This document shows positions 1 through 64,000 of a DNA stretch of 64,000 nt, piece by piece. The stretch is from Olsenella timonensis. GTDB taxonomy: Bacteria; Actinomycetota; Coriobacteriia; Coriobacteriales; Atopobiaceae. Under the pieces are notes generated by a model. That model had not been told where the DNA came from, made no database searches, and worked only from the letters and a program-made list of their open reading frames with translations. The stretch covers positions 1 through 64,000 of the forward strand of contig NZ_LT635455.1 in NCBI RefSeq assembly GCF_900119915.1, written 5' to 3'. The translations under genes were made by a program, and so were the position numbers. The stretch's first letter is position 1; each line of letters starts with the position of its first letter.

Positions 1-1
1 T

Positions 2-418
2 CCCCAGGCCGGCGACGCGCCCAGCCCACAGCGCCCGGCGCCCTCCTATCCGATGCCCTGGGACGAGCCGGGGCCCGCACCGGAGCCTGAGCCGACGCCC
101 GCGCCCGCCCCGGCGCCGCGCTTCGAGCCGGAGCCCGCGCCCGCCCCGGCGAAGCCCCCGACGCCGGTCGAGCCGACGGCACCTGTCCCGGAGTCCGCGA
201 CCGAGCCCCCCGCGCAGGAGCTCACCCCGGAGTTCGCCGACATCGCGGCCCAGCTCAGCGCCGCCTTCGGCCAGCCGCTCTCGGTGAGCGTGGAGTCCGC
301 CGCCGCGACGTCGGACGAGGAGGCCGCCGAGGAGCTCGCCTACGAGGAGGCCCCGGAGCTCGACGCCGGCTTCACCGACGAGCCCGTCGACGACGAGGAC
401 GACGAGCCAGACGCCTAG
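2..418 (+). CDS. dnaX: DNA polymerase III subunit gamma/tau, C-terminal end (partial)
   Basis: Only the last 138 codons lie in the window and the frame is open from base 2, so the gene starts upstream. The visible part has no catalytic motif. It is a Pro/Glu/Ala-rich linker with PEP and PAPAP repeats, followed by a short helical stretch and a very acidic tail. Such low-complexity C-termini are usual for actinobacterial DnaX. The assignment rests on context: ybaB and recR follow directly, in the classic dnaX-ybaB-recR order. DnaX is the clamp-loader ATPase of the replicative polymerase, but that domain is outside the window. Another Pro-rich protein cannot be excluded from this fragment alone. 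Confidence 0.75.
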   Translation, partial: PQAGDAPSPQRPAPSYPMPWDEPGPAPEPEPTPAPAPAPRFEPEPAPAPAKPPTPVEPTAPVPESATEPPAQELTPEFADIAAQLSAAFGQPLSVSVESAAATSDEEAAEELAYEEAPELDAGFTDEPVDDEDDEPDA

Positions 419-474
419 CGCGGCCGAGCCGCGCGCCTTGCCAGCACTGCCCGAGCAACGACGAAAGGAAGCAC

Positions 475-810
475 ATGTCCAAGGGATTCAACATGGGCGG
501 CATGAACCGCAACCAGATGATGGCCCAGGCCCGCAAGATGCAGGAGCAGCTCCTCGCCGCCCAGCAGAAGGCGGCCGCCACCGAGGTCTCCGCGAGCGCG
601 GGCGGCGGTGCCGTCAAGGTCACCGCGACCGGGGACCTTCGCCTGACCTCGCTCACGATCGACCCGGCTGCCGTGGACCCGGAGGACGTGGAGATGCTGC
701 AGGACATGATCCTCGCCGCGGTGAACGACGTCCTCGAGTCCGCCGAGCAGATGACGAGCCAGCAGCTCGGCGCCGTGACCGGCGGCATGGGCATCCCGGG
801 CCTGTTCTAG
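475..810 (+). CDS. ybaB: YbaB/EbfC nucleoid-associated protein
   Basis: The 111-residue product has the usual YbaB length. It opens with a Gly/Met/Asn-rich stretch, then an alpha helix (NQMMAQARKMQEQLLAAQQK) and the beta-rich core containing a GGGAVKVTATGD segment, which is characteristic of the family. YbaB/EbfC proteins are small dimeric DNA-binding proteins associated with the nucleoid. The start at 475 follows an AAAGGAAG ribosome binding site. The gene lies between dnaX and recR, the most conserved context for this family, with 18 bp to the next start, so the three genes are probably one operon. Confidence 0.95.
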   Translation: MSKGFNMGGMNRNQMMAQARKMQEQLLAAQQKAAATEVSASAGGGAVKVTATGDLRLTSLTIDPAAVDPEDVEMLQDMILAAVNDVLESAEQMTSQQLGAVTGGMGIPGLF

Positions 811-828
811 GCCGCGGCCGGGACTACC

Positions 829-1437
829 ATGGACGCAGCAGCCAACGACGGGCGAGCGCTCCAGCGACTGCTCGACGAGCTGGGGCGCCTGCCGGGCATC
901 GGGCCCAAGTCCGCCCAGCGCATCGCCTACTACCTGCTCGAGGCCGACGTCGACCAGGCGCGTCGCCTCGCGCAGGCGATACTCGAGGTGAAGCAGCAGG
1001 TGCACTTCTGCCCGGTCTGCTTCTCCTATGCCACGCGCGATACCTGCGACGTCTGTGCCGACGCCACGCGGGACCAGACGCAGATCTGCGTCGTGTCGGA
1101 GCCGCGCGACGTGGCCGCCGTCGAGCGAACGGGAAGCTACCGCGGGCTCTATCACGTCCTGGGCGGCGTCATCAGCCCGATGGACAAGATCGGGCCGGAG
1201 CAGCTCCACGTCCGAGAGCTGCTGGCGCGCCTGGCGAGCGGCGAGGTCGGCGAGGTCATCCTCGCGACCAACCCGGACGTCGAGGGCGAGACCACGGCGA
1301 CCTATCTCGCCCGCACCATCCGCCCGCTCGGCGTGCGCGTCTCGCGCCTGGCGAGCGGGCTGCCCGTGGGCGGCGACTTGGAGTACGCTGACGAGGTGAC
1401 CCTGGGGCGCGCCATCGAGGAGCGCCGCGAGGTCTAG
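829..1437 (+). CDS. recR: Recombination mediator RecR
   Basis: The protein has 202 residues, normal for RecR. It carries the N-terminal helix-hairpin-helix segment ([20 protein letters not shown]), a four-cysteine zinc finger at about residues 61-76 (CPVC and CDVC) and a Toprim domain from about residue 83 onwards ([18 protein letters not shown]). RecR works with RecF and RecO to load RecA onto single-stranded DNA gaps. The gene begins 18 bp after ybaB and is very likely cotranscribed with dnaX and ybaB. Nothing in the sequence looks unusual. Confidence 0.97.
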
Positions 1438-1458
1438 CAGAGCGATCGGGGGGCCATC

Positions 1459-2280
1459 ATGCCATCGAGGGACGAGAAGAACGCGCACGCGCCGCGCCAC
1501 GGGAGCCACGCCGCCTCGCACGCGCGCCCGGCGACCCGCCGCGCGCGCCCGCAGGCCCCGGCGCTCGCGAGCGAGTCCGACCGGATCTCCACCATCCGCG
1601 CCGGCCAGGGCGCCCGCGTCACCACGCGCGCGAACGCCGCCGAGGCGGCGGGCCGCGCCCGCGTGAGCGCCGAGCGCCGCTACGCCGAGCGCCACCCGGA
1701 CGCCCGCGCGCCCAAGGCCGGCCCCAGGCGCAGCGCGCTCAACGTCGTCCTTCTCGTCGTGGCTGCGTTTCTCGCCCTGGCGGTCGTCTTCGTCCTGGGA
1801 ACGCTCGTCACCTCGCTTGTGTTCCCGCCCGCGGAGGAGCAGGCGACCCAGGAGCAGACCCTGCGCCTCACCGAGTCCGAGCTCGAGATGCAGCGCCAGC
1901 AGGAGGAGCACGACGCCGGCGACGAGCAGGTCGGCGTCGACGGCACGGTGAGCTACGGCGACCTGAGCTTCGCGCTCTCCCAGGGGGAGGGCGGCGCCTG
2001 GAGCCTGGTCTACGCCTCGGGCGACGCGGTCTTCGAGCTGCCGGGCACGCCCGTCGCGCTGATCCGCACCGGCGACACCCTGCTGGTCCCCGAGAACGTG
2101 GACGGCGGCTGGAACGTCGCCTGCTACGTGATCGGCGGACACTCCAGCGGGATCACCTACGTCGTCGACGAGCAGGGTGACCCCGCCGGCGGCTCCGGCG
2201 ACATAGAGTCCGTCGAGCTCGACGACACGACGCTGCGGGTGACGGCCGGCGGCACCACCACCGACGTCGCGCTCGCGTAG
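1459..2280 (+). CDS. Single-pass membrane protein of unknown function
   Basis: The 273-residue product begins with about 90 residues rich in Arg, Ala and His (a basic, disordered cytoplasmic tail). One hydrophobic helix follows at about residues 94-121, then a charged, coiled-coil-like stretch rich in Glu and Gln, and an acidic C-terminal domain with regular beta-strand-like patterns and no cysteines. This topology suggests an inner-membrane anchor with an extracellular domain. I do not recognise the family. The gene starts 21 bp after recR, so it may be cotranscribed, and it is followed by the tRNA-Asp promoter. Confidence 0.8.
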   Translation: MPSRDEKNAHAPRHGSHAASHARPATRRARPQAPALASESDRISTIRAGQGARVTTRANAAEAAGRARVSAERRYAERHPDARAPKAGPRRSALNVVLLVVAAFLALAVVFVLGTLVTSLVFPPAEEQATQEQTLRLTESELEMQRQQEEHDAGDEQVGVDGTVSYGDLSFALSQGEGGAWSLVYASGDAVFELPGTPVALIRTGDTLLVPENVDGGWNVACYVIGGHSSGITYVVDEQGDPAGGSGDIESVELDDTTLRVTAGGTTTDVALA

Positions 2281-2325
2281 GTTTTGTGAGCCCCGGGGCG
2301 CCGGCAACTTTTTTGAGATTGGGCC

Positions 2326-2354
2326 TTGCCACCGGTTTTGCGGTATGAGAGAAT
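2326..2354 (+). promoter_or_regulatory. Sigma-70-type promoter for tRNA-Asp
   Basis: A TTGCCA box at 2326-2331 is separated by 17 bp from GAGAAT at 2349-2354. Transcription would begin near 2361, about 14 bp before the mature tRNA. The spacing is ideal; the -10 match is moderate. Confidence 0.5.
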
Positions 2355-2374
2355 AGCTCCCGCGCAAGGCGCAC

Positions 2375-2451
2375 GGGGTGTTAGCTCAGCTGGTTAGAGC
2401 GCCGGCCTGTCACGTCGGAGGTCGAGGGTTCGAGTCCCTTACATCCCGCCA
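2375..2451 (+). tRNA. tRNA-Asp (anticodon GTC)
   Basis: The 77-nt cloverleaf has a paired acceptor stem (GGGGTGT with ACATCCC, one G-T pair), a D-loop with AGCTCAGCTGGTTAGA, an anticodon loop CTGTCAC giving GTC, and a GGTTCGAGTCC T-arm. The 3' CCA is encoded. A terminator follows at once. Confidence 0.97.
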
Positions 2452-2463
2452 TAGCATGTAGAG

Positions 2464-2487
2464 GGGGTCCCGCGAGGGGCCCCTTTT
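2464..2487 (+). terminator. Rho-independent terminator after tRNA-Asp
   Basis: An 8-bp stem (GGGGTCCC with GGGGCCCC) closes a GCGA tetraloop and is followed by TTTT. It lies 12 bp after the tRNA. Confidence 0.85.
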
Positions 2488-2629
2488 CTTGTCGCGCGGT
2501 CGCGTCGAAGGGCAGGGTCATCGCTGTGTAACGCACGGTAAGGCCCGCGTTGCGTCCGGCCGCCCCGCCCCCAAAATGCGCGCGACGCGCTATCATATGC
2601 GTGTGGACAGGATCGAGAACGGGGCGCCT

Positions 2630-3322
2630 ATGCCATCCAGCGCTCACACACCCGCGCGCAGGGTAGCGGTCTTTGACTTCGACGGCACGTCCATCGACGG
2701 CCAGTCGGGATCGTTGTTCACGCGCTACCTGCTCTCGCACGGCATGATGTCGCCCGCTCGGCTGGCGCGGCTCGCCTGGTGGGGCATCCGATACAAGCTC
2801 CACCTGCCGTTTCGCCAGGGCGAGGCGCGCGAGCTCGTCTTCGGCGCGCTGCGCGGCCAGACCTCCGAGGCGGTGGACGCCTTCATGGCGCGCTTCCACG
2901 ACGACGCCCTCGCGCCGCTCTATCGCCCCCAGGCGCTCCGCGAGGTCGCCTGGTGTCACGAGAAGGGCATGCTCGTCCTGCTCGTCTCCGCCACGTTCGA
3001 GCCCATCGCGGAGGTCGCCGCCCGTCGGATGGGCGTGGACGGGTTCGCCGCGACGCGGATGGAGCGCGACGCCCTGGGCCGCTACACGGGGCGCGTGGAC
3101 GGCCCGGTGGTTGCGGGGGCCGAGAAGTGCCGCGCGGTCGAGCGCTGGTGCGACGCGCATCTCGGCGCGGGCGCCTGGGTGCTCGAGCGCGCCTACGCAG
3201 ATCACCACACCGACGCCCCGCTGCTCGCCGCCGCCCGCGAGGCGCGCGCCGTCTGCCCCGGCAAGACGCTCGCGATCAGCGCCCGTCGGCAGGGCTGGCC
3301 CGTTCTCGACTGGGACCTGTAG
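2630..3322 (+). CDS. HAD superfamily (IB-type) phosphatase
   Basis: The product has about 230 residues and carries the HAD nucleophile motif FDFDGTSIDGQSG near the N-terminus, a LLVSATFEPI segment (motif II) and a C-terminal acidic motif around YADHHTDAPLL. Residue pattern and length resemble HAD-IB (phosphoserine-phosphatase-like) hydrolases, which often act on phospholipid or small phosphomonoester substrates; the substrate here is unknown. The ATG at 2630 is preferred because the sequence TATCAT at 2591-2596 looks like a -10 box, which makes the upstream in-frame ATG at 2597 unlikely. The Rrf2 gene follows after 23 bp. Confidence 0.8.
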   Translation: MPSSAHTPARRVAVFDFDGTSIDGQSGSLFTRYLLSHGMMSPARLARLAWWGIRYKLHLPFRQGEARELVFGALRGQTSEAVDAFMARFHDDALAPLYRPQALREVAWCHEKGMLVLLVSATFEPIAEVAARRMGVDGFAATRMERDALGRYTGRVDGPVVAGAEKCRAVERWCDAHLGAGAWVLERAYADHHTDAPLLAAAREARAVCPGKTLAISARRQGWPVLDWDL

Positions 3323-3345
3323 GAAGCTCGGGCCGGAGGGAGACC

Positions 3346-3834
3346 ATGGACATCTCGAGAAAGACCGACTACGCGCTGCGCATGATCGCCAGGCTGGTCG
3401 AGAGCCCCGACGCCACCCTGTCGGTGCGCAGCGCCGCGCAGGAGAGCGGCGTCCCCTACTCCTTCGCCCGCTCGATCCAGCACGACCTCGCGACGGCGGG
3501 CCTCGTCACCAACGTGCGCGGCGCCAACGGCGGCATGCGCCTTGCCGTGGACCCGCGCGAGACCACGCTGCTCGACGTCGTGCGGGCCGTGCAGGGCCCG
3601 GTCGTCTTCGGGTGCTGCCGCACTGCCGGCGAGGGCGGCGCCCCGTGCCCCAACCGCGCCGACTGCCGCTACACCTCGGTCTGGTGCCAGGGCGAGCGCC
3701 TGCTCGAGGGCCTCTTCGGGAGCGTGACCCTCCACCAGCTCATCGCGGAGCGCCGCACGCCGGTGCCGCACGCGACCTTCGAGCTCGTGCCCGAGGGCGA
3801 GTCCCGCCGCGCCGCCGAGGACGCACGACGGTGA
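3346..3834 (+). CDS. Rrf2-family transcriptional regulator
   Basis: The 162-residue protein starts MDISRKTDYALRMIARL, the signature of the Rrf2 winged-helix family, and has the expected helix-turn-helix followed by NGGMRLA. Cysteines occur at about residues 90, 91, 101, 107 and 114, more than the three that bind an Fe-S cluster in IscR and NsrR, so a redox- or Fe-S-sensing role is plausible. A GGAGGG ribosome binding site precedes the ATG. The stop codon overlaps the GTG start of the MutY-like gene (GTGA), indicating translational coupling of this regulator to a DNA-repair glycosylase, with rubrerythrin just downstream. Confidence 0.9.
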   Translation: MDISRKTDYALRMIARLVESPDATLSVRSAAQESGVPYSFARSIQHDLATAGLVTNVRGANGGMRLAVDPRETTLLDVVRAVQGPVVFGCCRTAGEGGAPCPNRADCRYTSVWCQGERLLEGLFGSVTLHQLIAERRTPVPHATFELVPEGESRRAAEDARR

Positions 3835-4715
3835 CGGCCGTCGAGTCGGCGGGGGAGAGGGACCTCGCGGCCTTCCGCTCCCTCGTGCTGGAGCGCGGCC
3901 GCGAGCTCTACCGCGACCTCCCGTGGCGTCGCACGCGCGACCCCTACCAGATCTGGATCAGCGAGGTCATGCTCCAGCAGACGCAGACGACGCGCGTCGA
4001 CGGGCGCTGGCAGCGCTGGCTCGAGCGCTTCCCCACGCCGACGGCGCTCGCCGCGGCAGCCCCGGCGGACGTGCTCGAGGAGTGGCAGGGTCTCGGCTAC
4101 AACCGACGCGCCCTCTCGCTGCACCGCGCGGCGCAAGCGGTTGCCGCACTCGGCGGCGAGCTGCCGGCGGAGACCGCGGCGCTCGAGGCGCTCCCCGGCG
4201 TCGGCCCCGCCACGGCCGCGGGCATCCGCGCCTTCGCCTTCGACCTGCCGTCGGTCTACCTGGAGACCAACGTGCGCACGGTGCTGCTCCACGAGCTCTT
4301 CCGCGGCGAGGAGCGCGTGAGCGACCGCGCGCTCGTGCCGATCCTCGCCGAGACCTGCCCGCCCGACGCGAGCAATCCCGATGACGACCCGCGCACCTGG
4401 TACTACGCCCTGCTCGACTACGGCGCCTACCTCAAGCGGTCCGTTACCAACCCATCGCGCCGCTCCGCCGCGCACGCGCGCCAGTCGCGCTTCGAGGGGT
4501 CGCACCGCCAGAAGCGCGCCGAGCTGCTGCGCGTTCTTCTCGCCCACCGGGGCGAGCCTGGCGGGCTGGGCTTTGATGCGATTTTGGTCGAGCTTGCAAG
4601 CATCGAGGAGAAAGCGGGTAGAAGCCCGGTAGGCGCCCCCGAGGCGAGGGGCCTGCTCGCCGAGCTCTCGGCGGAGGGCTTCTGCCGTGAAGAGGGTGGG
4701 GCGTGGCACGTCTGA
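3831..4715 (+). CDS. MutY-like HhH-GPD DNA glycosylase lacking the Fe-S cluster
   Basis: The 294-residue protein has the MutY segment WISEVMLQQTQ with its catalytic Glu and the helix-hairpin-helix LPGVGPATAAGIRAFAF. MutY removes adenine opposite 8-oxoguanine. Two departures are visible. The catalytic Asp of the usual LDGNV motif is Glu (YLETNVRTVL). After the DYGA motif, where MutY normally has four cluster cysteines, the sequence reads RSVTNPSRRSAAHARQSRF with none. The C-terminal NUDIX-like domain of classical MutY is also not obvious. It may be a cluster-free MutY branch or a glycosylase of different specificity. The GTG start overlaps the Rrf2 stop codon. Confidence 0.85.
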   Translation: MTAVESAGERDLAAFRSLVLERGRELYRDLPWRRTRDPYQIWISEVMLQQTQTTRVDGRWQRWLERFPTPTALAAAAPADVLEEWQGLGYNRRALSLHRAAQAVAALGGELPAETAALEALPGVGPATAAGIRAFAFDLPSVYLETNVRTVLLHELFRGEERVSDRALVPILAETCPPDASNPDDDPRTWYYALLDYGAYLKRSVTNPSRRSAAHARQSRFEGSHRQKRAELLRVLLAHRGEPGGLGFDAILVELASIEEKAGRSPVGAPEARGLLAELSAEGFCREEGGAWHV

Positions 4716-4787
4716 ACGTGTGATCAAGCGCCGCGGGGAAGGCCCGCCGCGCACGAGTGTCCCCCCGGGGACAGGAGAGGAGACCCT

Positions 4788-5333
4788 ATGGCCGTCGACT
4801 TTGAGAGCTCGCAGACGAAGAAGAACCTCGAGGCGGCCTTCGCCGGCGAGTCCCAGGCAGCCACCAAGTACGCCTACTATGCCAGCAAGGCCAAGAAGGA
4901 GGGATACGTCCAGATCTCCAACATCTTCACCGAGACCTCCGGCAACGAGAAGGAGCACGCCAAGCTCTGGTTCAAGTACCTCCACGGCGGCGAGGTGCCC
5001 GACACCCTGACCAACATTCGCGACGCCGCCGCCGGCGAGAACTACGAGTGGACCGACATGTACAAGGGCTTCGCCGAGACCGCCGAGGCCGAGGGCTTCG
5101 CCGAGATCGCCGCCAAGTTCCGCATGGTCGGCGACGTCGAGAAGCACCACGAGGAGCGCTACAACAAGCTCGCCGAGCGCGTCGAGAAGGGCGAGGTCTT
5201 CGCCCGCGCCGGCGTCAAGGTGTGGAAGTGCCTCAACTGCGGCCACCTGCACGTGGGCGCCGAGGCCCCCGAGGTCTGCCCCGTGTGCAACCACCCCAAG
5301 GCCTACTTCGAGGAGCAGGCGATCAACTACTAG
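4788..5333 (+). CDS. rbr: Rubrerythrin
   Basis: The 181-residue protein has an N-terminal ferritin-like four-helix domain with the diiron ligand pattern [22 protein letters not shown] and EKHHEERY, then a C-terminal rubredoxin domain with two Cys pairs (WKCLNCGH and [11 protein letters not shown]). Rubrerythrin reduces hydrogen peroxide in anaerobes, taking electrons through the rubredoxin iron. Length and motif order are normal. A GGAGAGGAG ribosome binding site precedes the ATG. It stands 72 bp after the MutY-like gene, a sensible neighbourhood for oxidative-damage defence. Confidence 0.96.
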
Positions 5334-5382
5334 GCGTCGCACGCGCGACCCCCTTTTGACGGGCTGACTCCGTCCCTCTCGT

Positions 5383-5436
5383 GACGGGCCGCAGATGGAC
5401 GTTTTACGATGTGAAAACGTCCACGAGCGGCCCGTC
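5383..5436. repeat. Palindromic repeat, family D, copy 1
   Basis: A 10-bp outer stem (GACGGGCCGC at 5383-5392 with GCGGCCCGTC at 5427-5436) encloses a 9-bp inner stem (GGACGTTTT at 5397-5405 with AAAACGTCC at 5414-5422) around an 8-nt loop. The unit closely matches the copy at 5485-5536, so this is a repeated element. There is no T tract typical of a terminator on the plus strand. Confidence 0.8.
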
Positions 5437-5484
5437 GTTCTTGTCGGCGTCGCTCCAGCCTGGCGCTGACCCCCCCACCTGACA

Positions 5485-5536
5485 ACGGGCCTCAGATAGA
5501 CGTTTCTGGCGAGAAGAACGTCCATCTGAGGCCCGT
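5485..5536. repeat. Palindromic repeat, family D, copy 2
   Basis: A perfect 13-bp stem (ACGGGCCTCAGAT at 5485-5497 with ATCTGAGGCCCGT at 5524-5536) encloses a further GACGTT/AACGTC pairing. Together with copy 1 there are four versions of one unit, alternating in orientation. Copies differ at several bases but keep the pairing. Confidence 0.8.
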
Positions 5537-5712
5537 CGGCGCCCATCGGCGTCGGCGGGCCCCTCCGTGCGCCGCGCGTCATGGGAAGGTTCCCACGCGG
5601 TGGCCCTCCTCGCCGCCCGGTTGCGCGCACTCGCCGCCTTTTCATGGACATTGCGTTGACGGAACGCCCACAATGAGTGTTGTCCTGTGCACAGACCTTC
5701 GAGGAGCGTGAC

Positions 5713-7893
5713 ATGGAATCTCCCGACAGCACTCTCTACCTGAGCAACGATGACCTGTTCCTCTTCGCTCGTGGCGAGTGGTACCGGAGCTACGAGAAGA
5801 TGGGCGCGCATCCCGCCGTCGCAGAGGACGGCACCCATGGCTACCACTTTGCCGTCTGGGCCCCTGACGTGCGGAGCGTTCACGTCATCGGCGACTTCAA
5901 CGGCTGGGACGAGGCGGCCACCCCGCTCGAGCAGACCGAGACGGGCGGCATCTGGCAGGGCTTTGTGCCCGGCATCGAGGAGGGCGCGCTCTACAAGTAC
6001 CTCATCGAGTGCGCCGACGGCCGCAAGCTCTACAAGGCCGACCCGTACGGCTTCTATGCCGAGAAGGTCCCGGGCACCGCGTCGCGCGCCTTCGACCTCG
6101 ACGGGTATGCCTGGAAGGACGGCCACTACCTCGAGCAGCGCCGCAACCGCGACATGTTCGCCGAGCCGCTCAACATCTTCGAGGTGCACCTGGGCAGCTG
6201 GCGCCGCCACGGCGACGAGCCCCAGGGCGAGCCGCGCCCGGACGGCACCTACCCCGGCCCCGGCGACCCGTTCCCCGCGCAGCGCGGCGTGATGTACAGC
6301 TACGACGACCTCGCCGACGAGCTCGTGTCCTACGTCAAGGAGATGGGCTACTCCCACATCGAGATCATGCCCGTCAACGAGCACCCCTTCGACGGATCCT
6401 GGGGCTACCAGCCCACGGGCTACTACGCCGCCACGGCCCGCTACGGCAACCCGCGCCAGTTCATGCACCTCATCGACGCCTGCCACGAGGCCGGCATCGG
6501 CGTGATCTTGGACTGGGTCCCCGGCGGCTTCTGCGCCAACGCCGAGGGCCTCGCCAACTTCAACGGCGAGATGCTCTACGAGCACAAGATCCACCCCAAC
6601 TGGAACACGCACCAGTTCCACTACGGCCGCGGCGAGGTCCGCTCCTTCCTCGTCTCCAACGCGCTCTTCTGGGCCGAGCGCTTCCACGCCGACGGCATCC
6701 GCATGGACGGCGTCTCCTCGATGCTCTACATGAACTTCGGCATCGACGACCCGGGACAGAAGCGCTTCAACGAGAAGGGCACCGAGGAGGACCTCGACGC
6801 CTCCGCGTTCATCCGCCAGACCAACGCCGCCATGGGCAAGTTCTACCCCGACGTCATGATGATCGCCGAGGAGTCCACCGCCTGGCCGCTCGTGACCTAT
6901 CCCCCCGAGGACGGGGGCCTCGGCTTCCACTTCAAGTGGGACATGGGCTGGATGAACGACACCCTGCACTACATGCAGACCGACTTCCCCTGGCGCCCGG
7001 GCAACTACCGCATGCTCACGTTCTCCTCGATGTACCAGTTCAACGAGAACTTCATCCTGCCGCTCAGCCACGACGAGGTCGTCAACGGCAAGTGCTCGCT
7101 GATCACGCGCATGCCCGGCGACTACTGGCGCCAGTTCGCCGGCATGAGGGCGCTCGCCTTCTATCAGATGACGCACCCCGGCGGCAAGCTCAACTTCATG
7201 GGCAACGAGATCGCCCAGTTCATCGAGTGGCGCTACTACGAGGGCATCCAGTACTTCCTCTCCGAGCAGTACGACACCCATCGTCACCAGCAGCGCTTCG
7301 TCCGTCACCTCAACCGCTTCTACAACGAGCACCCCACGCTGTGGCAGCGCGCCTTCGAGTCCGACGGCTTTGAGTGGATCGACGCCGACAACGCGGACCA
7401 GTCCATCATCTCGTTCATCCGCAGGGGCGACGACCCCAAGGAGGACCTGGTCGTCCTCATCAACTTCGACGTCAACGCCCGCGAGGACTTCCGCATGGGC
7501 GTGCCGGAGTGGGGCGTCTACGAGGAGCTCTTCAACACCGACAACGAGCGCTTCGGCGGCTCCGGCGTCCTCAACACGGGCAAGATCAAGTGCCAGGACG
7601 AGCCCTGGAACGGCCGCGAGCAGTCCATCGTCGTGCGCGTCCCGCCGCTCGGCGGCATGATCCTCAAGAAGACCGGCGCGCAGCGCCGCCCGGCCAAGAA
7701 GACCGCGTCTTCCGGAGCGGCCAAGGCAAAGAAGCCCGCGTCCAAGGCCCAGGCGAAGAAGGCGGCCGAGAAGGACGCCAAGCCGGCGGCCAAGAAGGCC
7801 GCGACCAAGAAGCCGGCGGCAAAGAAGGCGCCGGCGGTAAGGGGCGCATCAGAAAAGAAGCCTGTCGCCAAGAAGAAGGCTTCGACGGAGTAA
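5713..7893 (+). CDS. glgB: 1,4-alpha-glucan branching enzyme with Lys/Ala-rich tail
   Basis: The 726-residue enzyme makes alpha-1,6 branches in glycogen. It has an N-terminal CBM48 domain (VIGDFNGWDEAATPL), then the GH13 barrel with nucleophile region ADGIRMDGVSSMLY, acid/base region MMIAEEST and LSHDEVV. In region I, usually DWVPxHF, the His is Gly (DWVPGGF). From about residue 655 to the end there is a 70-residue low-complexity tail of Lys, Ala and Pro (AKKAATKKPAAKKAP type), resembling histone H1 or the AlgP family and absent from ordinary GlgB. The ATG at 5713 has a GAGGAG ribosome binding site; the upstream ATG at 5677 has none. It heads the glycogen locus. Confidence 0.96.
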   Translation: MESPDSTLYLSNDDLFLFARGEWYRSYEKMGAHPAVAEDGTHGYHFAVWAPDVRSVHVIGDFNGWDEAATPLEQTETGGIWQGFVPGIEEGALYKYLIECADGRKLYKADPYGFYAEKVPGTASRAFDLDGYAWKDGHYLEQRRNRDMFAEPLNIFEVHLGSWRRHGDEPQGEPRPDGTYPGPGDPFPAQRGVMYSYDDLADELVSYVKEMGYSHIEIMPVNEHPFDGSWGYQPTGYYAATARYGNPRQFMHLIDACHEAGIGVILDWVPGGFCANAEGLANFNGEMLYEHKIHPNWNTHQFHYGRGEVRSFLVSNALFWAERFHADGIRMDGVSSMLYMNFGIDDPGQKRFNEKGTEEDLDASAFIRQTNAAMGKFYPDVMMIAEESTAWPLVTYPPEDGGLGFHFKWDMGWMNDTLHYMQTDFPWRPGNYRMLTFSSMYQFNENFILPLSHDEVVNGKCSLITRMPGDYWRQFAGMRALAFYQMTHPGGKLNFMGNEIAQFIEWRYYEGIQYFLSEQYDTHRHQQRFVRHLNRFYNEHPTLWQRAFESDGFEWIDADNADQSIISFIRRGDDPKEDLVVLINFDVNAREDFRMGVPEWGVYEELFNTDNERFGGSGVLNTGKIKCQDEPWNGREQSIVVRVPPLGGMILKKTGAQRRPAKKTASSGAAKAKKPASKAQAKKAAEKDAKPAAKKAATKKPAAKKAPAVRGASEKKPVAKKKASTE

Positions 7894-7900
7894 ACTTTCA

Positions 7901-7924
7901 GGGGCCGCCCGCCGGGGCGGCCCC
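7901..7924 (+). other. Perfect intercistronic hairpin between glgB and glgP
   Basis: A 10-bp GC stem (GGGGCCGCCC with GGGCGGCCCC) closes a 4-nt loop 7 bp after the glgB stop. There is no downstream T tract, so mRNA stabilisation or partial termination seems more likely than full termination. Confidence 0.5.
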
Positions 7925-8005
7925 AGCCGGGAGGAGCTGCGACGCCTCCCTGCGCGGGCGTGCCCGCGCGCCCGAATGCTCGTCGCCACGATGCAAGGAG
8001 TAGCT

Positions 8006-10441
8006 TTGACTGACAACACCACGATCTTCGAGAACGAGCAGGACTTCGTCGAGCAGTACCGCGAGTCCTGCCTGACCCGCTACGGCACCCCCTTCGAGGA
8101 GCTCGCCGACCACGACCGCTTCTACGCGCTGGCCGAGCTCATCGCCAACAAGGGCCGCGCGATCTTCCCCGAGTCCCACCCCAAGGGCGCCAAGAAGGTC
8201 TACTACTTCTCCCTCGAGTTCCTTCTCGGCCCCCTGCTCGACAACTACCTGATCAACTTCGGCATTCGTGACATGGTCGCCGAGGGCGTCAAGTCCATGG
8301 GCTCCGACCTCGAGACCCTCTGCCGCCAGGAGGTCGACCCGGGCCTGGGCAACGGCGGCCTGGGGCGCCTCGCCGCATGCTTCCTCGACTCCATGGCCCA
8401 CGAGGGCATGGCCGGCTACGGCAACGGCATGCGCTACCGCTACGGCCTCTTCCGCCAGTACATCGAGGGCGGCCGTCAGGTCGAGCGCACCGACAACTGG
8501 CTCGCGGGCGGGTTCCCCTGGGAGACCCGCAAGGACGGCAGCGCCGTGCTCGTGCGCTTCGGCGGGCAGGTCGTCCGCCACGAGGAGGGCGGCAAGTTCT
8601 GGTTCACGCAGGAGGGCGGAGAGATCGTCCGCGCCGTCCCCTATGACGTGCCCATCATCGGCTACGGCGGCAAGGTCGTGAACAAGCTCCGCCTGTGGTC
8701 GGCGGAGCCCTACACCGAGGACTTCGACCTCGACGCCTTCAACGCCGGCGACTACGCCCGCGCCAACAAGTTCCGCTCCGACGTCGAGGCCATCTCCACG
8801 ATCCTCTACCCCAACGACGCCGGCGAGCACGGCAGGATGCTGCGCCTCAAGCAGGAGTACCTGTTCGTCTCGGCCGGCCTGCAGACGATCCTGCGCACCT
8901 ACGAGCGCGAGTTCGGGCCCGACTGGGAGCACCTCGGCGAGCACGTCTGCATCCACACCAACGACACCCACCCCGCCATGTGCGGCCCCGAGCTCATGCG
9001 CCTGCTCGTTGACGAGAAGGGCGTGGACTTCGACCTCGCCTACCGGGTCGCCAAGGAGACCATCTCCTTCACCAACCACACGGTCATGCCCGAGGCGCTC
9101 GAGAAGTGGCCGATCAACACCTTCCGCAACCTGCTGCCGCGCCTCTACATGTTCATCGACGAGGTGGACCGCCGCTACCGCGACAACCTTGCCACGCACC
9201 TCTCGCCCAACGACGGCAACTGGACCGACGTCCTGCAGAAGACGGCCATCCTCTGGGACGGCCAGGTCCGCATGGCGAACCTCTCGATCATCTTCTCGCA
9301 CTCGATCAACGGCGTCTCGGCCCTGCACACGCAGATCCTCAAGGACTCCGTGTTCCACGAGTTCTACGAGCTGATGCCGCATCGCTTCAACAACAAGACC
9401 AACGGCGTCACGCACCGGCGCTTCCTCGCCGAGGCCAACCCAAGCTACGCCAGGCTCATCACCGAGGCCATCGGCGACGGCTGGATGGACGACGCCATGG
9501 AGCTCGAGAAGCTCGTCCCCTACGAGCAGGACGCGAGCTTCCTCGACGGCATGGAGCTCGCCAAGAAGGCCGACAAGGAGCGCCTCGCCGCCTACGTGCG
9601 CGAGACCTCGGGCGTCGAGCTCGACACCAACATGGTCTTCGACGTGCAGGTCAAGCGCTTCCACGCCTACAAGCGCCAGCTGCTCAACGTCTTCAAGGTG
9701 CTCGACGTCTACAACCGCATCCTCACCGACCCGGGCTACGACCCGCGCCCGACCGCCTTCATCTTCTCCGGCAAGGCCGCCCAGAGCTACACCTTCGCCA
9801 AGGAGGTCATCCGCCTCATCAACTCCGTGGCGGACGTCATCAACAACGACGAGCGCGTGAGCGGCAAGATCAAGGTCGCCTTCGTGCCCAACTTCGCGGT
9901 CTCCAACGCGCAGCTCATCTACTCCGCGGCAGAGATCTCCGAGCAGATCAGCGTGGCCGGCGCTGAGGCCTCCGGCACCTCCAACATGAAGCTCATGATG
10001 AACGCCGCCATCACCCTCGGCACGCTCGACGGCGCCAACATAGAGATCTCCGAGCTCGTGGGCCCCGAGAACATCAAGATCTTCGGCCTGCGCGCGAACG
10101 AGGTCGAGGAGCTGCGCGCCTCGGGCCGCTACTACGCCTGGGACATGTACAACGCCGACCGGGACCGCCTCGGCCGCATCGTGGACATGCTCACCGACGG
10201 CTCGCTCGCGCGCCTGTCGGGCAACTTCGACAGCATCCACGACTACCTCATGGTGGACAACGACCCCGACCTCGTGCTGCGCGACTTCCACTCCTACGTC
10301 CAGGCCTTCGACGAGCTCACCGGAGCCTACGCCGACCGCCGCGCGTGGAACAGGTCGGCGCTCCACAATACCGCCAAGGCCGGATACTTCTCCTCAGACC
10401 GAACGATTCGTGAGTACATGGCTGACATCTGGCACATTTAG
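8006..10441 (+). CDS. glgP: Glycogen/maltodextrin phosphorylase
   Basis: The product has about 811 residues, normal for GT35 phosphorylases, which release glucose-1-phosphate from alpha-1,4-glucan ends. Visible motifs are the N-terminal EFLLGPLLDNYLINFG and DPGLGNGGLGRLAACFLDS, the KRFHAYKRQLLN segment, and the PLP-lysine region EASGTSNMKLMMNAA followed by LGTLDGANIEI. I chose the TTG at 8006 because AAGGAG lies 5 nt upstream; in-frame ATGs at 7976 and 7991 are possible but the second overlaps that ribosome binding site. It sits between glgB and glgC, so storage and mobilisation genes are in one operon. Confidence 0.95.
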   Translation: MTDNTTIFENEQDFVEQYRESCLTRYGTPFEELADHDRFYALAELIANKGRAIFPESHPKGAKKVYYFSLEFLLGPLLDNYLINFGIRDMVAEGVKSMGSDLETLCRQEVDPGLGNGGLGRLAACFLDSMAHEGMAGYGNGMRYRYGLFRQYIEGGRQVERTDNWLAGGFPWETRKDGSAVLVRFGGQVVRHEEGGKFWFTQEGGEIVRAVPYDVPIIGYGGKVVNKLRLWSAEPYTEDFDLDAFNAGDYARANKFRSDVEAISTILYPNDAGEHGRMLRLKQEYLFVSAGLQTILRTYEREFGPDWEHLGEHVCIHTNDTHPAMCGPELMRLLVDEKGVDFDLAYRVAKETISFTNHTVMPEALEKWPINTFRNLLPRLYMFIDEVDRRYRDNLATHLSPNDGNWTDVLQKTAILWDGQVRMANLSIIFSHSINGVSALHTQILKDSVFHEFYELMPHRFNNKTNGVTHRRFLAEANPSYARLITEAIGDGWMDDAMELEKLVPYEQDASFLDGMELAKKADKERLAAYVRETSGVELDTNMVFDVQVKRFHAYKRQLLNVFKVLDVYNRILTDPGYDPRPTAFIFSGKAAQSYTFAKEVIRLINSVADVINNDERVSGKIKVAFVPNFAVSNAQLIYSAAEISEQISVAGAEASGTSNMKLMMNAAITLGTLDGANIEISELVGPENIKIFGLRANEVEELRASGRYYAWDMYNADRDRLGRIVDMLTDGSLARLSGNFDSIHDYLMVDNDPDLVLRDFHSYVQAFDELTGAYADRRAWNRSALHNTAKAGYFSSDRTIREYMADIWHI

Positions 10442-10451
10442 GTGTACGTCT

Positions 10452-10470
10452 CGGGGGCCGCGCGCCCCCG
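10452..10470 (+). other. Intercistronic hairpin between glgP and glgC
   Basis: CGGGGGC pairs with GCCCCCG around a 5-nt loop in the 60-bp gap. No T tract follows. It is probably an mRNA structure, not a terminator. Confidence 0.4.
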
Positions 10471-10501
10471 TGTGAGATGGGTTGTCGAAAGGAGTGGGGG
10501 T

Positions 10502-11650
10502 ATGAGCAAGAAAGAGTGCATCGCAATGCTCCTCGCCGGAGGGCAGGGAAGTCGTCTCGGTGCGCTGACGAGTAACGTGGCAAAGCCCGCCGTCTCGTTC
10601 GGCGGCAAGTTCCGCATCATCGACTTCGCCCTGTCGAACTGCGCGAACTCGGGCATCAACACCGTCGGCGTCCTCACGCAGTACCGTCCGTACCTGCTGC
10701 ACAGCTACATCGGCACCGGTGAGGCCTGGAACCTCGACGAGCGCGGGGGCGGCGTCGCCATCCTGCCGCCGTTTGCCACGCAGACCGGCGGCGCCTGGTA
10801 CGAGGGCACCGCGGACGCCGTGACGCAGAACCTCGGCTACATCGAGACCAACGACCCCGAGTACGTGCTCATCCTCTCCGGCGACCAGCTCTATCGCATG
10901 GACTACGCCGACATGCTCGCCACCCACAAGGCCAACAACGCCGACCTCACGATCGCCGTCATGCCGGTGCCGTGGGAGGAGGCGTCGCGCTTTGGCATCC
11001 TGACCGCCGACCCCGACGGCCGCATCACGAAGTTCTCCGAGAAGCCCAAGAAGCCCGACAGCAACCTCGCCTCCATGGGCATCTACATCTTCAACGCCGA
11101 CCTTCTCGTCAGCACGCTCAGGGAGGACGCCAACGACCAGAACTCCTCCCACGACTTTGGCGGCGACATCATCCCCAAGCTGCTGGCGGACGGCAAGCGC
11201 CTGTTCACCTACAAGTTCGAGGGCTTCTGGCGCGACGTCGGCACCATCTCGAGCTACCACGAGACGAGCATGGACCTGCTCGGGCCCAACCCCGCCTTCG
11301 ACATCTTCAGCACCGACTTCCCGATCATGAGCAACGCCTCCACCCGTCCGCCCGCGTTCGTGGGCAAGGACGGCACGATCGACGACGCCCTCGTCGCCAA
11401 CGGCTGCCAGGTCTACGGCACCGTCAGGCACTCGATCCTCTCGACCGACGCCTACGTCGGCGAGCGTGCCACGGTCATCGACTCGGTCCTTCTGCCGGGC
11501 GCGGTGGTCAAGGACGGCGCCAACGTCGTGCGCGCCATCCTCGGCGAGAACTCCGTGGTCGAGGAAAACGTGAGCGTCGGCAGCGTCGACCAGACGAAGG
11601 ATACCGCCGTCATCGGCAACGACGTTGTCGTCGGAAAGGGGGAGAACTAG
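10502..11650 (+). CDS. glgC: Glucose-1-phosphate adenylyltransferase, catalytic subunit
   Basis: The 382-residue protein forms ADP-glucose from ATP and glucose-1-phosphate, the committed step of glycogen synthesis. It has the nucleotidyltransferase signature [21 protein letters not shown], the metal-binding [11 protein letters not shown], the substrate-binding SEKPKKP and the GFWRDVGT motif, then a C-terminal left-handed beta-helix of hexapeptide repeats. The ATG at 10502 follows AAAGGAG. GlgD starts 2 bp after its stop, matching the Firmicutes-type GlgC/GlgD heteromer. Confidence 0.96.
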
Positions 11651-11652
11651 TC

Positions 11653-12747
11653 ATGGAGAAGGTCATCGGCCTTATCACCTGCAACTACTCCGCCAAGGAG
11701 TCCAGCGCGCTCACCGAGAGCCGCCCCGTGGCGTCGCTGCCGTACTTCGGCCGCTACCGCCTCGTCGACTTTGCCCTGTCCAACCTCGTGAACTGCGGGA
11801 TCCGCACGGTGGGCATGGTCATGCCGTACAACTACCGCTCGATCATCGACCACGTGGGCTCCGGCAAGGACTGGGACCTCGACCGCAAGAACGGCGGCCT
11901 GTTCATCCTGCCCGGCTCCGCCTTCGGCACCTCGCGCACCGGCGCCCGCTTCCTGCTGCGCGACCTCATCCACAACAAGGCCTACTTCACGCGCAGCAGC
12001 GCCGACGCCGTGATCTGCTCGACGGCCAACTTCGTCTACAACATCGACCTCGACGAGGTCTACGCCGCCCACAAGGAGTCCGGCGCCGACATCACGGTCC
12101 TCACCAAGACCGCGTCCGAGAAGGACGCCGACGTCACGGCGTTCGACGTCATCGACGGTCGCGTCCAGGGCGTGCGCCAGGGCGTCAACTTCGGCGACAC
12201 GATGTTCCTCGACTGCTTCGTCATCAACCGCCAGCTGCTGCTCGACATGTTCGACTGGTACGCCCCGACGGACTACCTCGACGTCTTCGAGGCCATGACG
12301 GGCGACTTCGGCCGCGTCGACGTGCGCACCTACGACTTCGGCGGCTACGTCGCCCCGATCTTCAACAAGCGCACCTACTTCCGCGCCAACATGGACCTGC
12401 TCGACCCGCGCATCACCGAGGAGCTCTTCCCGGCCGACCGCTCGATCAAGACCAAGACCCACGACACGCCGCCGGCGAAGTTCGAGGTCGGCTCGCGCGT
12501 GCTCAACTCCGCGGCCTCCTCGGGCGACCGGATCTACGGCAGCGTGAGCGACTCCATCCTGGGCCGCAACGTCATCATCGAGGCCGGTGCCACGGTGCGC
12601 AACTCCATCGTGATGCAGGGCTGCGTCGTCAAGAGCGGCGCCCGCGTCGAGAACGCCATCGTCGACCGCGGCAACGTGGTGCCCGCCGGCACCGAGCTGC
12701 GCGGCACCCCCGAGGACGTCCTCATCACCGAGAAGGCCCACGAGTAG
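11653..12747 (+). CDS. glgD: Glucose-1-phosphate adenylyltransferase, regulatory subunit GlgD
   Basis: The 364-residue protein is homologous to GlgC but the catalytic signature is degenerate: the N-terminus reads GLITCNYSAKESSALTESRP instead of the glycine-rich GGxGxRL motif, and the metal-binding Asp region is CSTANFVYNIDL. The fold-defining RLVDFALSNLVNCGI is intact and the C-terminus has hexapeptide repeats. In organisms with both genes GlgD acts as a poorly active partner that modulates GlgC. It is 2 bp from glgC and 16 bp from glgA, so all are cotranslated. Confidence 0.95.
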   Translation: MEKVIGLITCNYSAKESSALTESRPVASLPYFGRYRLVDFALSNLVNCGIRTVGMVMPYNYRSIIDHVGSGKDWDLDRKNGGLFILPGSAFGTSRTGARFLLRDLIHNKAYFTRSSADAVICSTANFVYNIDLDEVYAAHKESGADITVLTKTASEKDADVTAFDVIDGRVQGVRQGVNFGDTMFLDCFVINRQLLLDMFDWYAPTDYLDVFEAMTGDFGRVDVRTYDFGGYVAPIFNKRTYFRANMDLLDPRITEELFPADRSIKTKTHDTPPAKFEVGSRVLNSAASSGDRIYGSVSDSILGRNVIIEAGATVRNSIVMQGCVVKSGARVENAIVDRGNVVPAGTELRGTPEDVLITEKAHE

Positions 12748-12763
12748 GCGAGGGGGAGCTCCT

Positions 12764-14260
12764 ATGGCAACAACAGCCAAGCGCAGGAAGCTGAGGGTGC
12801 TCTTCGCGTCCTCCGAGGCCGTTCCGTTCGCCAAGACCGGCGGCCTGGGCGACGTGGCGGGGTCGCTTCCGCGCGCCCTCAAGCACGCGGGCGCCCGCGT
12901 GGCCGTGATCCTGCCCAAGTACGCGAGCATCCCTCAGGAGTACCGCGACCAGATGAAGCACGTGGCCGACTTCTACGTGCCCCTCGCCTGGCGCAACGAG
13001 TACTGCGGCATCGAGAAGCTCACGCTCCAGGACCTCGACTTCTACTTCGTGGACAACGAGGCCTACTTCAAGCGCGACGGCCTCTACGGCTACTTCGACG
13101 ACGGCGAGCGCTTCGCGTTCTTCTCCAAGGCCATCTGCGAGGCCATCGCCAAGGTCCCGGAGCTCGAGTGCGACGTCCTGCACTGCAACGACTGGCAGAC
13201 GGCCCTGTGCTGCGTCTTCCTGCGGGAGTTCTACCAGCAGGTCCCGCAGTGCGCGGGCGTCAAGACGGTCTTCACCGTCCACAACGTCAAGTTCCAGGGC
13301 CAGTACAGCGACAAGGTCCTCGAGGAGGTGCTGGGCCTCGCCCACATCCCCGCCGCGCGCGACCAGCTCTACTGCGACCGCGACTCCATCAACTACATGA
13401 AGGGCGCGCTCTGCTACGCGGACTTCCTCACCACGGTGAGCCCGAGCTATGCGTACGAGCTGCAGATGCCCTTCTACGGCGAGGGTCGCGACGACATTTT
13501 CCGCCGGCGCGCGAGCGTGCTGCGCGGCATCCTGAACGGCATCGACCAGACCATCTGGGACCCCGCGACCGACCCCATGATCCCGGCCAACTACGCCGCC
13601 AAGGACATGGAGAACAAGGCGGAGTGCAAGCGCGCGCTGCAGGAGGAGCTGGGCCTTGCGCAGGACCCCACGCGCCCGCTCGTCGTCTCCATCGGCCGCC
13701 TGACCGACCAGAAGGGCCTCGGGCTCGTGCGCTACGCGATGGAGCACCTCATGCAGCGTGGCGTCCAGGTCGCGATCCTGGGCACGGGCGACAAGGACCA
13801 CGAGGACGCGTTCCGCTACTTCGACGCCAAGTACGGCGACCAGATGTGCGCGCGCATCGCCTTTGACAACGCGCTCTCGCATCGCATGTACGCCGGCGGC
13901 GACATCCTGCTCATGCCGTCGGAGTTCGAGCCGTGCGGCCTATCCCAGATGATCGCCATGCGCTACGGCACCCTGCCCGTGGTGCGCGAGACCGGCGGCC
14001 TGCGCGACTCGGTCACGCCGTACAACAAGTACACCGGCGAGGGCACGGGCTTCTCGTTCGCCAACATGAACGCCGACGAGATGGCCGACACCCTGCTCGG
14101 CGCCTGCGAGATCTTCTGGACCGACCCCGAGGCCTGGCACAAGCTCCAGCTCCAGGCCATGGACACCGACTTCAGCTGGCGTCGCGCCGCGAACGACTAC
14201 ATGGACATCTACCATGAGCTCCACCCGGAGATCATCAGGTACAACAAGAGGAGAGACTAG
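12764..14260 (+). CDS. glgA: Glycogen synthase (ADP-glucose)
   Basis: The 498-residue GT5 enzyme elongates alpha-1,4-glucan from ADP-glucose. The N-terminal RVLFASSEAVPFAKTGGLGDVAGSLP contains the KTGGL ADP-glucose-binding motif; HCNDWQTAL and HNVKFQG follow in the first Rossmann domain. The C-terminal domain has SIGRLTDQKG and the catalytic E-X7-E segment MPSEFEPCGLSQM, then TGGLRDSV. Length is slightly above the common 477. A GGGGGAGC ribosome binding site lies before the ATG. The next gene's TTG start is 3 bp after the stop. Confidence 0.96.
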   Translation: MATTAKRRKLRVLFASSEAVPFAKTGGLGDVAGSLPRALKHAGARVAVILPKYASIPQEYRDQMKHVADFYVPLAWRNEYCGIEKLTLQDLDFYFVDNEAYFKRDGLYGYFDDGERFAFFSKAICEAIAKVPELECDVLHCNDWQTALCCVFLREFYQQVPQCAGVKTVFTVHNVKFQGQYSDKVLEEVLGLAHIPAARDQLYCDRDSINYMKGALCYADFLTTVSPSYAYELQMPFYGEGRDDIFRRRASVLRGILNGIDQTIWDPATDPMIPANYAAKDMENKAECKRALQEELGLAQDPTRPLVVSIGRLTDQKGLGLVRYAMEHLMQRGVQVAILGTGDKDHEDAFRYFDAKYGDQMCARIAFDNALSHRMYAGGDILLMPSEFEPCGLSQMIAMRYGTLPVVRETGGLRDSVTPYNKYTGEGTGFSFANMNADEMADTLLGACEIFWTDPEAWHKLQLQAMDTDFSWRRAANDYMDIYHELHPEIIRYNKRRD

Positions 14261-14263
14261 CGG

Positions 14264-17200
14264 TTGAGAGCACGTCACGTCACCTCGGAGCGTGAGTACC
14301 GGTCCCCATTCGGTGCCGTCCAGCTGGGCGGCACCGTTTCGCTGAGCATAGACGTGTGGGAGGACGACGTCACGTTCTGCACCCTGCGCGTGTGGACCGA
14401 CGCCCACGGCGAGGAGCTTATCGAGATGCGCGGGGCCGAGCACGCCGGCGGCCTGCGCTTCACCGCCGCGTACCGGCCCGCCGAGACGGGCGTGGTCTGG
14501 TACAGCTTCGACATCGAGGCGAGCGACGGCGCGGTGTGGCGCTACGGCGCCCGCGAGGGCTGGGTCACCGGGGAGGGCGCCTTCGCCTACGGCGACCCCC
14601 CGTCGTTCCAGATCACGGTCTTCTCGCCCCGGGCGCACCAGCCCAGGTGGTACCGCGAGGGCATCGTCTATCAGATCTTCCCGGACCGCTTCGCGCGCGG
14701 GGAGGACTGGCGCGAGCGCGCCGCCGACACCCTTGCGATTCAGCGCAAGGGAGGCCCCGCGCGCGAGGTGCTCGAGGACTGGGACACCCCGCCCACCTAC
14801 CGGCGCGAGGGCGACGGCAGCGTGGCGTGCTGGGACTTCTACGGCGGCACGCTCGAGGGCATCCGCGAGCGGCTCGACTACCTCGAGGACCTCGGCGTGA
14901 CCGCGATCTACCTCAACCCCGTGTTCGAGGCGGCGAGCAACCACCGCTACGACACGGCCGACTACCTCAGGATCGACCCGCTCCTCGGCGACGAGCAGAG
15001 CTTCCGCGCGCTGTGCGTCGACGCCGAGGAGCACGGCATATCGATCATCCTGGACGGCGTCTTCAATCACGTGGGTGCCGACTCGCGCTACTTCAACCGC
15101 TTTGGCACCTATGCCGAGCCGGGCGCGTGGCAGGGCGAGCGCTCGCGCTATCGCTCCTGGTTCACCTTCAACGACGACGGCACCTATGCCGGCTGGTGGG
15201 GGGACCAGAACCTCCCGTCCGTCCGCTCGGACTGCGAGGACTTCCACGAGCTCGTGTGCGGGCGCGCCGGTGTCATCCGCCACTGGCTGCGCCAGGGCGC
15301 GCGCGGCTGGCGGCTCGACGTCGCCGACGAGCTGACCGACGAGTTCATCGCGCAGATCAAGCACGCGCTCCTCGTCGAGAAGCCCGACGGCGTGCTGATC
15401 GGCGAAGTCTGGGAGGACGCCTCGCACAAGACGGCCTACGGGAAGCTGCGCCACTACTTCCAGGGAGCCGAGCTCGACGCCACGATGAACTACCCCGTGC
15501 GCACCGCGCTGCTCGCCTACGTCCGCGGCGAGATGGGCGCGAGCGAGCTGGCGGCGCGTCTCGAGGAGCTGCGCGAGAACTACCCGCGCGACAACTTCTA
15601 CTCCGCCCTCAACCTGCTGGGGAGCCACGACCGCGAGCGCCTGTTCACGGTGCTGGGCGGGGCGCCCGACCCCGACTCGATCCCGGAGGGCGAGCGCGCG
15701 ACCTGGCGCCTCTCGGACGACCAGGTCGGCCTCGCGAAGTCGCGCCTGTGGGTCGTGGCGCTGCTGCAGATGACGCTGCCCGGCGTGCCGTGCGTCTACT
15801 ACGGCGACGAGCGCGGCGTCGAGGGCTTCCGCGACCCGTACAACCGCGCGAGCTTCCCGTGGGACGGCGGCAGGCGCGACTGCACCGACATCTACCGCAA
15901 CGCGATCGCGGTGCGCAAGATGCTGCCCGACCTGCTGGTCAACGGCGAGTTCGAGCCCTTCTCGTCCGGCGAGGACGTCTTTGGCTTCTGGCGCCGCGGC
16001 GAGGACGAGCGCGTGTGCGTGCTCGTCAACGCCAGCCTCTCCGACGCGCACACCGTCAAGGTGCCCGTTGGGGACAAGCAGGTCGCGGACGTCGTCTCGG
16101 GCGTCACGCCGCGCGTGAGCCACGGCCAGGCGGAGGTCTTCCTCTGGCCGCTCGGCACCGCGGTTCTGCACTTCCATCGCGAGCGCCGCCTCCAGGAGCC
16201 GCTCGAGCGCGGCATGGGCGTGCTCTGTCACATAACCTCCGTGCCCAACGGCGGCTGGCCCGGCACGCTCGGCGCCCCGGCGCGCCGCTTCGTGGACTGG
16301 CTCGCCGCGGCGGGCCAGAAGTACTGGCAGGTCCTGCCCGTCAACCCCACGGACCGCTTTGGGTCCCCGTACGCCGGCCTCGGCGCGTTCGCGGGCAACC
16401 TCGGCCTTCTCGAGCTCCCCGCCCCGGCGGCGCTCGCGCGTCTCGAGCGCATCGGCAACGATCCCGACTACCTGCGCTTCTGTGACGAGAACGACTACTG
16501 GCTCACGCCCTACGCGACCTTCCGCGCCTGCAAGGAGCTCCTGGGCGAGAAGCCCTGGCAGGAGTGGCCGGAGCCCTATCGCACCTACTCGCCGCGCCTG
16601 GCGGCGGACCCCAGGCTGCGCCACGCGATCGAGGCGCACCGCCGCCTGCAGTTCGAGTTCCAGCGCGAGTGGGACGACCTGCTCGACTACGCGCACGCGC
16701 GCGGGGTCAAGATCATCGGCGACATGCCGATGTTCGTCTCGGCCGACTCCGCCGACGTCTGGAGCGAGCCGGACATCTTCGACCTCGACGAGCGGGGCTA
16801 CGCGCGCCGCGAGGCCGGCGCCCCCGGCGACGCCTTCGCGCCCGATGGGCAGAACTGGGGCAACCCCGTCTTCCGCTGGGACATCCTGCGCGAGCAGAAC
16901 TACGGCTGGTGGCTGCGCCGCTTCAGCCGGATGCTTGCCCTCTACGACGTGGTCCGGCTCGACCACTTCATCGGCTTCATGTCCTACTTCGGCATCCCGG
17001 CGGGCAGGACGGCGCGCGAGGGCTCGTATGCCTTCGGACCGGGCGCGGAGCTCTTCCGCGCGGCCGAGCGCCAGTTTGGCCCGCTGCCCTTCATCGCCGA
17101 GGACCTCGGCGCCATCACGCCGGCGGTTCGCGCGCTCGTGGCGGCTACGGGCTTCCCGGGCATGGACGTGGCGCAGTTCTCCGACGACGACGTGCGGGAG

Positions 17201-17527
17201 GGCTACATGCCGCGCCCCGAGACCGTGGCCTACACGGGGACGCACGACAACCAGACGCTGGTGGGGTTCTGCGAGGGTCGCTACGGCCTCGGGCGCGAGG
17301 AGGCGGTCGAGGCCGCCGACGGCATCCTGCGCCGCGTGCTGGCGAGCGACGCCGACGTGGCGATCGTGCCGCTGCAGGACGTGCTCGGCCTCGGGGACGA
17401 GGCGCGCATGAACGTGCCCGGCGTCGCGGACGGCAACTGGAGCTGGCGCGCGAGCGGCGAGGCCGTTGCCGCGGCGGCCGCCCGCCTTGCCGACCTCGCC
17501 GAGGAGAGCGGGCGGATCCTGGGGTAG
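14264..17527 (+). CDS. GH13 alpha-glucan hydrolase fused to 4-alpha-glucanotransferase (GH77)
   Basis: The 1087-residue protein joins two enzymes. Residues 1 to about 645 are a neopullulanase-like GH13 protein: an N-terminal beta domain, then DGVFNHVG, nucleophile region GWRLDVADEL (near 352), acid/base IGEVWEDAS (near 380) and LGSHDRERL (near 455). From about residue 650 a MalQ-type GH77 domain begins (LCHITSVPNGGWPGTLG), with IGDMPMFVS, nucleophile region VRLDHFIGF (near 898), AEDLG (near 944) and TGTHDNQT (near 992). The protein would debranch or cut maltodextrins and disproportionate the products. The TTG start follows AGAGGAGAG and is 3 bp after glgA. Confidence 0.92.
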   Translation: MRARHVTSEREYRSPFGAVQLGGTVSLSIDVWEDDVTFCTLRVWTDAHGEELIEMRGAEHAGGLRFTAAYRPAETGVVWYSFDIEASDGAVWRYGAREGWVTGEGAFAYGDPPSFQITVFSPRAHQPRWYREGIVYQIFPDRFARGEDWRERAADTLAIQRKGGPAREVLEDWDTPPTYRREGDGSVACWDFYGGTLEGIRERLDYLEDLGVTAIYLNPVFEAASNHRYDTADYLRIDPLLGDEQSFRALCVDAEEHGISIILDGVFNHVGADSRYFNRFGTYAEPGAWQGERSRYRSWFTFNDDGTYAGWWGDQNLPSVRSDCEDFHELVCGRAGVIRHWLRQGARGWRLDVADELTDEFIAQIKHALLVEKPDGVLIGEVWEDASHKTAYGKLRHYFQGAELDATMNYPVRTALLAYVRGEMGASELAARLEELRENYPRDNFYSALNLLGSHDRERLFTVLGGAPDPDSIPEGERATWRLSDDQVGLAKSRLWVVALLQMTLPGVPCVYYGDERGVEGFRDPYNRASFPWDGGRRDCTDIYRNAIAVRKMLPDLLVNGEFEPFSSGEDVFGFWRRGEDERVCVLVNASLSDAHTVKVPVGDKQVADVVSGVTPRVSHGQAEVFLWPLGTAVLHFHRERRLQEPLERGMGVLCHITSVPNGGWPGTLGAPARRFVDWLAAAGQKYWQVLPVNPTDRFGSPYAGLGAFAGNLGLLELPAPAALARLERIGNDPDYLRFCDENDYWLTPYATFRACKELLGEKPWQEWPEPYRTYSPRLAADPRLRHAIEAHRRLQFEFQREWDDLLDYAHARGVKIIGDMPMFVSADSADVWSEPDIFDLDERGYARREAGAPGDAFAPDGQNWGNPVFRWDILREQNYGWWLRRFSRMLALYDVVRLDHFIGFMSYFGIPAGRTAREGSYAFGPGAELFRAAERQFGPLPFIAEDLGAITPAVRALVAATGFPGMDVAQFSDDDVREGYMPRPETVAYTGTHDNQTLVGFCEGRYGLGREEAVEAADGILRRVLASDADVAIVPLQDVLGLGDEARMNVPGVADGNWSWRASGEAVAAAAARLADLAEESGRILG

Positions 17528-17611
17528 CGCTCGCGAGGGCGCGTCCTTGTCGACGGCCCTTCTCGCCCGCCCTTCTCGCCCGCGGCCCGCGCTCCGGCTT
17601 CTCCGGCGTGC

Positions 17612-17718
17612 GTCCTGAAAAACGAGGCTGTGGCACGATTTTCCGGCAAATGTCCTGAAAATCGAGGCTGTGGCACGATTTGGGGCTCCCGGCGTGCCAT
17701 AGCCCCATTTTTCAGGAC
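17612..17718. repeat. Family A repeat element, left copy (107 bp)
   Basis: Two direct 30-bp units beginning GTCCTGAAAA start at 17612 and 17652, exactly 40 bp apart. They share GTCCTGAAAA, CGAGGCTGTGGCACGATTT and differ at one base. An inverted copy (CGTGCCATAG to TTTCAGGAC) occupies 17693-17718, so unit 2 and the inverted copy can form a long imperfect hairpin. The same 107-bp arrangement occurs in the same orientation at 18934-19040, on the other side of the intervening gene. Confidence 0.9.
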
Positions 17719-17750
17719 GCCACAGCCCAGAGGGGTCTGCTCGCCTGTCG

Positions 17751-18857
17751 TCAGTCGAGGCCGTACGCATCCACGGGGACGGCGTCCCAGCCTGCGTCGT
17801 CTCCCTGTGCCTGCGCCTGCTCGCGCCGCCTGCGGATCCCGTCCCATCGGACCCCGTCGATGCGCTCCAGCTCCTGGTAGAGGCGCAGCCTCAGGCGCCT
17901 GAGCCGCGCGGCCTCCGCGTGCGTGCGACGCTTTGCCGGGGTGCCGAGGTCGCGTCTGATCAGGTCCACGAGGCCGTCCATGTAGGCGAGGTCGCAATAC
18001 TGCGCCTTGGTGACGAGGTACTCCACGACTCCGATCGCGGTCAGCTCGTTGTGCCGCTCCGCGTCTCTCGCGTGCGCCTCCTCGGAGGCATGGTCCTTTC
18101 CGTCGTACTCCACCGCCGCCCCGAGCAGCGGGCGGCCGTTGCGCATGGCGCCGGCTGGGGCCCGCAGGAGGATGTCGGGCCTTCGGACGCCCGTGCGCAT
18201 CCTGTTACGGATGCGCACGACCTCCAGCGGGTCGTTCATGGAGAGCACGTCGAGTCCGTAGCCGCCGCGGGCCGGGTTGAGGCCCAGGCGCAGGGCGAGC
18301 TTGGTCTCTCGCGGGGACCCGGACCCCACGCAGGCGCGCCTCAGCGCGCGCCGCACCCTGATTACGCCGGCGAAGGTGCCCAGCCCGTCGAGGTGCGCCT
18401 CGATCAGCTCGCGTGTGGTGACGGCGGCTCGCCGCTGGTACATGCCGTCCTCGAGCTCCGGGGCGACGGAGTAGGCGCCCATGAGCTCGGAGAGCAGCAC
18501 GATGAGCTCGAGCTCCGTGAGTCGTGGCGCCAGCTGCACGACAAGGTGCTCGGGCGAGACGCAGCAGACGCCGGGGGCCACGAGGAAGGCGGAGCCAGCG
18601 GGCGGCAGCCGAGGTGCGACATGCGTTCTGACGAGTCGCGACCTCCTGCGTCCCGCCTCGCCGGCGACAAGGACCTCAACCGGCGTCGTGAGCGTGGAGA
18701 GCGTCGGCGCCGCGGCGATCAGGCGGGCAAGCTCGTCGTCACGCGGACCGCGCCCCGGGACAAGCGCGTCGCAGCGGTGGCGCTCCTCCAGGGCGCGGCG
18801 CAGCGTCTGCAAACGCACCACCTCAAGGGCCGAGAAATGAGAGATTAGTATGTCCAT
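17751..18857 (-). CDS. Predicted nuclease-domain protein (DUF559/Vsr-like) of unknown role
   Basis: The 368-residue protein is not a clear member of a characterised family. The middle (residues 60-165) resembles the winged-helix/AbiEi-type domains seen in many coriobacterial hypothetical proteins. The C-terminal half has a PD-(D/E)xK-like pattern: SPRETKLAL (Glu184), RRPDILL (Asp228), AVEYDGKDH (Glu250) and then ARDAERHNEL, as in DUF559 proteins. The last 60 residues are basic and helical. There is no ribosome binding site; a TAGTAT box lies 6 nt before the ATG, suggesting a leaderless transcript. The gene is transcribed against its neighbours and bracketed by two family A elements. Confidence 0.75.
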   Translation of the reverse strand: MDILISHFSALEVVRLQTLRRALEERHRCDALVPGRGPRDDELARLIAAAPTLSTLTTPVEVLVAGEAGRRRSRLVRTHVAPRLPPAGSAFLVAPGVCCVSPEHLVVQLAPRLTELELIVLLSELMGAYSVAPELEDGMYQRRAAVTTRELIEAHLDGLGTFAGVIRVRRALRRACVGSGSPRETKLALRLGLNPARGGYGLDVLSMNDPLEVVRIRNRMRTGVRRPDILLRAPAGAMRNGRPLLGAAVEYDGKDHASEEAHARDAERHNELTAIGVVEYLVTKAQYCDLAYMDGLVDLIRRDLGTPAKRRTHAEAARLRRLRLRLYQELERIDGVRWDGIRRRREQAQAQGDDAGWDAVPVDAYGLD

Positions 18858-18863
18858 GAGAAA

Positions 18864-18892
18864 ATACTAACGTAATAACTTAACAACACAAC
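18864..18892 (-). promoter_or_regulatory. Promoter of the nuclease-like gene, AT-rich
   Basis: On the minus strand TTGTGT is followed after 16 bp by TAGTAT (18864-18869), which ends 6 nt before the ATG at 18857. The region is strikingly AT-rich for this genome and includes AATAACTTAA on the plus strand, a 10-mer also found at 42662-42671 inside repeat element B. Confidence 0.5.
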
Positions 18893-18933
18893 GTCTTGTA
18901 GGATGAGCGGATACCGATGCGCCTCAGGCGGCT

Positions 18934-19040
18934 GTCCTGAAAAACGAAGCTATGGCACGTTTTACCGACAAATGTCCTGAAAATCGAGACCGTGGCACGA
19001 TTTGGGGCTTCCGGCGTGCCACAGGCTCGATTTTCAGGAC
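18934..19040. repeat. Family A repeat element, right copy (107 bp)
   Basis: Units start at 18934 and 18974 (40 bp apart) and an inverted copy lies at 19015-19040, reproducing the geometry of the left copy base for base in length. Sequence divergence between the two 107-bp elements is limited to scattered substitutions. Element orientation is the same on both sides of the nuclease-like gene. Confidence 0.9.
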
Positions 19041-19154
19041 ATCCGGTGGGGAGCGTCGGCCCCGCACGGGGGCGGCTACAATGGGCGAGAAGAACCACCC
19101 GTCGCGACCGACCCCGGACCCCGGGGCCGGCGCATCGTGCTGTAGAGGGAGACC

Positions 19155-22100
19155 ATGCTCATCGACCGCGTTTCTCGCCAGCTCGTCGCCGCCCCGGAGC
19201 TTGCGCCGCTCGTGCGCGCGCTCGACGCGGGGGAGGACGCCAGCCTCTCGGTCGCCCAGTCCGCGCGCCCGCTCGTGCTCGCCGCGCTCTGGGCTCGGGC
19301 CCCGCGTCCCTGTCTGCTCGTCGTCTCGGGCGAGGAGGCTGCCGACCGCACGGCCCGTGCGCTCGCGGCGTGGCTCGGGTCCGACGTCGTGGGTCGCTAC
19401 CCCGAGCGGCGCGACCGCCCCTGGGCCGACGCCGTGCCCGACGACGCCGTGATCGGCGCGCGCTGCCGCTCGATCGCGCGCCTCGCCGCCGGGGAGCGCT
19501 GCGTGATCGTCTCCTCCGCCCATGCGCTGCTGCGGCGCGTCCCGCCCGTGGGCAGCGGCTACTTCGCGTCGAGCACGTTCGCGGTGGGCGACGAGGTCCC
19601 CTTCGAGGAGGTGCCGGCGCTGCTCGTGGGGATGGGCTACAACGATGCCGGCGAGGTCGACGCCCCCGGGACCTTTCACGTGCACGGCGACTCCGTCGAC
19701 GTCTTCCCCGCCCAGGCCACGAGCCCCGTCCGCATGGAGTTCTTCGGCGACGAGATCGACCGCGTGCGCCGCATGGTCCCCTCGACCGGGCAGACGATCG
19801 GGGAGCTCCCCGAGGTGACCGTAGCGCCCTGCCGCGAGCTCGCGCTCACGGACGAGACGGTCGCCCGCGCCGAGCGCGCTCTCTACAGGGCGGCGCAGGA
19901 CAGCGCCAAGACCGCCGCCGACCTGGAGCTCATTCGACAGCGGGCCGCGGCGCCCGCGCTCGAGCGCTACCTCCCCCAGCTCTATGGGTCCACGGCCAGC
20001 CCGCTCGAGCACGTCGGTCCCGACGCGCTCGTCGTGCTCGCCGAGCCGCGAGCCCTCTTCGACGACTGCATGCGCGCCACCGACGAGCTCGTCGCTGCGG
20101 CGGGGACCGCCCGCGTCGACCTCGACGGGCTCTACACCTCCCCGCGCGACCTGGACTTTGGCAGCCAGCAGCGCCTGTCCTTCTCGTCCATGCTGCGCGC
20201 TGGCTCCGGCGCCGCCACCGCCGACCTCGAGGTGCGCCAGCCCGGCATCGCCGGCTCGGACGCCAAGCTCATGGGTCGCGTGCGCCAGCTCGTGGCCGAC
20301 CGCTGCGCCGTGCTCTTTGCCGTGCCGGACCGCGCCGCGCGCGAGTCGCTGGAGCTGCGCCTCTCCGACGAGGGCGTCCCGCTCGTCGAGTCCCTGGGGA
20401 CGGCGGTCGAGAACAGCGACCGGCAGGCGCCGCCCCTGGACCGCGGGCGCGTCACCTTCACCGACGCGCCCGTGCCCGCCGGCATCGTCATCCCGGGCGC
20501 GCACCTCGCCGTGCTCTCCGTCTCCGACCTCGCGTCCCGCACGGCAAAGTCGCGCCGACGGGCGCGTCGCGTGGACCCCACGAGCGTGACCTTCCCGTTC
20601 AAGCCCGGCGACTACGTCGTGCACGCGACCCACGGCATCGCGCTCTTCTCGGCGATCGTGCGCCAGGAGGTGGCCGGGCGCGAGCGCGACTACTTCCTGC
20701 TGGAGTATGCCGGCGAGGACAAGCTCTTCGTGCCGCTCGAGCAGGTCGACCGCATCACGCGCTACGTTGGCCCGGACGGCTCCGCGCCGCGCCTCACCCG
20801 CCTCAACACCGCCGACTGGAGCCGGGCCACCGGCAAGGCCCGACGCTCGGCCAAGAAGCTGGCGTTCGACCTCGTGGACCTCTACACGCGCCGCAGCTCC
20901 GTGCCGGGCTACGCGTTCTCGCAGGACACGCCCGTCCAGGAGGAGATGGAGGCGAGCTTCCCCTACGAGCTCACCGCCGACCAGCGCTCCTCGATTGCCG
21001 ACATCAAGTCCGACATGGAGGCGCGTCGCCCCATGGACCGCCTGCTCTGCGGCGACGTGGGCTTCGGCAAGACGGAGGTCGCCCTGCGCGCGGCGTTCAA
21101 GTGCTGCCAGGACGCCAAGCAGGTCATGGTGCTGTGCCCCACCACGATCCTGGCGCAGCAGCACTTTGAGACGTTCTTCTCGCGGTTTGCGCCCTTTGAC
21201 CTCAAGGTGGCGGTGCTCAGTCGCTTTGTGACGCCGGCGCGGCAGCGCAGGGCGCTCGAGGGCTTTGCCGACGGCTCGGTGGACGTGCTCATTGGCACCC
21301 ATCGGCTGCTCTCCGCCGACGTCAACCCCTATGACCTCGGGCTCGTCATCATCGACGAGGAGCAGCGCTTTGGCGTCCAGCACAAGGAGCAGCTGAAGAA
21401 CATGCGCGAGCAGGTGGACGTGCTCACGCTCTCCGCCACGCCCATCCCGCGCACCATGCAGATGGCCATGAGCGGCGTGCGCGACATGAGCCTCATCATG
21501 ACGCCGCCGCCGGGGCGCCTGCCGGTCAAGGTCACCGTGGGCGAGTGGGACCCCGACGTAGTCTCCGCCGCCATCCGCGACGAGCTGGCCCGCAGGGGCC
21601 AGGTCTACTACGTCTCCAATCGCGTCCACACGATCGACGACGCGGTCCAGCGCGTGCGCGAGGCGGCGCCCGAGGCCCGCGTGGGCGTGGCGCACGGCAA
21701 GATGAGCGCGCGCGAGGTCGAGGACGTGATGCTGCAGTTCCAGGAGCACGAGGTCGACGTCCTGGTGGCGACCACAATCATCGAGAGCGGCATCGACAAC
21801 CCCCACACCAACACGCTCATCATCGAGGACTCACAGCGCCTGGGCCTGGCGCAGCTCTACCAGCTCAAGGGTCGCGTCGGCCGCGGGCGCACGCAGGCCT
21901 ACGCCTACTTCATGTTCCCCGCCGACCGTCCGCTCACGCCCGAGGCGACCGACCGTCTCACCGCCATCAACGAGTACCAGGACCTGGGCAGCGGCATGAA
22001 GATAGCGATGCGCGACCTGGAGATCCGCGGCGCAGGCTCGCTCATGGGCGCCGAGCAGCACGGCAACCTCTCCGGCGTGGGCTTTGACCTCTTCACCCAG

Positions 22101-22598
22101 ATGCTCGGCGAGGCCGTCGCGGAGGCGCGCGGCGAGACGCGCGACGTGGAGCAGGCCGAGGTCACGATCAACCTCCCGGCCGACTTCTTCCTCGCCGAGG
22201 AGTACCTGCCCGATGTGGACAAGCGCGTGCTCGCGTACCGTCGCCTCGCCGCCGCCGTGGACCTCTCCGAGGTGGACGACCTCCAACAGGAGTGCGAGAG
22301 GGACTTCGGCGCGCTGCCGCTCGCCGGGCGCAACCTCTTCGACCGCGCCCGCGTGCGCATACGGGCGCAGCGGCTCGGCTGCGCCAGCGTGTCGCTCGCG
22401 AACGGTCGGCTCGTCTACCAGGGGGTCGAGGTCTCGCGGCAGACGGCGCTGCGCCTCAAGGAGCGCGGCGGGGTGGTCTATCCCAAGACCAAGAAGGTGG
22501 CCTACCCGTTCCACCGCACGCAGGAGGAGGTCATGCCCGCCGCGCTCGGCGTGCTCGAGGAGATCGGCGGCGACGACGAGGCGGAGGACGGCGAGTAG
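19155..22598 (+). CDS. mfd: Transcription-repair coupling factor Mfd
   Basis: The 1147-residue protein removes RNA polymerase stalled at DNA lesions and recruits UvrA. Visible in order: the UvrB-homology N-terminal region (VHGDSVDVFPAQ, EFFGDEIDRVRRM); the RNA-polymerase-interacting domain (about 475-540, FKPGDYVVHATHGIALF); the translocase with Walker A GDVGFGKTE (about 632), the DEEQ box IIDEEQRFGVQHKEQL (about 734), LSATPIPRTMQ and the second RecA lobe (VATTIIESGIDNPHTNT, QLKGRVGRG); and the C-terminal TRCF domain (about 1000-1100). Length is normal. TACAAT at 19077-19082 is a -10 candidate. Confidence 0.97.
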   Translation: MLIDRVSRQLVAAPELAPLVRALDAGEDASLSVAQSARPLVLAALWARAPRPCLLVVSGEEAADRTARALAAWLGSDVVGRYPERRDRPWADAVPDDAVIGARCRSIARLAAGERCVIVSSAHALLRRVPPVGSGYFASSTFAVGDEVPFEEVPALLVGMGYNDAGEVDAPGTFHVHGDSVDVFPAQATSPVRMEFFGDEIDRVRRMVPSTGQTIGELPEVTVAPCRELALTDETVARAERALYRAAQDSAKTAADLELIRQRAAAPALERYLPQLYGSTASPLEHVGPDALVVLAEPRALFDDCMRATDELVAAAGTARVDLDGLYTSPRDLDFGSQQRLSFSSMLRAGSGAATADLEVRQPGIAGSDAKLMGRVRQLVADRCAVLFAVPDRAARESLELRLSDEGVPLVESLGTAVENSDRQAPPLDRGRVTFTDAPVPAGIVIPGAHLAVLSVSDLASRTAKSRRRARRVDPTSVTFPFKPGDYVVHATHGIALFSAIVRQEVAGRERDYFLLEYAGEDKLFVPLEQVDRITRYVGPDGSAPRLTRLNTADWSRATGKARRSAKKLAFDLVDLYTRRSSVPGYAFSQDTPVQEEMEASFPYELTADQRSSIADIKSDMEARRPMDRLLCGDVGFGKTEVALRAAFKCCQDAKQVMVLCPTTILAQQHFETFFSRFAPFDLKVAVLSRFVTPARQRRALEGFADGSVDVLIGTHRLLSADVNPYDLGLVIIDEEQRFGVQHKEQLKNMREQVDVLTLSATPIPRTMQMAMSGVRDMSLIMTPPPGRLPVKVTVGEWDPDVVSAAIRDELARRGQVYYVSNRVHTIDDAVQRVREAAPEARVGVAHGKMSAREVEDVMLQFQEHEVDVLVATTIIESGIDNPHTNTLIIEDSQRLGLAQLYQLKGRVGRGRTQAYAYFMFPADRPLTPEATDRLTAINEYQDLGSGMKIAMRDLEIRGAGSLMGAEQHGNLSGVGFDLFTQMLGEAVAEARGETRDVEQAEVTINLPADFFLAEEYLPDVDKRVLAYRRLAAAVDLSEVDDLQQECERDFGALPLAGRNLFDRARVRIRAQRLGCASVSLANGRLVYQGVEVSRQTALRLKERGGVVYPKTKKVAYPFHRTQEEVMPAALGVLEEIGGDDEAEDGE

Positions 22599-22654
22599 CC
22601 GCCGCGCGTTGTATCATGGGAAACACCTTCGGTGACCTCTGGGGGAGGGGTGCC

Positions 22655-23548
22655 TTGATACAGCTTGCCTTGACGGACCTGGATGACACGCTGATCGCCT
22701 TCGGCCTGCCGTCGGCGACGAGGCGCTCTCGCGACGCCATCCACGCCCTTCTCGCCGAGGGGCTCCACTTTGGGCCCGTGACCGGGCGCCTGCCCGTGGA
22801 CATGGGCTGGATGTTCGACGGGGACGAACCCTGCTACGCGACCGGCGCGTTCTGCAACGGTCAGATCGTCCGCGTGGACGGCGAGGTCGTCCATACCGTG
22901 ACGATCGCCGCCGACGCCCTCGAGCGGGTCGAGCGCACTCTGGACGGCTTCGATTCCGACGCGTACCTCGCGCTCTATCATCCCTGGGTCGCGGGCGGGA
23001 CCGCCTACGTCACGGAGCGCCCGGATCGGCTGCTGGCCAATCCCCCCGAGACCTACCGACGCTCCATCGAGCGCATCGTCGCCCGCGTGACCGACTTCGA
23101 CTCGTCGGCCGAGCCTGGCGGGGAGCGCTCCTACGTGAAGGCCAACGTCCAGTGCGCGTGCCCGCGCGAGCGCATGGTGGAGCTGCGTGACCTGCTGAGG
23201 CGGGAGGTCCCCGACCTCGACTTCGTCTTCCCGAGCGCCGTGGCCCCGGTGATCGACATCATGCCGGGCGGCTGGAACAAGGGGGACGGCGTGCGCACCC
23301 TGGCCGAGGCGCTCGGCCTTGCGCCCGACGAGTACGTCGTCTTTGGGGACTCCGAGAACGACCTCGCGATGATCGAGGCCGTCGAGAACTCGTTCGCCGT
23401 CTCAAACGCAGCGGATGCCGTGGCCCGCGCCGCGCGCTGGCACATCGGCGCGTGCGCGGACGGGGCCGTCGACGACGCGCTGATGGAGATCGCCGCCGCC
23501 TGGCGGGAGGGACGGCTGCCGAGCTTCATGGGAGGGGAGGGAGCATGA
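22655..23548 (+). CDS. HAD superfamily hydrolase (Cof-like)
   Basis: The product has about 297 residues. It opens LALTDLDDTLIAFG (HAD motif I with both Asp residues), has GPVTGRLP as motif II, and ends with WNKGDGVRTLAEAL and VVFGDSENDLAMIEAV, the Lys and Asp motifs of Cof-type phosphatases, which usually dephosphorylate sugar phosphates. The TTG at 22655 follows GGGGGAGGGG. An ATG at 22616 is in frame but sits in TATCATGG, which looks like a -10 box. The stop overlaps the ATG of the PRD regulator (ATGA), which links this phosphatase to the downstream sugar operon. Confidence 0.88.
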   Translation: MIQLALTDLDDTLIAFGLPSATRRSRDAIHALLAEGLHFGPVTGRLPVDMGWMFDGDEPCYATGAFCNGQIVRVDGEVVHTVTIAADALERVERTLDGFDSDAYLALYHPWVAGGTAYVTERPDRLLANPPETYRRSIERIVARVTDFDSSAEPGGERSYVKANVQCACPRERMVELRDLLRREVPDLDFVFPSAVAPVIDIMPGGWNKGDGVRTLAEALGLAPDEYVVFGDSENDLAMIEAVENSFAVSNAADAVARAARWHIGACADGAVDDALMEIAAAWREGRLPSFMGGEGA

Positions 23549-25641
23549 ACGAGAGAATCGTCGCGATAGCGCGGGAGCTGGCCCGCTCCGACCGGACGCT
23601 CTCGCTGGAGAGCCTGGCGAGCGAGTACGAGGTAAGCTCGCGCACCATTAGGAACGACGTCAAGTCGCTCAACCTCTTCCTCTCCGAGAAGGGCCTGGAG
23701 CCGCTCGAGTACGGACCCGGCGGCGTGATCGTGGTTCCGCCGGACTTCCCGGGCGTCCTCTCGTCGCTGCCGGTTCAGGGCTTCTACTCCTACAAGCTCT
23801 CGAGCGACGAGCGCAAGACGCTCGCCGTGGTCATCATGGCGCTCGAGCCTGGCTTCGTGACGCTCGCGGCCATCGCCGACCGCTTCTCGGTGAGCCGCTC
23901 GACCGTGCTGAACGACCTCGACGGCATCAAGGCGGTGGCGCAGGAGGCTGGCCTGGAGGTCGTCTCCCGGCCCAACCGCGGGCTCAAGGTCGTCGGCGAC
24001 GAGCCTGACCTACGAGGATTCCTGCTGAATTTCATGCTGACCAAGCCGGCGCTCGCCGAGCAGTGGTCGTCCGTCTCGTCCGGTATGGCGGGCAAGGCCG
24101 ACGAAGTGACGATCGACAAGATCCTCAACGAGCAGTGCCGCCTCCACAAGGCCGCGCTCGACGACCGCGCCTTCAGGACCGTGAGCGGCTATCTCACGAT
24201 CGCGGTCCAGCGATGCCGCGAAGGAATGCGGATGAAGGGTGACTGGGTCGCCCCCTCCGAGAGCCAGGAGGCCCTCTCCTTCGCCCGGGACGTGATCTCG
24301 CTGCTCTCGCAGTACTGCGGCGTGGGCATGGGCGAGGGCGAGGCAGAGAGCCTCTCCGCCGTCCTCGAGTCGAGCGGGTTCCGCAGCGACGCGGAGTTCA
24401 CGATCGAGGACGTGCAGGTGCAGACCGTGACGCGCAAGTTCGTGCAGAACGTCTCGCTCGCCTGCGGGGTGGACCTCAACGGCGACTACAGCCTGTTCGA
24501 GTGCCTGTCCAACCACCTCGAGACGATGTTCTCCTCCGACGCGTCGCGCTTCCCGGTCAACCCCGTCCTGCGCGAGGTGGTCACCGACCAGCCGCAGGTG
24601 CTCGATGCGGTGAAGGACAACCTTCAGGTCCTCGAGGAATACAGCAGGCGCCGCATCACCGAGGTTGAGACCATCTACGTCGCGCTGCACATCTGCGCCG
24701 CGCTCGAGCGCCGCAAGAACCGCGAGCGCCGCCTGCGCGTGGTCGTCGTCTGCGACGAGGGGGTCGGGACCTCGCGTCTCGTCGTGGAGGACCTGCGCGG
24801 GCGCTTCGACATCCGCGTCATCAAGGTGATTCCCGCCCATGAGGCACCCTACCTCGGGTCCTACCATGCCGACCTCGTTATCTCCACGGTCGCCCTCCAC
24901 GAGTGCCCGGTCAACAACGTCGTCGCCCTCCTTCCCTTCTCAGACCGAGACTACGAGCGCATCCGCGAGAAGATCGACGAGGTCCGCTCCTTCTCCGACG
25001 GCGCCCAGGACGGCTACGACGAGCTCGGGGCACAGGGGCTCCTCGACAAGATCGAGCCGATCCTGCGCAGGGAGCTGCCCGGCGGCAGCGAGCGCGTCAT
25101 CCGCGAGGTCAGGACCGAGGTGCGCCGATACTTCCACGAGGCGCAGCACATGGAGGAGGAGATCCTCACCCCCTATCTCCACCAGCTGCTGCCCGCAAGC
25201 CACATACAGCTCGACGTCGAGGCATCCGACTGGCGCGACGCCATCGCCAAGTCCGCCCAGCCGCTCGTGACCATGGGCCACATCGAGCCGCGCTACATCC
25301 AGGCGATGATAGAGAACGTCGAGAGGCACGGACCCTACGTCGTGCTCGTCCCCCACTTCGCCATCCCGCACGAGGCGCCGGAGTACGGGGTCTACAAGAT
25401 GGGGATGAACCTCATCCGTCTGCGCACGCCCGTTCGGTTTGACGCCGACGACCACGATCCGGTCGAGTTCGTCTGCACCCTGGCCCCCGTGGACCACAAG
25501 TCCCACCTCAAGGCGTTCTTCAACCTCCTGAGCATGCTCACCAAGCCCGAGCTGACGGTCTTCCAGGAGCTGCGCGACGCGCGGACACCCGAGGAGGCTG
25601 CCTCCGCCTTGGAGACCGCCGAGTATCAGATAATTCAATAG
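23545..25641 (+). CDS. PRD-domain transcriptional regulator with PTS EIIB- and EIIA-like domains
   Basis: The 698-residue protein is a MtlR/LicR-type activator. It has two N-terminal helix-turn-helix segments (residues 1-65, LASEYEVSSRTIRNDVKSL; about 95-150, IADRFSVSRSTVLNDLDGI), two PTS-regulation domains (about 175-400), a galactitol-type EIIB domain (about 397-495, VVVCDEGVGTS with the candidate phospho-Cys) and an EIIA domain (about 550-698, HFAIPHEAP with the candidate phospho-His). Such proteins are tuned by PTS phosphorylation. The neighbouring galactitol-type PTS genes are its likely target. A 10-bp stem-loop follows the stop. Confidence 0.92.
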   Translation: MNERIVAIARELARSDRTLSLESLASEYEVSSRTIRNDVKSLNLFLSEKGLEPLEYGPGGVIVVPPDFPGVLSSLPVQGFYSYKLSSDERKTLAVVIMALEPGFVTLAAIADRFSVSRSTVLNDLDGIKAVAQEAGLEVVSRPNRGLKVVGDEPDLRGFLLNFMLTKPALAEQWSSVSSGMAGKADEVTIDKILNEQCRLHKAALDDRAFRTVSGYLTIAVQRCREGMRMKGDWVAPSESQEALSFARDVISLLSQYCGVGMGEGEAESLSAVLESSGFRSDAEFTIEDVQVQTVTRKFVQNVSLACGVDLNGDYSLFECLSNHLETMFSSDASRFPVNPVLREVVTDQPQVLDAVKDNLQVLEEYSRRRITEVETIYVALHICAALERRKNRERRLRVVVVCDEGVGTSRLVVEDLRGRFDIRVIKVIPAHEAPYLGSYHADLVISTVALHECPVNNVVALLPFSDRDYERIREKIDEVRSFSDGAQDGYDELGAQGLLDKIEPILRRELPGGSERVIREVRTEVRRYFHEAQHMEEEILTPYLHQLLPASHIQLDVEASDWRDAIAKSAQPLVTMGHIEPRYIQAMIENVERHGPYVVLVPHFAIPHEAPEYGVYKMGMNLIRLRTPVRFDADDHDPVEFVCTLAPVDHKSHLKAFFNLLSMLTKPELTVFQELRDARTPEEAASALETAEYQIIQ

Positions 25642-25957
25642 AATATAAATCTGCTCACCGAATCGAGTTTGCGGGGCGCCCCGAGAAGTGCTAGAGACGC
25701 CCCGCAATCCTCATGCAGCACCCAATAAACCGCAGATAGAAGCTTCAGATAGAAAAGATTGCTTCATACAGGCGTGAAGAAATCTGTTTCAGTCGGTAAA
25801 TCTGCACGCGCAATGAACAACCTTTGGCTGTTTTGTGGAGAAAGGGTGTCGGAAACTGGTATCGAAAAGCAGCGCCATGCATGGCGGAGAGTGTCGGCCC
25901 CGCCCTCCCGGACGTGGCCGCGTTTGCATCGAGAGGCTTCGAGAGAAGGGGTGAGCA
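25642..25957. other. 316-bp regulatory interval upstream of the galactitol-type PTS operon
   Basis: Contains a hairpin at 25669-25707 and a lower-G+C stretch. CAGATAGAA occurs as a direct repeat at 25733-25741 and 25746-25754, and GCTTCA at 25742-25747 and 25761-25766. These are candidate activator sites for the PRD regulator. I see no convincing -35/-10 pair and no recognisable riboswitch. Confidence 0.45.
25669..25707 (+). terminator. Stem-loop after the PRD regulator gene
   Basis: TTGCGGGGCG (25669-25678) pairs perfectly with CGCCCCGCAA (25698-25707) across a 19-nt loop. No strong T tract follows, so it may be a weak terminator or attenuator. Confidence 0.5.
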
Positions 25958-26431
25958 ATGCTCGGAAAAGAAGTGATCATGCGTGAGCTGACGGTCCTCG
26001 ACCTGGACGCGGAGACGCCCGACCAGATCTTCGACGTCATGGGCAAGCGCTTCGAGGAGCTCGGCTATGTCAACGAGAGGTACATCCCCTCGATCAAGAA
26101 GCGCGAGTCGATGTATCCCACCGCCCTTCCCACCGAGCCCTACCCCATCGCCATCCCGCACACCGAGGCCGACGCCATCGTCAAGCCCTTCATCGCCCCG
26201 GTGCGCCTGAAGAACACGATCTCCTGGGGCGACATGTCCGACCCCGACAACAAGCTCGACGTCAAGGTCGCCTTCATGCTCGGCTTCTACGAGCCCGGCG
26301 CCCACATCGAGCTGCTCCAGATTCTCATGCACAACTTCCAGCGCGGCGACTGGGTCGAGATGCTGTTCGACGCCACGACCGAGGACGAGTTCTACGACGC
26401 GGTCATGGACATGGAGTGGTGGCACGACTAG
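25958..26431 (+). CDS. PTS EIIA component, galactitol/fructose type
   Basis: The 157-residue protein is a PTS_EIIA_2-type domain that passes phosphate from HPr to EIIB. The phosphorylatable His is at about residue 68 in PIAIPHTEAD. Sequence style matches the GatA-like EIIA proteins: it begins with a short helical stretch, then RFEELGYVNERYIPSIKKRE. The ATG at 25958 follows AGAAGGGGTGAG; ATG 25979 is an alternative. EIIB and EIIC follow, so the permease is split into three polypeptides. Confidence 0.92.
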   Translation: MLGKEVIMRELTVLDLDAETPDQIFDVMGKRFEELGYVNERYIPSIKKRESMYPTALPTEPYPIAIPHTEADAIVKPFIAPVRLKNTISWGDMSDPDNKLDVKVAFMLGFYEPGAHIELLQILMHNFQRGDWVEMLFDATTEDEFYDAVMDMEWWHD

Positions 26432-26519
26432 GTGCCCGAGGCGGCAATACGGGCTCTGACCGGGGGCCTTTTGCAGATAGGGTAAGCGAAGCACGACAAG
26501 GAAACAGGAGGTACCAACA

Positions 26520-26813
26520 ATGCCAGTCAAGGTTGTCGTAGCTTGTGGCAGCGGCGTCGCGACGTCTCAGACCGTCGCCTCGAAGGTCAACCGCATGCTC
26601 AAGGAGGAGAAGATCGACGCCGAGGTCGAGGCCGTCGACCTCAAGTCCGTCGACCGTCACCTCAAGGACGCCGCCGCCTACATCACCATCATCCGCGACA
26701 AGAAGGAGTACGACGTCCCCGTCATCGACGGCATCGCCTTCCTCACCGGTGTTGGCCAGAAGCAGCAGTTCGACAAGCTCGTCGAGGCCATCAAGAACTA
26801 CAAGGCCGTCTAG
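26520..26813 (+). CDS. PTS EIIB component, galactitol type
   Basis: The 97-residue protein has the EIIB P-loop VVVACGSGVATSQT with the phospho-Cys at about residue 9, followed by an alternating beta-alpha pattern. This is the GatB-like family that transfers phosphate to the incoming sugar or polyol. An AGGAGG ribosome binding site lies upstream. The 88-bp gap after EIIA and the 55-bp gap before EIIC hold no separate signal that I can see. Confidence 0.93.
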   Translation: MPVKVVVACGSGVATSQTVASKVNRMLKEEKIDAEVEAVDLKSVDRHLKDAAAYITIIRDKKEYDVPVIDGIAFLTGVGQKQQFDKLVEAIKNYKAV

Positions 26814-26868
26814 GCGTCTCAGGTCCCCTCGGGGGTAGCAAGCAAGGAAAGAAAGGGGTGTCCAACCT

Positions 26869-28251
26869 ATGGACCTCGCACAAGCAACTGCTTGGATTCA
26901 GGAATTCCTGAACAGCGTGGGCGCTGCCGTCTTCGTGCCCATCATCATGATCGTCATGGGCCTCATCGTCCGCATGAAGCTCAAGGACGCGATCAGCTCC
27001 GGCATCCTGCTCGGCGTCGCCTTCTCCGGCATGTCGATGCTCATCAACTACATGTCCGGCCTCGTGCAGCCGGTTGGTGAGGCCATGCTCACCCGTCTGG
27101 GCATCGACCTGCCGATCATGGACGGCGGCTGGACGACCATGGCGGCCATCGCCTGGTCGTGGCCCTTCGCCATCCTGGTCTTCCCGCTGCTGATCGGCAT
27201 CAACGTCATCATGCTGATCGCCAACAAGACCGAGACCTTCAACGCCGACCTCTGGAACGTGTGGGGCAAGATCTTCACGGCCATCGGCGTCGTGGGCATC
27301 ACCGGCTCCGTGCCGCTGGCGTTCGTGATCGCCGCCATCCAGATCGTCTTCGAGCTCAAGACCGCCGACCTCTTCAAGGACGAGATCAACGAGCTCACCG
27401 GCATCCCGGGCGTCACCTGCACCCACAAGATGATCTTCCTGTCCGCGATCTTCTATCCCATCGACAAGGTGCTCCGCAAGGTCCCCGCGCTGAACACCAA
27501 GGCAGACGCGGCGGCCCTCAAGGAGAAGGTCGGCATCTTTGCCGAGAACCACGTCCTGGGCTTCATCATCGGCGTGCTGTTCGGCCTGCTCGGCGGCTAC
27601 GACGTGCCCGCCATGCTGACCCTCGGCGTCCAGGCCGCCATGTGCCTCACGCTCTTCCCGGTCATCTCCAAGTACTTCATGGAGGCCCTGTCCCCGATCT
27701 CCGAGGCCGTCTCCGACTTCATGCACAAGAAGTTTGCTGACCGCGAGCTGGTCGTCGGCCTCGACTGGCCGTTCATGGGCGGCTCGAACGAGATCTGGCT
27801 CACCGTCATCTACGCCATCCCCATCACGGTTCTCTTCTCGTTCATCCTCCCCGGCAACGGCATCCTGCCCTTCGCCGGCATCGTGAACATCGCCGTGGCC
27901 GTGCCCGCCTACCTCGTGACTCGCGGCAACCTGCCTCGCATGCTCATCCTCGCCACGATCGGCGTGCCCATCTTCCTCTACGTCGGCACCGTCTTCGCCC
28001 CGTTCGTCTCCGACCTGGCGCACAGCACCGGTGCGGTGGAGCTCGCCGAGGGTGCCCTCATCTCCTGCTCCTCCATCGACGGCCCGGTCCAGACCTACGC
28101 CTTTGCGACGTTCCTGGACTTCCTGAACGGCAACTTCCTGCCGCTCGGCGTCCTGGCGATCTGGCTCGCCGGCTACTTCTACACCTATCACGACCTCAAG
28201 AAGGAGTCCGCCGCCCGCAAGGCCGCCGCTGCCGCCGAGCTTGAGGAGTAG
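26869..28251 (+). CDS. PTS EIIC component, galactitol type (GatC family)
   Basis: The 460-residue membrane permease has about ten hydrophobic segments. Motifs such as WTTMAAIAWSWPFAI, the FNADLWNVWG segment and WPFMGGSNEIWLTVIY are typical of the Gat-family EIIC. It carries the substrate across the membrane for phosphorylation by EIIB. The exact substrate cannot be read from the sequence; family members handle galactitol, other polyols and some pentoses. It is followed after 53 bp by a class II aldolase. Confidence 0.93.
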   Translation: MDLAQATAWIQEFLNSVGAAVFVPIIMIVMGLIVRMKLKDAISSGILLGVAFSGMSMLINYMSGLVQPVGEAMLTRLGIDLPIMDGGWTTMAAIAWSWPFAILVFPLLIGINVIMLIANKTETFNADLWNVWGKIFTAIGVVGITGSVPLAFVIAAIQIVFELKTADLFKDEINELTGIPGVTCTHKMIFLSAIFYPIDKVLRKVPALNTKADAAALKEKVGIFAENHVLGFIIGVLFGLLGGYDVPAMLTLGVQAAMCLTLFPVISKYFMEALSPISEAVSDFMHKKFADRELVVGLDWPFMGGSNEIWLTVIYAIPITVLFSFILPGNGILPFAGIVNIAVAVPAYLVTRGNLPRMLILATIGVPIFLYVGTVFAPFVSDLAHSTGAVELAEGALISCSSIDGPVQTYAFATFLDFLNGNFLPLGVLAIWLAGYFYTYHDLKKESAARKAAAAAELEE

Positions 28252-28304
28252 CGCGCACACGCCGTTTCCCGACCACCGTCGTTCGCAGATTGGAGCGCCA
28301 CCAA

Positions 28305-28973
28305 ATGCTTGAGGATCTTAAGCTCAAGGTCATGAACATCGCCAAGCAGGCCCAGCGCGAGGGGATGTGCAAGCACAAGTCCGGCAACTTCTCCGCGCGT
28401 GACGAGGAGACCGGCTACGTGGTCATCACCCCGACGAGCGTGGACCGCGAGGACCTCGTCGTCCCCGACATGATCGTCATGGACCTCGACGCCAACGTCA
28501 TCGAGAACCAGACGGGGCTTCGCCCGACGAGCGAGTCGCTCATGCACCTCAAGATCTACCAGACCCGCCCGGACGTGAAGGCCGTCGCGCACACGCACTC
28601 CATGTACGCCACCGTCTTCGCGGTGCTCAACAAGCCCATCCCGGCAGTGGTCTACGAGGTCGCCAACCTCAACTGCTCGAAGGCCCGCATCCCGGTCGCG
28701 CCGTACGGCCGTCCCGGAACGCCCGCCCTCGCCGAGTCCGTCGTCGAGCCGGTCCAGGAGGCCGACGTCCTGCTGCTGCAGGGCCACGGCGCCGTTGCCG
28801 TCGACGAGACCAGCATCGAGGAGGCCTACCTCAAGGTCTGCTACATCGAGGAGCTTGCCGAGCTGTACCACCACGCCCTGACGGCTGCCGGCGGCGAGGA
28901 GCCCTACTCCTTCCCGCCCGAGGAGCTCCAGAAGTGGGAGTACCCCAAGGAGATCAAGTTCCCCGCCAAGTAG
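28305..28973 (+). CDS. Class II (FucA-type) sugar-phosphate aldolase
   Basis: The 222-residue protein is a zinc-dependent aldolase/epimerase of the FucA/AraD/RhaD family. The zinc ligands are visible as AVAHTHS (His96, His98) and QGHGAV (His161); Glu77 in TSESLMHLKIY corresponds to the catalytic Glu of FucA. SGNFSAR and TPTSVDRE are phosphate-binding motifs. Such enzymes cleave a ketose-1-phosphate to dihydroxyacetone phosphate and an aldehyde. ATG 28305 follows TGGAGC. Position between the PTS and the kinase modules suggests it acts on the imported phosphorylated substrate. Confidence 0.92.
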   Translation: MLEDLKLKVMNIAKQAQREGMCKHKSGNFSARDEETGYVVITPTSVDREDLVVPDMIVMDLDANVIENQTGLRPTSESLMHLKIYQTRPDVKAVAHTHSMYATVFAVLNKPIPAVVYEVANLNCSKARIPVAPYGRPGTPALAESVVEPVQEADVLLLQGHGAVAVDETSIEEAYLKVCYIEELAELYHHALTAAGGEEPYSFPPEELQKWEYPKEIKFPAK

Positions 28974-28988
28974 TCGCGGTTGTCACGG

Positions 28989-29020
28989 ACGGGTCGTATG
29001 GCGGAGGTCATGCGGCCCGT
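28989..29020 (+). other. Stem-loop inside the sugar operon
   Basis: ACGGGTCGTATG (28989-29000) pairs with CATGCGGCCCGT (29009-29020), with G-T wobbles, around an 8-nt loop; CCCCTTT follows. It could be a partial terminator or processing site separating PTS/aldolase from the downstream genes. Confidence 0.45.
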
Positions 29021-29083
29021 CCCCTTTGGCAAGGTTTCGGGCTCTGCGGTCCTTCTCGTCCACCGAGCCCCCGAAGGGAAGAA

Positions 29084-29647
29084 ATGTCCAAGAAGAAGGA
29101 AAAGGGCAAGGGCAGGGGCAAGGGCTTTCAGCTCAAGAAGGTCCATGAGCTCAAGAAGGTCCCGCCCATAAAGACGTCCTCATACGTGGTCACGGTCGTG
29201 GAGCTCGTGCTTGTGTGCGCGATCTGGCTCTACGCGGCGTTCAACCTGTTCGAGAAGAGCGACCTGCTCTCCATGGCGCTCCTGTGCGCGGTGTACTTCT
29301 TCTGCGCGCTGATGATGTACATAACGCGCGCGGTTCTCGAGAGCATGCGCCGCTACAACCGGCACGACTCGGAGGCGGTCTTCTACTACAGCCAGATGCT
29401 GCACAGCGATCAGAAGTGGTCGCTGTGGATCGGCCTCTCCTTCTTCGCGGTGTTCACCGTCGTGGGTTGGCTCTTCCCCTCGCCCAACCTCGACATGTCT
29501 TGCGTCAACATCGCCTCGAGCTTCTACCTGGGCTTCATTTGGACCAGCGTGTACAAGGAGGAAGAGGGCAGAATCCCGTTCCAGTACATGGAGACGGTCT
29601 TTCTCTTCCTTACCTTCATTACCAACTACATCGTCTACTTCCTGTAG
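29084..29647 (+). CDS. Small four-helix membrane protein of unknown function
   Basis: The 187-residue protein has a strongly basic, Lys/Gly-rich N-terminus (KKKEKGKGRGKG) and four hydrophobic segments at about residues 28-48, 58-80, 112-132 and 160-187, with the last ending at the C-terminus. I recognise no family or catalytic motif. A GAAGGGAAG ribosome binding site precedes the ATG. It lies between the aldolase and the first DhaK gene (15 bp away) in the same orientation, so it is probably expressed with this operon. A facilitator or accessory membrane role is only a guess. Confidence 0.82.
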   Translation: MSKKKEKGKGRGKGFQLKKVHELKKVPPIKTSSYVVTVVELVLVCAIWLYAAFNLFEKSDLLSMALLCAVYFFCALMMYITRAVLESMRRYNRHDSEAVFYYSQMLHSDQKWSLWIGLSFFAVFTVVGWLFPSPNLDMSCVNIASSFYLGFIWTSVYKEEEGRIPFQYMETVFLFLTFITNYIVYFL

Positions 29648-29662
29648 AGAGGGAGAACGTCC

Positions 29663-30655
29663 ATGAAGAAGATCATCAACGCGCCCGAGAACTACGTCGA
29701 CGAGATGCTCCAGGGCATCTACGCGTCCTTCCCCGACAGGGTGAAGTGCGCCGCAGACGACCTGCGCTGCTACTGCATCGCCAACAAGAAGCCGGGCAAG
29801 GTCGCCATCATCACCGGCGGCGGCTCGGGCCACGTGCCCCTGTTCCTTGGCTACGTGGGCGAGGGCCTGATCGACGGCTGCGGCGTGGGTGGCGTGTTCC
29901 AGTCCCCGTCCGCCGAGCAGATCTACAACATCGCCAAGGAGGTCGAGGCGGGCGCCGGCGTGCTGTTCCTCTACGGCAACTACACCGGTGACATCATGAA
30001 CTTCGACATGGCGACCGAGCTGCTGGAGATGGACGACATCGAGGCCGTCTCCCTCGTCGGAGCGGACGACGTGCTCTCCAACGCCAACGTGGAGGCTCGC
30101 CGCGGCGTCGCGGGCATCTTCTTCATGTACAAGGCCGCCGGCGCCAAGGCGGACCAGATGGGCACGCTCGAGGAGGTCGCCGCCGCTGCCAAGAAGGCCG
30201 GCGACAACGTCCGCACCGTCGGCTTCGCGCTGACCCCCTGCATCGTCCCCGAGGTCGGCCACGCCAACTTCGAGCTCGCCGACGACGAGATGGCCTTCGG
30301 CATGGGCATCCACGGTGAGCCCGGCGTCTGGAACGGCCCGATCAAGACCGCCGACGAGCTCGCCGAGGAGTCCGTGGGTGAGATCCTCAAGGACATGCCG
30401 CTCGCCGAGGGCGACGAGGTTGCCCTGCTGATCAACGGCCTGGGCGCCACCTCCCTCGAGGAGCTCTACATTCTGAACAACGCCGTTCGCAAGCAGCTCG
30501 AGGCCAAGGGCGTCAGGGTCTACCGCTCCTGGACGGGCGAGTACGCCACCTCCATGGAGATGATGGGAGCCTCCATCTCCATCTGCAAGGTCGACGACGA
30601 GCTGAAGGGCTACTTCGACTACCCCGTCGACACCCCGTTCATCTGCCAGCGCTAG
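29663..30655 (+). CDS. dhaK: Dihydroxyacetone kinase subunit DhaK (stand-alone)
   Basis: The 330-residue protein is a DhaK domain. It has the substrate-binding GGGSGHVPLF (His57) and the FGMGIHGEPG motif whose His (about 217) forms a hemiaminal with the ketose substrate. Partner DhaL follows after 33 bp. DhaK/DhaL pairs phosphorylate dihydroxyacetone or similar short ketoses such as erythrulose, with either ATP or a phospho-DhaM as donor. No DhaM-like EIIA is seen in this operon, so the phosphate donor is unresolved. A second complete kinase is encoded 0.7 kb downstream. Confidence 0.93.
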   Translation: MKKIINAPENYVDEMLQGIYASFPDRVKCAADDLRCYCIANKKPGKVAIITGGGSGHVPLFLGYVGEGLIDGCGVGGVFQSPSAEQIYNIAKEVEAGAGVLFLYGNYTGDIMNFDMATELLEMDDIEAVSLVGADDVLSNANVEARRGVAGIFFMYKAAGAKADQMGTLEEVAAAAKKAGDNVRTVGFALTPCIVPEVGHANFELADDEMAFGMGIHGEPGVWNGPIKTADELAEESVGEILKDMPLAEGDEVALLINGLGATSLEELYILNNAVRKQLEAKGVRVYRSWTGEYATSMEMMGASISICKVDDELKGYFDYPVDTPFICQR

Positions 30656-30688
30656 CGCGGCGTGGACCTCACGTCTGGAGGAGAGAAC

Positions 30689-31333
30689 ATGGACAAGCTG
30701 ACCGTTGCCGAGATTCCGGAGATGTTCGAGAAGGTCGCCGAGATCTTCGCCGAGAAGAAGGACGAGCTGTGCGCCATGGACGCCGCGATGGGCGACGGCG
30801 ACCTCGGCCTCACGATGAGCAAGGGCTACGGTGCCCTGCCGGGCTTCCTGCGCGAGACCGCAGCGGAGGGCGAGATCGGCAAGCAGATGATGAAGGCCGG
30901 CATGAAGATGCAGAACGAGGTCCCCTCGACGATGGGCACCCTCATGAGCTCCGGCATCATGCAGGCCGGCAAGGCGTTCAAGGGCAAGACCGAGCTCGCC
31001 GCCGCCGACCTCGCCACCTACGTCACCGCCTTCGCTGAGGGCATCAAGAAGCGCGGCAAGTGCGAGCTCGGGGACCGCACCATCCTCGACTCCGTTGACG
31101 CCGGCGCCAAGAAGGCCGCCGCGCTCGTCGAGAGCAACCCCGATGCCACCTTCGCCGAGGTCATTACCGCTGCGGTCGACGGCGCGGGGGAGGGCGTCGA
31201 GGCCACCAAGGACATGGTGCCCAAGTTCGGCAAGGCCGCCGTGCACGCGGCCAAGGCCAAGGGCGTCGCGGACCAGGGCGCGCTCGCTGGCTACTACATG
31301 CTGCTCGGCCTGAAAAACTACTTCGTCGCCTAA
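30689..31333 (+). CDS. dhaL: Dihydroxyacetone kinase subunit DhaL (stand-alone)
   Basis: The 214-residue protein is a DhaL nucleotide-binding domain. The metal-binding Asp cluster is present as MDAAMGDGDLGLTM and GDRTILDSVDAG closes the active site. The His that normally follows the Asp cluster (GDGDHG) is Leu here. The ATG at 30689 follows GGAGGAGAG; the GTG at 30662 is less likely. It pairs with the preceding DhaK, and DhaK-DhaL-DhaKL are spaced by 33 and 9 bp. Confidence 0.92.
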   Translation: MDKLTVAEIPEMFEKVAEIFAEKKDELCAMDAAMGDGDLGLTMSKGYGALPGFLRETAAEGEIGKQMMKAGMKMQNEVPSTMGTLMSSGIMQAGKAFKGKTELAAADLATYVTAFAEGIKKRGKCELGDRTILDSVDAGAKKAAALVESNPDATFAEVITAAVDGAGEGVEATKDMVPKFGKAAVHAAKAKGVADQGALAGYYMLLGLKNYFVA

Positions 31334-31342
31334 GGAGGCCCG

Positions 31343-33043
31343 ATGCTCTACAACGACCCCAAGACGTTCCGCGAGGACATGCTCAAGGGCTACGTGGCGG
31401 CCTACCCCGACTACGTGGTGGAGGTTCCCGGGGGCGTCGCGCGCGCGACCAAGATGGCGGAGGGCAAGATCGCCGTCATCAACGGCGGCGGATCCGGCCA
31501 CTATCCCGCGTTCTGCGGCATCGTCGGTGACGGCTTCATGGACGCCACCGTGGTGGGCAACGTCTTCACCTCTCCGTCCACCGAGGACGTGCTCGGCGTG
31601 GCCCGCTCCGTCGACCAGGGCACGGGCATCTTCATCGTGGGCGGCAACTACGCCGGCGACAAGATGAACTTCAACATGGCGCGCGACCGCCTCGTCGAAG
31701 CCGGCGTCGACTGCCGTACGTTCTACATCACCGACGACGTTGCCTCCGCCGCCCCGGAGGAGGTCGAGAAGCGCCGTGGCAACGTCGGCACCTTCATGGT
31801 CTTCAAGGCCGCCGGCGCCGCCGCCGCCGCGGGCGTCTCCTTCGACGAGCTCGTCCGCATCACCGAGAAGGCCAACGACCGAACCCGCACGATGTCGATG
31901 GGCTTCCGCGGGTGCACCCTGCCCGGAGGCGACGAGCCGCTCTTCCACGTCCCGCAGGGCAAGATGGAGGTCGGGCAGGGCATCCACGGCGAGCCGGGCG
32001 TGGGGGAGGCCGACCTCGCCAGCGCCGACGAGGTGGCCGAGCTGCTCGTCGAGCGCGTGCTCGCCGAGGCGCCCGCCGACGACTCCAAGCGCGTCGCCGT
32101 CATTCTCGACGGCCTGGGCTCCACCAAGTACGAGGAGCTCTTCGTCGTGTGGGGAACCGTCCGCAGGCTCCTGGAGGACAGGGGCTATACGCTCGTGGAG
32201 CCGCTCGTGGGCGAGTACGTGACGTCGCTCGACATGGAGGGCATCGCGCTCGCCGTCGAGTATCTCGACGAGGAGCTGGAGGCGTACTGGAGTGCGCCGT
32301 GCGACACCGCGTCGTTCCGAAAGGGCGCCAGTTCCATGGCAGCGGGGGAGCGCAAGGTCTACGCCGAGCTCTCCGAGCAGGTGGATGCCTTCGAGCGGGG
32401 GTCGGAGGCATCCGAGAGGGCGGCGGACTACATCGTCGACGCGTTCGCGCGCATGCAGTCCGCGATCGCCGACGCCGAGGAGGACCTTGCCAAGATCGAT
32501 GGCGTCGCGGGTGACGGCGACCACGGCCGCGGCATGGTGAAGGGCTCCACGTTCGCCGCCGAGGCGGCGCGGGACGCTCGCGAGCGCGGCGCGGCTGCGG
32601 GCTCCGTCCTCAGGGAGGCGGGCCGCGCCTGGGCCGCAAAAGCCGGCGGAACCTCGGGCGTGCTCTGGGGGTCCGCGCTCGAGGCCGCCGGAGCGATCGT
32701 GGGCGACCAGGCGGAGAGCTACGACGCCGCCGTCGCCGCCAAGGCCGTGAGGGCAGCCTACGAAAAGATGCTCTCGCTCGGCGGCGCGCACCGCGGCGAC
32801 AAGACCATGCTCGACGCGCTGATCCCGTTCGGCGAGGCGCTCGAGGCCGCCGCCGGCGAGGGCAAGTCCCTGGAGGAGGCCTGGGCCGCCGCGGCCGAGG
32901 TCGCCCAGAAGGCCGCGGAGGACACCGCCACGATGGTGCCCAAGGTCGGCCGCGCCCGCCCCGCCGCCGAGCGCAGCCTCGGCACCCCCGACGCCGGCGC
33001 CGTCTCGATGGCCCTCTGCATAAGGACGGTGCTACCGGGCTAG
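31343..33043 (+). CDS. Dihydroxyacetone/erythrulose-type kinase, DhaK-DhaL fusion
   Basis: The 566-residue protein contains a DhaK domain (residues 1 to about 330; GGGSGHYPAF with His53 and GQGIHGEPG with His215) joined to a DhaL domain (about 355-566; DGVAGDGDHGRGM and GDKTMLDALIPFG). This ATP-dependent architecture is found in single-chain dihydroxyacetone kinases and in tetrulose kinases such as LerK. Both sets of active-site residues look intact, including the DhaL His missing from the stand-alone DhaL. A GGAGG ribosome binding site lies 9 bp after dhaL. A strong bidirectional hairpin closes the operon. Confidence 0.93.
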   Translation: MLYNDPKTFREDMLKGYVAAYPDYVVEVPGGVARATKMAEGKIAVINGGGSGHYPAFCGIVGDGFMDATVVGNVFTSPSTEDVLGVARSVDQGTGIFIVGGNYAGDKMNFNMARDRLVEAGVDCRTFYITDDVASAAPEEVEKRRGNVGTFMVFKAAGAAAAAGVSFDELVRITEKANDRTRTMSMGFRGCTLPGGDEPLFHVPQGKMEVGQGIHGEPGVGEADLASADEVAELLVERVLAEAPADDSKRVAVILDGLGSTKYEELFVVWGTVRRLLEDRGYTLVEPLVGEYVTSLDMEGIALAVEYLDEELEAYWSAPCDTASFRKGASSMAAGERKVYAELSEQVDAFERGSEASERAADYIVDAFARMQSAIADAEEDLAKIDGVAGDGDHGRGMVKGSTFAAEAARDARERGAAAGSVLREAGRAWAAKAGGTSGVLWGSALEAAGAIVGDQAESYDAAVAAKAVRAAYEKMLSLGGAHRGDKTMLDALIPFGEALEAAAGEGKSLEEAWAAAAEVAQKAAEDTATMVPKVGRARPAAERSLGTPDAGAVSMALCIRTVLPG

Positions 33044-33054
33044 CTCCCTCTCTT

Positions 33055-33085
33055 GCGGGGAGGGCGCTCGGGACGCCCTCCCCGC
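33055..33085. terminator. Bidirectional terminator between converging operons
   Basis: GCGGGGAGGGCG (33055-33066) pairs perfectly with CGCCCTCCCCGC (33074-33085) around a 7-nt loop. It lies between the stop codons of the plus-strand kinase and the minus-strand YitT gene. Confidence 0.75.
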
Positions 33086-33088
33086 CCC

Positions 33089-34105
33089 TTACACCCAGCG
33101 GAAGCCGTGCCCCGTGATCTGCGAGGTGTTCACGTAGGTCACGAACGCGTCTGGGTCTATCTCGCGCAGGTACCTCTCGAGCCTGGTCGCCTCGGGGCGC
33201 GTGAGCACGGTCATGACGACCGAGCGCTCCCTGCCCGAGTACGCGCCGTAGGCGAGCCACACCGTGGCGGTGCGCGCGAGCCGGCGAACCACGAACTCCT
33301 GGACGCGTGCGGGCCGGCGGCAGATGACGGTGCAGACCTTGTGCTGCTTGAGGTCGTTGAGCACGCCGTTCACGATCACCGTCTCCAGCAGCAGGCCGAC
33401 CACGCAGTAGACGCCCGTCCGAACGCCGTAGAGCGCGATGCCCGAGCACGCCGTCACGGCATTGACGACGGTGATCGCGTGGCCGGTGGGCAGGCTCGTG
33501 TGCCGGGAGAGCGCCATGACGAGTATGTCGGTTCCGCCCGTCGACGCCCCGGAGTTGTAGGCGATGCCGGTGCCCACCGCGACGAGGGCCAGCGAGCACA
33601 CGAGGTCGATCCACAGGTCTCCCGTCAGGGACTCGCTGACGGGGACCAGCGCCTGGAGCGCGCTCACGTACGCCGACAGCAGGACCGAAGCCACGACGCT
33701 CCAGATCACGGCGCGACGCTCGACGAAGACCAGCCCGACTGCCACAAGAGCCACGTTCACGAGCCAGAGCGCGGCGTCGCTCGGCAGGGCGGGTACGAGC
33801 GTGGAGATGACGATGGCCATGCCCGATGCGCCTCCGGTGGCAAGGTTGTTGGGGGCCTGGAACAGCACGTAGGCGAGCGCGCACAGGATGGCCCCGACGT
33901 TGACCGCAACGGCGGTGCGCGCCGTGCTCGGGTGGTCACGGCGGAGAAGGACGTGGTCGCTCTCGCGCTCCTCCTCGGGCGTGAGCAGGCGCTCGGCCTT
34001 GATGACGGGCGCCCCCTCGTAGGCGGGCGCGGCCTCGCGCGGCTCGACTCCGGCATGGGTGAGCTCCTCCTCGGCGGCGAGCCGGGCGGAATCGTTGTGA
34101 CGCAT
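33089..34105 (-). CDS. YitT family membrane protein
   Basis: The 338-residue protein has an approximately 60-residue charged cytoplasmic N-terminus, five or six membrane helices with the family motifs FQAPNNLATGGASGMAIV and NSGASTGGTDILVMAL, and a C-terminal soluble DUF2179 domain (SVVMTVLTRPEATRLERYLREIDPDAFV). YitT proteins are widespread and their transport role is not settled. It follows the GntR regulator gene by 21 bp on the same strand, so the two probably form an operon, an unusual partner for a sugar regulator. A GGAGGG ribosome binding site precedes the start. Confidence 0.93.
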   Translation of the reverse strand: MRHNDSARLAAEEELTHAGVEPREAAPAYEGAPVIKAERLLTPEEERESDHVLLRRDHPSTARTAVAVNVGAILCALAYVLFQAPNNLATGGASGMAIVISTLVPALPSDAALWLVNVALVAVGLVFVERRAVIWSVVASVLLSAYVSALQALVPVSESLTGDLWIDLVCSLALVAVGTGIAYNSGASTGGTDILVMALSRHTSLPTGHAITVVNAVTACSGIALYGVRTGVYCVVGLLLETVIVNGVLNDLKQHKVCTVICRRPARVQEFVVRRLARTATVWLAYGAYSGRERSVVMTVLTRPEATRLERYLREIDPDAFVTYVNTSQITGHGFRWV

Positions 34106-34126
34106 GCGCCCTCCGATGTGTCGGAC

Positions 34127-34840
34127 CTACATGGTGTGGTGATACGTGTAGACGTTGCCGTTGTAGTAGGTGTTGATGTACTCGTACGGGACCGAGTCGC
34201 CGTCGATCGTGGTGTAGGTCACGTGCGACGAGCAGAGCAGGGCGATGTCGTCGGCCTCGAGCAGGCGCTTCTGCTCCTCGGTGGGCAGCAGCGCGCTCAG
34301 CTCCATGTCCGCGTGCGAGGTGGAGATGCCGAGGGAGTGGACGTACTCGTAGAACGACCCGCTCAGGCACTCGACGCTGATCGCGGGGATCACCGCGGCG
34401 GAGATATAGGTGTCGCTGATGGCCACCGGAGCGCCGTCACCGGTGCGCAGACGGACGAAGTGATGGATGAGGTCGCCGCCCGAGAGGCGGAGCTTCTCGG
34501 CCGCAACCGGCGCGTCGGACGCGGGCACCACCTCGTAGGAGATGAGGCGTGCGCCTGCCCTCATGCCGATCGCGGCCATGTCCTCGGTGAAGCTCGCGCC
34601 GCCGGCGACGCTCTTGTTCACGTGGCGCCGGGTCACGAAGCTGCCTCGGCCGGGAACGCGCTCGATGTAGCTGCCGACGGAGAGGTTGTTGAGGGCCTTG
34701 CTCACGGTCATGCGCGAGAAGCCAAACCGCTCGCAGAGCTCCTCCTCGGTGGGGATTTGGTCCCCTACCTTGAGCGTCCCGTTCTCGATCATCTCGTGAA
34801 CGGTCTTCTCGACCAGCCTGTACTTGGGCTCCCGCGCCAT
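34127..34840 (-). CDS. GntR/HutC-family transcriptional regulator (UTRA domain)
   Basis: The 237-residue protein has an N-terminal winged helix (LKVGDQIPTEEELCERFGFSRMTVSKAL, shown here only in part) and a C-terminal UTRA ligand domain beginning near residue 90. UTRA regulators such as NagR and DasR bind phosphosugars. The ATG at 34840 follows GGGAGGAGG. It is divergent from the SIS/mannose-PTS operon; two TGTxTAxACA palindromes in the shared region are likely operators, so the regulator probably controls that operon and itself. Confidence 0.93.
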   Translation of the reverse strand: MAREPKYRLVEKTVHEMIENGTLKVGDQIPTEEELCERFGFSRMTVSKALNNLSVGSYIERVPGRGSFVTRRHVNKSVAGGASFTEDMAAIGMRAGARLISYEVVPASDAPVAAEKLRLSGGDLIHHFVRLRTGDGAPVAISDTYISAAVIPAISVECLSGSFYEYVHSLGISTSHADMELSALLPTEEQKRLLEADDIALLCSSHVTYTTIDGDSVPYEYINTYYNGNVYTYHHTM

Positions 34841-34887
34841 GACGCCTCCTCCCGTGCCTATGAGCAGGGTACCAAAGTATCCGTAAT

Positions 34888-34897
34888 TGTCTAGACA
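34888..34897. promoter_or_regulatory. Palindromic operator candidate for the GntR regulator (site 1)
   Basis: TGTCTAGACA is a perfect 10-bp palindrome 48 bp upstream of the regulator start. It resembles the core GTCTAGAC of DasR/NagR-type sites. A related palindrome occurs at 35065-35074. Confidence 0.6.
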
Positions 34898-35042
34898 TAA
34901 GGTTGCCAAACGGTCGCAACACTCCGGGCTTCGGTATTGAACGAGAAGCACGACGTCCCCCGGCCACCCGGTCGTCCTTGCCGGATGGGCCAGTAACCGC
35001 AAGGCATCCGGTCACCGACCGAACTATACCGTTCACCCCATA

Positions 35043-35074
35043 TTGTCATTACAAAGAGTCTAAATGTATATACA
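35043..35074 (+). promoter_or_regulatory. Promoter with overlapping operator (site 2) for the SIS/mannose-PTS operon
   Basis: TTGTCA at 35043-35048 and TATATA at 35067-35072 are 18 bp apart. The -10 box lies within the perfect palindrome TGTATATACA (35065-35074), which shares the pattern TGTxTAxACA with site 1. A repressor bound here would block RNA polymerase directly. The SIS gene starts 37 bp downstream. Confidence 0.6.
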
Positions 35075-35111
35075 AATCATCTAGGTACGAGCCACACAAG
35101 AAGGAGCGAAC

Positions 35112-36218
35112 ATGATCACCAAGCTCGATGACCCCAGCATGTACGGCTACATCAAGGACACCGGCCACGCGCTGCGCAACGCCCTTGCGGAGCGCGCCAC
35201 GTTCTGCGACCCGTTCGTCGAGCTCATGACGACGCACGACTTCAAGCGCGTCTACTTCGTCGGGTCGGGCACGAGCTACAACGCCTCGATCTACATCTCC
35301 ACGCTCATGCAGCGCTACGCGCGCGTCGAGGCGAGCGCCGCGTTCCCCACGCGCTTTGACGAGCGTGATGTTGCGACGAGCGGCGCCTATGGCCCCGAGC
35401 AGGTGCTCGTCGTGGGCGTCTCGCAGTCCGGCACGAGCGTCTCCACGATCGACGTCATGCGTCGCGCCCACGAGGCGGGGTTCTACGCGCTCGCCCTCAC
35501 CGACGTCATGGACAGCCCGGTGACCGAGAGCGCCGACTCCGCCATCCGCCTGCTCACGGGCAAGGAGGAGGTGCACGTGGAGACGCGCGGCTACCAGGTC
35601 TCGCTCTTCGAGGGCTACCTGCTCGCCATTGCCGCGGGGCACGCCCTGGGCACGATCGACGACGCCGGCTACGCCCAGAGGCTGGCCGACGCCGAGCGCC
35701 TCGCGGAGGGGTACGACGGCTTCGTCGCCCAGGCGGATGCCTGGTACGACGCCCACGCGGAGGAGCTCATGGCCATCACGCGCGGCTTCGTCTGCACCTA
35801 CGGCATCAACGCCTGCACCGCCGAGGAGGCGGAGCTCAAGCTCAACGAGACCTACCACAAGCCGGTTCGCGGCTACGAGCTGGAGGAGATGATTCACGGG
35901 CCGCACTACGCGCTCGACGAGAACAACTACACCTTCTTCGTGGCGCCCGACGGCCCCGGCATCGAGCGCGTGCCGAGCTTCCTCGCATGGTACGAGGAGA
36001 ACAGGGTCACCGAGCACGTCTTCGTCATCACCAACGGCGACCACGCGGGCGAGTTCGGCGAGAGGTCCATCTGCTTCGAGGGGCAGATCGCGCCCGAGCT
36101 CACCCCGCTCGTCATGGTGATTCCGCTGCAGATCATGGCGTGCCGCAACTGCATCAACGCCGGTATCGACACGCGCTACCGCCCCGCCAACCGCACGTCG
36201 TTCGCCCACCTGCGCTAG
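35112..36218 (+). CDS. SIS-domain protein, FrlB/GfrF-like sugar-amine deglycase or isomerase
   Basis: The 368-residue protein has two SIS domains of the GlmS isomerase type: VYFVGSGTSYNAS, VVGVSQSGTSVST, EEVHVETRGYQVS and a C-terminal ELKLNETYHKP ... EEMIHGPHYALDE pattern with candidate catalytic Glu and His. There is no glutaminase domain. Linked to a mannose-family PTS, this layout resembles the Salmonella gfr operon and Bacillus frl system, whose SIS enzymes split phosphorylated sugar-amine adducts. Substrate identity here is inference. The gene is first in the operon, downstream of the operator-promoter. Confidence 0.88.
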   Translation: MITKLDDPSMYGYIKDTGHALRNALAERATFCDPFVELMTTHDFKRVYFVGSGTSYNASIYISTLMQRYARVEASAAFPTRFDERDVATSGAYGPEQVLVVGVSQSGTSVSTIDVMRRAHEAGFYALALTDVMDSPVTESADSAIRLLTGKEEVHVETRGYQVSLFEGYLLAIAAGHALGTIDDAGYAQRLADAERLAEGYDGFVAQADAWYDAHAEELMAITRGFVCTYGINACTAEEAELKLNETYHKPVRGYELEEMIHGPHYALDENNYTFFVAPDGPGIERVPSFLAWYEENRVTEHVFVITNGDHAGEFGERSICFEGQIAPELTPLVMVIPLQIMACRNCINAGIDTRYRPANRTSFAHLR

Positions 36219-36226
36219 GAGGCCCC

Positions 36227-36664
36227 ATGAGCCAGGTTCTCATCGCCACGCACTCCACGCTCGCCGAGGGCTTCGCCCAGGCCGTCCGCTTCTTCAAGCC
36301 GGACGCCGACAACGTCCACTTCCTCAACGGCTACGTGGCGAGCACCGAGTTCGAGCGCGAGCTGCGCGCGGCGCTCGGCGAGCTGCCCGCGGGCGACGGG
36401 CCCGTCGTCGTGTGCACGGACATCCCCGGGGGCTCGGTCAACCAGGTGGCGATGAGGCTCGCGAACGAGTACGGATACCTACTCGTGAGCGGCGTCAACA
36501 TGCCGCTGCTGCTCGAGCTCGTCTTTGAGGACGAGCCCACGTACGAGTCGCTCGCGCAGACGGTGGCGGGCGCACGCACCCAGCTCATGCTTCCCCTCGC
36601 CGACATCGTCGCCGAGGAGCCGGGCGCGAGGGAGGGGGGAGGCGAAGACGAGGAGGAGCTCTAG
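36227..36664 (+). CDS. PTS EIIA component, mannose family
   Basis: The 145-residue protein has the mannose-type EIIA fold: VLIATHSTLAEGF with candidate phospho-His at residue 9, VVVCTDIPGGSVNQVAMRL and YLLVSGVNMPLLLEL. It accepts phosphate from HPr. The C-terminus is a short acidic tail (EDEEEL). ATG 36227 follows GGAGG, 8 bp after the SIS stop. Confidence 0.93.
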   Translation: MSQVLIATHSTLAEGFAQAVRFFKPDADNVHFLNGYVASTEFERELRAALGELPAGDGPVVVCTDIPGGSVNQVAMRLANEYGYLLVSGVNMPLLLELVFEDEPTYESLAQTVAGARTQLMLPLADIVAEEPGAREGGGEDEEEL

Positions 36665-36694
36665 GTTCGAGAGGAACAGGGAAAGGAGAAGGAC

Positions 36695-37198
36695 ATGATC
36701 GTGCTCACCAGGGCCGACGACCGCCTCATCCACGGACTCGTCGCCGTTGCCTGGACGTCGCACCTTGCGCCCGAGACCATCCTCGTGGCCAACGACGCCG
36801 CCGCGGCGGACGAGTTCAAGAAGAGCTCCCTCAAGCTGGCGAAGCCCGCCGGCGTGAAGCTCTTTGTCAAGTCCGTCGAGAAGGCCGCCGCCGCGCTCAA
36901 CAACCCGATCAACGACAACAAGAAGATCTTCCTGGTCACCCAGACCGTTGAGGACGCCAAGCGCGTGTTCGACCTCCTCGACGACGCGCACAAGTTCACG
37001 CGTCTCAACGTCGGCACCGCCGGCGTGAACAAGAAGCCCGGCGAGGAGTACGTGGCCATCATTCCGCAGGTCTATACCACGGCCGAGGAGCTCGCCGCCG
37101 CCCGTGCGCTGCACGACGCCGGCGTCACGGTCTTCGGCCAGGCCAACCCCACGCTCGAGAGCGCCGACTTCGACGCCATCGAGCGCGCGTTCAGGTAG
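36695..37198 (+). CDS. PTS EIIB component, mannose/sorbose family
   Basis: The 167-residue protein begins IVLTRADDRLIHGLVAVAW, the sorbose-type EIIB signature, with the phospho-His at about residue 13. NVGTAGVNKKPGEEY matches the family's central glycine motif. It transfers phosphate from EIIA to the sugar bound by EIIC/EIID. A GGAAAGGAGAAGG ribosome binding site precedes the ATG. Length is normal. Confidence 0.94.
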   Translation: MIVLTRADDRLIHGLVAVAWTSHLAPETILVANDAAAADEFKKSSLKLAKPAGVKLFVKSVEKAAAALNNPINDNKKIFLVTQTVEDAKRVFDLLDDAHKFTRLNVGTAGVNKKPGEEYVAIIPQVYTTAEELAAARALHDAGVTVFGQANPTLESADFDAIERAFR

Positions 37199-37247
37199 GA
37201 GGGGGCGGGCCGCCGCTCGCTCGCAGTAGCAGGAAGAAGGGAACGAC

Positions 37248-38039
37248 ATGCTGCAAGGATTCTTGGTCGCCCTCGTGGCGTCGCTGATCTACCTCGAGAG
37301 CCGTCTCGGTGGTCAGCACATGCTCGACCGCCCGATCATCATCGGCCCGATCGTCGGCCTCATCATGGGCGACCCGATGAAGGGCCTCGTCATTGGCGGC
37401 GAGCTCGAGCTCGTGTGGATGGGCCTCAACGGCATCGGCACCACCACGCCCCCCAACGTCGTCGTGGGATCGGCGCTCGCGACCGCGCTCTCCATCAGCA
37501 CCGGCGCCTCGTACGAGACCACCCTCGCCCTCGCGGTGCCCATTGCCGTGGTCGCGCAGATCTGCGACATCGCCGCGCCGATCGTCAACACGTTCTTCGC
37601 CCACCAGGCCGACCGACTCGCCGAGAAGGAGAGCTACGACGCGATCGACTGGTGCGTCTGGGGCGGCGGCGTCGTGTACTTCCTGTTCAAGTTCGTCCCC
37701 ATCTTCCTGGGCTTCGTTCTGGGCTCCGGCGTCATCACCTCGTTCGTGGACCAGATCCCCGCCGTCATCCAGGACGGCCTCAACCAGTCCGGCAACATCC
37801 TGCCCGCCCTCGGCGTGGCCATGCTGATCCAGCTCACCTGGGACAAGAAGTTCGGCATCTTCCTGTTCCTCGGCTTCGCCCTCGCCGCGTTCCTGGGCGT
37901 GAGCACCCTCGGCGCCGCGTTCTTCGGCGCCATCGCGGCCGTCATCTACTACATGCTGAGCGGCGGCAAGACCTCCGCCGTCGCGGTCGCCCCGTCCGCC
38001 GAGACCGTCGTCGACGACGATGACAGTGAGGAGCTCTAA
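37248..38039 (+). CDS. PTS EIIC component, mannose/sorbose family
   Basis: The 263-residue integral membrane protein has about seven hydrophobic helices and the mannose-family EIIC motifs RPIIIGPIVGLIMGD and IGGELELVWMGLNGIG. It forms the transmembrane channel together with EIID. The gene overlaps nothing; EIID starts 2 bp after its stop, indicating coupled translation. Confidence 0.94.
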   Translation: MLQGFLVALVASLIYLESRLGGQHMLDRPIIIGPIVGLIMGDPMKGLVIGGELELVWMGLNGIGTTTPPNVVVGSALATALSISTGASYETTLALAVPIAVVAQICDIAAPIVNTFFAHQADRLAEKESYDAIDWCVWGGGVVYFLFKFVPIFLGFVLGSGVITSFVDQIPAVIQDGLNQSGNILPALGVAMLIQLTWDKKFGIFLFLGFALAAFLGVSTLGAAFFGAIAAVIYYMLSGGKTSAVAVAPSAETVVDDDDSEEL

Positions 38040-38041
38040 TC

Positions 38042-38857
38042 ATGGCAGAAGAGAAGAAGATCAGCGCCAAGGCCCTCCGCCGCGTCTTCTGGCGTCACTA
38101 CCAGCTGCTCGGCTGCTTCAACTACGAGCGGCAGATGTCCACCGGCTACGGCTACACCATGATGCCGGCCCTGAAGGAGCTCTACAAGGACGACCCGAAG
38201 GGCATGAAGGAGGCCGTGAAGCGCCACCTCGAGTTCTTCAACTGCGCGACGTCCACCTCGCCGTTCATCATCGGCCTCACCTGCGCGATGGAGGAGCAGA
38301 ACGCGTCCGAGCCGGAGGAGTACGATGCCGGCTCCATCACCTCGGTCAAGGCGGCGCTCATGGGCCCGCTCGCCGGAATCGGCGACTCGTTCTTCTGGGG
38401 GACGTTCCGCGTGATCGGTGCCGGCATCGGTGCGCCGCTCGCCGTGGCGGGCAACGTCCTCGGCCCGATCATCTACGCGATTCTCAACGTGATCCCGTCC
38501 GAGATCGTGCGTCGCTGGGGCTTCAAGATCGGCTACAGCGGCGGCTCCAAGTTCCTCGAGCGCATCTCGAGCGACGGCACGCTCCAGAAGGTCACCGAGG
38601 CGGCGCGCATCATGGGCCTCATGGTCATCGGCGCCATGATCCCCTCGATGGTCCTGCTCACCCTCAACGCCACGATCGACATCAACGGCGCCCAGGTCGT
38701 GCTCCAGGACGTCCTCGACCAGATCTGCCCGTACATCCTCCCGCTCGGTCTCGTCGGCGGCTGCTACAAGCTGCTCAAGAGCGGCCGGTCGGGCACGGCG
38801 GTCATGTTCGGCCTGCTCGTCCTGGGCATCATCCTTGCTGCCTGCGGGCTGGTGTAG
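38042..38857 (+). CDS. PTS EIID component, mannose family
   Basis: The 271-residue protein has a soluble N-terminal region (FWRHYQLLGCFNYERQMSTG), the family motif FFNCATSTSPFIIGLTCAMEE, the glycine-rich AALMGPLAGIGDSFFWGTFR and C-terminal helices. EIID exists only in mannose-family permeases. All four PTS domains are thus encoded as separate polypeptides. Confidence 0.95.
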   Translation: MAEEKKISAKALRRVFWRHYQLLGCFNYERQMSTGYGYTMMPALKELYKDDPKGMKEAVKRHLEFFNCATSTSPFIIGLTCAMEEQNASEPEEYDAGSITSVKAALMGPLAGIGDSFFWGTFRVIGAGIGAPLAVAGNVLGPIIYAILNVIPSEIVRRWGFKIGYSGGSKFLERISSDGTLQKVTEAARIMGLMVIGAMIPSMVLLTLNATIDINGAQVVLQDVLDQICPYILPLGLVGGCYKLLKSGRSGTAVMFGLLVLGIILAACGLV

Positions 38858-38938
38858 GCACGCTCGTCCGTAGTGCTCCGCGCGCCGTCGCGTCCGCCCC
38901 CGGGTCGCGGCGGCGCGCCGCCCTGAAAGGAGGCGCCC

Positions 38939-39568
38939 GTGGTCAAGGCGGTGCTGTTCGACATGGACGGGGTGCTGGCGTTCACCGAGCGGTACTACCG
39001 GCAGCGCCGCGTGGAGTACCTGCGCGGCCAGGGCATCGAGCTGTCCGGTGCCGACGACTGGACCGGTGTGCATGACGACGAGTCCTGGCGGCGCTGCGTG
39101 CCGGACGATGCTGTGCTGCGCGAGCGTCTGCGCGCCGGGTACGACCGATTCGCGGCCGAGCGCCCCACGCCGTGGGCCGAGCTCGGCAACCGGCATGCCC
39201 ACCCCACCTTCGTCGCGCTGCGCGGTCGCGGCGTGCGAACCGCGATCTGCTCGTCATCGCCCCGCCCCCTCATCAAGGAGTGCATGGGCGCGCTCGACAT
39301 CGACGGGCTGACCGACTACTTCATCAGCGGCGACGAGTGCGTCGGCCACAAGCCGGACCCGGAGATCTACCTCCGCGCGATGAGGCGCCTCGCGGTGCGT
39401 CCGGAGGAGGCGATCGTGGTGGAGGACTCGCCGACCGGCATCCGCGCGGGCAAGGCCGCGGGGGCCCTCGTATGCGCGCTGCGCCAGCCCGACGGGACCC
39501 CTCTCGACCAGCGGGAGGCGGACGTCGTGCTCGACGACCTCTTCGAGCTCGTCGACCTAATCGCCTGA
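38939..39568 (+). CDS. HAD superfamily (IA) phosphatase/phosphoglucomutase-like
   Basis: The 209-residue protein begins VKAVLFDMDGVLAFTE, with GVRTAICSSSPRPLIKE (motif II), GHKPDPEIYLRAM (motif III Lys) and VVEDSPTGIRAGKAAGA (motif IV), the order typical of beta-phosphoglucomutase-like HAD-IA enzymes. The GTG start follows AAAGGAGG. It lies 82 bp after EIID and may dephosphorylate a product of the PTS pathway, or be an independent housekeeping phosphatase. Confidence 0.9.
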   Translation: MVKAVLFDMDGVLAFTERYYRQRRVEYLRGQGIELSGADDWTGVHDDESWRRCVPDDAVLRERLRAGYDRFAAERPTPWAELGNRHAHPTFVALRGRGVRTAICSSSPRPLIKECMGALDIDGLTDYFISGDECVGHKPDPEIYLRAMRRLAVRPEEAIVVEDSPTGIRAGKAAGALVCALRQPDGTPLDQREADVVLDDLFELVDLIA

Positions 39569-39658
39569 CGCCGCCCCCGTCGGGCGGGAGATCGCGCGGG
39601 GACCGAGGCGCGGTCGCGCTAGAATCAGCGAGAAGGACCCCGCGTCGAAGGAGCCGCC

Positions 39659-40510
39659 ATGTCCCAAGCAGCAGAGCGCGTGGACGCCGAGAACGCCGCC
39701 CGCCCGGGCGCCCCGGCCTCCCATCCGGAGTTCGACCGCCTGGTCCGCACGATGTGGCGGCTGCGGCAGCCGGACGGCTGCCCGTGGGACCGCGAGCAGA
39801 CGCACCGCTCCATCACGCGCAACATGGTCGAGGAGGCCTACGAGGCGGTCGAGGCCATCGAGGCCGACGACCAGGCCCATCTCGTCGAGGAGCTCGGCGA
39901 CGTCCTCGAGCAGGTGGTCCTTCACGCGCAGATCGCCGCGGACGAGGGCGCCTTCACAATCGACGACGTGGTCAGGGGCCTGAACGAGAAGCTGGTGCGC
40001 CGTCACCCGCACGTCTTCGGCGATCGCGCGGCGGCGGGCGACGGCGGCGAGGTCCAGGACATCTGGGACGGCGTCAAGGCCGCGGAGCGAGCCGCCGCGG
40101 GTGCGGGGGAGGCGCCGCAGGGGCTCCTCGACTCCGTGCCGCGGAGCCTGCCCGCCCTCATGCAGGCCCAGAAGATCTCCAGGCGCGCTGCCAAGGCGGG
40201 CTTTGAGTGGGAGACCGTGGCCGACGTCTGGGACAAGGTCGCCGAGGAGCGCGCCGAGTTCGAGCGCGAGGAGCCCGGCTCGCCGGCGCGCGCCCTGGAG
40301 TTCGGCGACCTCCTCTTCGCGCTCGTCAACGTGGCGCGGCGCGAGGGCATCGACGCCGAGGAGGCGCTCGCCGCGTCCAACCGCAAGTTCAGGGAGCGGT
40401 GGTCGCGCATGGAGGAGTCGGCCCGCGCCGAGGGCGTCGCGCTCGACGGGCTGGGAGCCGGCCGTCTGAACGAGCTTTGGGACCGTGCGAAGGCGGAGGA
40501 GAATCGCTGA
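39659..40510 (+). CDS. mazG: MazG-family nucleoside triphosphate pyrophosphohydrolase
   Basis: The 283-residue protein has two MazG domains. The first has the motifs GCPWDREQTHRSI, EEAYEAVEAIE and EELGDVLEQVVLHA, which supply the Mg-binding Glu/Asp set; the second contains KAGFEWETVADVWDKVAEE and EFGDLLFALVNVARREG. MazG hydrolyses non-canonical or surplus NTPs to NMPs. TAGAAT at 39620-39625 is a -10 candidate, and AAGGAG precedes the ATG. Confidence 0.95.
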   Translation: MSQAAERVDAENAARPGAPASHPEFDRLVRTMWRLRQPDGCPWDREQTHRSITRNMVEEAYEAVEAIEADDQAHLVEELGDVLEQVVLHAQIAADEGAFTIDDVVRGLNEKLVRRHPHVFGDRAAAGDGGEVQDIWDGVKAAERAAAGAGEAPQGLLDSVPRSLPALMQAQKISRRAAKAGFEWETVADVWDKVAEERAEFEREEPGSPARALEFGDLLFALVNVARREGIDAEEALAASNRKFRERWSRMEESARAEGVALDGLGAGRLNELWDRAKAEENR

Positions 40511-40538
40511 CGCGCCGTTCCCGCCGACGCTCCTCTGC

Positions 40539-40544
40539 TATAAA
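40539..40544 (+). promoter_or_regulatory. -10 box (TATAAA, extended TGC) upstream of the DivIC-like gene
   Basis: TGCTATAAA carries an extended -10 motif. Transcription would begin near 40550, very close to the first ATG at 40558, which argues either for a very short leader or for use of the second ATG at 40600. I find no good -35 box. Confidence 0.45.
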
Positions 40545-40557
40545 GGGGTGAGGCGCC

Positions 40558-41205
40558 ATGGGCGCCGGCCCTGCCACAGACCAGAATCGAAGCCAAGGCA
40601 TGAGCGAGCAATCCTCCAGACCAAAGGCCCGGCCGTCTGCGCGTCCCACGAGACGCGCCAAGGCCAGGCCCTCCGCGAAGCCGGTCGCCGCGACCGGGAG
40701 GGCCGCGGCAAAGAAGGCCCCCTCGCGCGCTGCCGGGGCGCACCCCTCGCGCTCTGACGCGCTCAGGGGCGCAGGCGAGAAGGTCGGCGCGGTGCGGGAG
40801 CGTCTGCGCGACCCCCGCTCGCTTCTCTCCGAGCATCGCGGCGCGGTCGTCGCGTGCGCGGCGGCGCTCGTGCTGCTGGTGGCGCTCTATGGTCCCGCCT
40901 GCGGGCTCTACCAGGCATGGCGCGAGAACGGCGCGCTCCAGGCGGAGCAGGCGCAAGCGAGCGCGGAGAGCGAGGAGCTGGAGGGCGACATCTCCAGTCT
41001 CATGACCGAGGAGGGCATCAAGGACGAGGCGCGCCGGCGCGGCTACGTCGAGGAGGGCGAGACGCGCATCGTCGTGGAGGGCGCGGGCGAGGAGGGCTCC
41101 GACGAGACGGCCACCAGCGGCGACGCCACCGACGACACGCCATGGTACCTGCGGGTTGCTGACTTCGTCTTCCAGTATCGAACGAGTGACGAGGGGGAGA
41201 AGTGA
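40558..41205 (+). CDS. DivIC/FtsB-like septum formation initiator
   Basis: The 215-residue product has an approximately 90-residue basic Ala/Arg/Pro/Lys-rich cytoplasmic tail, one membrane helix (about residues 95-118) and a following coiled coil (ENGALQAEQAQASAESEELE) leading into LMTEEGIKDEARRRGYVEEGE, the conserved FtsB/DivIC region. These proteins form the FtsL-FtsB-FtsQ division complex. The acidic C-terminus ends in a short amphipathic segment. ATG 40558 has GGTGAGG upstream; ATG 40600 is an alternative. The stop overlaps the GTG of the next gene. Confidence 0.88.
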   Translation: MGAGPATDQNRSQGMSEQSSRPKARPSARPTRRAKARPSAKPVAATGRAAAKKAPSRAAGAHPSRSDALRGAGEKVGAVRERLRDPRSLLSEHRGAVVACAAALVLLVALYGPACGLYQAWRENGALQAEQAQASAESEELEGDISSLMTEEGIKDEARRRGYVEEGETRIVVEGAGEEGSDETATSGDATDDTPWYLRVADFVFQYRTSDEGEK

Positions 41206-42215
41206 CGCGTCTGGCATGCATCGACATCGGGACCGTGACCGCGCGCCTGGCGGTGGCGGACGTGGAGGGGGGCCGCGTGCTGCGCCTCGCCAAGCACTCC
41301 GAGATCTGCAACCTCGGGCAGGGCGTCGACGCCACGGGTCGCCTGGACGAGGAGGCGATGGGCCGCGTGCTCGCGTGCGTGCGCGGCTACGTGGACTCGG
41401 CTCGCGAGGCGGGCGCCGTCGCGGCCTGCTGCACCCTCACGAGCGCGGCGCGCGACGCCGAGAACGCGGCCGTGCTGGGGGCCGAGCTAGACGCGCTCGG
41501 CCTGGACCCGCTGATCATCCCCGGCAGGGTCGAGGGGGCGCTCACCTTCCTCGGCGTGACCCGCGACTTCTGCGGCCAGGACGTGCTCGTCGCCGACAAC
41601 GGCGGCGGCTCCACGGAGCTCGCCTGCGGGTGCGCTCCCGAGAACGCACCGCTCGACCTGCGCTTCGTTCGCTCCGTAGACGTTGGGTGCCGTCGCGTGA
41701 CCGAGAAGTTCCTTTCGTCTGCGGGTCCCGACGACGCCGCGTCGATCGCCCGGGCGCACGAGTTCGCCGCCGCCGCGTTTGCGCCGGCGGTGCGCGAGGG
41801 TGGACTCGCGGCGGCGGGCGCGGAGGGCGCCCGGGCGGGCGCGCCCGCCACGCTCGTGGTCACGGGCGGCACGGTGACGAGCCTCGTTGCGGTCAGGAAG
41901 GGCCTCGTGCCCTACGACCCGGCCCAGGTGCACCTCGCCACGCTCACGCGGGAGGAGCTTGAGGGGCTGGAGCTCCGTCTCGCCGCCCTCACGGTGTCCG
42001 AGCGCGCGGAGCTGCCGGGCCTGGCAGCCAAGCGCGCGCCCGTCATCCTGGGAGGCGCCATCGCGGTGCTCGAGCTCATGCGCCAGACAGGATTCGACCG
42101 GCTTACCGTCAGCGAGTCCGACCTGCTCTTCGGCCTCTCCATCGCGGCGGAGTCCACGCTCGTGGGCGCGGAGTCGCCCGTCGGCTGGGCCCCCACGATG
42201 CGCATGCTGCGCTAG
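41202..42215 (+). CDS. Ppx/GppA-family exopolyphosphatase/pentaphosphatase
   Basis: The 337-residue protein has the actin-like phosphatase fold: LACIDIGTVTARLAVAD (phosphate 1), VLVADNGGGSTELACG (phosphate 2) and LVVTGGTVTSLVAV, with LTVSESDLLFGL near the end. Such enzymes hydrolyse polyphosphate or pppGpp. The GTG start overlaps the DivIC stop (GTGA), a pairing found in many Gram-positive genomes. Length equals that of short Ppx/GppA proteins without the C-terminal HD domain. Confidence 0.93.
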   Translation: MTRLACIDIGTVTARLAVADVEGGRVLRLAKHSEICNLGQGVDATGRLDEEAMGRVLACVRGYVDSAREAGAVAACCTLTSAARDAENAAVLGAELDALGLDPLIIPGRVEGALTFLGVTRDFCGQDVLVADNGGGSTELACGCAPENAPLDLRFVRSVDVGCRRVTEKFLSSAGPDDAASIARAHEFAAAAFAPAVREGGLAAAGAEGARAGAPATLVVTGGTVTSLVAVRKGLVPYDPAQVHLATLTREELEGLELRLAALTVSERAELPGLAAKRAPVILGGAIAVLELMRQTGFDRLTVSESDLLFGLSIAAESTLVGAESPVGWAPTMRMLR

Positions 42216-42247
42216 GATAAGGACACGCCGCAGCGCGCGGCGCCTTT

Positions 42248-42332
42248 GGGGGCGTGGCGGAACTGGCATACGCAGGAGACTTAAAATCTCTCGCCGCAAG
42301 GATTGTGGGTTCGAGTCCCACCGCCCCTACCA
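42248..42332 (+). tRNA. tRNA-Leu (anticodon TAA)
   Basis: 85 nt with a long variable arm (class II). Acceptor GGGGGCG pairs with CGCCCCT (a terminal G-T pair), the anticodon loop CTTAAAA gives TAA, the T-arm is GGGTTCGAGTCCC, and ACCA is encoded at the 3' end. Confidence 0.96.
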
Positions 42333-42341
42333 GAGGACAGC

Positions 42342-42372
42342 GAGGCCGCGGACCCGCGAGGTCTGCGGCCTC
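42342..42372 (+). terminator. Terminator hairpin after tRNA-Leu
   Basis: GAGGCCGCGGACC (42342-42354) pairs with GGTCTGCGGCCTC (42360-42372), one G-T pair, around a 5-nt loop; a weak T-rich stretch follows. Confidence 0.6.
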
Positions 42373-42412
42373 GTCGTTCTTCTCGCCCGCCGGCGCGCCG
42401 GCGGCCCTTTGG

Positions 42413-42418
42413 TATACT
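42413..42418 (+). promoter_or_regulatory. -10 box (TATACT) for tRNA-Glu
   Basis: TATACT lies 10 bp before the mature tRNA-Glu. No convincing -35 box at the expected distance. Confidence 0.45.
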
Positions 42419-42427
42419 AAGCCGCGC

Positions 42428-42503
42428 GTCCCCATCGTCTAGTGGCCTAGGACATCGCCCTTTCAAGGCGACGACACGGGTTCGACTCCCGTTGGGGGCA
42501 CCA
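42428..42503 (+). tRNA. tRNA-Glu (anticodon TTC)
   Basis: 76 nt. Acceptor GTCCCCA pairs with TGGGGGC; the D-loop has CGTCTAGTGGCCTAGGAC, anticodon loop CTTTCAA gives TTC, the T-arm is CGGGTTCGACTCCCG, and ACCA is encoded. Confidence 0.97.
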
Positions 42504-42512
42504 CGCAGACAC

Positions 42513-42545
42513 GCGGGCCCGTCCGGTCACCCCGGTCGGGCCCGC
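42513..42545 (+). terminator. Terminator hairpin after tRNA-Glu
   Basis: GCGGGCCCG (42513-42521) pairs perfectly with CGGGCCCGC (42537-42545), with an additional inner CCGG/CCGG pairing; TTTG follows. Confidence 0.65.
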
Positions 42546-42576
42546 TTTGTGAAGGGCCTTGGCCGGGCCTTGGCCG

Positions 42577-42722
42577 GCGCCGAGTGTACGAAACTCTCCG
42601 CCCTATGTCCCGCGCTGCGCCGAGTGTACGAAACTCTCCTCCCGAGCGGTAACTCAAGTTAAATAACTTAAACTAATAGATAGTATTTCAAGAAAACCTG
42701 AGGACAATTTCGTACACTCGGC
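42577..42722. repeat. Family B repeat element
   Basis: Two identical 23-bp direct units (GCGCCGAGTGTACG then AAACTCTCC) start at 42577 and 42617, exactly 40 bp apart. An inverted partial copy, TTTCGTACACTCGGC, lies at 42708-42722. Between them is an AT-rich island (about 42650-42700) that contrasts with the GC-rich surroundings and contains AATAACTTAA and TAGTATTT, which resemble the promoter of the nuclease-like gene at 18.9 kb. Confidence 0.85.
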
Positions 42723-42768
42723 GAGAAGGCCGGCGAGAAGGCCGGCGAGAAGGCCGGCGAGAAGGCCG
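42721..42768. repeat. Tandem repeat, four copies of a 12-bp unit
   Basis: GCGAGAAGGCCG is repeated four times without variation, immediately after the inverted unit of element B, followed by a degenerate partial copy. It lies just beyond the stop codon of the minus-strand TPR-like gene. Confidence 0.95.
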
Positions 42769-42788
42769 GAGAGAGGTGCGCCGGCGCG

Positions 42789-43748
42789 CTACCAGTCCAG
42801 GCCGTCCCTCTCGGCGAACGCGCGGGCCGAGGCCACCAGCCACTCGTGTCCCTGGCACCAGGGGACGAACTCGGGAACGTCGGCGATGATCGGCTCCGCC
42901 TCGCGCACGGCCATGAGGGCCTCCTCGAAGCCGCACGACGGCGCCTCCGGGCGGTCGGGCAGGAAGGGCTCGACGAAGACGGGGCGCAGCAGCGCGTAGG
43001 CGCCGCCCGTCACGAGGCAGTCAAAGCCGCGCAGGGCCCGTCGGGCGGCGGTGAGGCGGCCCAGCTTGTAGAGCAGCAGCACGCGCGCGAGGTGCGACCA
43101 GGCGCTCTCGCGGCCCGACCAGCGCGCCTCGAGGGCCCCGAGCGCGGCCTCGTCCTCGAGGCGCGCGCAGGCGAGCATGTGGGTGTGGCGGGCGCCGAGC
43201 GGGTCGTCGGGCGTCGCGTCCTCGACCGACGCGGCGGCGGACGCCGCCATACGGTAGCGCGCCCCGTCGAGGCAGACGCGCGCCACAGCGGCGCGCAGAC
43301 GCAGGTGCGGGCGGTAGAGGACGTCGTCCCAGGCATCGCCGGCGGGCGGCTCGGGCGCGGGGTGGGAGCGCTCGAGCCCGAGCAGGGCGTCGAGCAGCCG
43401 GTCCGGGTCGAGCTCGGAGGCGAGCAGCGCGACGAGCCGGGCGTCGAGGCAGCCAGCGTCGACGCCGGCGGCTCGCTCGCACTCGGCGCGCAGCGCGGCG
43501 AGGCGCCGCCGGCGCTCGGCCTCGAAGGCGTCGTCGTCGAGCGCGTCGTCGTGCGACAGGCTCGCACGATAGGCGTCGAGGGCCCGGGCGAGGACGAGCA
43601 GTGCCTGCTCGGGAGGTTCGTCCACAAAGTCGGCGGGGCTCTGGCGCACGGCGAGCACCAGCTCGGCGTAGGCCTCGTCGGAGAGCGGGCCGATCTTCTC
43701 GTTGCGGCGCCGCGCGCAGCGCGCCACCAGCTCCTCCCAGGCGTTCAT
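42789..43748 (-). CDS. TPR-like protein of unknown function (second of a pair)
   Basis: The 319-residue protein is Ala/Leu/Arg-rich and almost entirely helical, with no membrane segment or catalytic motif. Regular helical pairs such as LVLARALDAYRASL and SAWSHLARVLLLYKLGRLTAARRAL suggest TPR-like repeats, hence a protein-binding role. Its ATG overlaps the stop of the upstream paralogue-like gene (ATGA), so the two are translationally coupled. I do not recognise the family. Confidence 0.82.
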   Translation of the reverse strand: MNAWEELVARCARRRNEKIGPLSDEAYAELVLAVRQSPADFVDEPPEQALLVLARALDAYRASLSHDDALDDDAFEAERRRRLAALRAECERAAGVDAGCLDARLVALLASELDPDRLLDALLGLERSHPAPEPPAGDAWDDVLYRPHLRLRAAVARVCLDGARYRMAASAAASVEDATPDDPLGARHTHMLACARLEDEAALGALEARWSGRESAWSHLARVLLLYKLGRLTAARRALRGFDCLVTGGAYALLRPVFVEPFLPDRPEAPSCGFEEALMAVREAEPIIADVPEFVPWCQGHEWLVASARAFAERDGLDW

Positions 43749-44797
43749 GGGCGGGTCGCCCCCTCGTCCTCCTCGTCCGCGAGTCCGGCGACGGCCCGGG
43801 CGGCGCCGGGGTCGAGCTCGGAGGCGGTGCGCGCGAGCCACGCTCCCAGCACGCCCTTGCCCGTGCGCTCCATGCCCTCCTGGAGCAGCACGACCCCCTC
43901 GCTCATGGCCACGACCAGCTCGTCCTCGCCGTAGGCTGGCACGCGGATGCGAGCAAAGCGGCCGTCGGCGACCTCCATCTGACGGATGAGGACGGCGGCG
44001 CAGCCCGGGTAGGCGGCGAGCAGCCGCTCGGTCAGGCGCCGTGCGTCGGCGAGGTGGCACGTCTTGTGGGAGAGCGCGATGCGGGCGAGCAGGATCCAGG
44101 CGTCGTCGTCGGCACGCGGCGAGGCCAGGGCGGGATAGCGCTCGCCGAGGCGATCGAGCGCGGGGCCGTCCTCGAGCTTGGCGAGCGCGTAGGCGAGCGT
44201 GAAGCGCGCGTCCGAGAGGTCGCGCGGGTCGGAGGCGAGCAGCCGCTCCGCCGCGCCCGCGGCCTCGCGGTTGCGCCCGCAGATGAGCGAGCACTCCGCC
44301 TGGTCTGCGAGCCAGCGCCACCAGGGGCGCATGGCGACGCTCGCCCCGAGCGGGCGGCGGACCTCGTCCAGGGTCTCGCAGAGTCGGTCGCGCTGCGCCT
44401 CGCACGCCCGGCGCACCCCGTCCGCGCGCTCGGCGAGGAAGCGGCTGCGCTCCTCCGCCGATGGGGCGTCCAGCGAGAAGCGCATGCGCGCGGCGTCATG
44501 GCAGAGCGGGTCGAGCGCGAGGGCCTCGTCGAGCAGGGCGCGCCCGCGCGAGACCAGCGTCTCGGCGAGGGGGTCCCCGGCGAACGGCAGCCGGTAGTCG
44601 AGCAGCTCGGTGGCGAGTGAGACGAGGTGGAAGGCGCGGTCGGCGTCGGACTGCGGCAGCGAGTCGCGGTCGCGCGCCAGCCTCCGGCCGAACGACGCGA
44701 ACTCGCGCGCCGCGCGCGCCGGGTCGCCGCCGTCGAGGGAGAGCGCAAAGCGCAGGCTCATGCGCAGGTAGTCCTCGCGTCTAGAATCGTGTGCCAT
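43745..44797 (-). CDS. TPR-like protein of unknown function (first of a pair)
   Basis: The 350-residue protein is helical, with segments such as SDARFTLAYALAKLEDGPAL and DDAWILLARIALSHKTCHLADARRL that fit TPR-type helix pairs. No signal peptide or enzyme motif is visible. A GGGGAGGCGGG ribosome binding site precedes the ATG, and TAGGAT (minus strand, 44817-44822) is a -10 candidate. It is coupled to the following gene by an ATGA overlap; the pair probably acts together. Confidence 0.82.
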   Translation of the reverse strand: MAHDSRREDYLRMSLRFALSLDGGDPARAAREFASFGRRLARDRDSLPQSDADRAFHLVSLATELLDYRLPFAGDPLAETLVSRGRALLDEALALDPLCHDAARMRFSLDAPSAEERSRFLAERADGVRRACEAQRDRLCETLDEVRRPLGASVAMRPWWRWLADQAECSLICGRNREAAGAAERLLASDPRDLSDARFTLAYALAKLEDGPALDRLGERYPALASPRADDDAWILLARIALSHKTCHLADARRLTERLLAAYPGCAAVLIRQMEVADGRFARIRVPAYGEDELVVAMSEGVVLLQEGMERTGKGVLGAWLARTASELDPGAARAVAGLADEEDEGATRP

Positions 44798-44902
44798 CCC
44801 GCCTCCCCTCGACCACCATCCTAGCCGAGATGCGCCCCGCCCGCCCTTCTCGCCCGCTCGCCGCCGACCCCGAAAAGACGCATTGTTGCCAACTCGTTTC
44901 GC

Positions 44903-44908
44903 TATACT
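44903..44908 (+). promoter_or_regulatory. -10 box (TATACT) upstream of the alcohol dehydrogenase gene
   Basis: TATACT lies 82 bp before the start codon. A TTG-containing -35 at the expected spacing is not clear. Confidence 0.4.
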
Positions 44909-44989
44909 GAGGAGCGGCCGAGAAGGACGTCTTCCCGACCATCACAGCAATCCGTCGCGGGGGCGACGGCAAGGAATTGGAGGAGTGTT

Positions 44990-46204
44990 ATGGGACGTTT
45001 CACCAATCCGCGTGACCTGTACTTCGGCGAGGGCGCCCGCCACGAGGTCAAGAACCTCAAGGGCGAGCGCGCGGTCATCGTCACCGGCGGCGGCTCCATG
45101 CGTCGCGGCGGCTTCCTGCAGGACATCGAGAACGACCTCAAGGAGGCCGGCTTCGAGGTCAAGCTGATCGAGGGCGTCGAGTCCGACCCGTCCGTCGAGA
45201 CCGTCATGAACGGCGCTGCTGTCATGTCCGAGTTCCAGCCCGACTGGATCATCGCCCTCGGCGGCGGCAGCCCCATCGACGCCGCCAAGGCCATGTGGAT
45301 CAAGTACGAGTACCCCGAGACCACCTTCGAGGACATGTGCAAGGTCTTCGGCCTGCCCAAGCTCCGCACCAAGGCCCACTTCTGCGCCATCTCCTCCACC
45401 TCCGGCACCGCGACCGAGGTCACGGCCTTCTCGATCATCACCGACTACTCCAAGGGCATCAAGTTCCCGATCGCCGACTTCGAGATCACTCCCGACGTCG
45501 CCATCGTCGATCCCGAGCTCACCTACACCATGCCCGCCAAGCTCTGCGCGCACACCGGCATGGACGCCCTGACCCACTCCATCGAGGCCTACGTCTCCAC
45601 CGCCGGCTCCGCCTACACCGACGCCAACGCCCTCTACGCCATGCGCGAGATCGTCGAGTGGCTGCCCAAGTCCTACCAGGGTGACAAGGAGGCCCGTCAG
45701 CACATGCACGACGCTCAGTGCATCGCCGGCATCGCCTTCTCCTCGGGCCTGCTCGGCATCGTGCACTCCATGGCGCACAAGACCGGCGCCGCCTTCACCG
45801 GCGACCACATCATCCACGGCTGCGCCAACGCCATGTACCTCGGCAAGGTCATCCAGTTCAACGCCAAGGACGCCCGCGCCAAGAGCCGCTACGCCTATAT
45901 CGCCAAGGAGGTCTTCCACCTCGCCGGCGAGACCGAGGACGAGCTCGTCGCCGCGCTCGTCCAGATGATCCGCGACCTCAACGACAAGATCGACATCCCG
46001 CAGGGCATCAAGAACTACGGCAAGGGCGGCGTCAAGGCCGACGAGTCGATCATCGACTACGCCGAGTTCGAGGAGAAGAAGTCCCGCATCGCCGTCGACG
46101 CCATCGGCGACGCCTGCACCGGCTCCAACCCGCGCCAGCCTACGCCCGAGGAGATGGAGAAGCTCCTCGAGTGCGTGTACAACGACGTGGACGTTGACTT
46201 CTAG
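44990..46204 (+). CDS. Iron-containing alcohol dehydrogenase
   Basis: The 404-residue protein belongs to the group III Fe-ADH family: GGGSMRRGGF and IIALGGGSPIDAAKAMW bind NAD(P)H; the metal ligands lie in HTGMDALTHSIEAYVS, GIVHSMAHKTGAAF and GDHIIHGCANAMYL. It would interconvert an aldehyde and an alcohol to balance redox during fermentation; the substrate is not evident. An AATTGGAGGAG ribosome binding site precedes the ATG. The gene is monocistronic, closed by a UUCG-loop terminator. Confidence 0.95.
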   Translation: MGRFTNPRDLYFGEGARHEVKNLKGERAVIVTGGGSMRRGGFLQDIENDLKEAGFEVKLIEGVESDPSVETVMNGAAVMSEFQPDWIIALGGGSPIDAAKAMWIKYEYPETTFEDMCKVFGLPKLRTKAHFCAISSTSGTATEVTAFSIITDYSKGIKFPIADFEITPDVAIVDPELTYTMPAKLCAHTGMDALTHSIEAYVSTAGSAYTDANALYAMREIVEWLPKSYQGDKEARQHMHDAQCIAGIAFSSGLLGIVHSMAHKTGAAFTGDHIIHGCANAMYLGKVIQFNAKDARAKSRYAYIAKEVFHLAGETEDELVAALVQMIRDLNDKIDIPQGIKNYGKGGVKADESIIDYAEFEEKKSRIAVDAIGDACTGSNPRQPTPEEMEKLLECVYNDVDVDF

Positions 46205-46230
46205 GCCATCGCGCACATCGCACGTCAGCG

Positions 46231-46260
46231 GGGGTCGGGCCTTCGGGCCCGGCCCCTTTT
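46231..46260. terminator. Strong terminator with UUCG tetraloop
   Basis: GGGGTCGGGCC (46231-46241) pairs with GGCCCGGCCCC (46246-46256), one G-T pair, around TTCG, followed by TTTT. It separates the converging dehydrogenase and Mur-ligase-like genes. Confidence 0.9.
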
Positions 46261-46261
46261 C

Positions 46262-47113
46262 TCACGGGCGGGCGTGCGCGCGGACCGCCGCCTGGAACGC
46301 GTCCTCGAGCTCCTCCGACGTCCCGCCGAGAAGGACGAGCATGCTGCGCTCCCCCTCGGGGCGGTCGTAGGCCCGTGCGACGGCGCCCGCGACGCCCGTC
46401 GGCGCACGGACGACCTCGAGGCGCATGCTCCCGTAGCCCTCGCGCGCCGCCGCGACGAGCCGCTCGGCGTCGCGTCGCGACCGGCTCTCCTCCGCGAGCG
46501 CGAACACGCGGTGGTCCGGAGAGAGGAGCAGCTCGCCGTGACCTGAGGCGCCGGCGTGGAGCAATCCCGCCGCGACCTGCGCCGCGCTGACGCCCAGCAG
46601 CACGGACGCCGTTACCGCGCCGAGCGCGGGCCCCACGTTGAACAGCCCCGTCACGGGCACGGCCAGCCGTGCCTCCCATGCGGGCGTGTGGGCGAGGAAC
46701 TGCACGTAGCCGTAGTGAGACTCGACATGGCTGGCGCCTACGTCCGCGAGCGCGCCGCGCGCCGAGAAGCTCAGGCCGCGGCCGTGGAGGCAGGCCGTGC
46801 CAGCGCCCCCGGCGCCGACCGTGCAGACGAGGTCCAGCCGCCGCGTCCCGCGCTCGGCCGCCTCGTCCAGCTCGACGATTAGGTACGCGAGCCCCGACGC
46901 GGCGGCGTTGCCGATATGAAGGTCGATGCGATCAAGCTCACAGGTCATGTCGGGGCGTCGAGCCCACTCCGTCCCGTCATAGAGCTCGCGCGCTCCCACG
47001 ACGCCCGCATGTCTGTAGGGGTCGGCCCCGTCCAGCACGGTGCGCAGGAGCGCCGAGGTGACCTCACGGTCGCGACTGCCGCCCGCGATGCCTATGACGA
47101 CGGGCGCGCCCAT
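46262..47113 (-). CDS. Degenerate Mur ligase-like protein (MurE paralogue without the ATP P-loop)
   Basis: The 283-residue protein aligns by eye with pieces of the MurE next to it. VVIGIAGGSRDREVTSALLRTVLDGADP corresponds in part to MurE's VVGITGTKGKSTVSYMLRAV, but the GKS/T of the P-loop is gone. GLSFSARGALADVGASHV, FLAHTPAWEARLAVPVTGLFNVGPALGA (seen here in part) match the central Mur ligase region, yet the catalytic and substrate-binding His/Arg motifs are missing. Ligase activity is unlikely. The frame is intact. It begins 8 bp after the murE stop, so it is coexpressed and may be a regulatory pseudoenzyme or a decaying duplicate. Confidence 0.75.
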   Translation of the reverse strand: MGAPVVIGIAGGSRDREVTSALLRTVLDGADPYRHAGVVGARELYDGTEWARRPDMTCELDRIDLHIGNAAASGLAYLIVELDEAAERGTRRLDLVCTVGAGGAGTACLHGRGLSFSARGALADVGASHVESHYGYVQFLAHTPAWEARLAVPVTGLFNVGPALGAVTASVLLGVSAAQVAAGLLHAGASGHGELLLSPDHRVFALAEESRSRRDAERLVAAAREGYGSMRLEVVRAPTGVAGAVARAYDRPEGERSMLVLLGGTSEELEDAFQAAVRAHARP

Positions 47114-47121
47114 GGCGCGGG

Positions 47122-48663
47122 CTACGATTCCGCGCGCGCGGCGACCGCCTCGAGGAAGATCTCCCCGTCGGTTCGGCAGGGGACGAACTCGTCCCCCTCG
47201 TGCTGGCGCGTCTCGTCGCCCTTGGCGAGCAGGCACACGATCGCCGGGCCCTCGCCGTCGTAGGCGAGCTCCACGCTGCGACGGACCGCCTCCTCGCGGT
47301 CGCAGATCACCTCGTGGGGAACGCCCTCGGGGGTGGCGGCGGCCATCTGGGCACAGATCTCCTCAACCGGGTCGTGCGCAGGGTCCTCCTCGGTGTAGAT
47401 GAGGTAGTCGGCCCACTTGGCCGCCTCCTGCGGCAGCTCCGTGCGCCGCTCGTACGCCTTGCCGCCGGGCGCGCCAAAGAGCGCGATCACGCGATATCCC
47501 GGGAACTCCTTCTTCACAGAGGGGAAGAAGCGCTGGTAGGAGAGCTTGTTGTGCGCGTAGTCAACGAGCGCCAGCACGCGCGAGCCCGGCTCGCCGAGAA
47601 GCTCCATGCGCCCCGGGACCGTCGCGCGCCCGAGCGCGGGGACGACCCTCTCGCCGCCCACTCCCAGAAGCTCGCAGATGGCGATCGTGGCCAGGGCGTT
47701 GTCGACGTTGAAGAGTCCGGGCATCGCCAGCGTGACGGGACCCTCCCAGCTCGGAGCGTGTGCGACGAAGCTCACGCGGCCAAGCTCGGACCGCACGTCG
47801 CTTGCCCACACGTCCGCGCCGTCGCGGCCCTCGGCCGAGAAGCGCAGCACGCGCCCGCACGCCTCGGCGCCCTCGGCGCGCGCGAGGACCACGTCGGCGC
47901 AGTCGGCGTCGAGGTTCACCACGGCGCTTCTCGCCTGCTCGAAGATGCGCAGCTTGCTCTCGAAGTAGTCCTCGAAGCTGGGGTGCTCGACCGGCGAGAT
48001 GTGGTCGCGGCCGATGTTGAGGAAACAGGCGACCTCCAGCGTGAGGCCGAGCACGCGGTCGTACTTGAGCCCCTGGCTGGAGACCTCCATGTCGAGGTAG
48101 GGGAGGCCGGCGGTGCGCGCATTGGCGACGTGGCGCCAGAGGTCGGGCGCCTCGGGCGTGGTGTTGTGGCTCTCGAAGCTCTCCACGCCGTCGTAGGTGT
48201 CGATCGAGCCGATGACGCCCGTGCCCGACCCGGGCTCGTCGCCGTCGAGCACGGCGCGCAGCATGTAGGAGACCGTGGACTTGCCCTTGGTCCCGGTGAT
48301 GCCGACGACGCGCACGTCGCGGTCGGGGTGGCCGTATGCCTCGGCGGAGACGAGCGCCATCGCGCGGCGCAGGTCGCTCGCCACGAGCGCGGGCGCGTCG
48401 GGCGCGACCCGCGCGAGCTCGGCGGCATGCGCCTCGTCGCAGAGATAGGCGACGGCGCCGGCCTCGAGCGCGCTCGTGAGGTAGGCGGGCCTGAACGCCG
48501 CCCCCTTGCACACGAAGACGTGGCCCGCGGCCGCGACGCGGGAGTCGCAGTCGGCGCCGGTGACGGGCGTGGAGCCCGTCTCGGCCGTGAGGTTGGTGGT
48601 GCCTGCGAGCAGGCCGCTCCTCTCCAGGAGCGAGGCGAGCGAGGCGAGAGTCGTCGTATCCAT
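47122..48663 (-). CDS. murE: UDP-N-acetylmuramyl-tripeptide synthetase
   Basis: The 513-residue Mur ligase adds the third amino acid to UDP-MurNAc-dipeptide in peptidoglycan synthesis. The ATP site is VGITGTKGKSTVSYML (about 121-130), then DMEVSSQGLKYDR, FLNIGRDHISPVEHPSFEDYF and the C-terminal LVDYAHNKLSYQRFF. The usual diaminopimelate signature DNPR is replaced by TEEDPAHDP, like the Lys-type enzymes, so L-lysine is the more likely substrate (inference). TATACT on the minus strand ends 7 nt before the ATG, implying a leaderless or very short-leader mRNA. Confidence 0.93.
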   Translation of the reverse strand: MDTTTLASLASLLERSGLLAGTTNLTAETGSTPVTGADCDSRVAAAGHVFVCKGAAFRPAYLTSALEAGAVAYLCDEAHAAELARVAPDAPALVASDLRRAMALVSAEAYGHPDRDVRVVGITGTKGKSTVSYMLRAVLDGDEPGSGTGVIGSIDTYDGVESFESHNTTPEAPDLWRHVANARTAGLPYLDMEVSSQGLKYDRVLGLTLEVACFLNIGRDHISPVEHPSFEDYFESKLRIFEQARSAVVNLDADCADVVLARAEGAEACGRVLRFSAEGRDGADVWASDVRSELGRVSFVAHAPSWEGPVTLAMPGLFNVDNALATIAICELLGVGGERVVPALGRATVPGRMELLGEPGSRVLALVDYAHNKLSYQRFFPSVKKEFPGYRVIALFGAPGGKAYERRTELPQEAAKWADYLIYTEEDPAHDPVEEICAQMAAATPEGVPHEVICDREEAVRRSVELAYDGEGPAIVCLLAKGDETRQHEGDEFVPCRTDGEIFLEAVAARAES

Positions 48664-48670
48664 GCCAACC

Positions 48671-48676
48671 AGTATA
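48671..48676 (-). promoter_or_regulatory. -10 box (TATACT) of murE, 7 nt before the start codon
   Basis: The box on the minus strand would place transcription initiation at or next to the murE ATG at 48663. No Shine-Dalgarno sequence is present in between. Confidence 0.5.
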
Positions 48677-48718
48677 GGGCAGGGCCGTGGCGCGGCGTAT
48701 GCTAGACTGCAACCAACC

Positions 48719-48794
48719 GGGCGATTGGCGCAGCGGCTAGCGCAGGTGCCTTACACGCACAAGGTCGGCGGTTCGAACCCGTCATCGCCCACCA
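48719..48794 (+). tRNA. tRNA-Val (anticodon TAC)
   Basis: 76 nt. Acceptor GGGCGAT pairs with ATCGCCC; anticodon loop CTTACAC gives TAC; the T-arm contains GGTTCGAACCC; ACCA is encoded. TAGACT at 48703-48708 is a possible -10 box. Confidence 0.97.
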
Positions 48795-48802
48795 GCAGAC
48801 CC

Positions 48803-48829
48803 GCGGCCCCGTTCCGGTGACGGGGCCGC
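48803..48829 (+). terminator. Hairpin after tRNA-Val
   Basis: GCGGCCCCGT (48803-48812) pairs perfectly with ACGGGGCCGC (48820-48829) around a 7-nt loop. The T tract is weak. Confidence 0.55.
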
Positions 48830-48908
48830 GTCCGTCTCGCCCGCGCCCCTCGCGCCCGGCCCGGACGAGGGCGTTGCTGGCGACGCCGGCGCCGTCGAAA
48901 GGAGCCCC

Positions 48909-49646
48909 ATGGCCTCAGCACCCACCCCCGCCCGCGTCGACGGTCGCGCCGACGACGAGATGCGCCCCGTCAGGCTCACGCCGGGCGTCATGAAAAACGC
49001 CGCCGGCTCGTGCCTGGCGGAGTTCGGCGACACGCGCGTCCTCTGCTCCGCATCGGTGGAGGAGGGCGTTCCGGGCTGGCGCAAGGGGGCCCATGCCGGT
49101 TGGGTCACCGCCGAGTACGCGATGCTGCCCGCGGCGGGCAGCCGCCGCACGCCGCGAGAGTACCGCGGCCGCAAGGGGCGGAGCATGGAGATCGAGCGCC
49201 TCATCGGCCGGAGCCTGCGCGCCGTCACCCGCCTCGACCGCCTCGGCGAGGTCACGGTCACACTGGACTGCGACGTCATCCAGGCAGACGGCGGAACGCG
49301 CACCGCCTCGATCACGGGCGCGTGGGTGGCGCTGCACCAGGCGCTCTCGGGCCTCGTGGAGGCGGGCCGCCTGCCGCGGCTTCCGCTCACGGGGCAGGTC
49401 GCCGCGGTCTCGGCGGGCATCGTGGGCGGGAGCCCCATGCTCGACCTCAGCTACCCCGAGGACTCCCGCGCCGAGGTCGACCTCAACCTCGTGGGCACGG
49501 CCGATGGGCGCATCGTGGAGGTCCAGGGAACCGGCGAGCGCTCCACGCTCGATCGCGCGCAGCTGGACGGTCTGCTCGACCTCTGCCAGGGCGGCATCGC
49601 GCGCCTCGTCGAGCTGCAGGCGGACGTGACGGGCTATCGGCCCTAA
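48909..49646 (+). CDS. rph: Ribonuclease PH
   Basis: The 245-residue phosphorolytic exonuclease trims tRNA 3' ends. Family motifs are visible: GSCLAEFGDTRVLCSASVE, GWVTAEYAMLPAA, RKGRSMEIERLIGRSLRA, DCDVIQADGGTRTASITGA and NLVGTADGRIVEVQGTGE. Length is normal. An AAAGGAG ribosome binding site precedes the ATG. RdgB lies downstream as in many genomes, but here a 291-bp repeat-bearing interval intervenes. Confidence 0.97.
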   Translation: MASAPTPARVDGRADDEMRPVRLTPGVMKNAAGSCLAEFGDTRVLCSASVEEGVPGWRKGAHAGWVTAEYAMLPAAGSRRTPREYRGRKGRSMEIERLIGRSLRAVTRLDRLGEVTVTLDCDVIQADGGTRTASITGAWVALHQALSGLVEAGRLPRLPLTGQVAAVSAGIVGGSPMLDLSYPEDSRAEVDLNLVGTADGRIVEVQGTGERSTLDRAQLDGLLDLCQGGIARLVELQADVTGYRP

Positions 49647-49669
49647 CTCCGGGCCGTCCCACATGACGC

Positions 49670-49886
49670 GCAAATTCGCCGCTCGTGCGATGTCAGGTGA
49701 GCGGCATATGCAAAACGCCCGCTTGTGCGATGCGTTTTCCGGCCAAGAGGACTAGTTGCATTATTTTCAACTGGGATTTCTTGGCGAGCGGGCCCTCGAG
49801 AGGGCTCGGAGGGTCCATAATTGTGTAGCACGAGAGGGCGTTTTGCGCGCGGTGGCGCCAATAGACCGCACGAAGGGCCCTTTTGC
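49670..49886. repeat. Family C repeat element (two direct plus two inverted units)
   Basis: Direct 23-bp units start at 49670 (GCAAATTCGCC then GCTCGTGCGATG) and 49710 (GCAAAACGCCC then GCTTGTGCGATG), 40 bp apart. Inverted units occupy 49824-49846 and 49864-49886, again 40 bp apart. The four copies differ but keep GCAAAA at one end and CGTGCG-like sequence at the other. The centre (about 49740-49820) is lower in G+C. The whole could fold into a large paired structure. The rest of the 49647-49937 gap holds only the rdgB ribosome binding site. Confidence 0.85.
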
Positions 49887-49937
49887 ACAGTGTTCCACCG
49901 CGTCGGGGCGGTTGTGCCGCCCCCGAAGGGAGATAGC

Positions 49938-50561
49938 GTGACACGGGCTGACATCAAGGCACTCGACCCCGCGCGCACCGTGGTCGTCGCCACGGGCAAT
50001 GCGCACAAGGTCACGGAGATAGAGGCCATCCTCGCCCCGGTCATGCCCGGCGTGCGCTTCGTGGCGCTCGGCGAGCTCGGGGACTTCCCCGACCCGGTGG
50101 AGGACGGGGAGACGTTCTTTGACAACGCGCTCATCAAGGCTCGCGCCGCACAGGCGCAGACGGGTCTGCCGATGGCGGTCGCCGACGACTCGGGCCTGTG
50201 CGTGGACGCCCTCGGCGGCGCGCCCGGAATCTTCTCCGCGCGCTGGGCGGGCGAGCACGGCAACGACGCGGCCAACAACGACAAGCTCATGGCGCAGATG
50301 GCCGAGGTCCCCGACGAGCGACGCACGGCGCGCTTCCACTCCAGCGTGGTGCTCGTGCGCGGCGACGAGGTCCTGCGCGGCGACGGCGACTGCGAGGGGC
50401 GCGTGGGCCACGCCCCCCGCGGGGACGGCGGCTTTGGCTACGACCCGCTCTTCCTGCCCGACGACACCCCCGGCAGGACCATGGCCGAGCTCTCCCCGAC
50501 AGAGAAGAACGCCATCTCGCATCGCTTCCACGCCCTGGAGGACCTGTCGGCCAAGCTGTGA
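49938..50561 (+). CDS. rdgB: XTP/dITP pyrophosphatase (RdgB/HAM1 family)
   Basis: The 207-residue protein removes deaminated purine nucleotides from the pool. Motifs are VVVATGNAHKVTEIEAIL, DFPDPVEDGETFFDNALIKA, MAVADDSGLCVDALGGAPG, SARWAG, GFGYDPLFLP and LSPTEKNAISHR, all as in RdgB. The GTG at 49938 follows GAAGGGAG at the right distance. Repeat element C lies directly upstream. Confidence 0.95.
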   Translation: MTRADIKALDPARTVVVATGNAHKVTEIEAILAPVMPGVRFVALGELGDFPDPVEDGETFFDNALIKARAAQAQTGLPMAVADDSGLCVDALGGAPGIFSARWAGEHGNDAANNDKLMAQMAEVPDERRTARFHSSVVLVRGDEVLRGDGDCEGRVGHAPRGDGGFGYDPLFLPDDTPGRTMAELSPTEKNAISHRFHALEDLSAKL

Positions 50562-50770
50562 CGCGCGGTGGCGAGGGCGCCGCCCGCTCCCAGCCGCTTT
50601 GCCCCGCTCGCCCGAAACCATCTGGAAATCTTGGCCTCGCAGTCGCAAGATGAAGGCGTCTGGGGCACGCCCCGGGTCGCCGTGGACGGGCAGGGGCCCC
50701 GACGCGGCGGCGTTCTTCTCATAGCTCGCGGCGACCTCGCCCTGGTGGTCGCAGGCAGAAAGGACGAACG

Positions 50771-51505
50771 ATGAAGATTCTTCGCGCCAAGGACTACGCC
50801 GACATGAGCCGCAAGGCGGCCAACATCATCTCGGCGCAGGTGATCCTCAAGCCCGACTGCGTGCTCGGCCTGGCGACCGGCTCCACGCCCATCGGCACCT
50901 ACCAGCAGCTCGCCAAGTGGTGCGACAAGGGTGACTGCGACTTCTCGCAGGTCTCGACCTACAACCTGGACGAGTACCGCGGCCTGTCGCACGACGACCC
51001 GCAGAGCTACCACTACTTCATGCGCGAGAACTTCTTCAACCACATCAACATCGACCAGGCCAACACGCACGTGCCCGACGGCGCCAACCCCGACGCGGAT
51101 GCGGCCTGCGCCGACTACGACCGCATCGTCGCGGCCGCCGGCTATCCCGACCTGCAGCTCCTGGGCATCGGCAACAACGGCCACATCGGCTTCAACGAGC
51201 CGGACGACCACTTCTCCAAGGGCACGCACTGCGTCGACCTCACGGAGTCCACGATCAAGGCCAACAGCCGCCTGTTCGAGCGCGAGGAGGACGTCCCGCG
51301 CCAGGCCTACACCATGGGCGTGCAGACCATCATGTACGCGCGCATGATCCTCGTCGTGGCCAACGGCGAGGCCAAGGCCCAGGCCGTCCACGACATGTGC
51401 TACGGGCCCGTCACCCCGAGCTGCCCGGCGTCGATCCTGCAGCTCCACACCAACTGCGTGGTCGTGGCCGACGAGGCCGCGCTCGCGCTCTGCCCCGAGG
51501 AGTAG
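50771..51505 (+). CDS. nagB: Glucosamine-6-phosphate deaminase
   Basis: The 244-residue enzyme converts glucosamine-6-phosphate to fructose-6-phosphate and ammonia. Motifs: LGLATGSTPIGTYQQL (phosphate), YNLDEYRGL (catalytic Asp), LLGIGNNGHIGFNEP (catalytic His ring opener) and SILQLHTNCVVVADE. It is the short NagB form without the hexosamine-binding C-terminal extension. The 209 bp between rdgB and nagB hold an AGAAAGGACG ribosome binding site and no recognised riboswitch. A strong terminator follows, so it is monocistronic. Confidence 0.96.
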   Translation: MKILRAKDYADMSRKAANIISAQVILKPDCVLGLATGSTPIGTYQQLAKWCDKGDCDFSQVSTYNLDEYRGLSHDDPQSYHYFMRENFFNHINIDQANTHVPDGANPDADAACADYDRIVAAAGYPDLQLLGIGNNGHIGFNEPDDHFSKGTHCVDLTESTIKANSRLFEREEDVPRQAYTMGVQTIMYARMILVVANGEAKAQAVHDMCYGPVTPSCPASILQLHTNCVVVADEAALALCPEE

Positions 51506-51527
51506 GCTCTCCGCACGGCGCGCGCAG

Positions 51528-51560
51528 GGGGCGAGGAGAGCGATCTCCCCGCCCCTTTTT
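51528..51560 (+). terminator. Rho-independent terminator of nagB
   Basis: GGGGCGAGGAGA (51528-51539) pairs with TCTCCCCGCCCC (51544-51555), one mismatch, around GCGA, followed by TTTTT. Confidence 0.9.
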
Positions 51561-51591
51561 CTGTGGCCTCTTCCGCCGGCTGTTGAAGATT

Positions 51592-51620
51592 TTGCGCTTG
51601 CGCGTCGGCCGACGTATGAT
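51592..51620 (+). promoter_or_regulatory. Sigma-70-type promoter of veg-ispE
   Basis: TTGCGC (51592-51597), 17 bp, TATGAT (51615-51620). Transcription would start near 51627, about 42 nt before the veg ATG. Confidence 0.65.
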
Positions 51621-51668
51621 GAAGATTCCTGTATTTTGGGCTTTTGCCTCTGTCATACGGAGGACCGC

Positions 51669-51965
51669 ATGGAGAACGACATCCCTCCCGTGAACCGGGT
51701 CGACGAGATTCGTGACGAGCTGACCGCCCTCGAGGGCAAGCGCCTCAAGGTCAAGGCCAACATGGGACGCTCTCGCATCGTCGAGCGCACCGGCACGCTC
51801 GTGCACGCCCACCCCTCGCTCTTTGTCGTCGAGGTCGAGGAGCGCCGCGGCCGCACCGCCCGTCAGTCCTACCAGTACGTCGACGTTCTCACCGGGACCG
51901 TCGAGCTCTTCGACGTGGAGTCGGGTGAGCGCCTCTTCGACTTCGCCGAGACCGTCGTGGAGTAG
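51669..51965 (+). CDS. veg: Veg-family protein
   Basis: The 98-residue protein matches the small Veg/DUF1021 family: INxVDEIRDELTALEGKRLKVKANMGR-like N-terminus (here PPVNRVDEIRDELTALEGKR), then ERTGTLVHAHPSLFVVEVEE and SYQYVDVLTGTVELF. Veg in Bacillus is linked to biofilm regulation and lies before ispE, as it does here (6-bp gap). A CGGAGGA ribosome binding site precedes the ATG at 51669. Confidence 0.93.
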   Translation: MENDIPPVNRVDEIRDELTALEGKRLKVKANMGRSRIVERTGTLVHAHPSLFVVEVEERRGRTARQSYQYVDVLTGTVELFDVESGERLFDFAETVVE

Positions 51966-51971
51966 CGTTCG

Positions 51972-52850
51972 ATGGGCGCGCCCACGGTCGTCGAGACCCC
52001 CTGCAAGGTCAACCTGCACCTCGGTGTCCACGCCCAGCGCGACGAGCGCGGCTATCATCGCGTGGACTCCCTCATGGCGCCCGTCGCGCTGTACGACACG
52101 GTCGTCGTGGAGGACGCCCCCGAGCCGGCGGTGTCCTTCTCGCCTGCGCTCTCCGTCCCTGTGGAGAGGAGCGGCGTGTGGCGCGCCGTCGCGCGGCTCG
52201 CGGACGCGCTGGGGGAGAGGCCGTGCGTGCGCGTGGCCGTCACGCGCCGCGTGCCGGGCAGCGCCGGTCTGGGCAGCTCGTCGACGGACGCCGGTGCCGT
52301 GCTGCGCGCGCTCGCGCTGCGCTGGGGCGTGGACCCGCTCGACGAGCGGGTGTGCGCCGTCGCCCGAAGCATCGGGGCGGACGTGCCGTTCTTCCTCTCG
52401 CCCCGCGCCGCGCTCTACGCGGGCGCCGGCGACGTGCTCGAGCGCGCGCTTCCGTGCCCGGAGGTCCCGGCCGTCCTGGTCATGCCGCGCGCGGAGGGCG
52501 GGTCGACGCCCGAGGCCTACGCTGAGTTCGACCGCTCGCCCGTGGCGCCCCGCGACCCCGCTCGTATCGTGGCCGCGCTGCTCGCCGGGGACGTCCGCGA
52601 GGTCGCCGCGTGCCTGAGCAACAACCTCGCCCCTGCGGCGCGCGCCCTCTGCCCGGAGGCCGGCGAGGTGGAGGCGTGGCTGCGCGGTCGCCCGGGCGTG
52701 CTCGCCGCCCAGGTCACAGGTTCGGGGACCTGCTCGTTCGCGCTGTGCGAGAGCGTGTCGGCGGCCGACGCCGCCGCCTCCGACGCCGCCGCGCGCGGCT
52801 GGCGCAGCTGGTCCACAAAAGTCCTTGGTTCCGGGACGGAAGTCTGCTAG
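51972..52850 (+). CDS. ispE: 4-diphosphocytidyl-2-C-methyl-D-erythritol kinase
   Basis: The 292-residue GHMP kinase phosphorylates CDP-methylerythritol in the non-mevalonate isoprenoid pathway. It begins ETPCKVNLHLGV, has GYHRVDSLMAPVALYD, the ATP motif VPGSAGLGSSSTDAGAVL (usually GxGLGGGSSDAA), SIGADVPFFLSPRAAL and the C-terminal AQVTGSGTCSFAL. The substitution pattern in the GHMP loop is unusual but keeps the Gly/Ser character. The tRNA-Pro promoter lies within its last codons. Confidence 0.93.
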   Translation: MGAPTVVETPCKVNLHLGVHAQRDERGYHRVDSLMAPVALYDTVVVEDAPEPAVSFSPALSVPVERSGVWRAVARLADALGERPCVRVAVTRRVPGSAGLGSSSTDAGAVLRALALRWGVDPLDERVCAVARSIGADVPFFLSPRAALYAGAGDVLERALPCPEVPAVLVMPRAEGGSTPEAYAEFDRSPVAPRDPARIVAALLAGDVREVAACLSNNLAPAARALCPEAGEVEAWLRGRPGVLAAQVTGSGTCSFALCESVSAADAAASDAAARGWRSWSTKVLGSGTEVC

Positions 52851-52853
52851 AAT
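52825..52853 (+). promoter_or_regulatory. Promoter of tRNA-Pro inside the end of ispE
   Basis: TTGGTT (52825-52830), 17 bp, TAGAAT (52848-52853) with TGC upstream. Transcription would start near 52860, 6 bp before the mature tRNA. Confidence 0.65.
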
Positions 52854-52865
52854 ATCCCCTCGCTA

Positions 52866-52942
<77 letters not shown>

Positions 52943-52952
52943 CGTACGACCA

Positions 52953-52985
52953 GGGGCCGTCGGCGACACGCCGGCGGCCCCTTCT
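52953..52985 (+). terminator. Terminator after tRNA-Pro
   Basis: GGGGCCGTCGGCG (52953-52965) pairs with CGCCGGCGGCCCC (52969-52981), one G-T pair, around a 3-nt loop, followed by TTCT. Confidence 0.7.
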
Positions 52986-53008
52986 GCGTCGCGCCCGGGC
53001 GGACGCGC

Positions 53009-54160
53009 CTATCCCTGCCCCGCGAGCGTGCCGCCGAGCTCGAGCAGCGAGAAGAGCCGCTCGGCCGCGAGCGCGTAAAGCCCCTCGGCGCTCCCGAGCG
53101 CCTCCTCCAGCGACATCGCGTCGATCGCCGTCGGCACCATCGCCGAGAGCCCCGGCATGTCGCCCGCGTCGGCGCTCATGCCGCCCACGACGGCAACGCA
53201 CGGCACCCCGGCCGCCGCGCAGGCCGCCGCCACGCCTGAGACGACCTTGCCGCGCGCGGTCTGGGCGTCCGCGTGCCCCTCCCCGGTGACGCAGAGGTCG
53301 GCGTCGGCGAGAAGCGCGTCAAAGCCGACGAGCTCCAGCACGCGCGCCACGCCGGACACCGGCTCGGCGTCGAGAAGCGCGAGGCATGCCGCGCCGAGCC
53401 CGCCCGCCGCCCCGGCGCCGGGAACGTCGAAGCTGCGCCCGAACGCCCGCTCGAGGGCGTGCGCCCAGCGGCGCATCCCGGCGTCCAGCCGCCGGACCGT
53501 CGCGGGCGCGGCCCCCTTCTGCGGGCCGAAGACGCAGCTCGCGCCCTCGGGGCCTACGAGCGGGTTGTCGACGTCGCACATCATGCAGAAGCGCGCGCCC
53601 GCCACGAGCGGGCTCACGCCGGAGAGGTCCACGGAGGCGACGCGCTCCAGGTCGGCGCCCCTGCCGGCGAGCTCGTGGCCCTCCTCGTCGAGGAGGCGCG
53701 CGCCGAGGGCGCGGGCGAGCCCCATGCCGCCGTCGTTGGTCGCGCTGCCGCCGAGGGCGACGGTCACGTCGCGCGCGCCGCGGGCGAGCGCGTCGGCGAC
53801 GAGCTGGCCGGTTCCGTAGGTGCTCGTCGCGAGCGGGTCGCGCTCGTCGGGGGAGAGCAGCGTGAGGCCGGAGGCCGCGGCCGTCTCGATGACGGCGCAG
53901 CCTCCGGGCAGCAGCGCGTAGGCGGCCTCGACGGGCCTGCCCAGGGGGTCGGAGACGAGCGCGCTGACCCGCTCGCCCCCGCAGGCGGAGACGAGGGCGT
54001 CGACCGTGCCCTCGCCGCCGTCGGCCATGGGCACGGCGGTCCAGGAGCAGTCGGGGAAGTGCCGCTCGGCCGCCGCGGCGAGCAGGCGAGCCGCGTCCTC
54101 CGACGACAGCGTGCCCTTGAGCGAGTCGGACGCGAAGACAAACCTCGGTGTGCCCCTCAT
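53009..54160 (-). CDS. Glycerate kinase (GlxK/GarK family)
   Basis: The 383-residue protein phosphorylates glycerate at the expense of ATP. It starts FVFASDSLKGTLSSEDAARL and has VPMADGGEGTVDALV, VALGGSATNDGGMGLARALGA, MCDVDNPLVG, GPQKGA, VPGAGAAGGLGA and DLCVTGEGHADAQTARGKV, all family motifs. Length is normal. Its ATG overlaps by ATGA the stop of a short upstream reading frame that looks like the tail of a lost gene. Confidence 0.95.
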   Translation of the reverse strand: MRGTPRFVFASDSLKGTLSSEDAARLLAAAAERHFPDCSWTAVPMADGGEGTVDALVSACGGERVSALVSDPLGRPVEAAYALLPGGCAVIETAAASGLTLLSPDERDPLATSTYGTGQLVADALARGARDVTVALGGSATNDGGMGLARALGARLLDEEGHELAGRGADLERVASVDLSGVSPLVAGARFCMMCDVDNPLVGPEGASCVFGPQKGAAPATVRRLDAGMRRWAHALERAFGRSFDVPGAGAAGGLGAACLALLDAEPVSGVARVLELVGFDALLADADLCVTGEGHADAQTARGKVVSGVAAACAAAGVPCVAVVGGMSADAGDMPGLSAMVPTAIDAMSLEEALGSAEGLYALAAERLFSLLELGGTLAGQG

Positions 54161-54378
54161 CGTGACCAGCTTCCCTCCAGTTCGAACATTGCCACGGCAT
54201 GCGGGGCGACGGAGGCGTCGCCCGCCTCCGGCTCCTCGGCCAGGTTGAGGCGCGCGGCGATCGCCGCCCCCTCGACCTCGACCTCGCGGGCCTCCCCGAG
54301 CTCATTGTAGAAGCGCGGGAGCACGGCGTCCCGGACCTCCGCGAGCTTGACCGCGGGCGGCGTCAGTGCGGGGTCCGC
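54157..54378 (-). pseudogene. Remnant reading frame upstream of glycerate kinase
   Basis: An open minus-strand frame of 73 codons follows an in-frame TAG at 54379-54381 and ends in TGA overlapping the glycerate kinase ATG. Its translation (for example RFYNELGEAREVEVEG and SVAPHAVAMFELEGSW) reads like a genuine protein C-terminus, perhaps a C-terminal beta domain of a glycosidase-like enzyme, but it has no convincing start codon or ribosome binding site. I infer a truncated gene whose 5' part was lost. Confidence is low. Confidence 0.4.
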
Positions 54379-54462
54379 CTACCTGAGGGAGAGCGGCGAG
54401 GTGAGCTGAGGCGGCGCGTGGCCTATACTGTCGGCGGGCACGACGAGCGAGGGGGCACGACC

Positions 54463-55311
54463 TTGATCAGGCTCTTCGCGAGCGACCTCGACGGGACGCT
54501 CCTCAACCACTTCCACGGCACCGACGGCGCGATCGTGCGTCGGCTGCGGCGCGCGCTCGACGCGGGCCGCCACGTCGCCCTGGCGACGGGCCGCTGCGTG
54601 CGCCGTCCCGCGGACCTGGGGTTCGGCGACCTGCCGCTCGAGTCCGTGGGCGCTAACGGCGCGCACGTCGTGGGGCGCGACGGGGAGGTGCTTCGCCACG
54701 CCACGATCGACCCCGCCGTCGTCGAGGAGCTGCTCGCCGCCTTTCCCGGCGTCTGCGCCAGCTGCGTCGGGCGCGACCACACCTACGTGCGCGGCACCCG
54801 CGAGCAGCGCGACGCGGCCCTCCCCAGGATGGCGGGCCTGGCGGGGCTCGTCGTCCGCCGGCGCATGTCGCGCCTCGCGGAGTCGGGCGAGGAGATCGTG
54901 GACCAGACCGACGCAGACGTGCTCGCCCAGGACATCTGCAAGATCAACTTTCGCGTGGCGGACGAAGGCGAGCGCCGCGAGGTCGAGGCGTTTGTCTCCG
55001 AGCACGCCGACGTGCTGGTCAACGCCTCCTTCGACGGCGACCTCTTCGAGCTCACCGAGGCGGGCGTGAACAAGGGGGAGGCCGTCGCCTGGCTCGCCGG
55101 CGAGCTGGGAATCCCCGAGGGCGAGGTCGCGGTCTACGGCGACGGCGGCAACGACCTGGCGATGCTCGCGCGCTTCGACCATGCCTACGCCACGAGCAAC
55201 GGCAGCGACGCCGCCAAGCGCGCGGCCGGGAACGTCATCGGGAGCTGCGCGCTCCATTCGGTGCCGCGCCACATCCTGGCGACCGTCCGCCGCGAGGGAC
55301 CGCTCCGCTGA
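54463..55311 (+). CDS. HAD superfamily phosphatase (Cof type)
   Basis: The 282-residue protein opens LFASDLDGTLLN (motif I), has ALATGRCVRRP (motif II), NKGEAVAWLAGELGI (motif III Lys) and VAVYGDGGNDLAMLARF (motif IV), as in Cof/YidA-type sugar phosphatases. The TTG at 54463 follows GAGGGGGC. TATACT at 54424-54429 is a -10 candidate, so upstream in-frame ATGs near 54199 are unlikely. Confidence 0.9.
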   Translation: MIRLFASDLDGTLLNHFHGTDGAIVRRLRRALDAGRHVALATGRCVRRPADLGFGDLPLESVGANGAHVVGRDGEVLRHATIDPAVVEELLAAFPGVCASCVGRDHTYVRGTREQRDAALPRMAGLAGLVVRRRMSRLAESGEEIVDQTDADVLAQDICKINFRVADEGERREVEAFVSEHADVLVNASFDGDLFELTEAGVNKGEAVAWLAGELGIPEGEVAVYGDGGNDLAMLARFDHAYATSNGSDAAKRAAGNVIGSCALHSVPRHILATVRREGPLR

Positions 55312-55331
55312 GCCCCCGGAACGCGCGCCCG

Positions 55332-56180
55332 CTACCGCACCACGCGCGCGCCGCGCGGCATGACGCCCCTCGCGCTCGTCGCCACGAGCACGTTGTTGCC
55401 GGGCTTGCCGGGCTCGTCGGGCCACTCGGGCACGTACCCCACGTGCTCGAACTCGCGCCCGAAGCAATCCACGACCTCGTCGAGCACCCGTGCGCGGCGC
55501 CCCTCGAAGGCGCAGCGCACGTTGGCGAGGTAGGCGCCGTCCCCCGCGAGGTGCCCTCGGACCACGGCGGCCCCCTCGGACGAGGTCAGCGGACCGAGCG
55601 GGCGGTTCCCCGAGAACGCGTCGTTCACGATCACGTCGTAGGGCTCGGCGGCGGCCCGCACGAACCCCCACGCGTCACCCGTGACCAGGCGCAGCCGCCC
55701 GTCCCTCTCGGCCCCGGTCTTCTCGAGGCACTCGTCGAGGAAGAAGAACTCGCGTGCCAGCGCGGTCATGGCGGGGTCTATCTCGACCACGTCAACGCGC
55801 GCCTCGGGCACGTACGCCGCCAGGTACTTGGGCAGCGAGTAGCCGCCCCCGCCCATCACCAGCACGCGCAGCGGCGCGTCGGCCGTGCGGGCGCGCGAGC
55901 GCACCATGCCCTCGATCACGCGCGCCATCTCGCGGTGGTACTCGCACGCCAGCTGGAAGCGCAGGTCCTCGGGAACGTAGCAGCCGCTCTGGAAGGTGCC
56001 GTTGACGTTGAGCAGACGCACGGGGGTGTGGTCGAGGTTCTCGGCGTCAAAGACGAGCGTGATGCCGAACTTGGTGCGGCGCATCACCACGTTCCGCCTG
56101 CGCAGAAGCCACGGCATCGCGGCGAGGAACGCCGTGCACGCGACGGTCAGCACGGCGAGGGCGATCAGGATCTCTCTCAA
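55332..56180 (-). CDS. Membrane-anchored spermidine-synthase-like methyltransferase-fold protein
   Basis: The 282-residue protein has an N-terminal hydrophobic anchor (about residues 3-26) and a Rossmann domain with RVLVMGGGGYSLPKYL, RVDVVEIDPAMTALAREFF, LVTGDAWGFV and VIVNDAFSGNRPLGPL, the pattern of SpeE-like proteins. The conserved Asp of polyamine synthases appears as NDAFSG. Membrane anchoring and the absence of a SpeD neighbour suggest it is one of the uncharacterised SpeE-like proteins. It is transcribed away from tatA. Confidence 0.85.
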   Translation of the reverse strand: MREILIALAVLTVACTAFLAAMPWLLRRRNVVMRRTKFGITLVFDAENLDHTPVRLLNVNGTFQSGCYVPEDLRFQLACEYHREMARVIEGMVRSRARTADAPLRVLVMGGGGYSLPKYLAAYVPEARVDVVEIDPAMTALAREFFFLDECLEKTGAERDGRLRLVTGDAWGFVRAAAEPYDVIVNDAFSGNRPLGPLTSSEGAAVVRGHLAGDGAYLANVRCAFEGRRARVLDEVVDCFGREFEHVGYVPEWPDEPGKPGNNVLVATSARGVMPRGARVVR

Positions 56181-56234
56181 GGCGGCCTCCTTGCGGTGGG
56201 AATCGCGACACGGCGCATTTCTCGCGTTTAGAGA

Positions 56235-56264
56235 TTGTGAGTAGCACGAAACCTCGGTTATACT
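56235..56264 (+). promoter_or_regulatory. Promoter of the tatA-like gene
   Basis: TTGTGA (56235-56240), 18 bp, TATACT (56259-56264). Transcription would begin near 56271, about 55 nt before the ATG. Confidence 0.6.
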
Positions 56265-56325
56265 AGCTGATGCTAGATTGGGCCTCAGGTCCGCTCACAC
56301 GTCTACACACTGGAAGGACATCATA

Positions 56326-56652
56326 ATGATCTTTGGCATGGGTCCGTTTGAGCTCATTCTCATCGTCGTCGTCATCCTGATCATCTTTGGGCCCAAGAAC
56401 CTGCCCAAGATCGGCTCCGCCCTCGGCAAGACCGTGAAGAACGTCCGCGAGGGCATGGAGGAGGGCTCCGAGGACAAGGCCGACGAGGCCGACTCGCCCA
56501 TCGAGTCCCATGACGTGGAGGTCGTCGAGGACGAGGATGACGCCGACGCCCCCGAGGTCGCGTCCTCCGACACCGTCTTCTGCTCCCAGTGCGGCGCCAA
56601 GAACGACGCCGGCGCCTCCTTCTGCTCCAAGTGCGGGGCCAAGCTCAACTAA
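56326..56652 (+). CDS. TatA-like protein with C-terminal zinc ribbon
   Basis: The 108-residue protein has the TatA layout: a short N-terminal transmembrane helix (ELILIVVVILIIFG), the hinge FGPKNLPKIGSALGK, an amphipathic helix and a long acidic linker. Uniquely, it ends in a double CxxC zinc ribbon (FCSQCGAKNDAGASFCSKCG). TatA forms the pore of the twin-arginine export system. The tail is in frame with no sign of a frameshift. A GGAAGGA ribosome binding site precedes the ATG at 56326. GreA follows 42 bp downstream. Confidence 0.9.
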   Translation: MIFGMGPFELILIVVVILIIFGPKNLPKIGSALGKTVKNVREGMEEGSEDKADEADSPIESHDVEVVEDEDDADAPEVASSDTVFCSQCGAKNDAGASFCSKCGAKLN

Positions 56653-56694
56653 CGGCAACGGCACGCATCGGGCAGCAGGCAAAAAGGAGCACGC

Positions 56695-57171
56695 ATGGAC
56701 AACGCCAAGAAGATCGAGCTCACGGCCGAGGGTCGCCAGAAGCTCGTCGACGAGCTCGCGTATCGCGAGGGCGAGAAGCACGATGAGATCGTCGAGCGCA
56801 TCAAGGAGGCCCGCGGCTTTGGCGACCTCTCGGAGAACTCCGAGTACGACGCCGCCAAGGAGGAGCAGTCCAAGAACGAGTCCCGCATCAACGAGATTCG
56901 CCAGATCCTCTCGATGGCCACCGTCGTCGAGGACCAGGGCCACGCCCTGACCGTCTCCATCGGAACCACCGTTGAGCTCGAGGACGAGAAGGGCAAGACG
57001 TCCACGTTCAGCATCGTGGGCACCACCGAGACCAACTCGCTCGAGCACCGCATCTCCGTCGAGTCCCCCGTGGGCAAGGCCCTCGTGGGTCACGAGAAGG
57101 GCGACAAGATCGAGGTCGTCGCGCCGTCCGGCAAGACGCGGAAGTACACCATCACGGGGATCTCCCGCTAG
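56695..57171 (+). CDS. greA: Transcription elongation factor GreA
   Basis: The 158-residue protein has the N-terminal coiled coil (LTAEGRQKLVDELAYREGEKH, ARGFGDLSENSEYDAAKEEQ with the acidic tip) and the C-terminal FKBP-like domain (IGTTVELEDEKG, SPVGKALVGHEKGDKIEV). GreA stimulates cleavage of backtracked RNA by RNA polymerase. An AAAAAGGAG ribosome binding site precedes the ATG. lysS follows 79 bp downstream, the greA-lysS order common in Actinobacteria and Firmicutes. Confidence 0.97.
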   Translation: MDNAKKIELTAEGRQKLVDELAYREGEKHDEIVERIKEARGFGDLSENSEYDAAKEEQSKNESRINEIRQILSMATVVEDQGHALTVSIGTTVELEDEKGKTSTFSIVGTTETNSLEHRISVESPVGKALVGHEKGDKIEVVAPSGKTRKYTITGISR

Positions 57172-57250
57172 GCTACTTCCTCACCCAAGCAAGCGTGGCG
57201 CCCCGTGTCTGCGACAGCAGGTGCGGGGCGTCGTACATGAAAGGACCCCC

Positions 57251-59461
57251 ATGGCCGACAACGCCACCACCACCGACGAGCGGACGATGCGCCGCGCGCG
57301 CCGCCAGGCCCTCATCGACGCCGGTGTGAACCCGTACCCCATCGCCTCCGAGGTCACGGCCCACGCCGCCGAGCTGGAGGAGCGCTATGCCGACCTCGCC
57401 GACGGCACGGACACCGCCGACGAGGCGAGCGTCGCCGGCCGCATCCGGGCGCTCCGCAAGCAGGGCAAGGCCGCGTTCGTCGTGCTCGAGGACGTGACCG
57501 GCTCCATCCAGCTCTTCTGCCGCCGGGACGTGCTCGGCGACGAGGGCTGGGCGCTTCTCGCCAACCTGGACCTCGGCGACATCGTGGGCGCCACGGGCAC
57601 GGTGCTGCGCACCCGCCGCGGCCAGCTCTCCGTCTCGCCCGTCTCGCTCACCGTGCTCTCCAAGGCGCTGCGCCCCCTGCCCGAGAAGTTCCACGGCCTC
57701 ACCGACCGCGAGGTGCGCTATCGCCAGCGCTACCTCGACCTCATCATGAACCCCGAGGTGCGCGACGTCTTCCGCAAGCGCAGCCGGATCGTCTCGCTGA
57801 TCCGCCGCCACATGGAGGCGGACGGCTACATGGAGGTCGAGACGCCGATGATGCACGCCATCCTCGGCGGCGCCAACGCCAAGCCGTTCGTGACGCACTT
57901 CAACGCCCTCGACCGTGACTTCTACCTGCGCATCGCTACCGAGCTGCCGCTCAAGCGCCTCATCGTGGGCGGCCTGGAGCGCGTCTTCGAGATCGGCCGC
58001 AACTTCCGCAACGAGGGCATGGACCTCACGCACAACCCCGAGTTCACCTCGATGGAGGCCTACTGCGCCTACGGCGACCTCTCCACGATGAAGCGCCTCT
58101 CCCAGGACCTCTTCAAGATGATCGCGCGCGAGGTCTGCGGCTGCGAGGAGGGACACGAGGTCATCATCTACCAGGGCCAGCAGATCGACATGTCCGGGGA
58201 GTGGGCAAGCCGCCCGCTCTCCGAGATCGCCTCGGAGTGCGTGGGCGAGCACGTGGACATGGACACGCCGGTCGAGCGTCTGCGCGAGCTGTGCGAGAGG
58301 CACGGCATCGAGACCCAGCCCAGCTGGGGCCCCGGCAAGCTCCTCTTCGAGCTCTATGACGAGCTGGGGGAGAAGACCATCGTCAACCCCACGTTCGTGT
58401 GCGACTACCCGGAGGAGGTCTCCCCGCTCTCCAAGCGCAAGCCCGAGGACCTGCGCCTCACGGACCGCTTCGAGCTGGTCATCGCCGGCCACGAGTACGC
58501 CAACGCCTTCTCCGAGCTCAACGACCCCGTGGACCAGGCGGGCCGCTTCGCCGAGCAGGTGGCGGCCAAGGGCCTGGGCGACGACGAGGCCATGGGGTAC
58601 GACTACGACTACGTTCGCGCCCTCGAGTACGGCATGCCGCCCGCCGGCGGCATCGGCTACGGCATCGACCGCATGGTGATGCTCTTCTGCGACCAGCCGG
58701 CCATCCGTGACGTGCTGCTGTTCCCCGCCATGAAGCCGGAGGCCGTCACGCACGCCGACATCCAGGCGCAGCTGGCCGACGTCGTCACCGACGAGGCGGC
58801 CGCCTCCGTCGAGGACATCGCCGCCGACTCCGAGCGCGTCGCGGCGCCCGTCGAGGGCCCCGCGGCGCTTTCCGCGGGCATGGACCGCGCCGCCGCCCTC
58901 GCGCTCCTCGCCGAGCACAACAAGGAGCCGTTCCACATCGAGCACGGCGAGACCGTCGGCGGCGTGATGCGCCAGCTCGCGCTCGAGATGGACCCCGACA
59001 ACGCCGACTTCTGGGAGGTCGTGGGCATCCTGCACGACCTCGACTGGGAGGAGCACGCGGACGACCCTGCCAACCACACGGTCTACGCGGCCGAGCTGCT
59101 GCGCGCCGCGGGCGGCACCGAGGAGCTGATCCACGCGATCCAGTCGCACAACTCGGACCACAACCCCGACCTGCCTGCGCCCGAGCTCCCCATGGAGAGG
59201 GTCCTCTTCGCCGTGGACGAGCTCACGGGCCTCATTGGCGCGGCGGTGATCATGCGGCCGAGCAAGTCCGTCATGGACTTCGAGGTGAAGTCGCTCAAGA
59301 AGAAGTTCAAGGACAAGCGCTTCGCCGCCGGCTGCGACCGTAACGTGATCCGCAAGGGCGCCGAGCTCTGCGGCTGGGAGCTCGACGAGCTCTTCTCGAG
59401 GACGATCGACGCGATGAAGGCGATCGCCCCCGACCGCGACACGTTCGGTCAGGACGCCTAG
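57251..59461 (+). CDS. lysS: Class II lysyl-tRNA synthetase fused to an HD-domain hydrolase
   Basis: The 736-residue protein is about 230 residues longer than usual LysRS. Residues 1-505 are complete: the OB-fold (GRIRALRKQGKAAFVVLED), motif 1 (RSRIVSLIRRHMEADGYMEVETPM in part), motif 2 (FRNEGMDLTHNPEFTSMEAY) and motif 3 (GIGYGIDRMVMLF). After a linker, residues 543-736 form an HD-type domain with His near 562 (IEHGETV), HD near 593 (GILHDLDWEEH), His in NHTVYA and Asp in FAVDELTGLI. The frame is continuous. LysRS enzymes can also make Ap4A, so a linked hydrolase is intriguing. Confidence 0.95.
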   Translation: MADNATTTDERTMRRARRQALIDAGVNPYPIASEVTAHAAELEERYADLADGTDTADEASVAGRIRALRKQGKAAFVVLEDVTGSIQLFCRRDVLGDEGWALLANLDLGDIVGATGTVLRTRRGQLSVSPVSLTVLSKALRPLPEKFHGLTDREVRYRQRYLDLIMNPEVRDVFRKRSRIVSLIRRHMEADGYMEVETPMMHAILGGANAKPFVTHFNALDRDFYLRIATELPLKRLIVGGLERVFEIGRNFRNEGMDLTHNPEFTSMEAYCAYGDLSTMKRLSQDLFKMIAREVCGCEEGHEVIIYQGQQIDMSGEWASRPLSEIASECVGEHVDMDTPVERLRELCERHGIETQPSWGPGKLLFELYDELGEKTIVNPTFVCDYPEEVSPLSKRKPEDLRLTDRFELVIAGHEYANAFSELNDPVDQAGRFAEQVAAKGLGDDEAMGYDYDYVRALEYGMPPAGGIGYGIDRMVMLFCDQPAIRDVLLFPAMKPEAVTHADIQAQLADVVTDEAAASVEDIAADSERVAAPVEGPAALSAGMDRAAALALLAEHNKEPFHIEHGETVGGVMRQLALEMDPDNADFWEVVGILHDLDWEEHADDPANHTVYAAELLRAAGGTEELIHAIQSHNSDHNPDLPAPELPMERVLFAVDELTGLIGAAVIMRPSKSVMDFEVKSLKKKFKDKRFAAGCDRNVIRKGAELCGWELDELFSRTIDAMKAIAPDRDTFGQDA

Positions 59462-59469
59462 GGGTATTC

Positions 59470-60576
59470 ATGGATGAGAGGCTGGCCACTCATCGATCCC
59501 GTCAGGTGAACTGGGATGTGCTTCGCGGGCTGAGCATGTTCTTCGTTGTAGTGGTGCACACCGCACGATGGCTTCCCAGCCTGTCGAATAGCTTTGACTT
59601 CGCCGCCGCGATCGAGCGTACCGCAATCATCTGTGATCCCGTGTTCTTCATGCTTTCGGGCTTTTTTGCGCTCCGAGCGCAGCGAGGGATCCTGCGGGAC
59701 TACTATGTCCGAAAGATTTCCTCAATCATTTTGCCGCTTGTTGTCTACTCCGTCGTTCTGTACATCTATTCTTCTTGGCCTGTGCCGAATCTGTCTGGGT
59801 ACTTTGCGCTCGTCGTCGCATTGCTTGGGGGAAACTGGTGGTTCGTTCCGACACTCATTCCGATGCTGCTGCTGGCGCCCTTTCTTTTCCAAGCGCTCGA
59901 GGGGCTGAGCGACGAGTGGGTACTGCGCCTATCAAAGCTTCTAGGGCTGGTATATGTGTGGGGCGTGGTGTGCCATGTACTCTCATTTGTCGCTGTACAA
60001 ACTGGCCATGAGACAGTCGGCAATATTCTTTCGATGGCGACCTACTACCTGCCCACAAGAATTCCAGGCGGCTATTTTCCGGTGTTCGTAGCGGGCTACT
60101 TAGTTCGTCGTCTGCTCGGAATCTTGGGCGAATCCCAGAAGAGGGCCCTTGCCAGGATGGGGGTTATAGCCGCTGGGCTCACCTTCGTTCTTCACGGTAT
60201 TGGGGTTCCGGCCGATGACCCAAATCAGATTTGGGTGCTCTCATCGTTTGGCCTTTTCTTCCTATTTGAGCGAGTTCGAGTGCCGGATGGGTTGGCACGT
60301 TCTGCTGCGATTTGGATCGGAAAGCGGTCGTATTCTATCTATCTGGTCCAATTCAACACCATTGCGCTCACTGCGGGGGCGCTCTACGGTGCCACCCCCG
60401 CTTTTGGCGCGGCAGCACGGGGTGCCGTCGCCCAGATTGGCCTGTGGTGTGTGTTTGTCATAGCGTCGTATCTTCTTGCGCTTCTCGTCGCCTCCGTGCT
60501 TGATACCCTGCTGCTCTCAAACGCCCAGAGGCTGTTCGAACGGTTCGTCCAATTTGAGAGACGCGGCGTCGCTTAG
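59470..60576 (+). CDS. Acyltransferase family 3 (OafA-like) membrane protein
   Basis: The 368-residue protein has about ten membrane helices and the acyltransferase-3 signature at the N-terminus (VNWDVLRGLSMFFVVVVHTARW, with the conserved Arg and His; only part shown), then FFMLSGFFALR and NWWFVPTLIPMLLLAPF. The family acetylates cell-surface glycans. Codon use and base composition are visibly less G+C-rich than in neighbouring genes, and the gene splits lysS from clpC, starting 8 bp after lysS. Recent acquisition is likely. Confidence 0.88.
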   Translation: MDERLATHRSRQVNWDVLRGLSMFFVVVVHTARWLPSLSNSFDFAAAIERTAIICDPVFFMLSGFFALRAQRGILRDYYVRKISSIILPLVVYSVVLYIYSSWPVPNLSGYFALVVALLGGNWWFVPTLIPMLLLAPFLFQALEGLSDEWVLRLSKLLGLVYVWGVVCHVLSFVAVQTGHETVGNILSMATYYLPTRIPGGYFPVFVAGYLVRRLLGILGESQKRALARMGVIAAGLTFVLHGIGVPADDPNQIWVLSSFGLFFLFERVRVPDGLARSAAIWIGKRSYSIYLVQFNTIALTAGALYGATPAFGAAARGAVAQIGLWCVFVIASYLLALLVASVLDTLLLSNAQRLFERFVQFERRGVA

Positions 60577-60600
60577 TGTGTATGCGCGCATGTTCGCCTG

Positions 60601-60616
60601 GGTACAAACTAGTACC
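60601..60616. promoter_or_regulatory. Palindrome in the clpC leader region
   Basis: GGTAC-N6-GTACC lies 29 bp before the clpC ATG, next to a second palindrome ATGCGCGCAT. It does not match the CtsR or HspR sites that usually regulate clpC. A new operator or a fortuitous palindrome are both possible. Confidence 0.3.
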
Positions 60617-60644
60617 GTGAAGCCCCGTGCGGAAGGACGCACTC

Positions 60645-63224
60645 ATGTTTGAGAAGTTTACCGACAAGGCCCGCAAGGTGATGAGCCTCGCCCAGGACGA
60701 GGCCCGTGGCCTCGGGCAGATGTATGTGGGCACCGAGCACCTGCTGCTCGCCCTGATCAAGGAGGGCGAGGGGGTCGCCGCCCAGGCGCTCGCCAAGCTC
60801 GACGTCACCTACGACGAGACGCTCGCCACCGTGCGCAGCCTCACCACCAGCGAGAACGAGCCCGTCCCCGGCGGGCACATCCCGTTCACGCCGCGCGCCA
60901 AGCGCGTGCTCGAGGGTGCCTACCGCGAGACCATGACGCACGGCCAGACCTACATCGCGACCGAGCACCTGCTGCTCGGCATCGTCGCCGAGGGCAACGG
61001 CCGCGCGATGGACGCGCTGCGCCAGATGGGCGTCTCGGGCGACGCGGTGCGCAACGCCGTGAACGAGCTCGCCGGCCAGAGCCCCGAGGCGGCCTCCGGC
61101 CCCGCGACGGCAGACGTGCGCATGGCCGGCTTTGGCGGGCCGTCGCAGCAGGGCGAGGAGGGCTCGGTCCTGGAGCAGTACGGCCGCAACCTCACCAAGC
61201 TCGCCTCCGACGGCAAGCTCGACCCCGTCATCGGTCGCGACCGGGAGATAGAGCGCGTCATGCAGGTCCTCGCGCGCCGCCAGAAGAACAACCCCCTCAT
61301 CCTGGGCGATCCCGGCGTCGGCAAGACGGCCATCGTCGAGGGCCTCGCCCAGCTCATCGCCTCCGGCAACGTCCCCGACATCCTGCGCGGCAAGCAGGTC
61401 TGGACGCTCGACCTGGCAAGCCTCGTCGCCGGGTCGAAGTACCGCGGCGAGTTCGAGGAGCGCATGAAGAAGGTGGTCTCCGAGCTCGAGGCCTCCGATG
61501 AGGACATCCTGTTCATCGACGAGATCCACACCGTGATCGGCGCAGGCTCCGCTGAGGGCTCCATCGACGCCGCCTCCATCCTGAAGCCGCCCCTCTCGCG
61601 CGGGGAGATCCAGGTCATCGGCGCCACTACCGCCGAGGAGTACCGCAAGCACGTCGAGAAGGACTCCGCCTTCGAGCGCCGGTTCCAGCCGGTCAACATC
61701 GGGGAGCCGAGCCCCGAGGACGCGCTCAGCATCATCGAGGGCCTGAAGGGGCGCTACGAGGAGCACCACCACGTGCGCTACACGGACGCGGCCGTCCGGG
61801 CGGCCGTCGCGCTGTCGAGCCGCTACGTGCAGGACCGCTTCCTGCCCGACAAGGCCATCGACGTGCTCGACGAGGCGGGCGCGCGCACGCGCGTGCACAA
61901 GATGGCCCTTCCGCCCGAGATCGCCCAGGTCGACGCCGACCTCGCCCGCGTGCGCGACGAGAAGGCGTCTGCCGCCGCCGCCCAGGAGTTCGAGGACGCC
62001 GCCCGGCTGCGCGACGAGGAGAAGTCGCTCGTGGCCCGTCGCGACGAGCTGGAGCGCGCCTGGCGCGACGAGCTCGCCGCCAACGTGGTGACGGTTGACG
62101 AGCAGGACATCGCCGACGTGGTCTCCTCCATGACCGGCGTGCCCGTCTCCAGCCTCACCGAGGCCGAGGCGTCCAAGCTCCTGCGCTGCGAGGACGTGCT
62201 CCATCAGCGCGTCGTCGGCCAGGACGAGGCCGTGACCAAGGTCGCCAGGGCAATCCGCCGCAGCCGCAGCCCGCTCAAGGACCCGCGTCGCCCCGGCGGC
62301 TCGTTCATCTTCCTGGGGCCCTCTGGCGTGGGCAAGACCGAGCTCGCCAAGGCGCTCGCCGAGTTCCTCTTCGGCGCCGAGGAGGCGCTCATCTCCTTCG
62401 ACATGTCAGAGTTCATGGAGAAGCACACCGTCTCCAAGCTCGTCGGTGCGCCCCCGGGCTACGTCGGCTATGACGAGGGCGGCGAGCTCACCAAGGCCGT
62501 GCGCCGCCGGCCCTACTCCGTCGTCCTCTTCGACGAGGTCGAGAAGGCCCACCCCGACGTCTTCAACGTCCTGCTCCAGATTCTGGAGGAGGGTCGTCTC
62601 ACCGACGGCCAGGGTCGCCACGTGGACTTCTCCAACACCGTCATCATCATGACGTCCAACATCGGCGCGCGCGACATCGCGCAGACCTCGACGATGGGCT
62701 TCTCCGCCCAGGGGGCGAACGGCCTCTCGGACAAGGAGATCGAGAGCCGCGTCATGTCCGAGCTCAAGAAGCACTTCCGTCCCGAGTTCCTGAACCGCGT
62801 GGACGAGGTCGTGGTCTTCAAGTCGCTCACTCCGGAGCAGCTGCGCTCCATCGTGGAGCTCATGGTGGCCGACCTGCGCGACCGTCTCGTCGCCGAGGGC
62901 ATGTCCATCGAGCTCACCGATGCCGCGCGAGACCTCGTGGCCAAGCGCGGGGCGGATCCCGTCTACGGCGCGCGCCCGCTGCGTCGGGCCATCCAGACGC
63001 TCATCGAGGACCCCCTGTCCGAGGAGCTGCTGCAGGGCCTGTGGCATCCCGGCGAGATCATCCGCGTGGACGAGAAGGACGACGCGCTCGTCTTTGAGCA
63101 CACGACCGGGGAGATTCCCGCCCCGCGCCGTCGCGAGACCATGAGCTCCCCCGACCTTCTCGGCCCCGTGCCGTCAGCCCCCGCCGCGTCCGGGGCCGGC
63201 TCCCTGCTCGCGTCCGGCGAGTAG
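60645..63224 (+). CDS. clpC: ATP-dependent Clp protease ATPase subunit ClpC
   Basis: The 859-residue AAA+ unfoldase feeds ClpP. It has the repeated N-terminal Clp_N domain ([47 protein letters not shown]), Walker A1 GDPGVGKTA (about 220), the UVR linker motif [15 protein letters not shown] (about 448), Walker A2 GPSGVGKTE (about 558) and the C-terminal D2-small domain. The last 40 residues are Pro/Ala/Ser-rich. The ATG at 60645 has GGAAGGA upstream; the GTG at 60627 lacks a site. No ctsR or mcsAB genes precede it. Confidence 0.97.
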
Positions 63225-63248
63225 CGCGGCCGGCCCGGCGCGTACGGC

Positions 63249-63254
63249 TATACT
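63249..63254 (+). promoter_or_regulatory. -10 box (TATACT) of the disA gene
   Basis: TATACT lies 33 bp before the GTG start of disA. No clear -35 box at the expected distance. Confidence 0.45.
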
Positions 63255-63286
63255 CGAAACGACCGGCACCGACGAGAGGGGCGCAC

Positions 63287-64000
63287 GTGGAAGCAACCCA
63301 GCTCGACCCCACGACCGAGCGCGAGCAGCGCTTCGAGGACGCGATCAGGAAGACCGCGCCCGGGACGCCGCTGCGCACCGCGCTCGACATGATCCTCGCC
63401 GGCCACCTCGGCGCCCTCATCTGCGTCGGCGACACCGAGAACGTGCTGGCCGCCGGAGACGACGGCTTTAGGCTCGACGTCTCGTTCACGGCCAACCGCC
63501 TCTTCGAGCTGTGCAAGATGGACGGCGCCGTCGTCATCGACCGCGACCTCACCAAGATCCTGCGGGCCAACTACCACCTCAACCCCGACCCGTCGCTACC
63601 CACCTCCGAGACCGGCACGCGCCACCGCACGGCGGCGCGGATGAGCCTGCTCACCAGGGCGATGGTCATCTCCGTCTCGTCGCGGCGCTCGGTGGTCAAC
63701 GTCTACGTCGACGGGCGCGGCTACGAGCTCAAGAGCGCGAGCGCCCTGCTCGCCACCGTCAACCAGCTCACCGTGGCGATGCAGAACACCCGCAGCCAGC
63801 TCGACCGGAGCCTGCTGCGCCTCACCTCGCTCGAGCTCGACAACTGCGTCACGCTCGGCGACCTCACCAGCATCTTCTACCTCTTCGAGGTGCTGCAGTC
63901 GGCCGGCGAGGAGCTTGACGCCTGCATCGCCCAGCTCGGCCGCGAGGGCAAGATCGCCCAGATGCAGCGCGAGGAGTACCTGGCGGGCACCGACGAGGCC
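63287..64000 (+). CDS. disA: DNA integrity scanning diadenylate cyclase DisA (partial, N-terminal 238 codons)
   Basis: The reading frame starts with GTG at 63287 and runs off the end of the window. It has the diadenylate cyclase domain: DGAVVIDRDLTKILRANYHL, PDPSLPTSETGTRHRTA (catalytic RHR) and AMVISVSSRRSVVNVYV, then the start of the helical spine (LDRSLLRLTSLELDN). DisA makes cyclic di-AMP and pauses at DNA branches. It directly follows clpC, as in Bacillus. The C-terminal helix-hairpin-helix domain lies beyond the window. Confidence 0.95.
   Translation, partial: MEATQLDPTTEREQRFEDAIRKTAPGTPLRTALDMILAGHLGALICVGDTENVLAAGDDGFRLDVSFTANRLFELCKMDGAVVIDRDLTKILRANYHLNPDPSLPTSETGTRHRTAARMSLLTRAMVISVSSRRSVVNVYVDGRGYELKSASALLATVNQLTVAMQNTRSQLDRSLLRLTSLELDNCVTLGDLTSIFYLFEVLQSAGEELDACIAQLGREGKIAQMQREEYLAGTDEA

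Follow-up and report, generated by a model that had tools for sequence, protein, structure and literature searches.

A family of putative nuclease genes and its private repeat arrays in Thermophilibacter/Olsenella genomes

To our knowledge, the established example of an enzyme encoded on the chromosome and accompanied by its own dispersed repeats is REP/RAYT. In these REPIN/RAYT systems (also REPtron or TnpA-REP), one enzyme gene is found per repeat family and both diverge together, while the repeats flank the gene as well as being dispersed between other genes, with several unrelated pairs in a single genome (PMC3116915, PMC8266576). A different relation between a protein and its repeats is found in the type IV antitoxins AbiEi and Rv2827c (COG5340), which bind 23-bp inverted repeats near their gene (PMC7319586). 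Two groups of nucleases complete the comparison: the EDxHD homing endonucleases of Vsr-like fold, represented by I-Bth0305I, and the MTES_1575 (PF18741) / DUF559 nucleases, for which no repeat association was found in the open-access literature searched.

The locus described here lies in a stretch of 64,000 nucleotides (hereafter the window) at the start of contig NZ_LT635455.1 of Olsenella timonensis, a member of a group of gut bacteria. A gene belonging to an uncharacterised family is lodged there between mfd and a malQ-type gene. The features are as follows:

14264..17527, plus strand: malQ-type gene (glycosyl hydrolase / 4-alpha-glucanotransferase), left border of the slot
17612..17718, plus strand: repeat element 3′ of the family gene, with units 17612-17636 (+), 17652-17676 (+) and 17694-17718 (-)
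17751..18857, minus strand: family gene, an open reading frame for 368 amino acids between the two repeat elements
residues 1-176 of the 368-residue protein: AbiEi-antitoxin-like domain, from structure comparison of the AlphaFold model
residues ~181-306: putative PD-(D/E)xK nuclease-like domain (E184, D228, E250, H256), from the conserved motif and the fold model
18858..18905, minus strand: AT-rich stretch 5′ of the gene, probable promoter judging by composition only
18934..19040, plus strand: repeat element 5′ of the family gene, with units 18934-18958 (+), 18974-18998 (+) and 19016-19040 (-)
19155..22598, plus strand: mfd, right border of the slot

The two 107-bp elements share the same orientation and are 86% identical over 118 nt, and each is made of copies of a ~25-nt unit, GTCCTGAAAANCGNNNNNNTGGCAC, in the order +,+,-. 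This confirms the preliminary description, in which the gene was said to stand between two such elements, each with two direct units and one inverted. Both can fold as single strands (z -5.7 for 17612-17718 and z -8.3 for 18934-19040), and no GTAG tag was seen in them; an Rfam search of the 64-kb window returned only tRNAs. When searched for by pattern, as was done for all genome-wide counts given below, GTCCTGAAAANCGNNNNNNTGGCAC is matched 36 times with up to two mismatches in the 2.18-Mb genome, compared to 0 matches for the reversed control pattern, so the repeat is not due to chance. These 36 units form about 12 elements, including the two that bracket the gene, and those with two or more units begin with a direct unit and end with an inverted one.

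The protein was described at first sight as having a PD-(D/E)xK-like C-terminus, and structure prediction backs the nuclease fold. Its conserved C-terminal motif comprises PD228 and E250-Y-x-G-xx-H256; in the family alignment little or no variation is seen at E184, P227-D228, Y251, G253, H256 and D265, residue 250 being E or D in the alignment rows shown. An AlphaFold2 run on 30 sequences gave a model with a mean pLDDT of 89 and a pTM of 0.87. In this model residues 181-306 align with the catalytic domain of I-Bth0305I (3r3p; VIA-align Z 9.4, rmsd 2.9 over 95 residues), while residues 1-176 resemble the C-terminal domain of the AbiEi antitoxin (Z 7.5), the match being limited to that domain (6y8q residues 67-195). 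Since Foldseek alone yielded no significant match for the model and the assignment depends on VIA-align Z scores in the 7-9 range, we regard it as good, not overwhelming. Taken together, motif and model speak for a nuclease domain of the PD-(D/E)xK type, spanning roughly residues 181-306.

Contrary to AbiEi and Rv2827c, the protein carries an added nuclease domain and its repeats occur on both sides of the gene and genome-wide; no AbiEii nucleotidyltransferase toxin gene is adjacent at the window locus, where the neighbours are malQ and mfd. Compared to I-Bth0305I, the N-terminal domain is another one, and the target is uninterrupted, with complete units on both sides. A weak similarity to MTES_1575 is seen around the E-Y-x-G-xx-H motif, but a family protein scores just 15.7 bits against PF18741, far below the gathering score of 38.2. 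No significant family match was obtained for the protein in Pfam, NCBIfam or PADLOC, nothing relevant came from a sequence search of the PDB, and no relative was present in the viral contigs scanned. As for expression, the gene had been credited with an AT-rich promoter of its own: the AT-rich stretch is indeed visible directly before the ATG, but a consensus scan of the locus found no sigma-70-like promoter.

Relatives of the gene are present in all 31 genomes of the genus (Thermophilibacter/Olsenella), with 5-18 matching stretches per genome, and 97 of 150 genomes across the order Coriobacteriales have one at E 1e-25 or better. The collection scan used alignment A2, the full alignment A1 being too diverse.

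What singles out these genes is that most have a repeat of their own. For 74 distinct members, the 700 bp upstream were compared with the 700 bp downstream, counting a repeat as shared at 40 bits or more: 74% of them have a repeat common to both flanks, compared to 3.3% of 5238 cross-genome control pairs and to none of 32 other genes of the window put through the same test. Motif searches gave most members their own unit of about 24 nt (~22-26 nt across members), with scores mostly of 17-61 as against 7-10 in shuffled sequences. Similarity of the repeats follows that of the proteins (Mantel r 0.58, with a permutation maximum of 0.14 and none of 2000 permutations reaching the observed value), and does so when mfd distance is used to control for species (partial Mantel r 0.57); this correlation is in part the joint descent of both partners at the same locus. 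Within a genome, not one of 35 pairs of paralogues has a repeat in common, and in close species the repeat is common to 77% of pairs of close members versus 2% of pairs of distant ones. In the window's own genome (G000), the closest paralogue (at 1925k) has private repeats and several remote paralogues have none. As distant relatives elsewhere in the Coriobacteriales are mostly devoid of strong private flank repeats, the phenomenon described here is that of this genus and of a few related genera of the family. Within these bounds, the cognate pairing of gene and repeat is strongly supported, and cognate repeats flank the gene as in REPIN/RAYT systems. A diverged member in two blocks was also observed beside a 26-nt tandem array, ACGAGAAGGGCGG, at G000:C1:725500-729000 (L304).

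The repeats are not confined to the flanks. Three unit types were counted in the 31 genomes, with reversed-pattern controls all at zero. The GTCCTGAAAA type has 36, 23, 18, 17 and 7 copies in the five genomes carrying a clade-1 gene, 18 in genome G010, and 0-3 in each of the remaining 25; TCTAGGAATCGCCGCCCTTGTC has 159, 117, 76 and 60 copies in the four genomes with its clade's closest genes, 7 in G008, and at most one in any other genome; the third type has 17 copies in G028, 3 in G011 and 1 in G027. Each unit type is abundant almost only in genomes with the gene of the cognate clade, the exceptions being G010 (18 copies), G008 (7) and G011 (3). No clade-1 gene was found in the fragmented, 210-contig assembly of G010 despite its 18 copies. 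As in REPIN/RAYT systems, each enzyme has a single type of cognate repeat scattered through its genome, and two types coexist in G014, with 159 units of one and 18 of another. At three element sites of G000 (610k, 74k and 1830k), a relative without that repeat type has shorter, empty intergenic sequence, although at 610k extra flanking bases, too, distinguish the occupied site from the empty ones. Several element sites are common to different species, so turnover is slow and some sites may be old. Large TCTAGGAATCGCCGCCCTTGTC arrays with a 31-nt period, direct copies preceding inverted ones, were noted at six loci of G014 (L288-L293).

The units are also regularly spaced. Neighbours of the same orientation lie about 31, 41, 52, 62 or 82 nt apart, other spacings being rare, and a scan from 9 to 13 bp gave a best period of 10.4 bp (R 0.86 for 86 distinct spacings at 52 loci, against a random maximum of 0.34), a periodicity whose formal p-value overstates independence because the loci are partly related by descent. 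This value approximates one turn of the B-DNA helix, which argues for a protein lying along one face of double-stranded DNA, and the spacing itself suggests that double-stranded DNA is bound on one face of the helix. Finally, the units of a genome change together. At position 20, T is found in 31 of the 36 units of G000, and 25 of the 26 units of G014 have C; this extends to five orthologous sites, and orthologous units resemble each other no more closely than do units from separate sites within a genome. Such concerted change could come from gene conversion or from co-evolution with the protein.

The explanation that we favour, and consider reasonably probable, for the association, specificity, dispersal, phasing and concerted change of these repeats is a nuclease that recognises its own repeats and whose cutting, followed by repair, copies and homogenises the arrays, in a partnership of the REP/RAYT kind with an unrelated enzyme. 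The gene product would be a putative sequence-specific DNA-binding nuclease, and the bracketing elements its private recognition arrays. The protein would bind its units along one face of the double helix and cut at or near them; recombinational repair would then copy an array from one copy to another, leading to homogenisation, and might occasionally place an array into a new intergenic site. Gene and array would persist together like REPIN/RAYT pairs, with PD-(D/E)xK in place of Y1/HUH. The entry of arrays into new sites goes beyond what cut-and-repair alone explains.

The main competitor is a regulator that binds DNA at many phased sites: an AbiEi-like autoregulator with retained operator repeats of ~23-25 bp, whose arrays would be a regulon or nucleoid-structuring sites and whose nuclease domain would serve otherwise, the turnover of sites being due to ordinary selection and not to mobilisation. 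Such a protein is not without precedent: the promoters of AbiEi and Rv2827c contain 23-bp repeats, tandem or inverted, to which these proteins themselves bind (PMC7319586). Helical phasing is typical of cooperative DNA-binding proteins, some element sites are conserved between species, and concerted change, phasing and co-divergence would also follow from a regulator with many sites. Less easily explained in this way are the arrays 3′ of the gene and hence the bracketing on both sides, and a regulator also has to contend with up to ~159 copies of a unit, inverted ends, elements that are absent at the orthologous sites of relatives, and nuclease residues that are nearly invariant. We therefore judge it unlikely, while taking it more seriously than any other alternative.

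The locus can be followed across species: malQ immediately precedes mfd in those congeners in which the region is assembled. In the 29 genomes judged at this slot (G000 included, and G009 only from a partial contig), the gap holds a family member in 15, none in 11 and another gene in 3; it measures 166-411 nt in the 11 genomes without a member. The unrelated genes, in G012, G008 and G018 (L129, L133 and L134), are two ATPase-like genes and one repeat protein, so the slot may be a general insertion hotspot. Seven of the members are opposite to mfd and eight run along it, and in the tree members of several clades fill the slot. Far from being at the same place in all relatives and devoid of a nuclease core, the block thus varies at the slot, and its fold is backed. 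This pattern is in keeping with a cassette that is mobile, or at any rate labile. The mobile cassette first proposed holds insofar as the gene comes and goes, but no recent transposition was caught in the comparison of the 29 genomes.

A free-standing homing endonuclease cassette would account for a mobile gene by other means, spreading by cutting gene-less arrays, with the dispersed arrays as target sites and the flanking ones as homology arms. The nuclease domain is indeed nearest to the homing endonuclease I-Bth0305I, in fold only, and members of several clades, in both orientations, are found in the slot. In G028 the slot is occupied by another family member, which has a different repeat; the clade-1 gene and its own repeats lie on another contig, where the outer flank matches the sequence just 3′ of mfd in G016; this gene seems to sit on the other side of mfd. 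G010, for its part, has five units of the cognate type in the malQ-mfd gap and no gene. However, the gene does not interrupt its site, so that the intact units on both sides would be cut too, and in G000 it occupies only one of ~11 array sites. Homing is accordingly improbable in our view.

The REP-plus-RAYT-like partnership, also put forward in the preliminary description, comes nearest of its three options: the cognate pairing is strongly backed, but the protein has no Y1/HUH domain. The likeness covers one enzyme per repeat family, flanking and dispersed repeats, co-divergence and several pairs per genome. The enzyme, though, combines PD-(D/E)xK and AbiEi-like domains and so differs from the Y1/HUH enzyme that defines the class, with no Y1_Tnp match among the Pfam hits of 37 family members; moreover, arrays phased at 10.4 bp suggest double-stranded recognition and not that of single-stranded hairpins, and no GTAG tag was seen. 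The partnership thus looks like a REP/RAYT element without belonging to them. Could an unrelated transposase, RAYT or IS, move repeats that merely accumulate near these genes? Y1_Tnp genes occur in eight of nine genomes tested, and an IS lies inside many arrays of G028. Yet no Y1_Tnp gene was found in G014, with its ~177 units of two families, which suggests that RAYTs are dispensable; no such units lie near either of the two Y1 genes of G000, and the type of repeat goes with the nuclease clade rather than with the genome, all of which makes this explanation very improbable. Ordinary transcription terminators around an isolated gene, which the first description had considered protective, are a most improbable reading, for the strong hairpin potential and intergenic position that favour them are set against gene-specific, phased units changing in concert and a consensus scan of the locus that found no intrinsic terminator.

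More tentatively, and with slightly less than even confidence, these putative nucleases may be proposed as a new class of genome-resident replicator, in which PD-(D/E)xK enzymes would bind double-stranded DNA at private phased arrays, which cut-and-repair would spread and homogenise, and which would have diversified into many mutually independent pairs in one bacterial family. No earlier report of such a gene-repeat pairing was found in the open-access literature. If true, this would be a second, unrelated class of enzymes with the REP/RAYT lifestyle, implying that such partnerships evolve repeatedly, and some of the repeats found between genes in Thermophilibacter/Olsenella would have their explanation. 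It would also provide dozens of naturally occurring pairs of protein and site whose ~25-bp specificities diverge, so that the recognition code could be tested directly, as could the way in which short repeats are maintained in genomes.

Two further observations concern the sequences around the repeats. In G028, many GTCCTGAAAA-type elements are split by an IS of ~1.27 kb whose ends read GGGACTGCGGAC...GTCCGCAGTCCC, as are comparable elements in G026; the IS apparently targets the repeats (L225 1-1268 on G028:C12, and the ends of L224, L226-L229, L232, L233, L244 and L245). The motif GGCGAGAAGAAC, with at most one mismatch, occurs nine times in the window against 0.42 expected, once at 19084-19095 and at eight other sites. 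Its inverted form often borders elements of different repeat families, and is also found after a conserved TACAAT box upstream of mfd.
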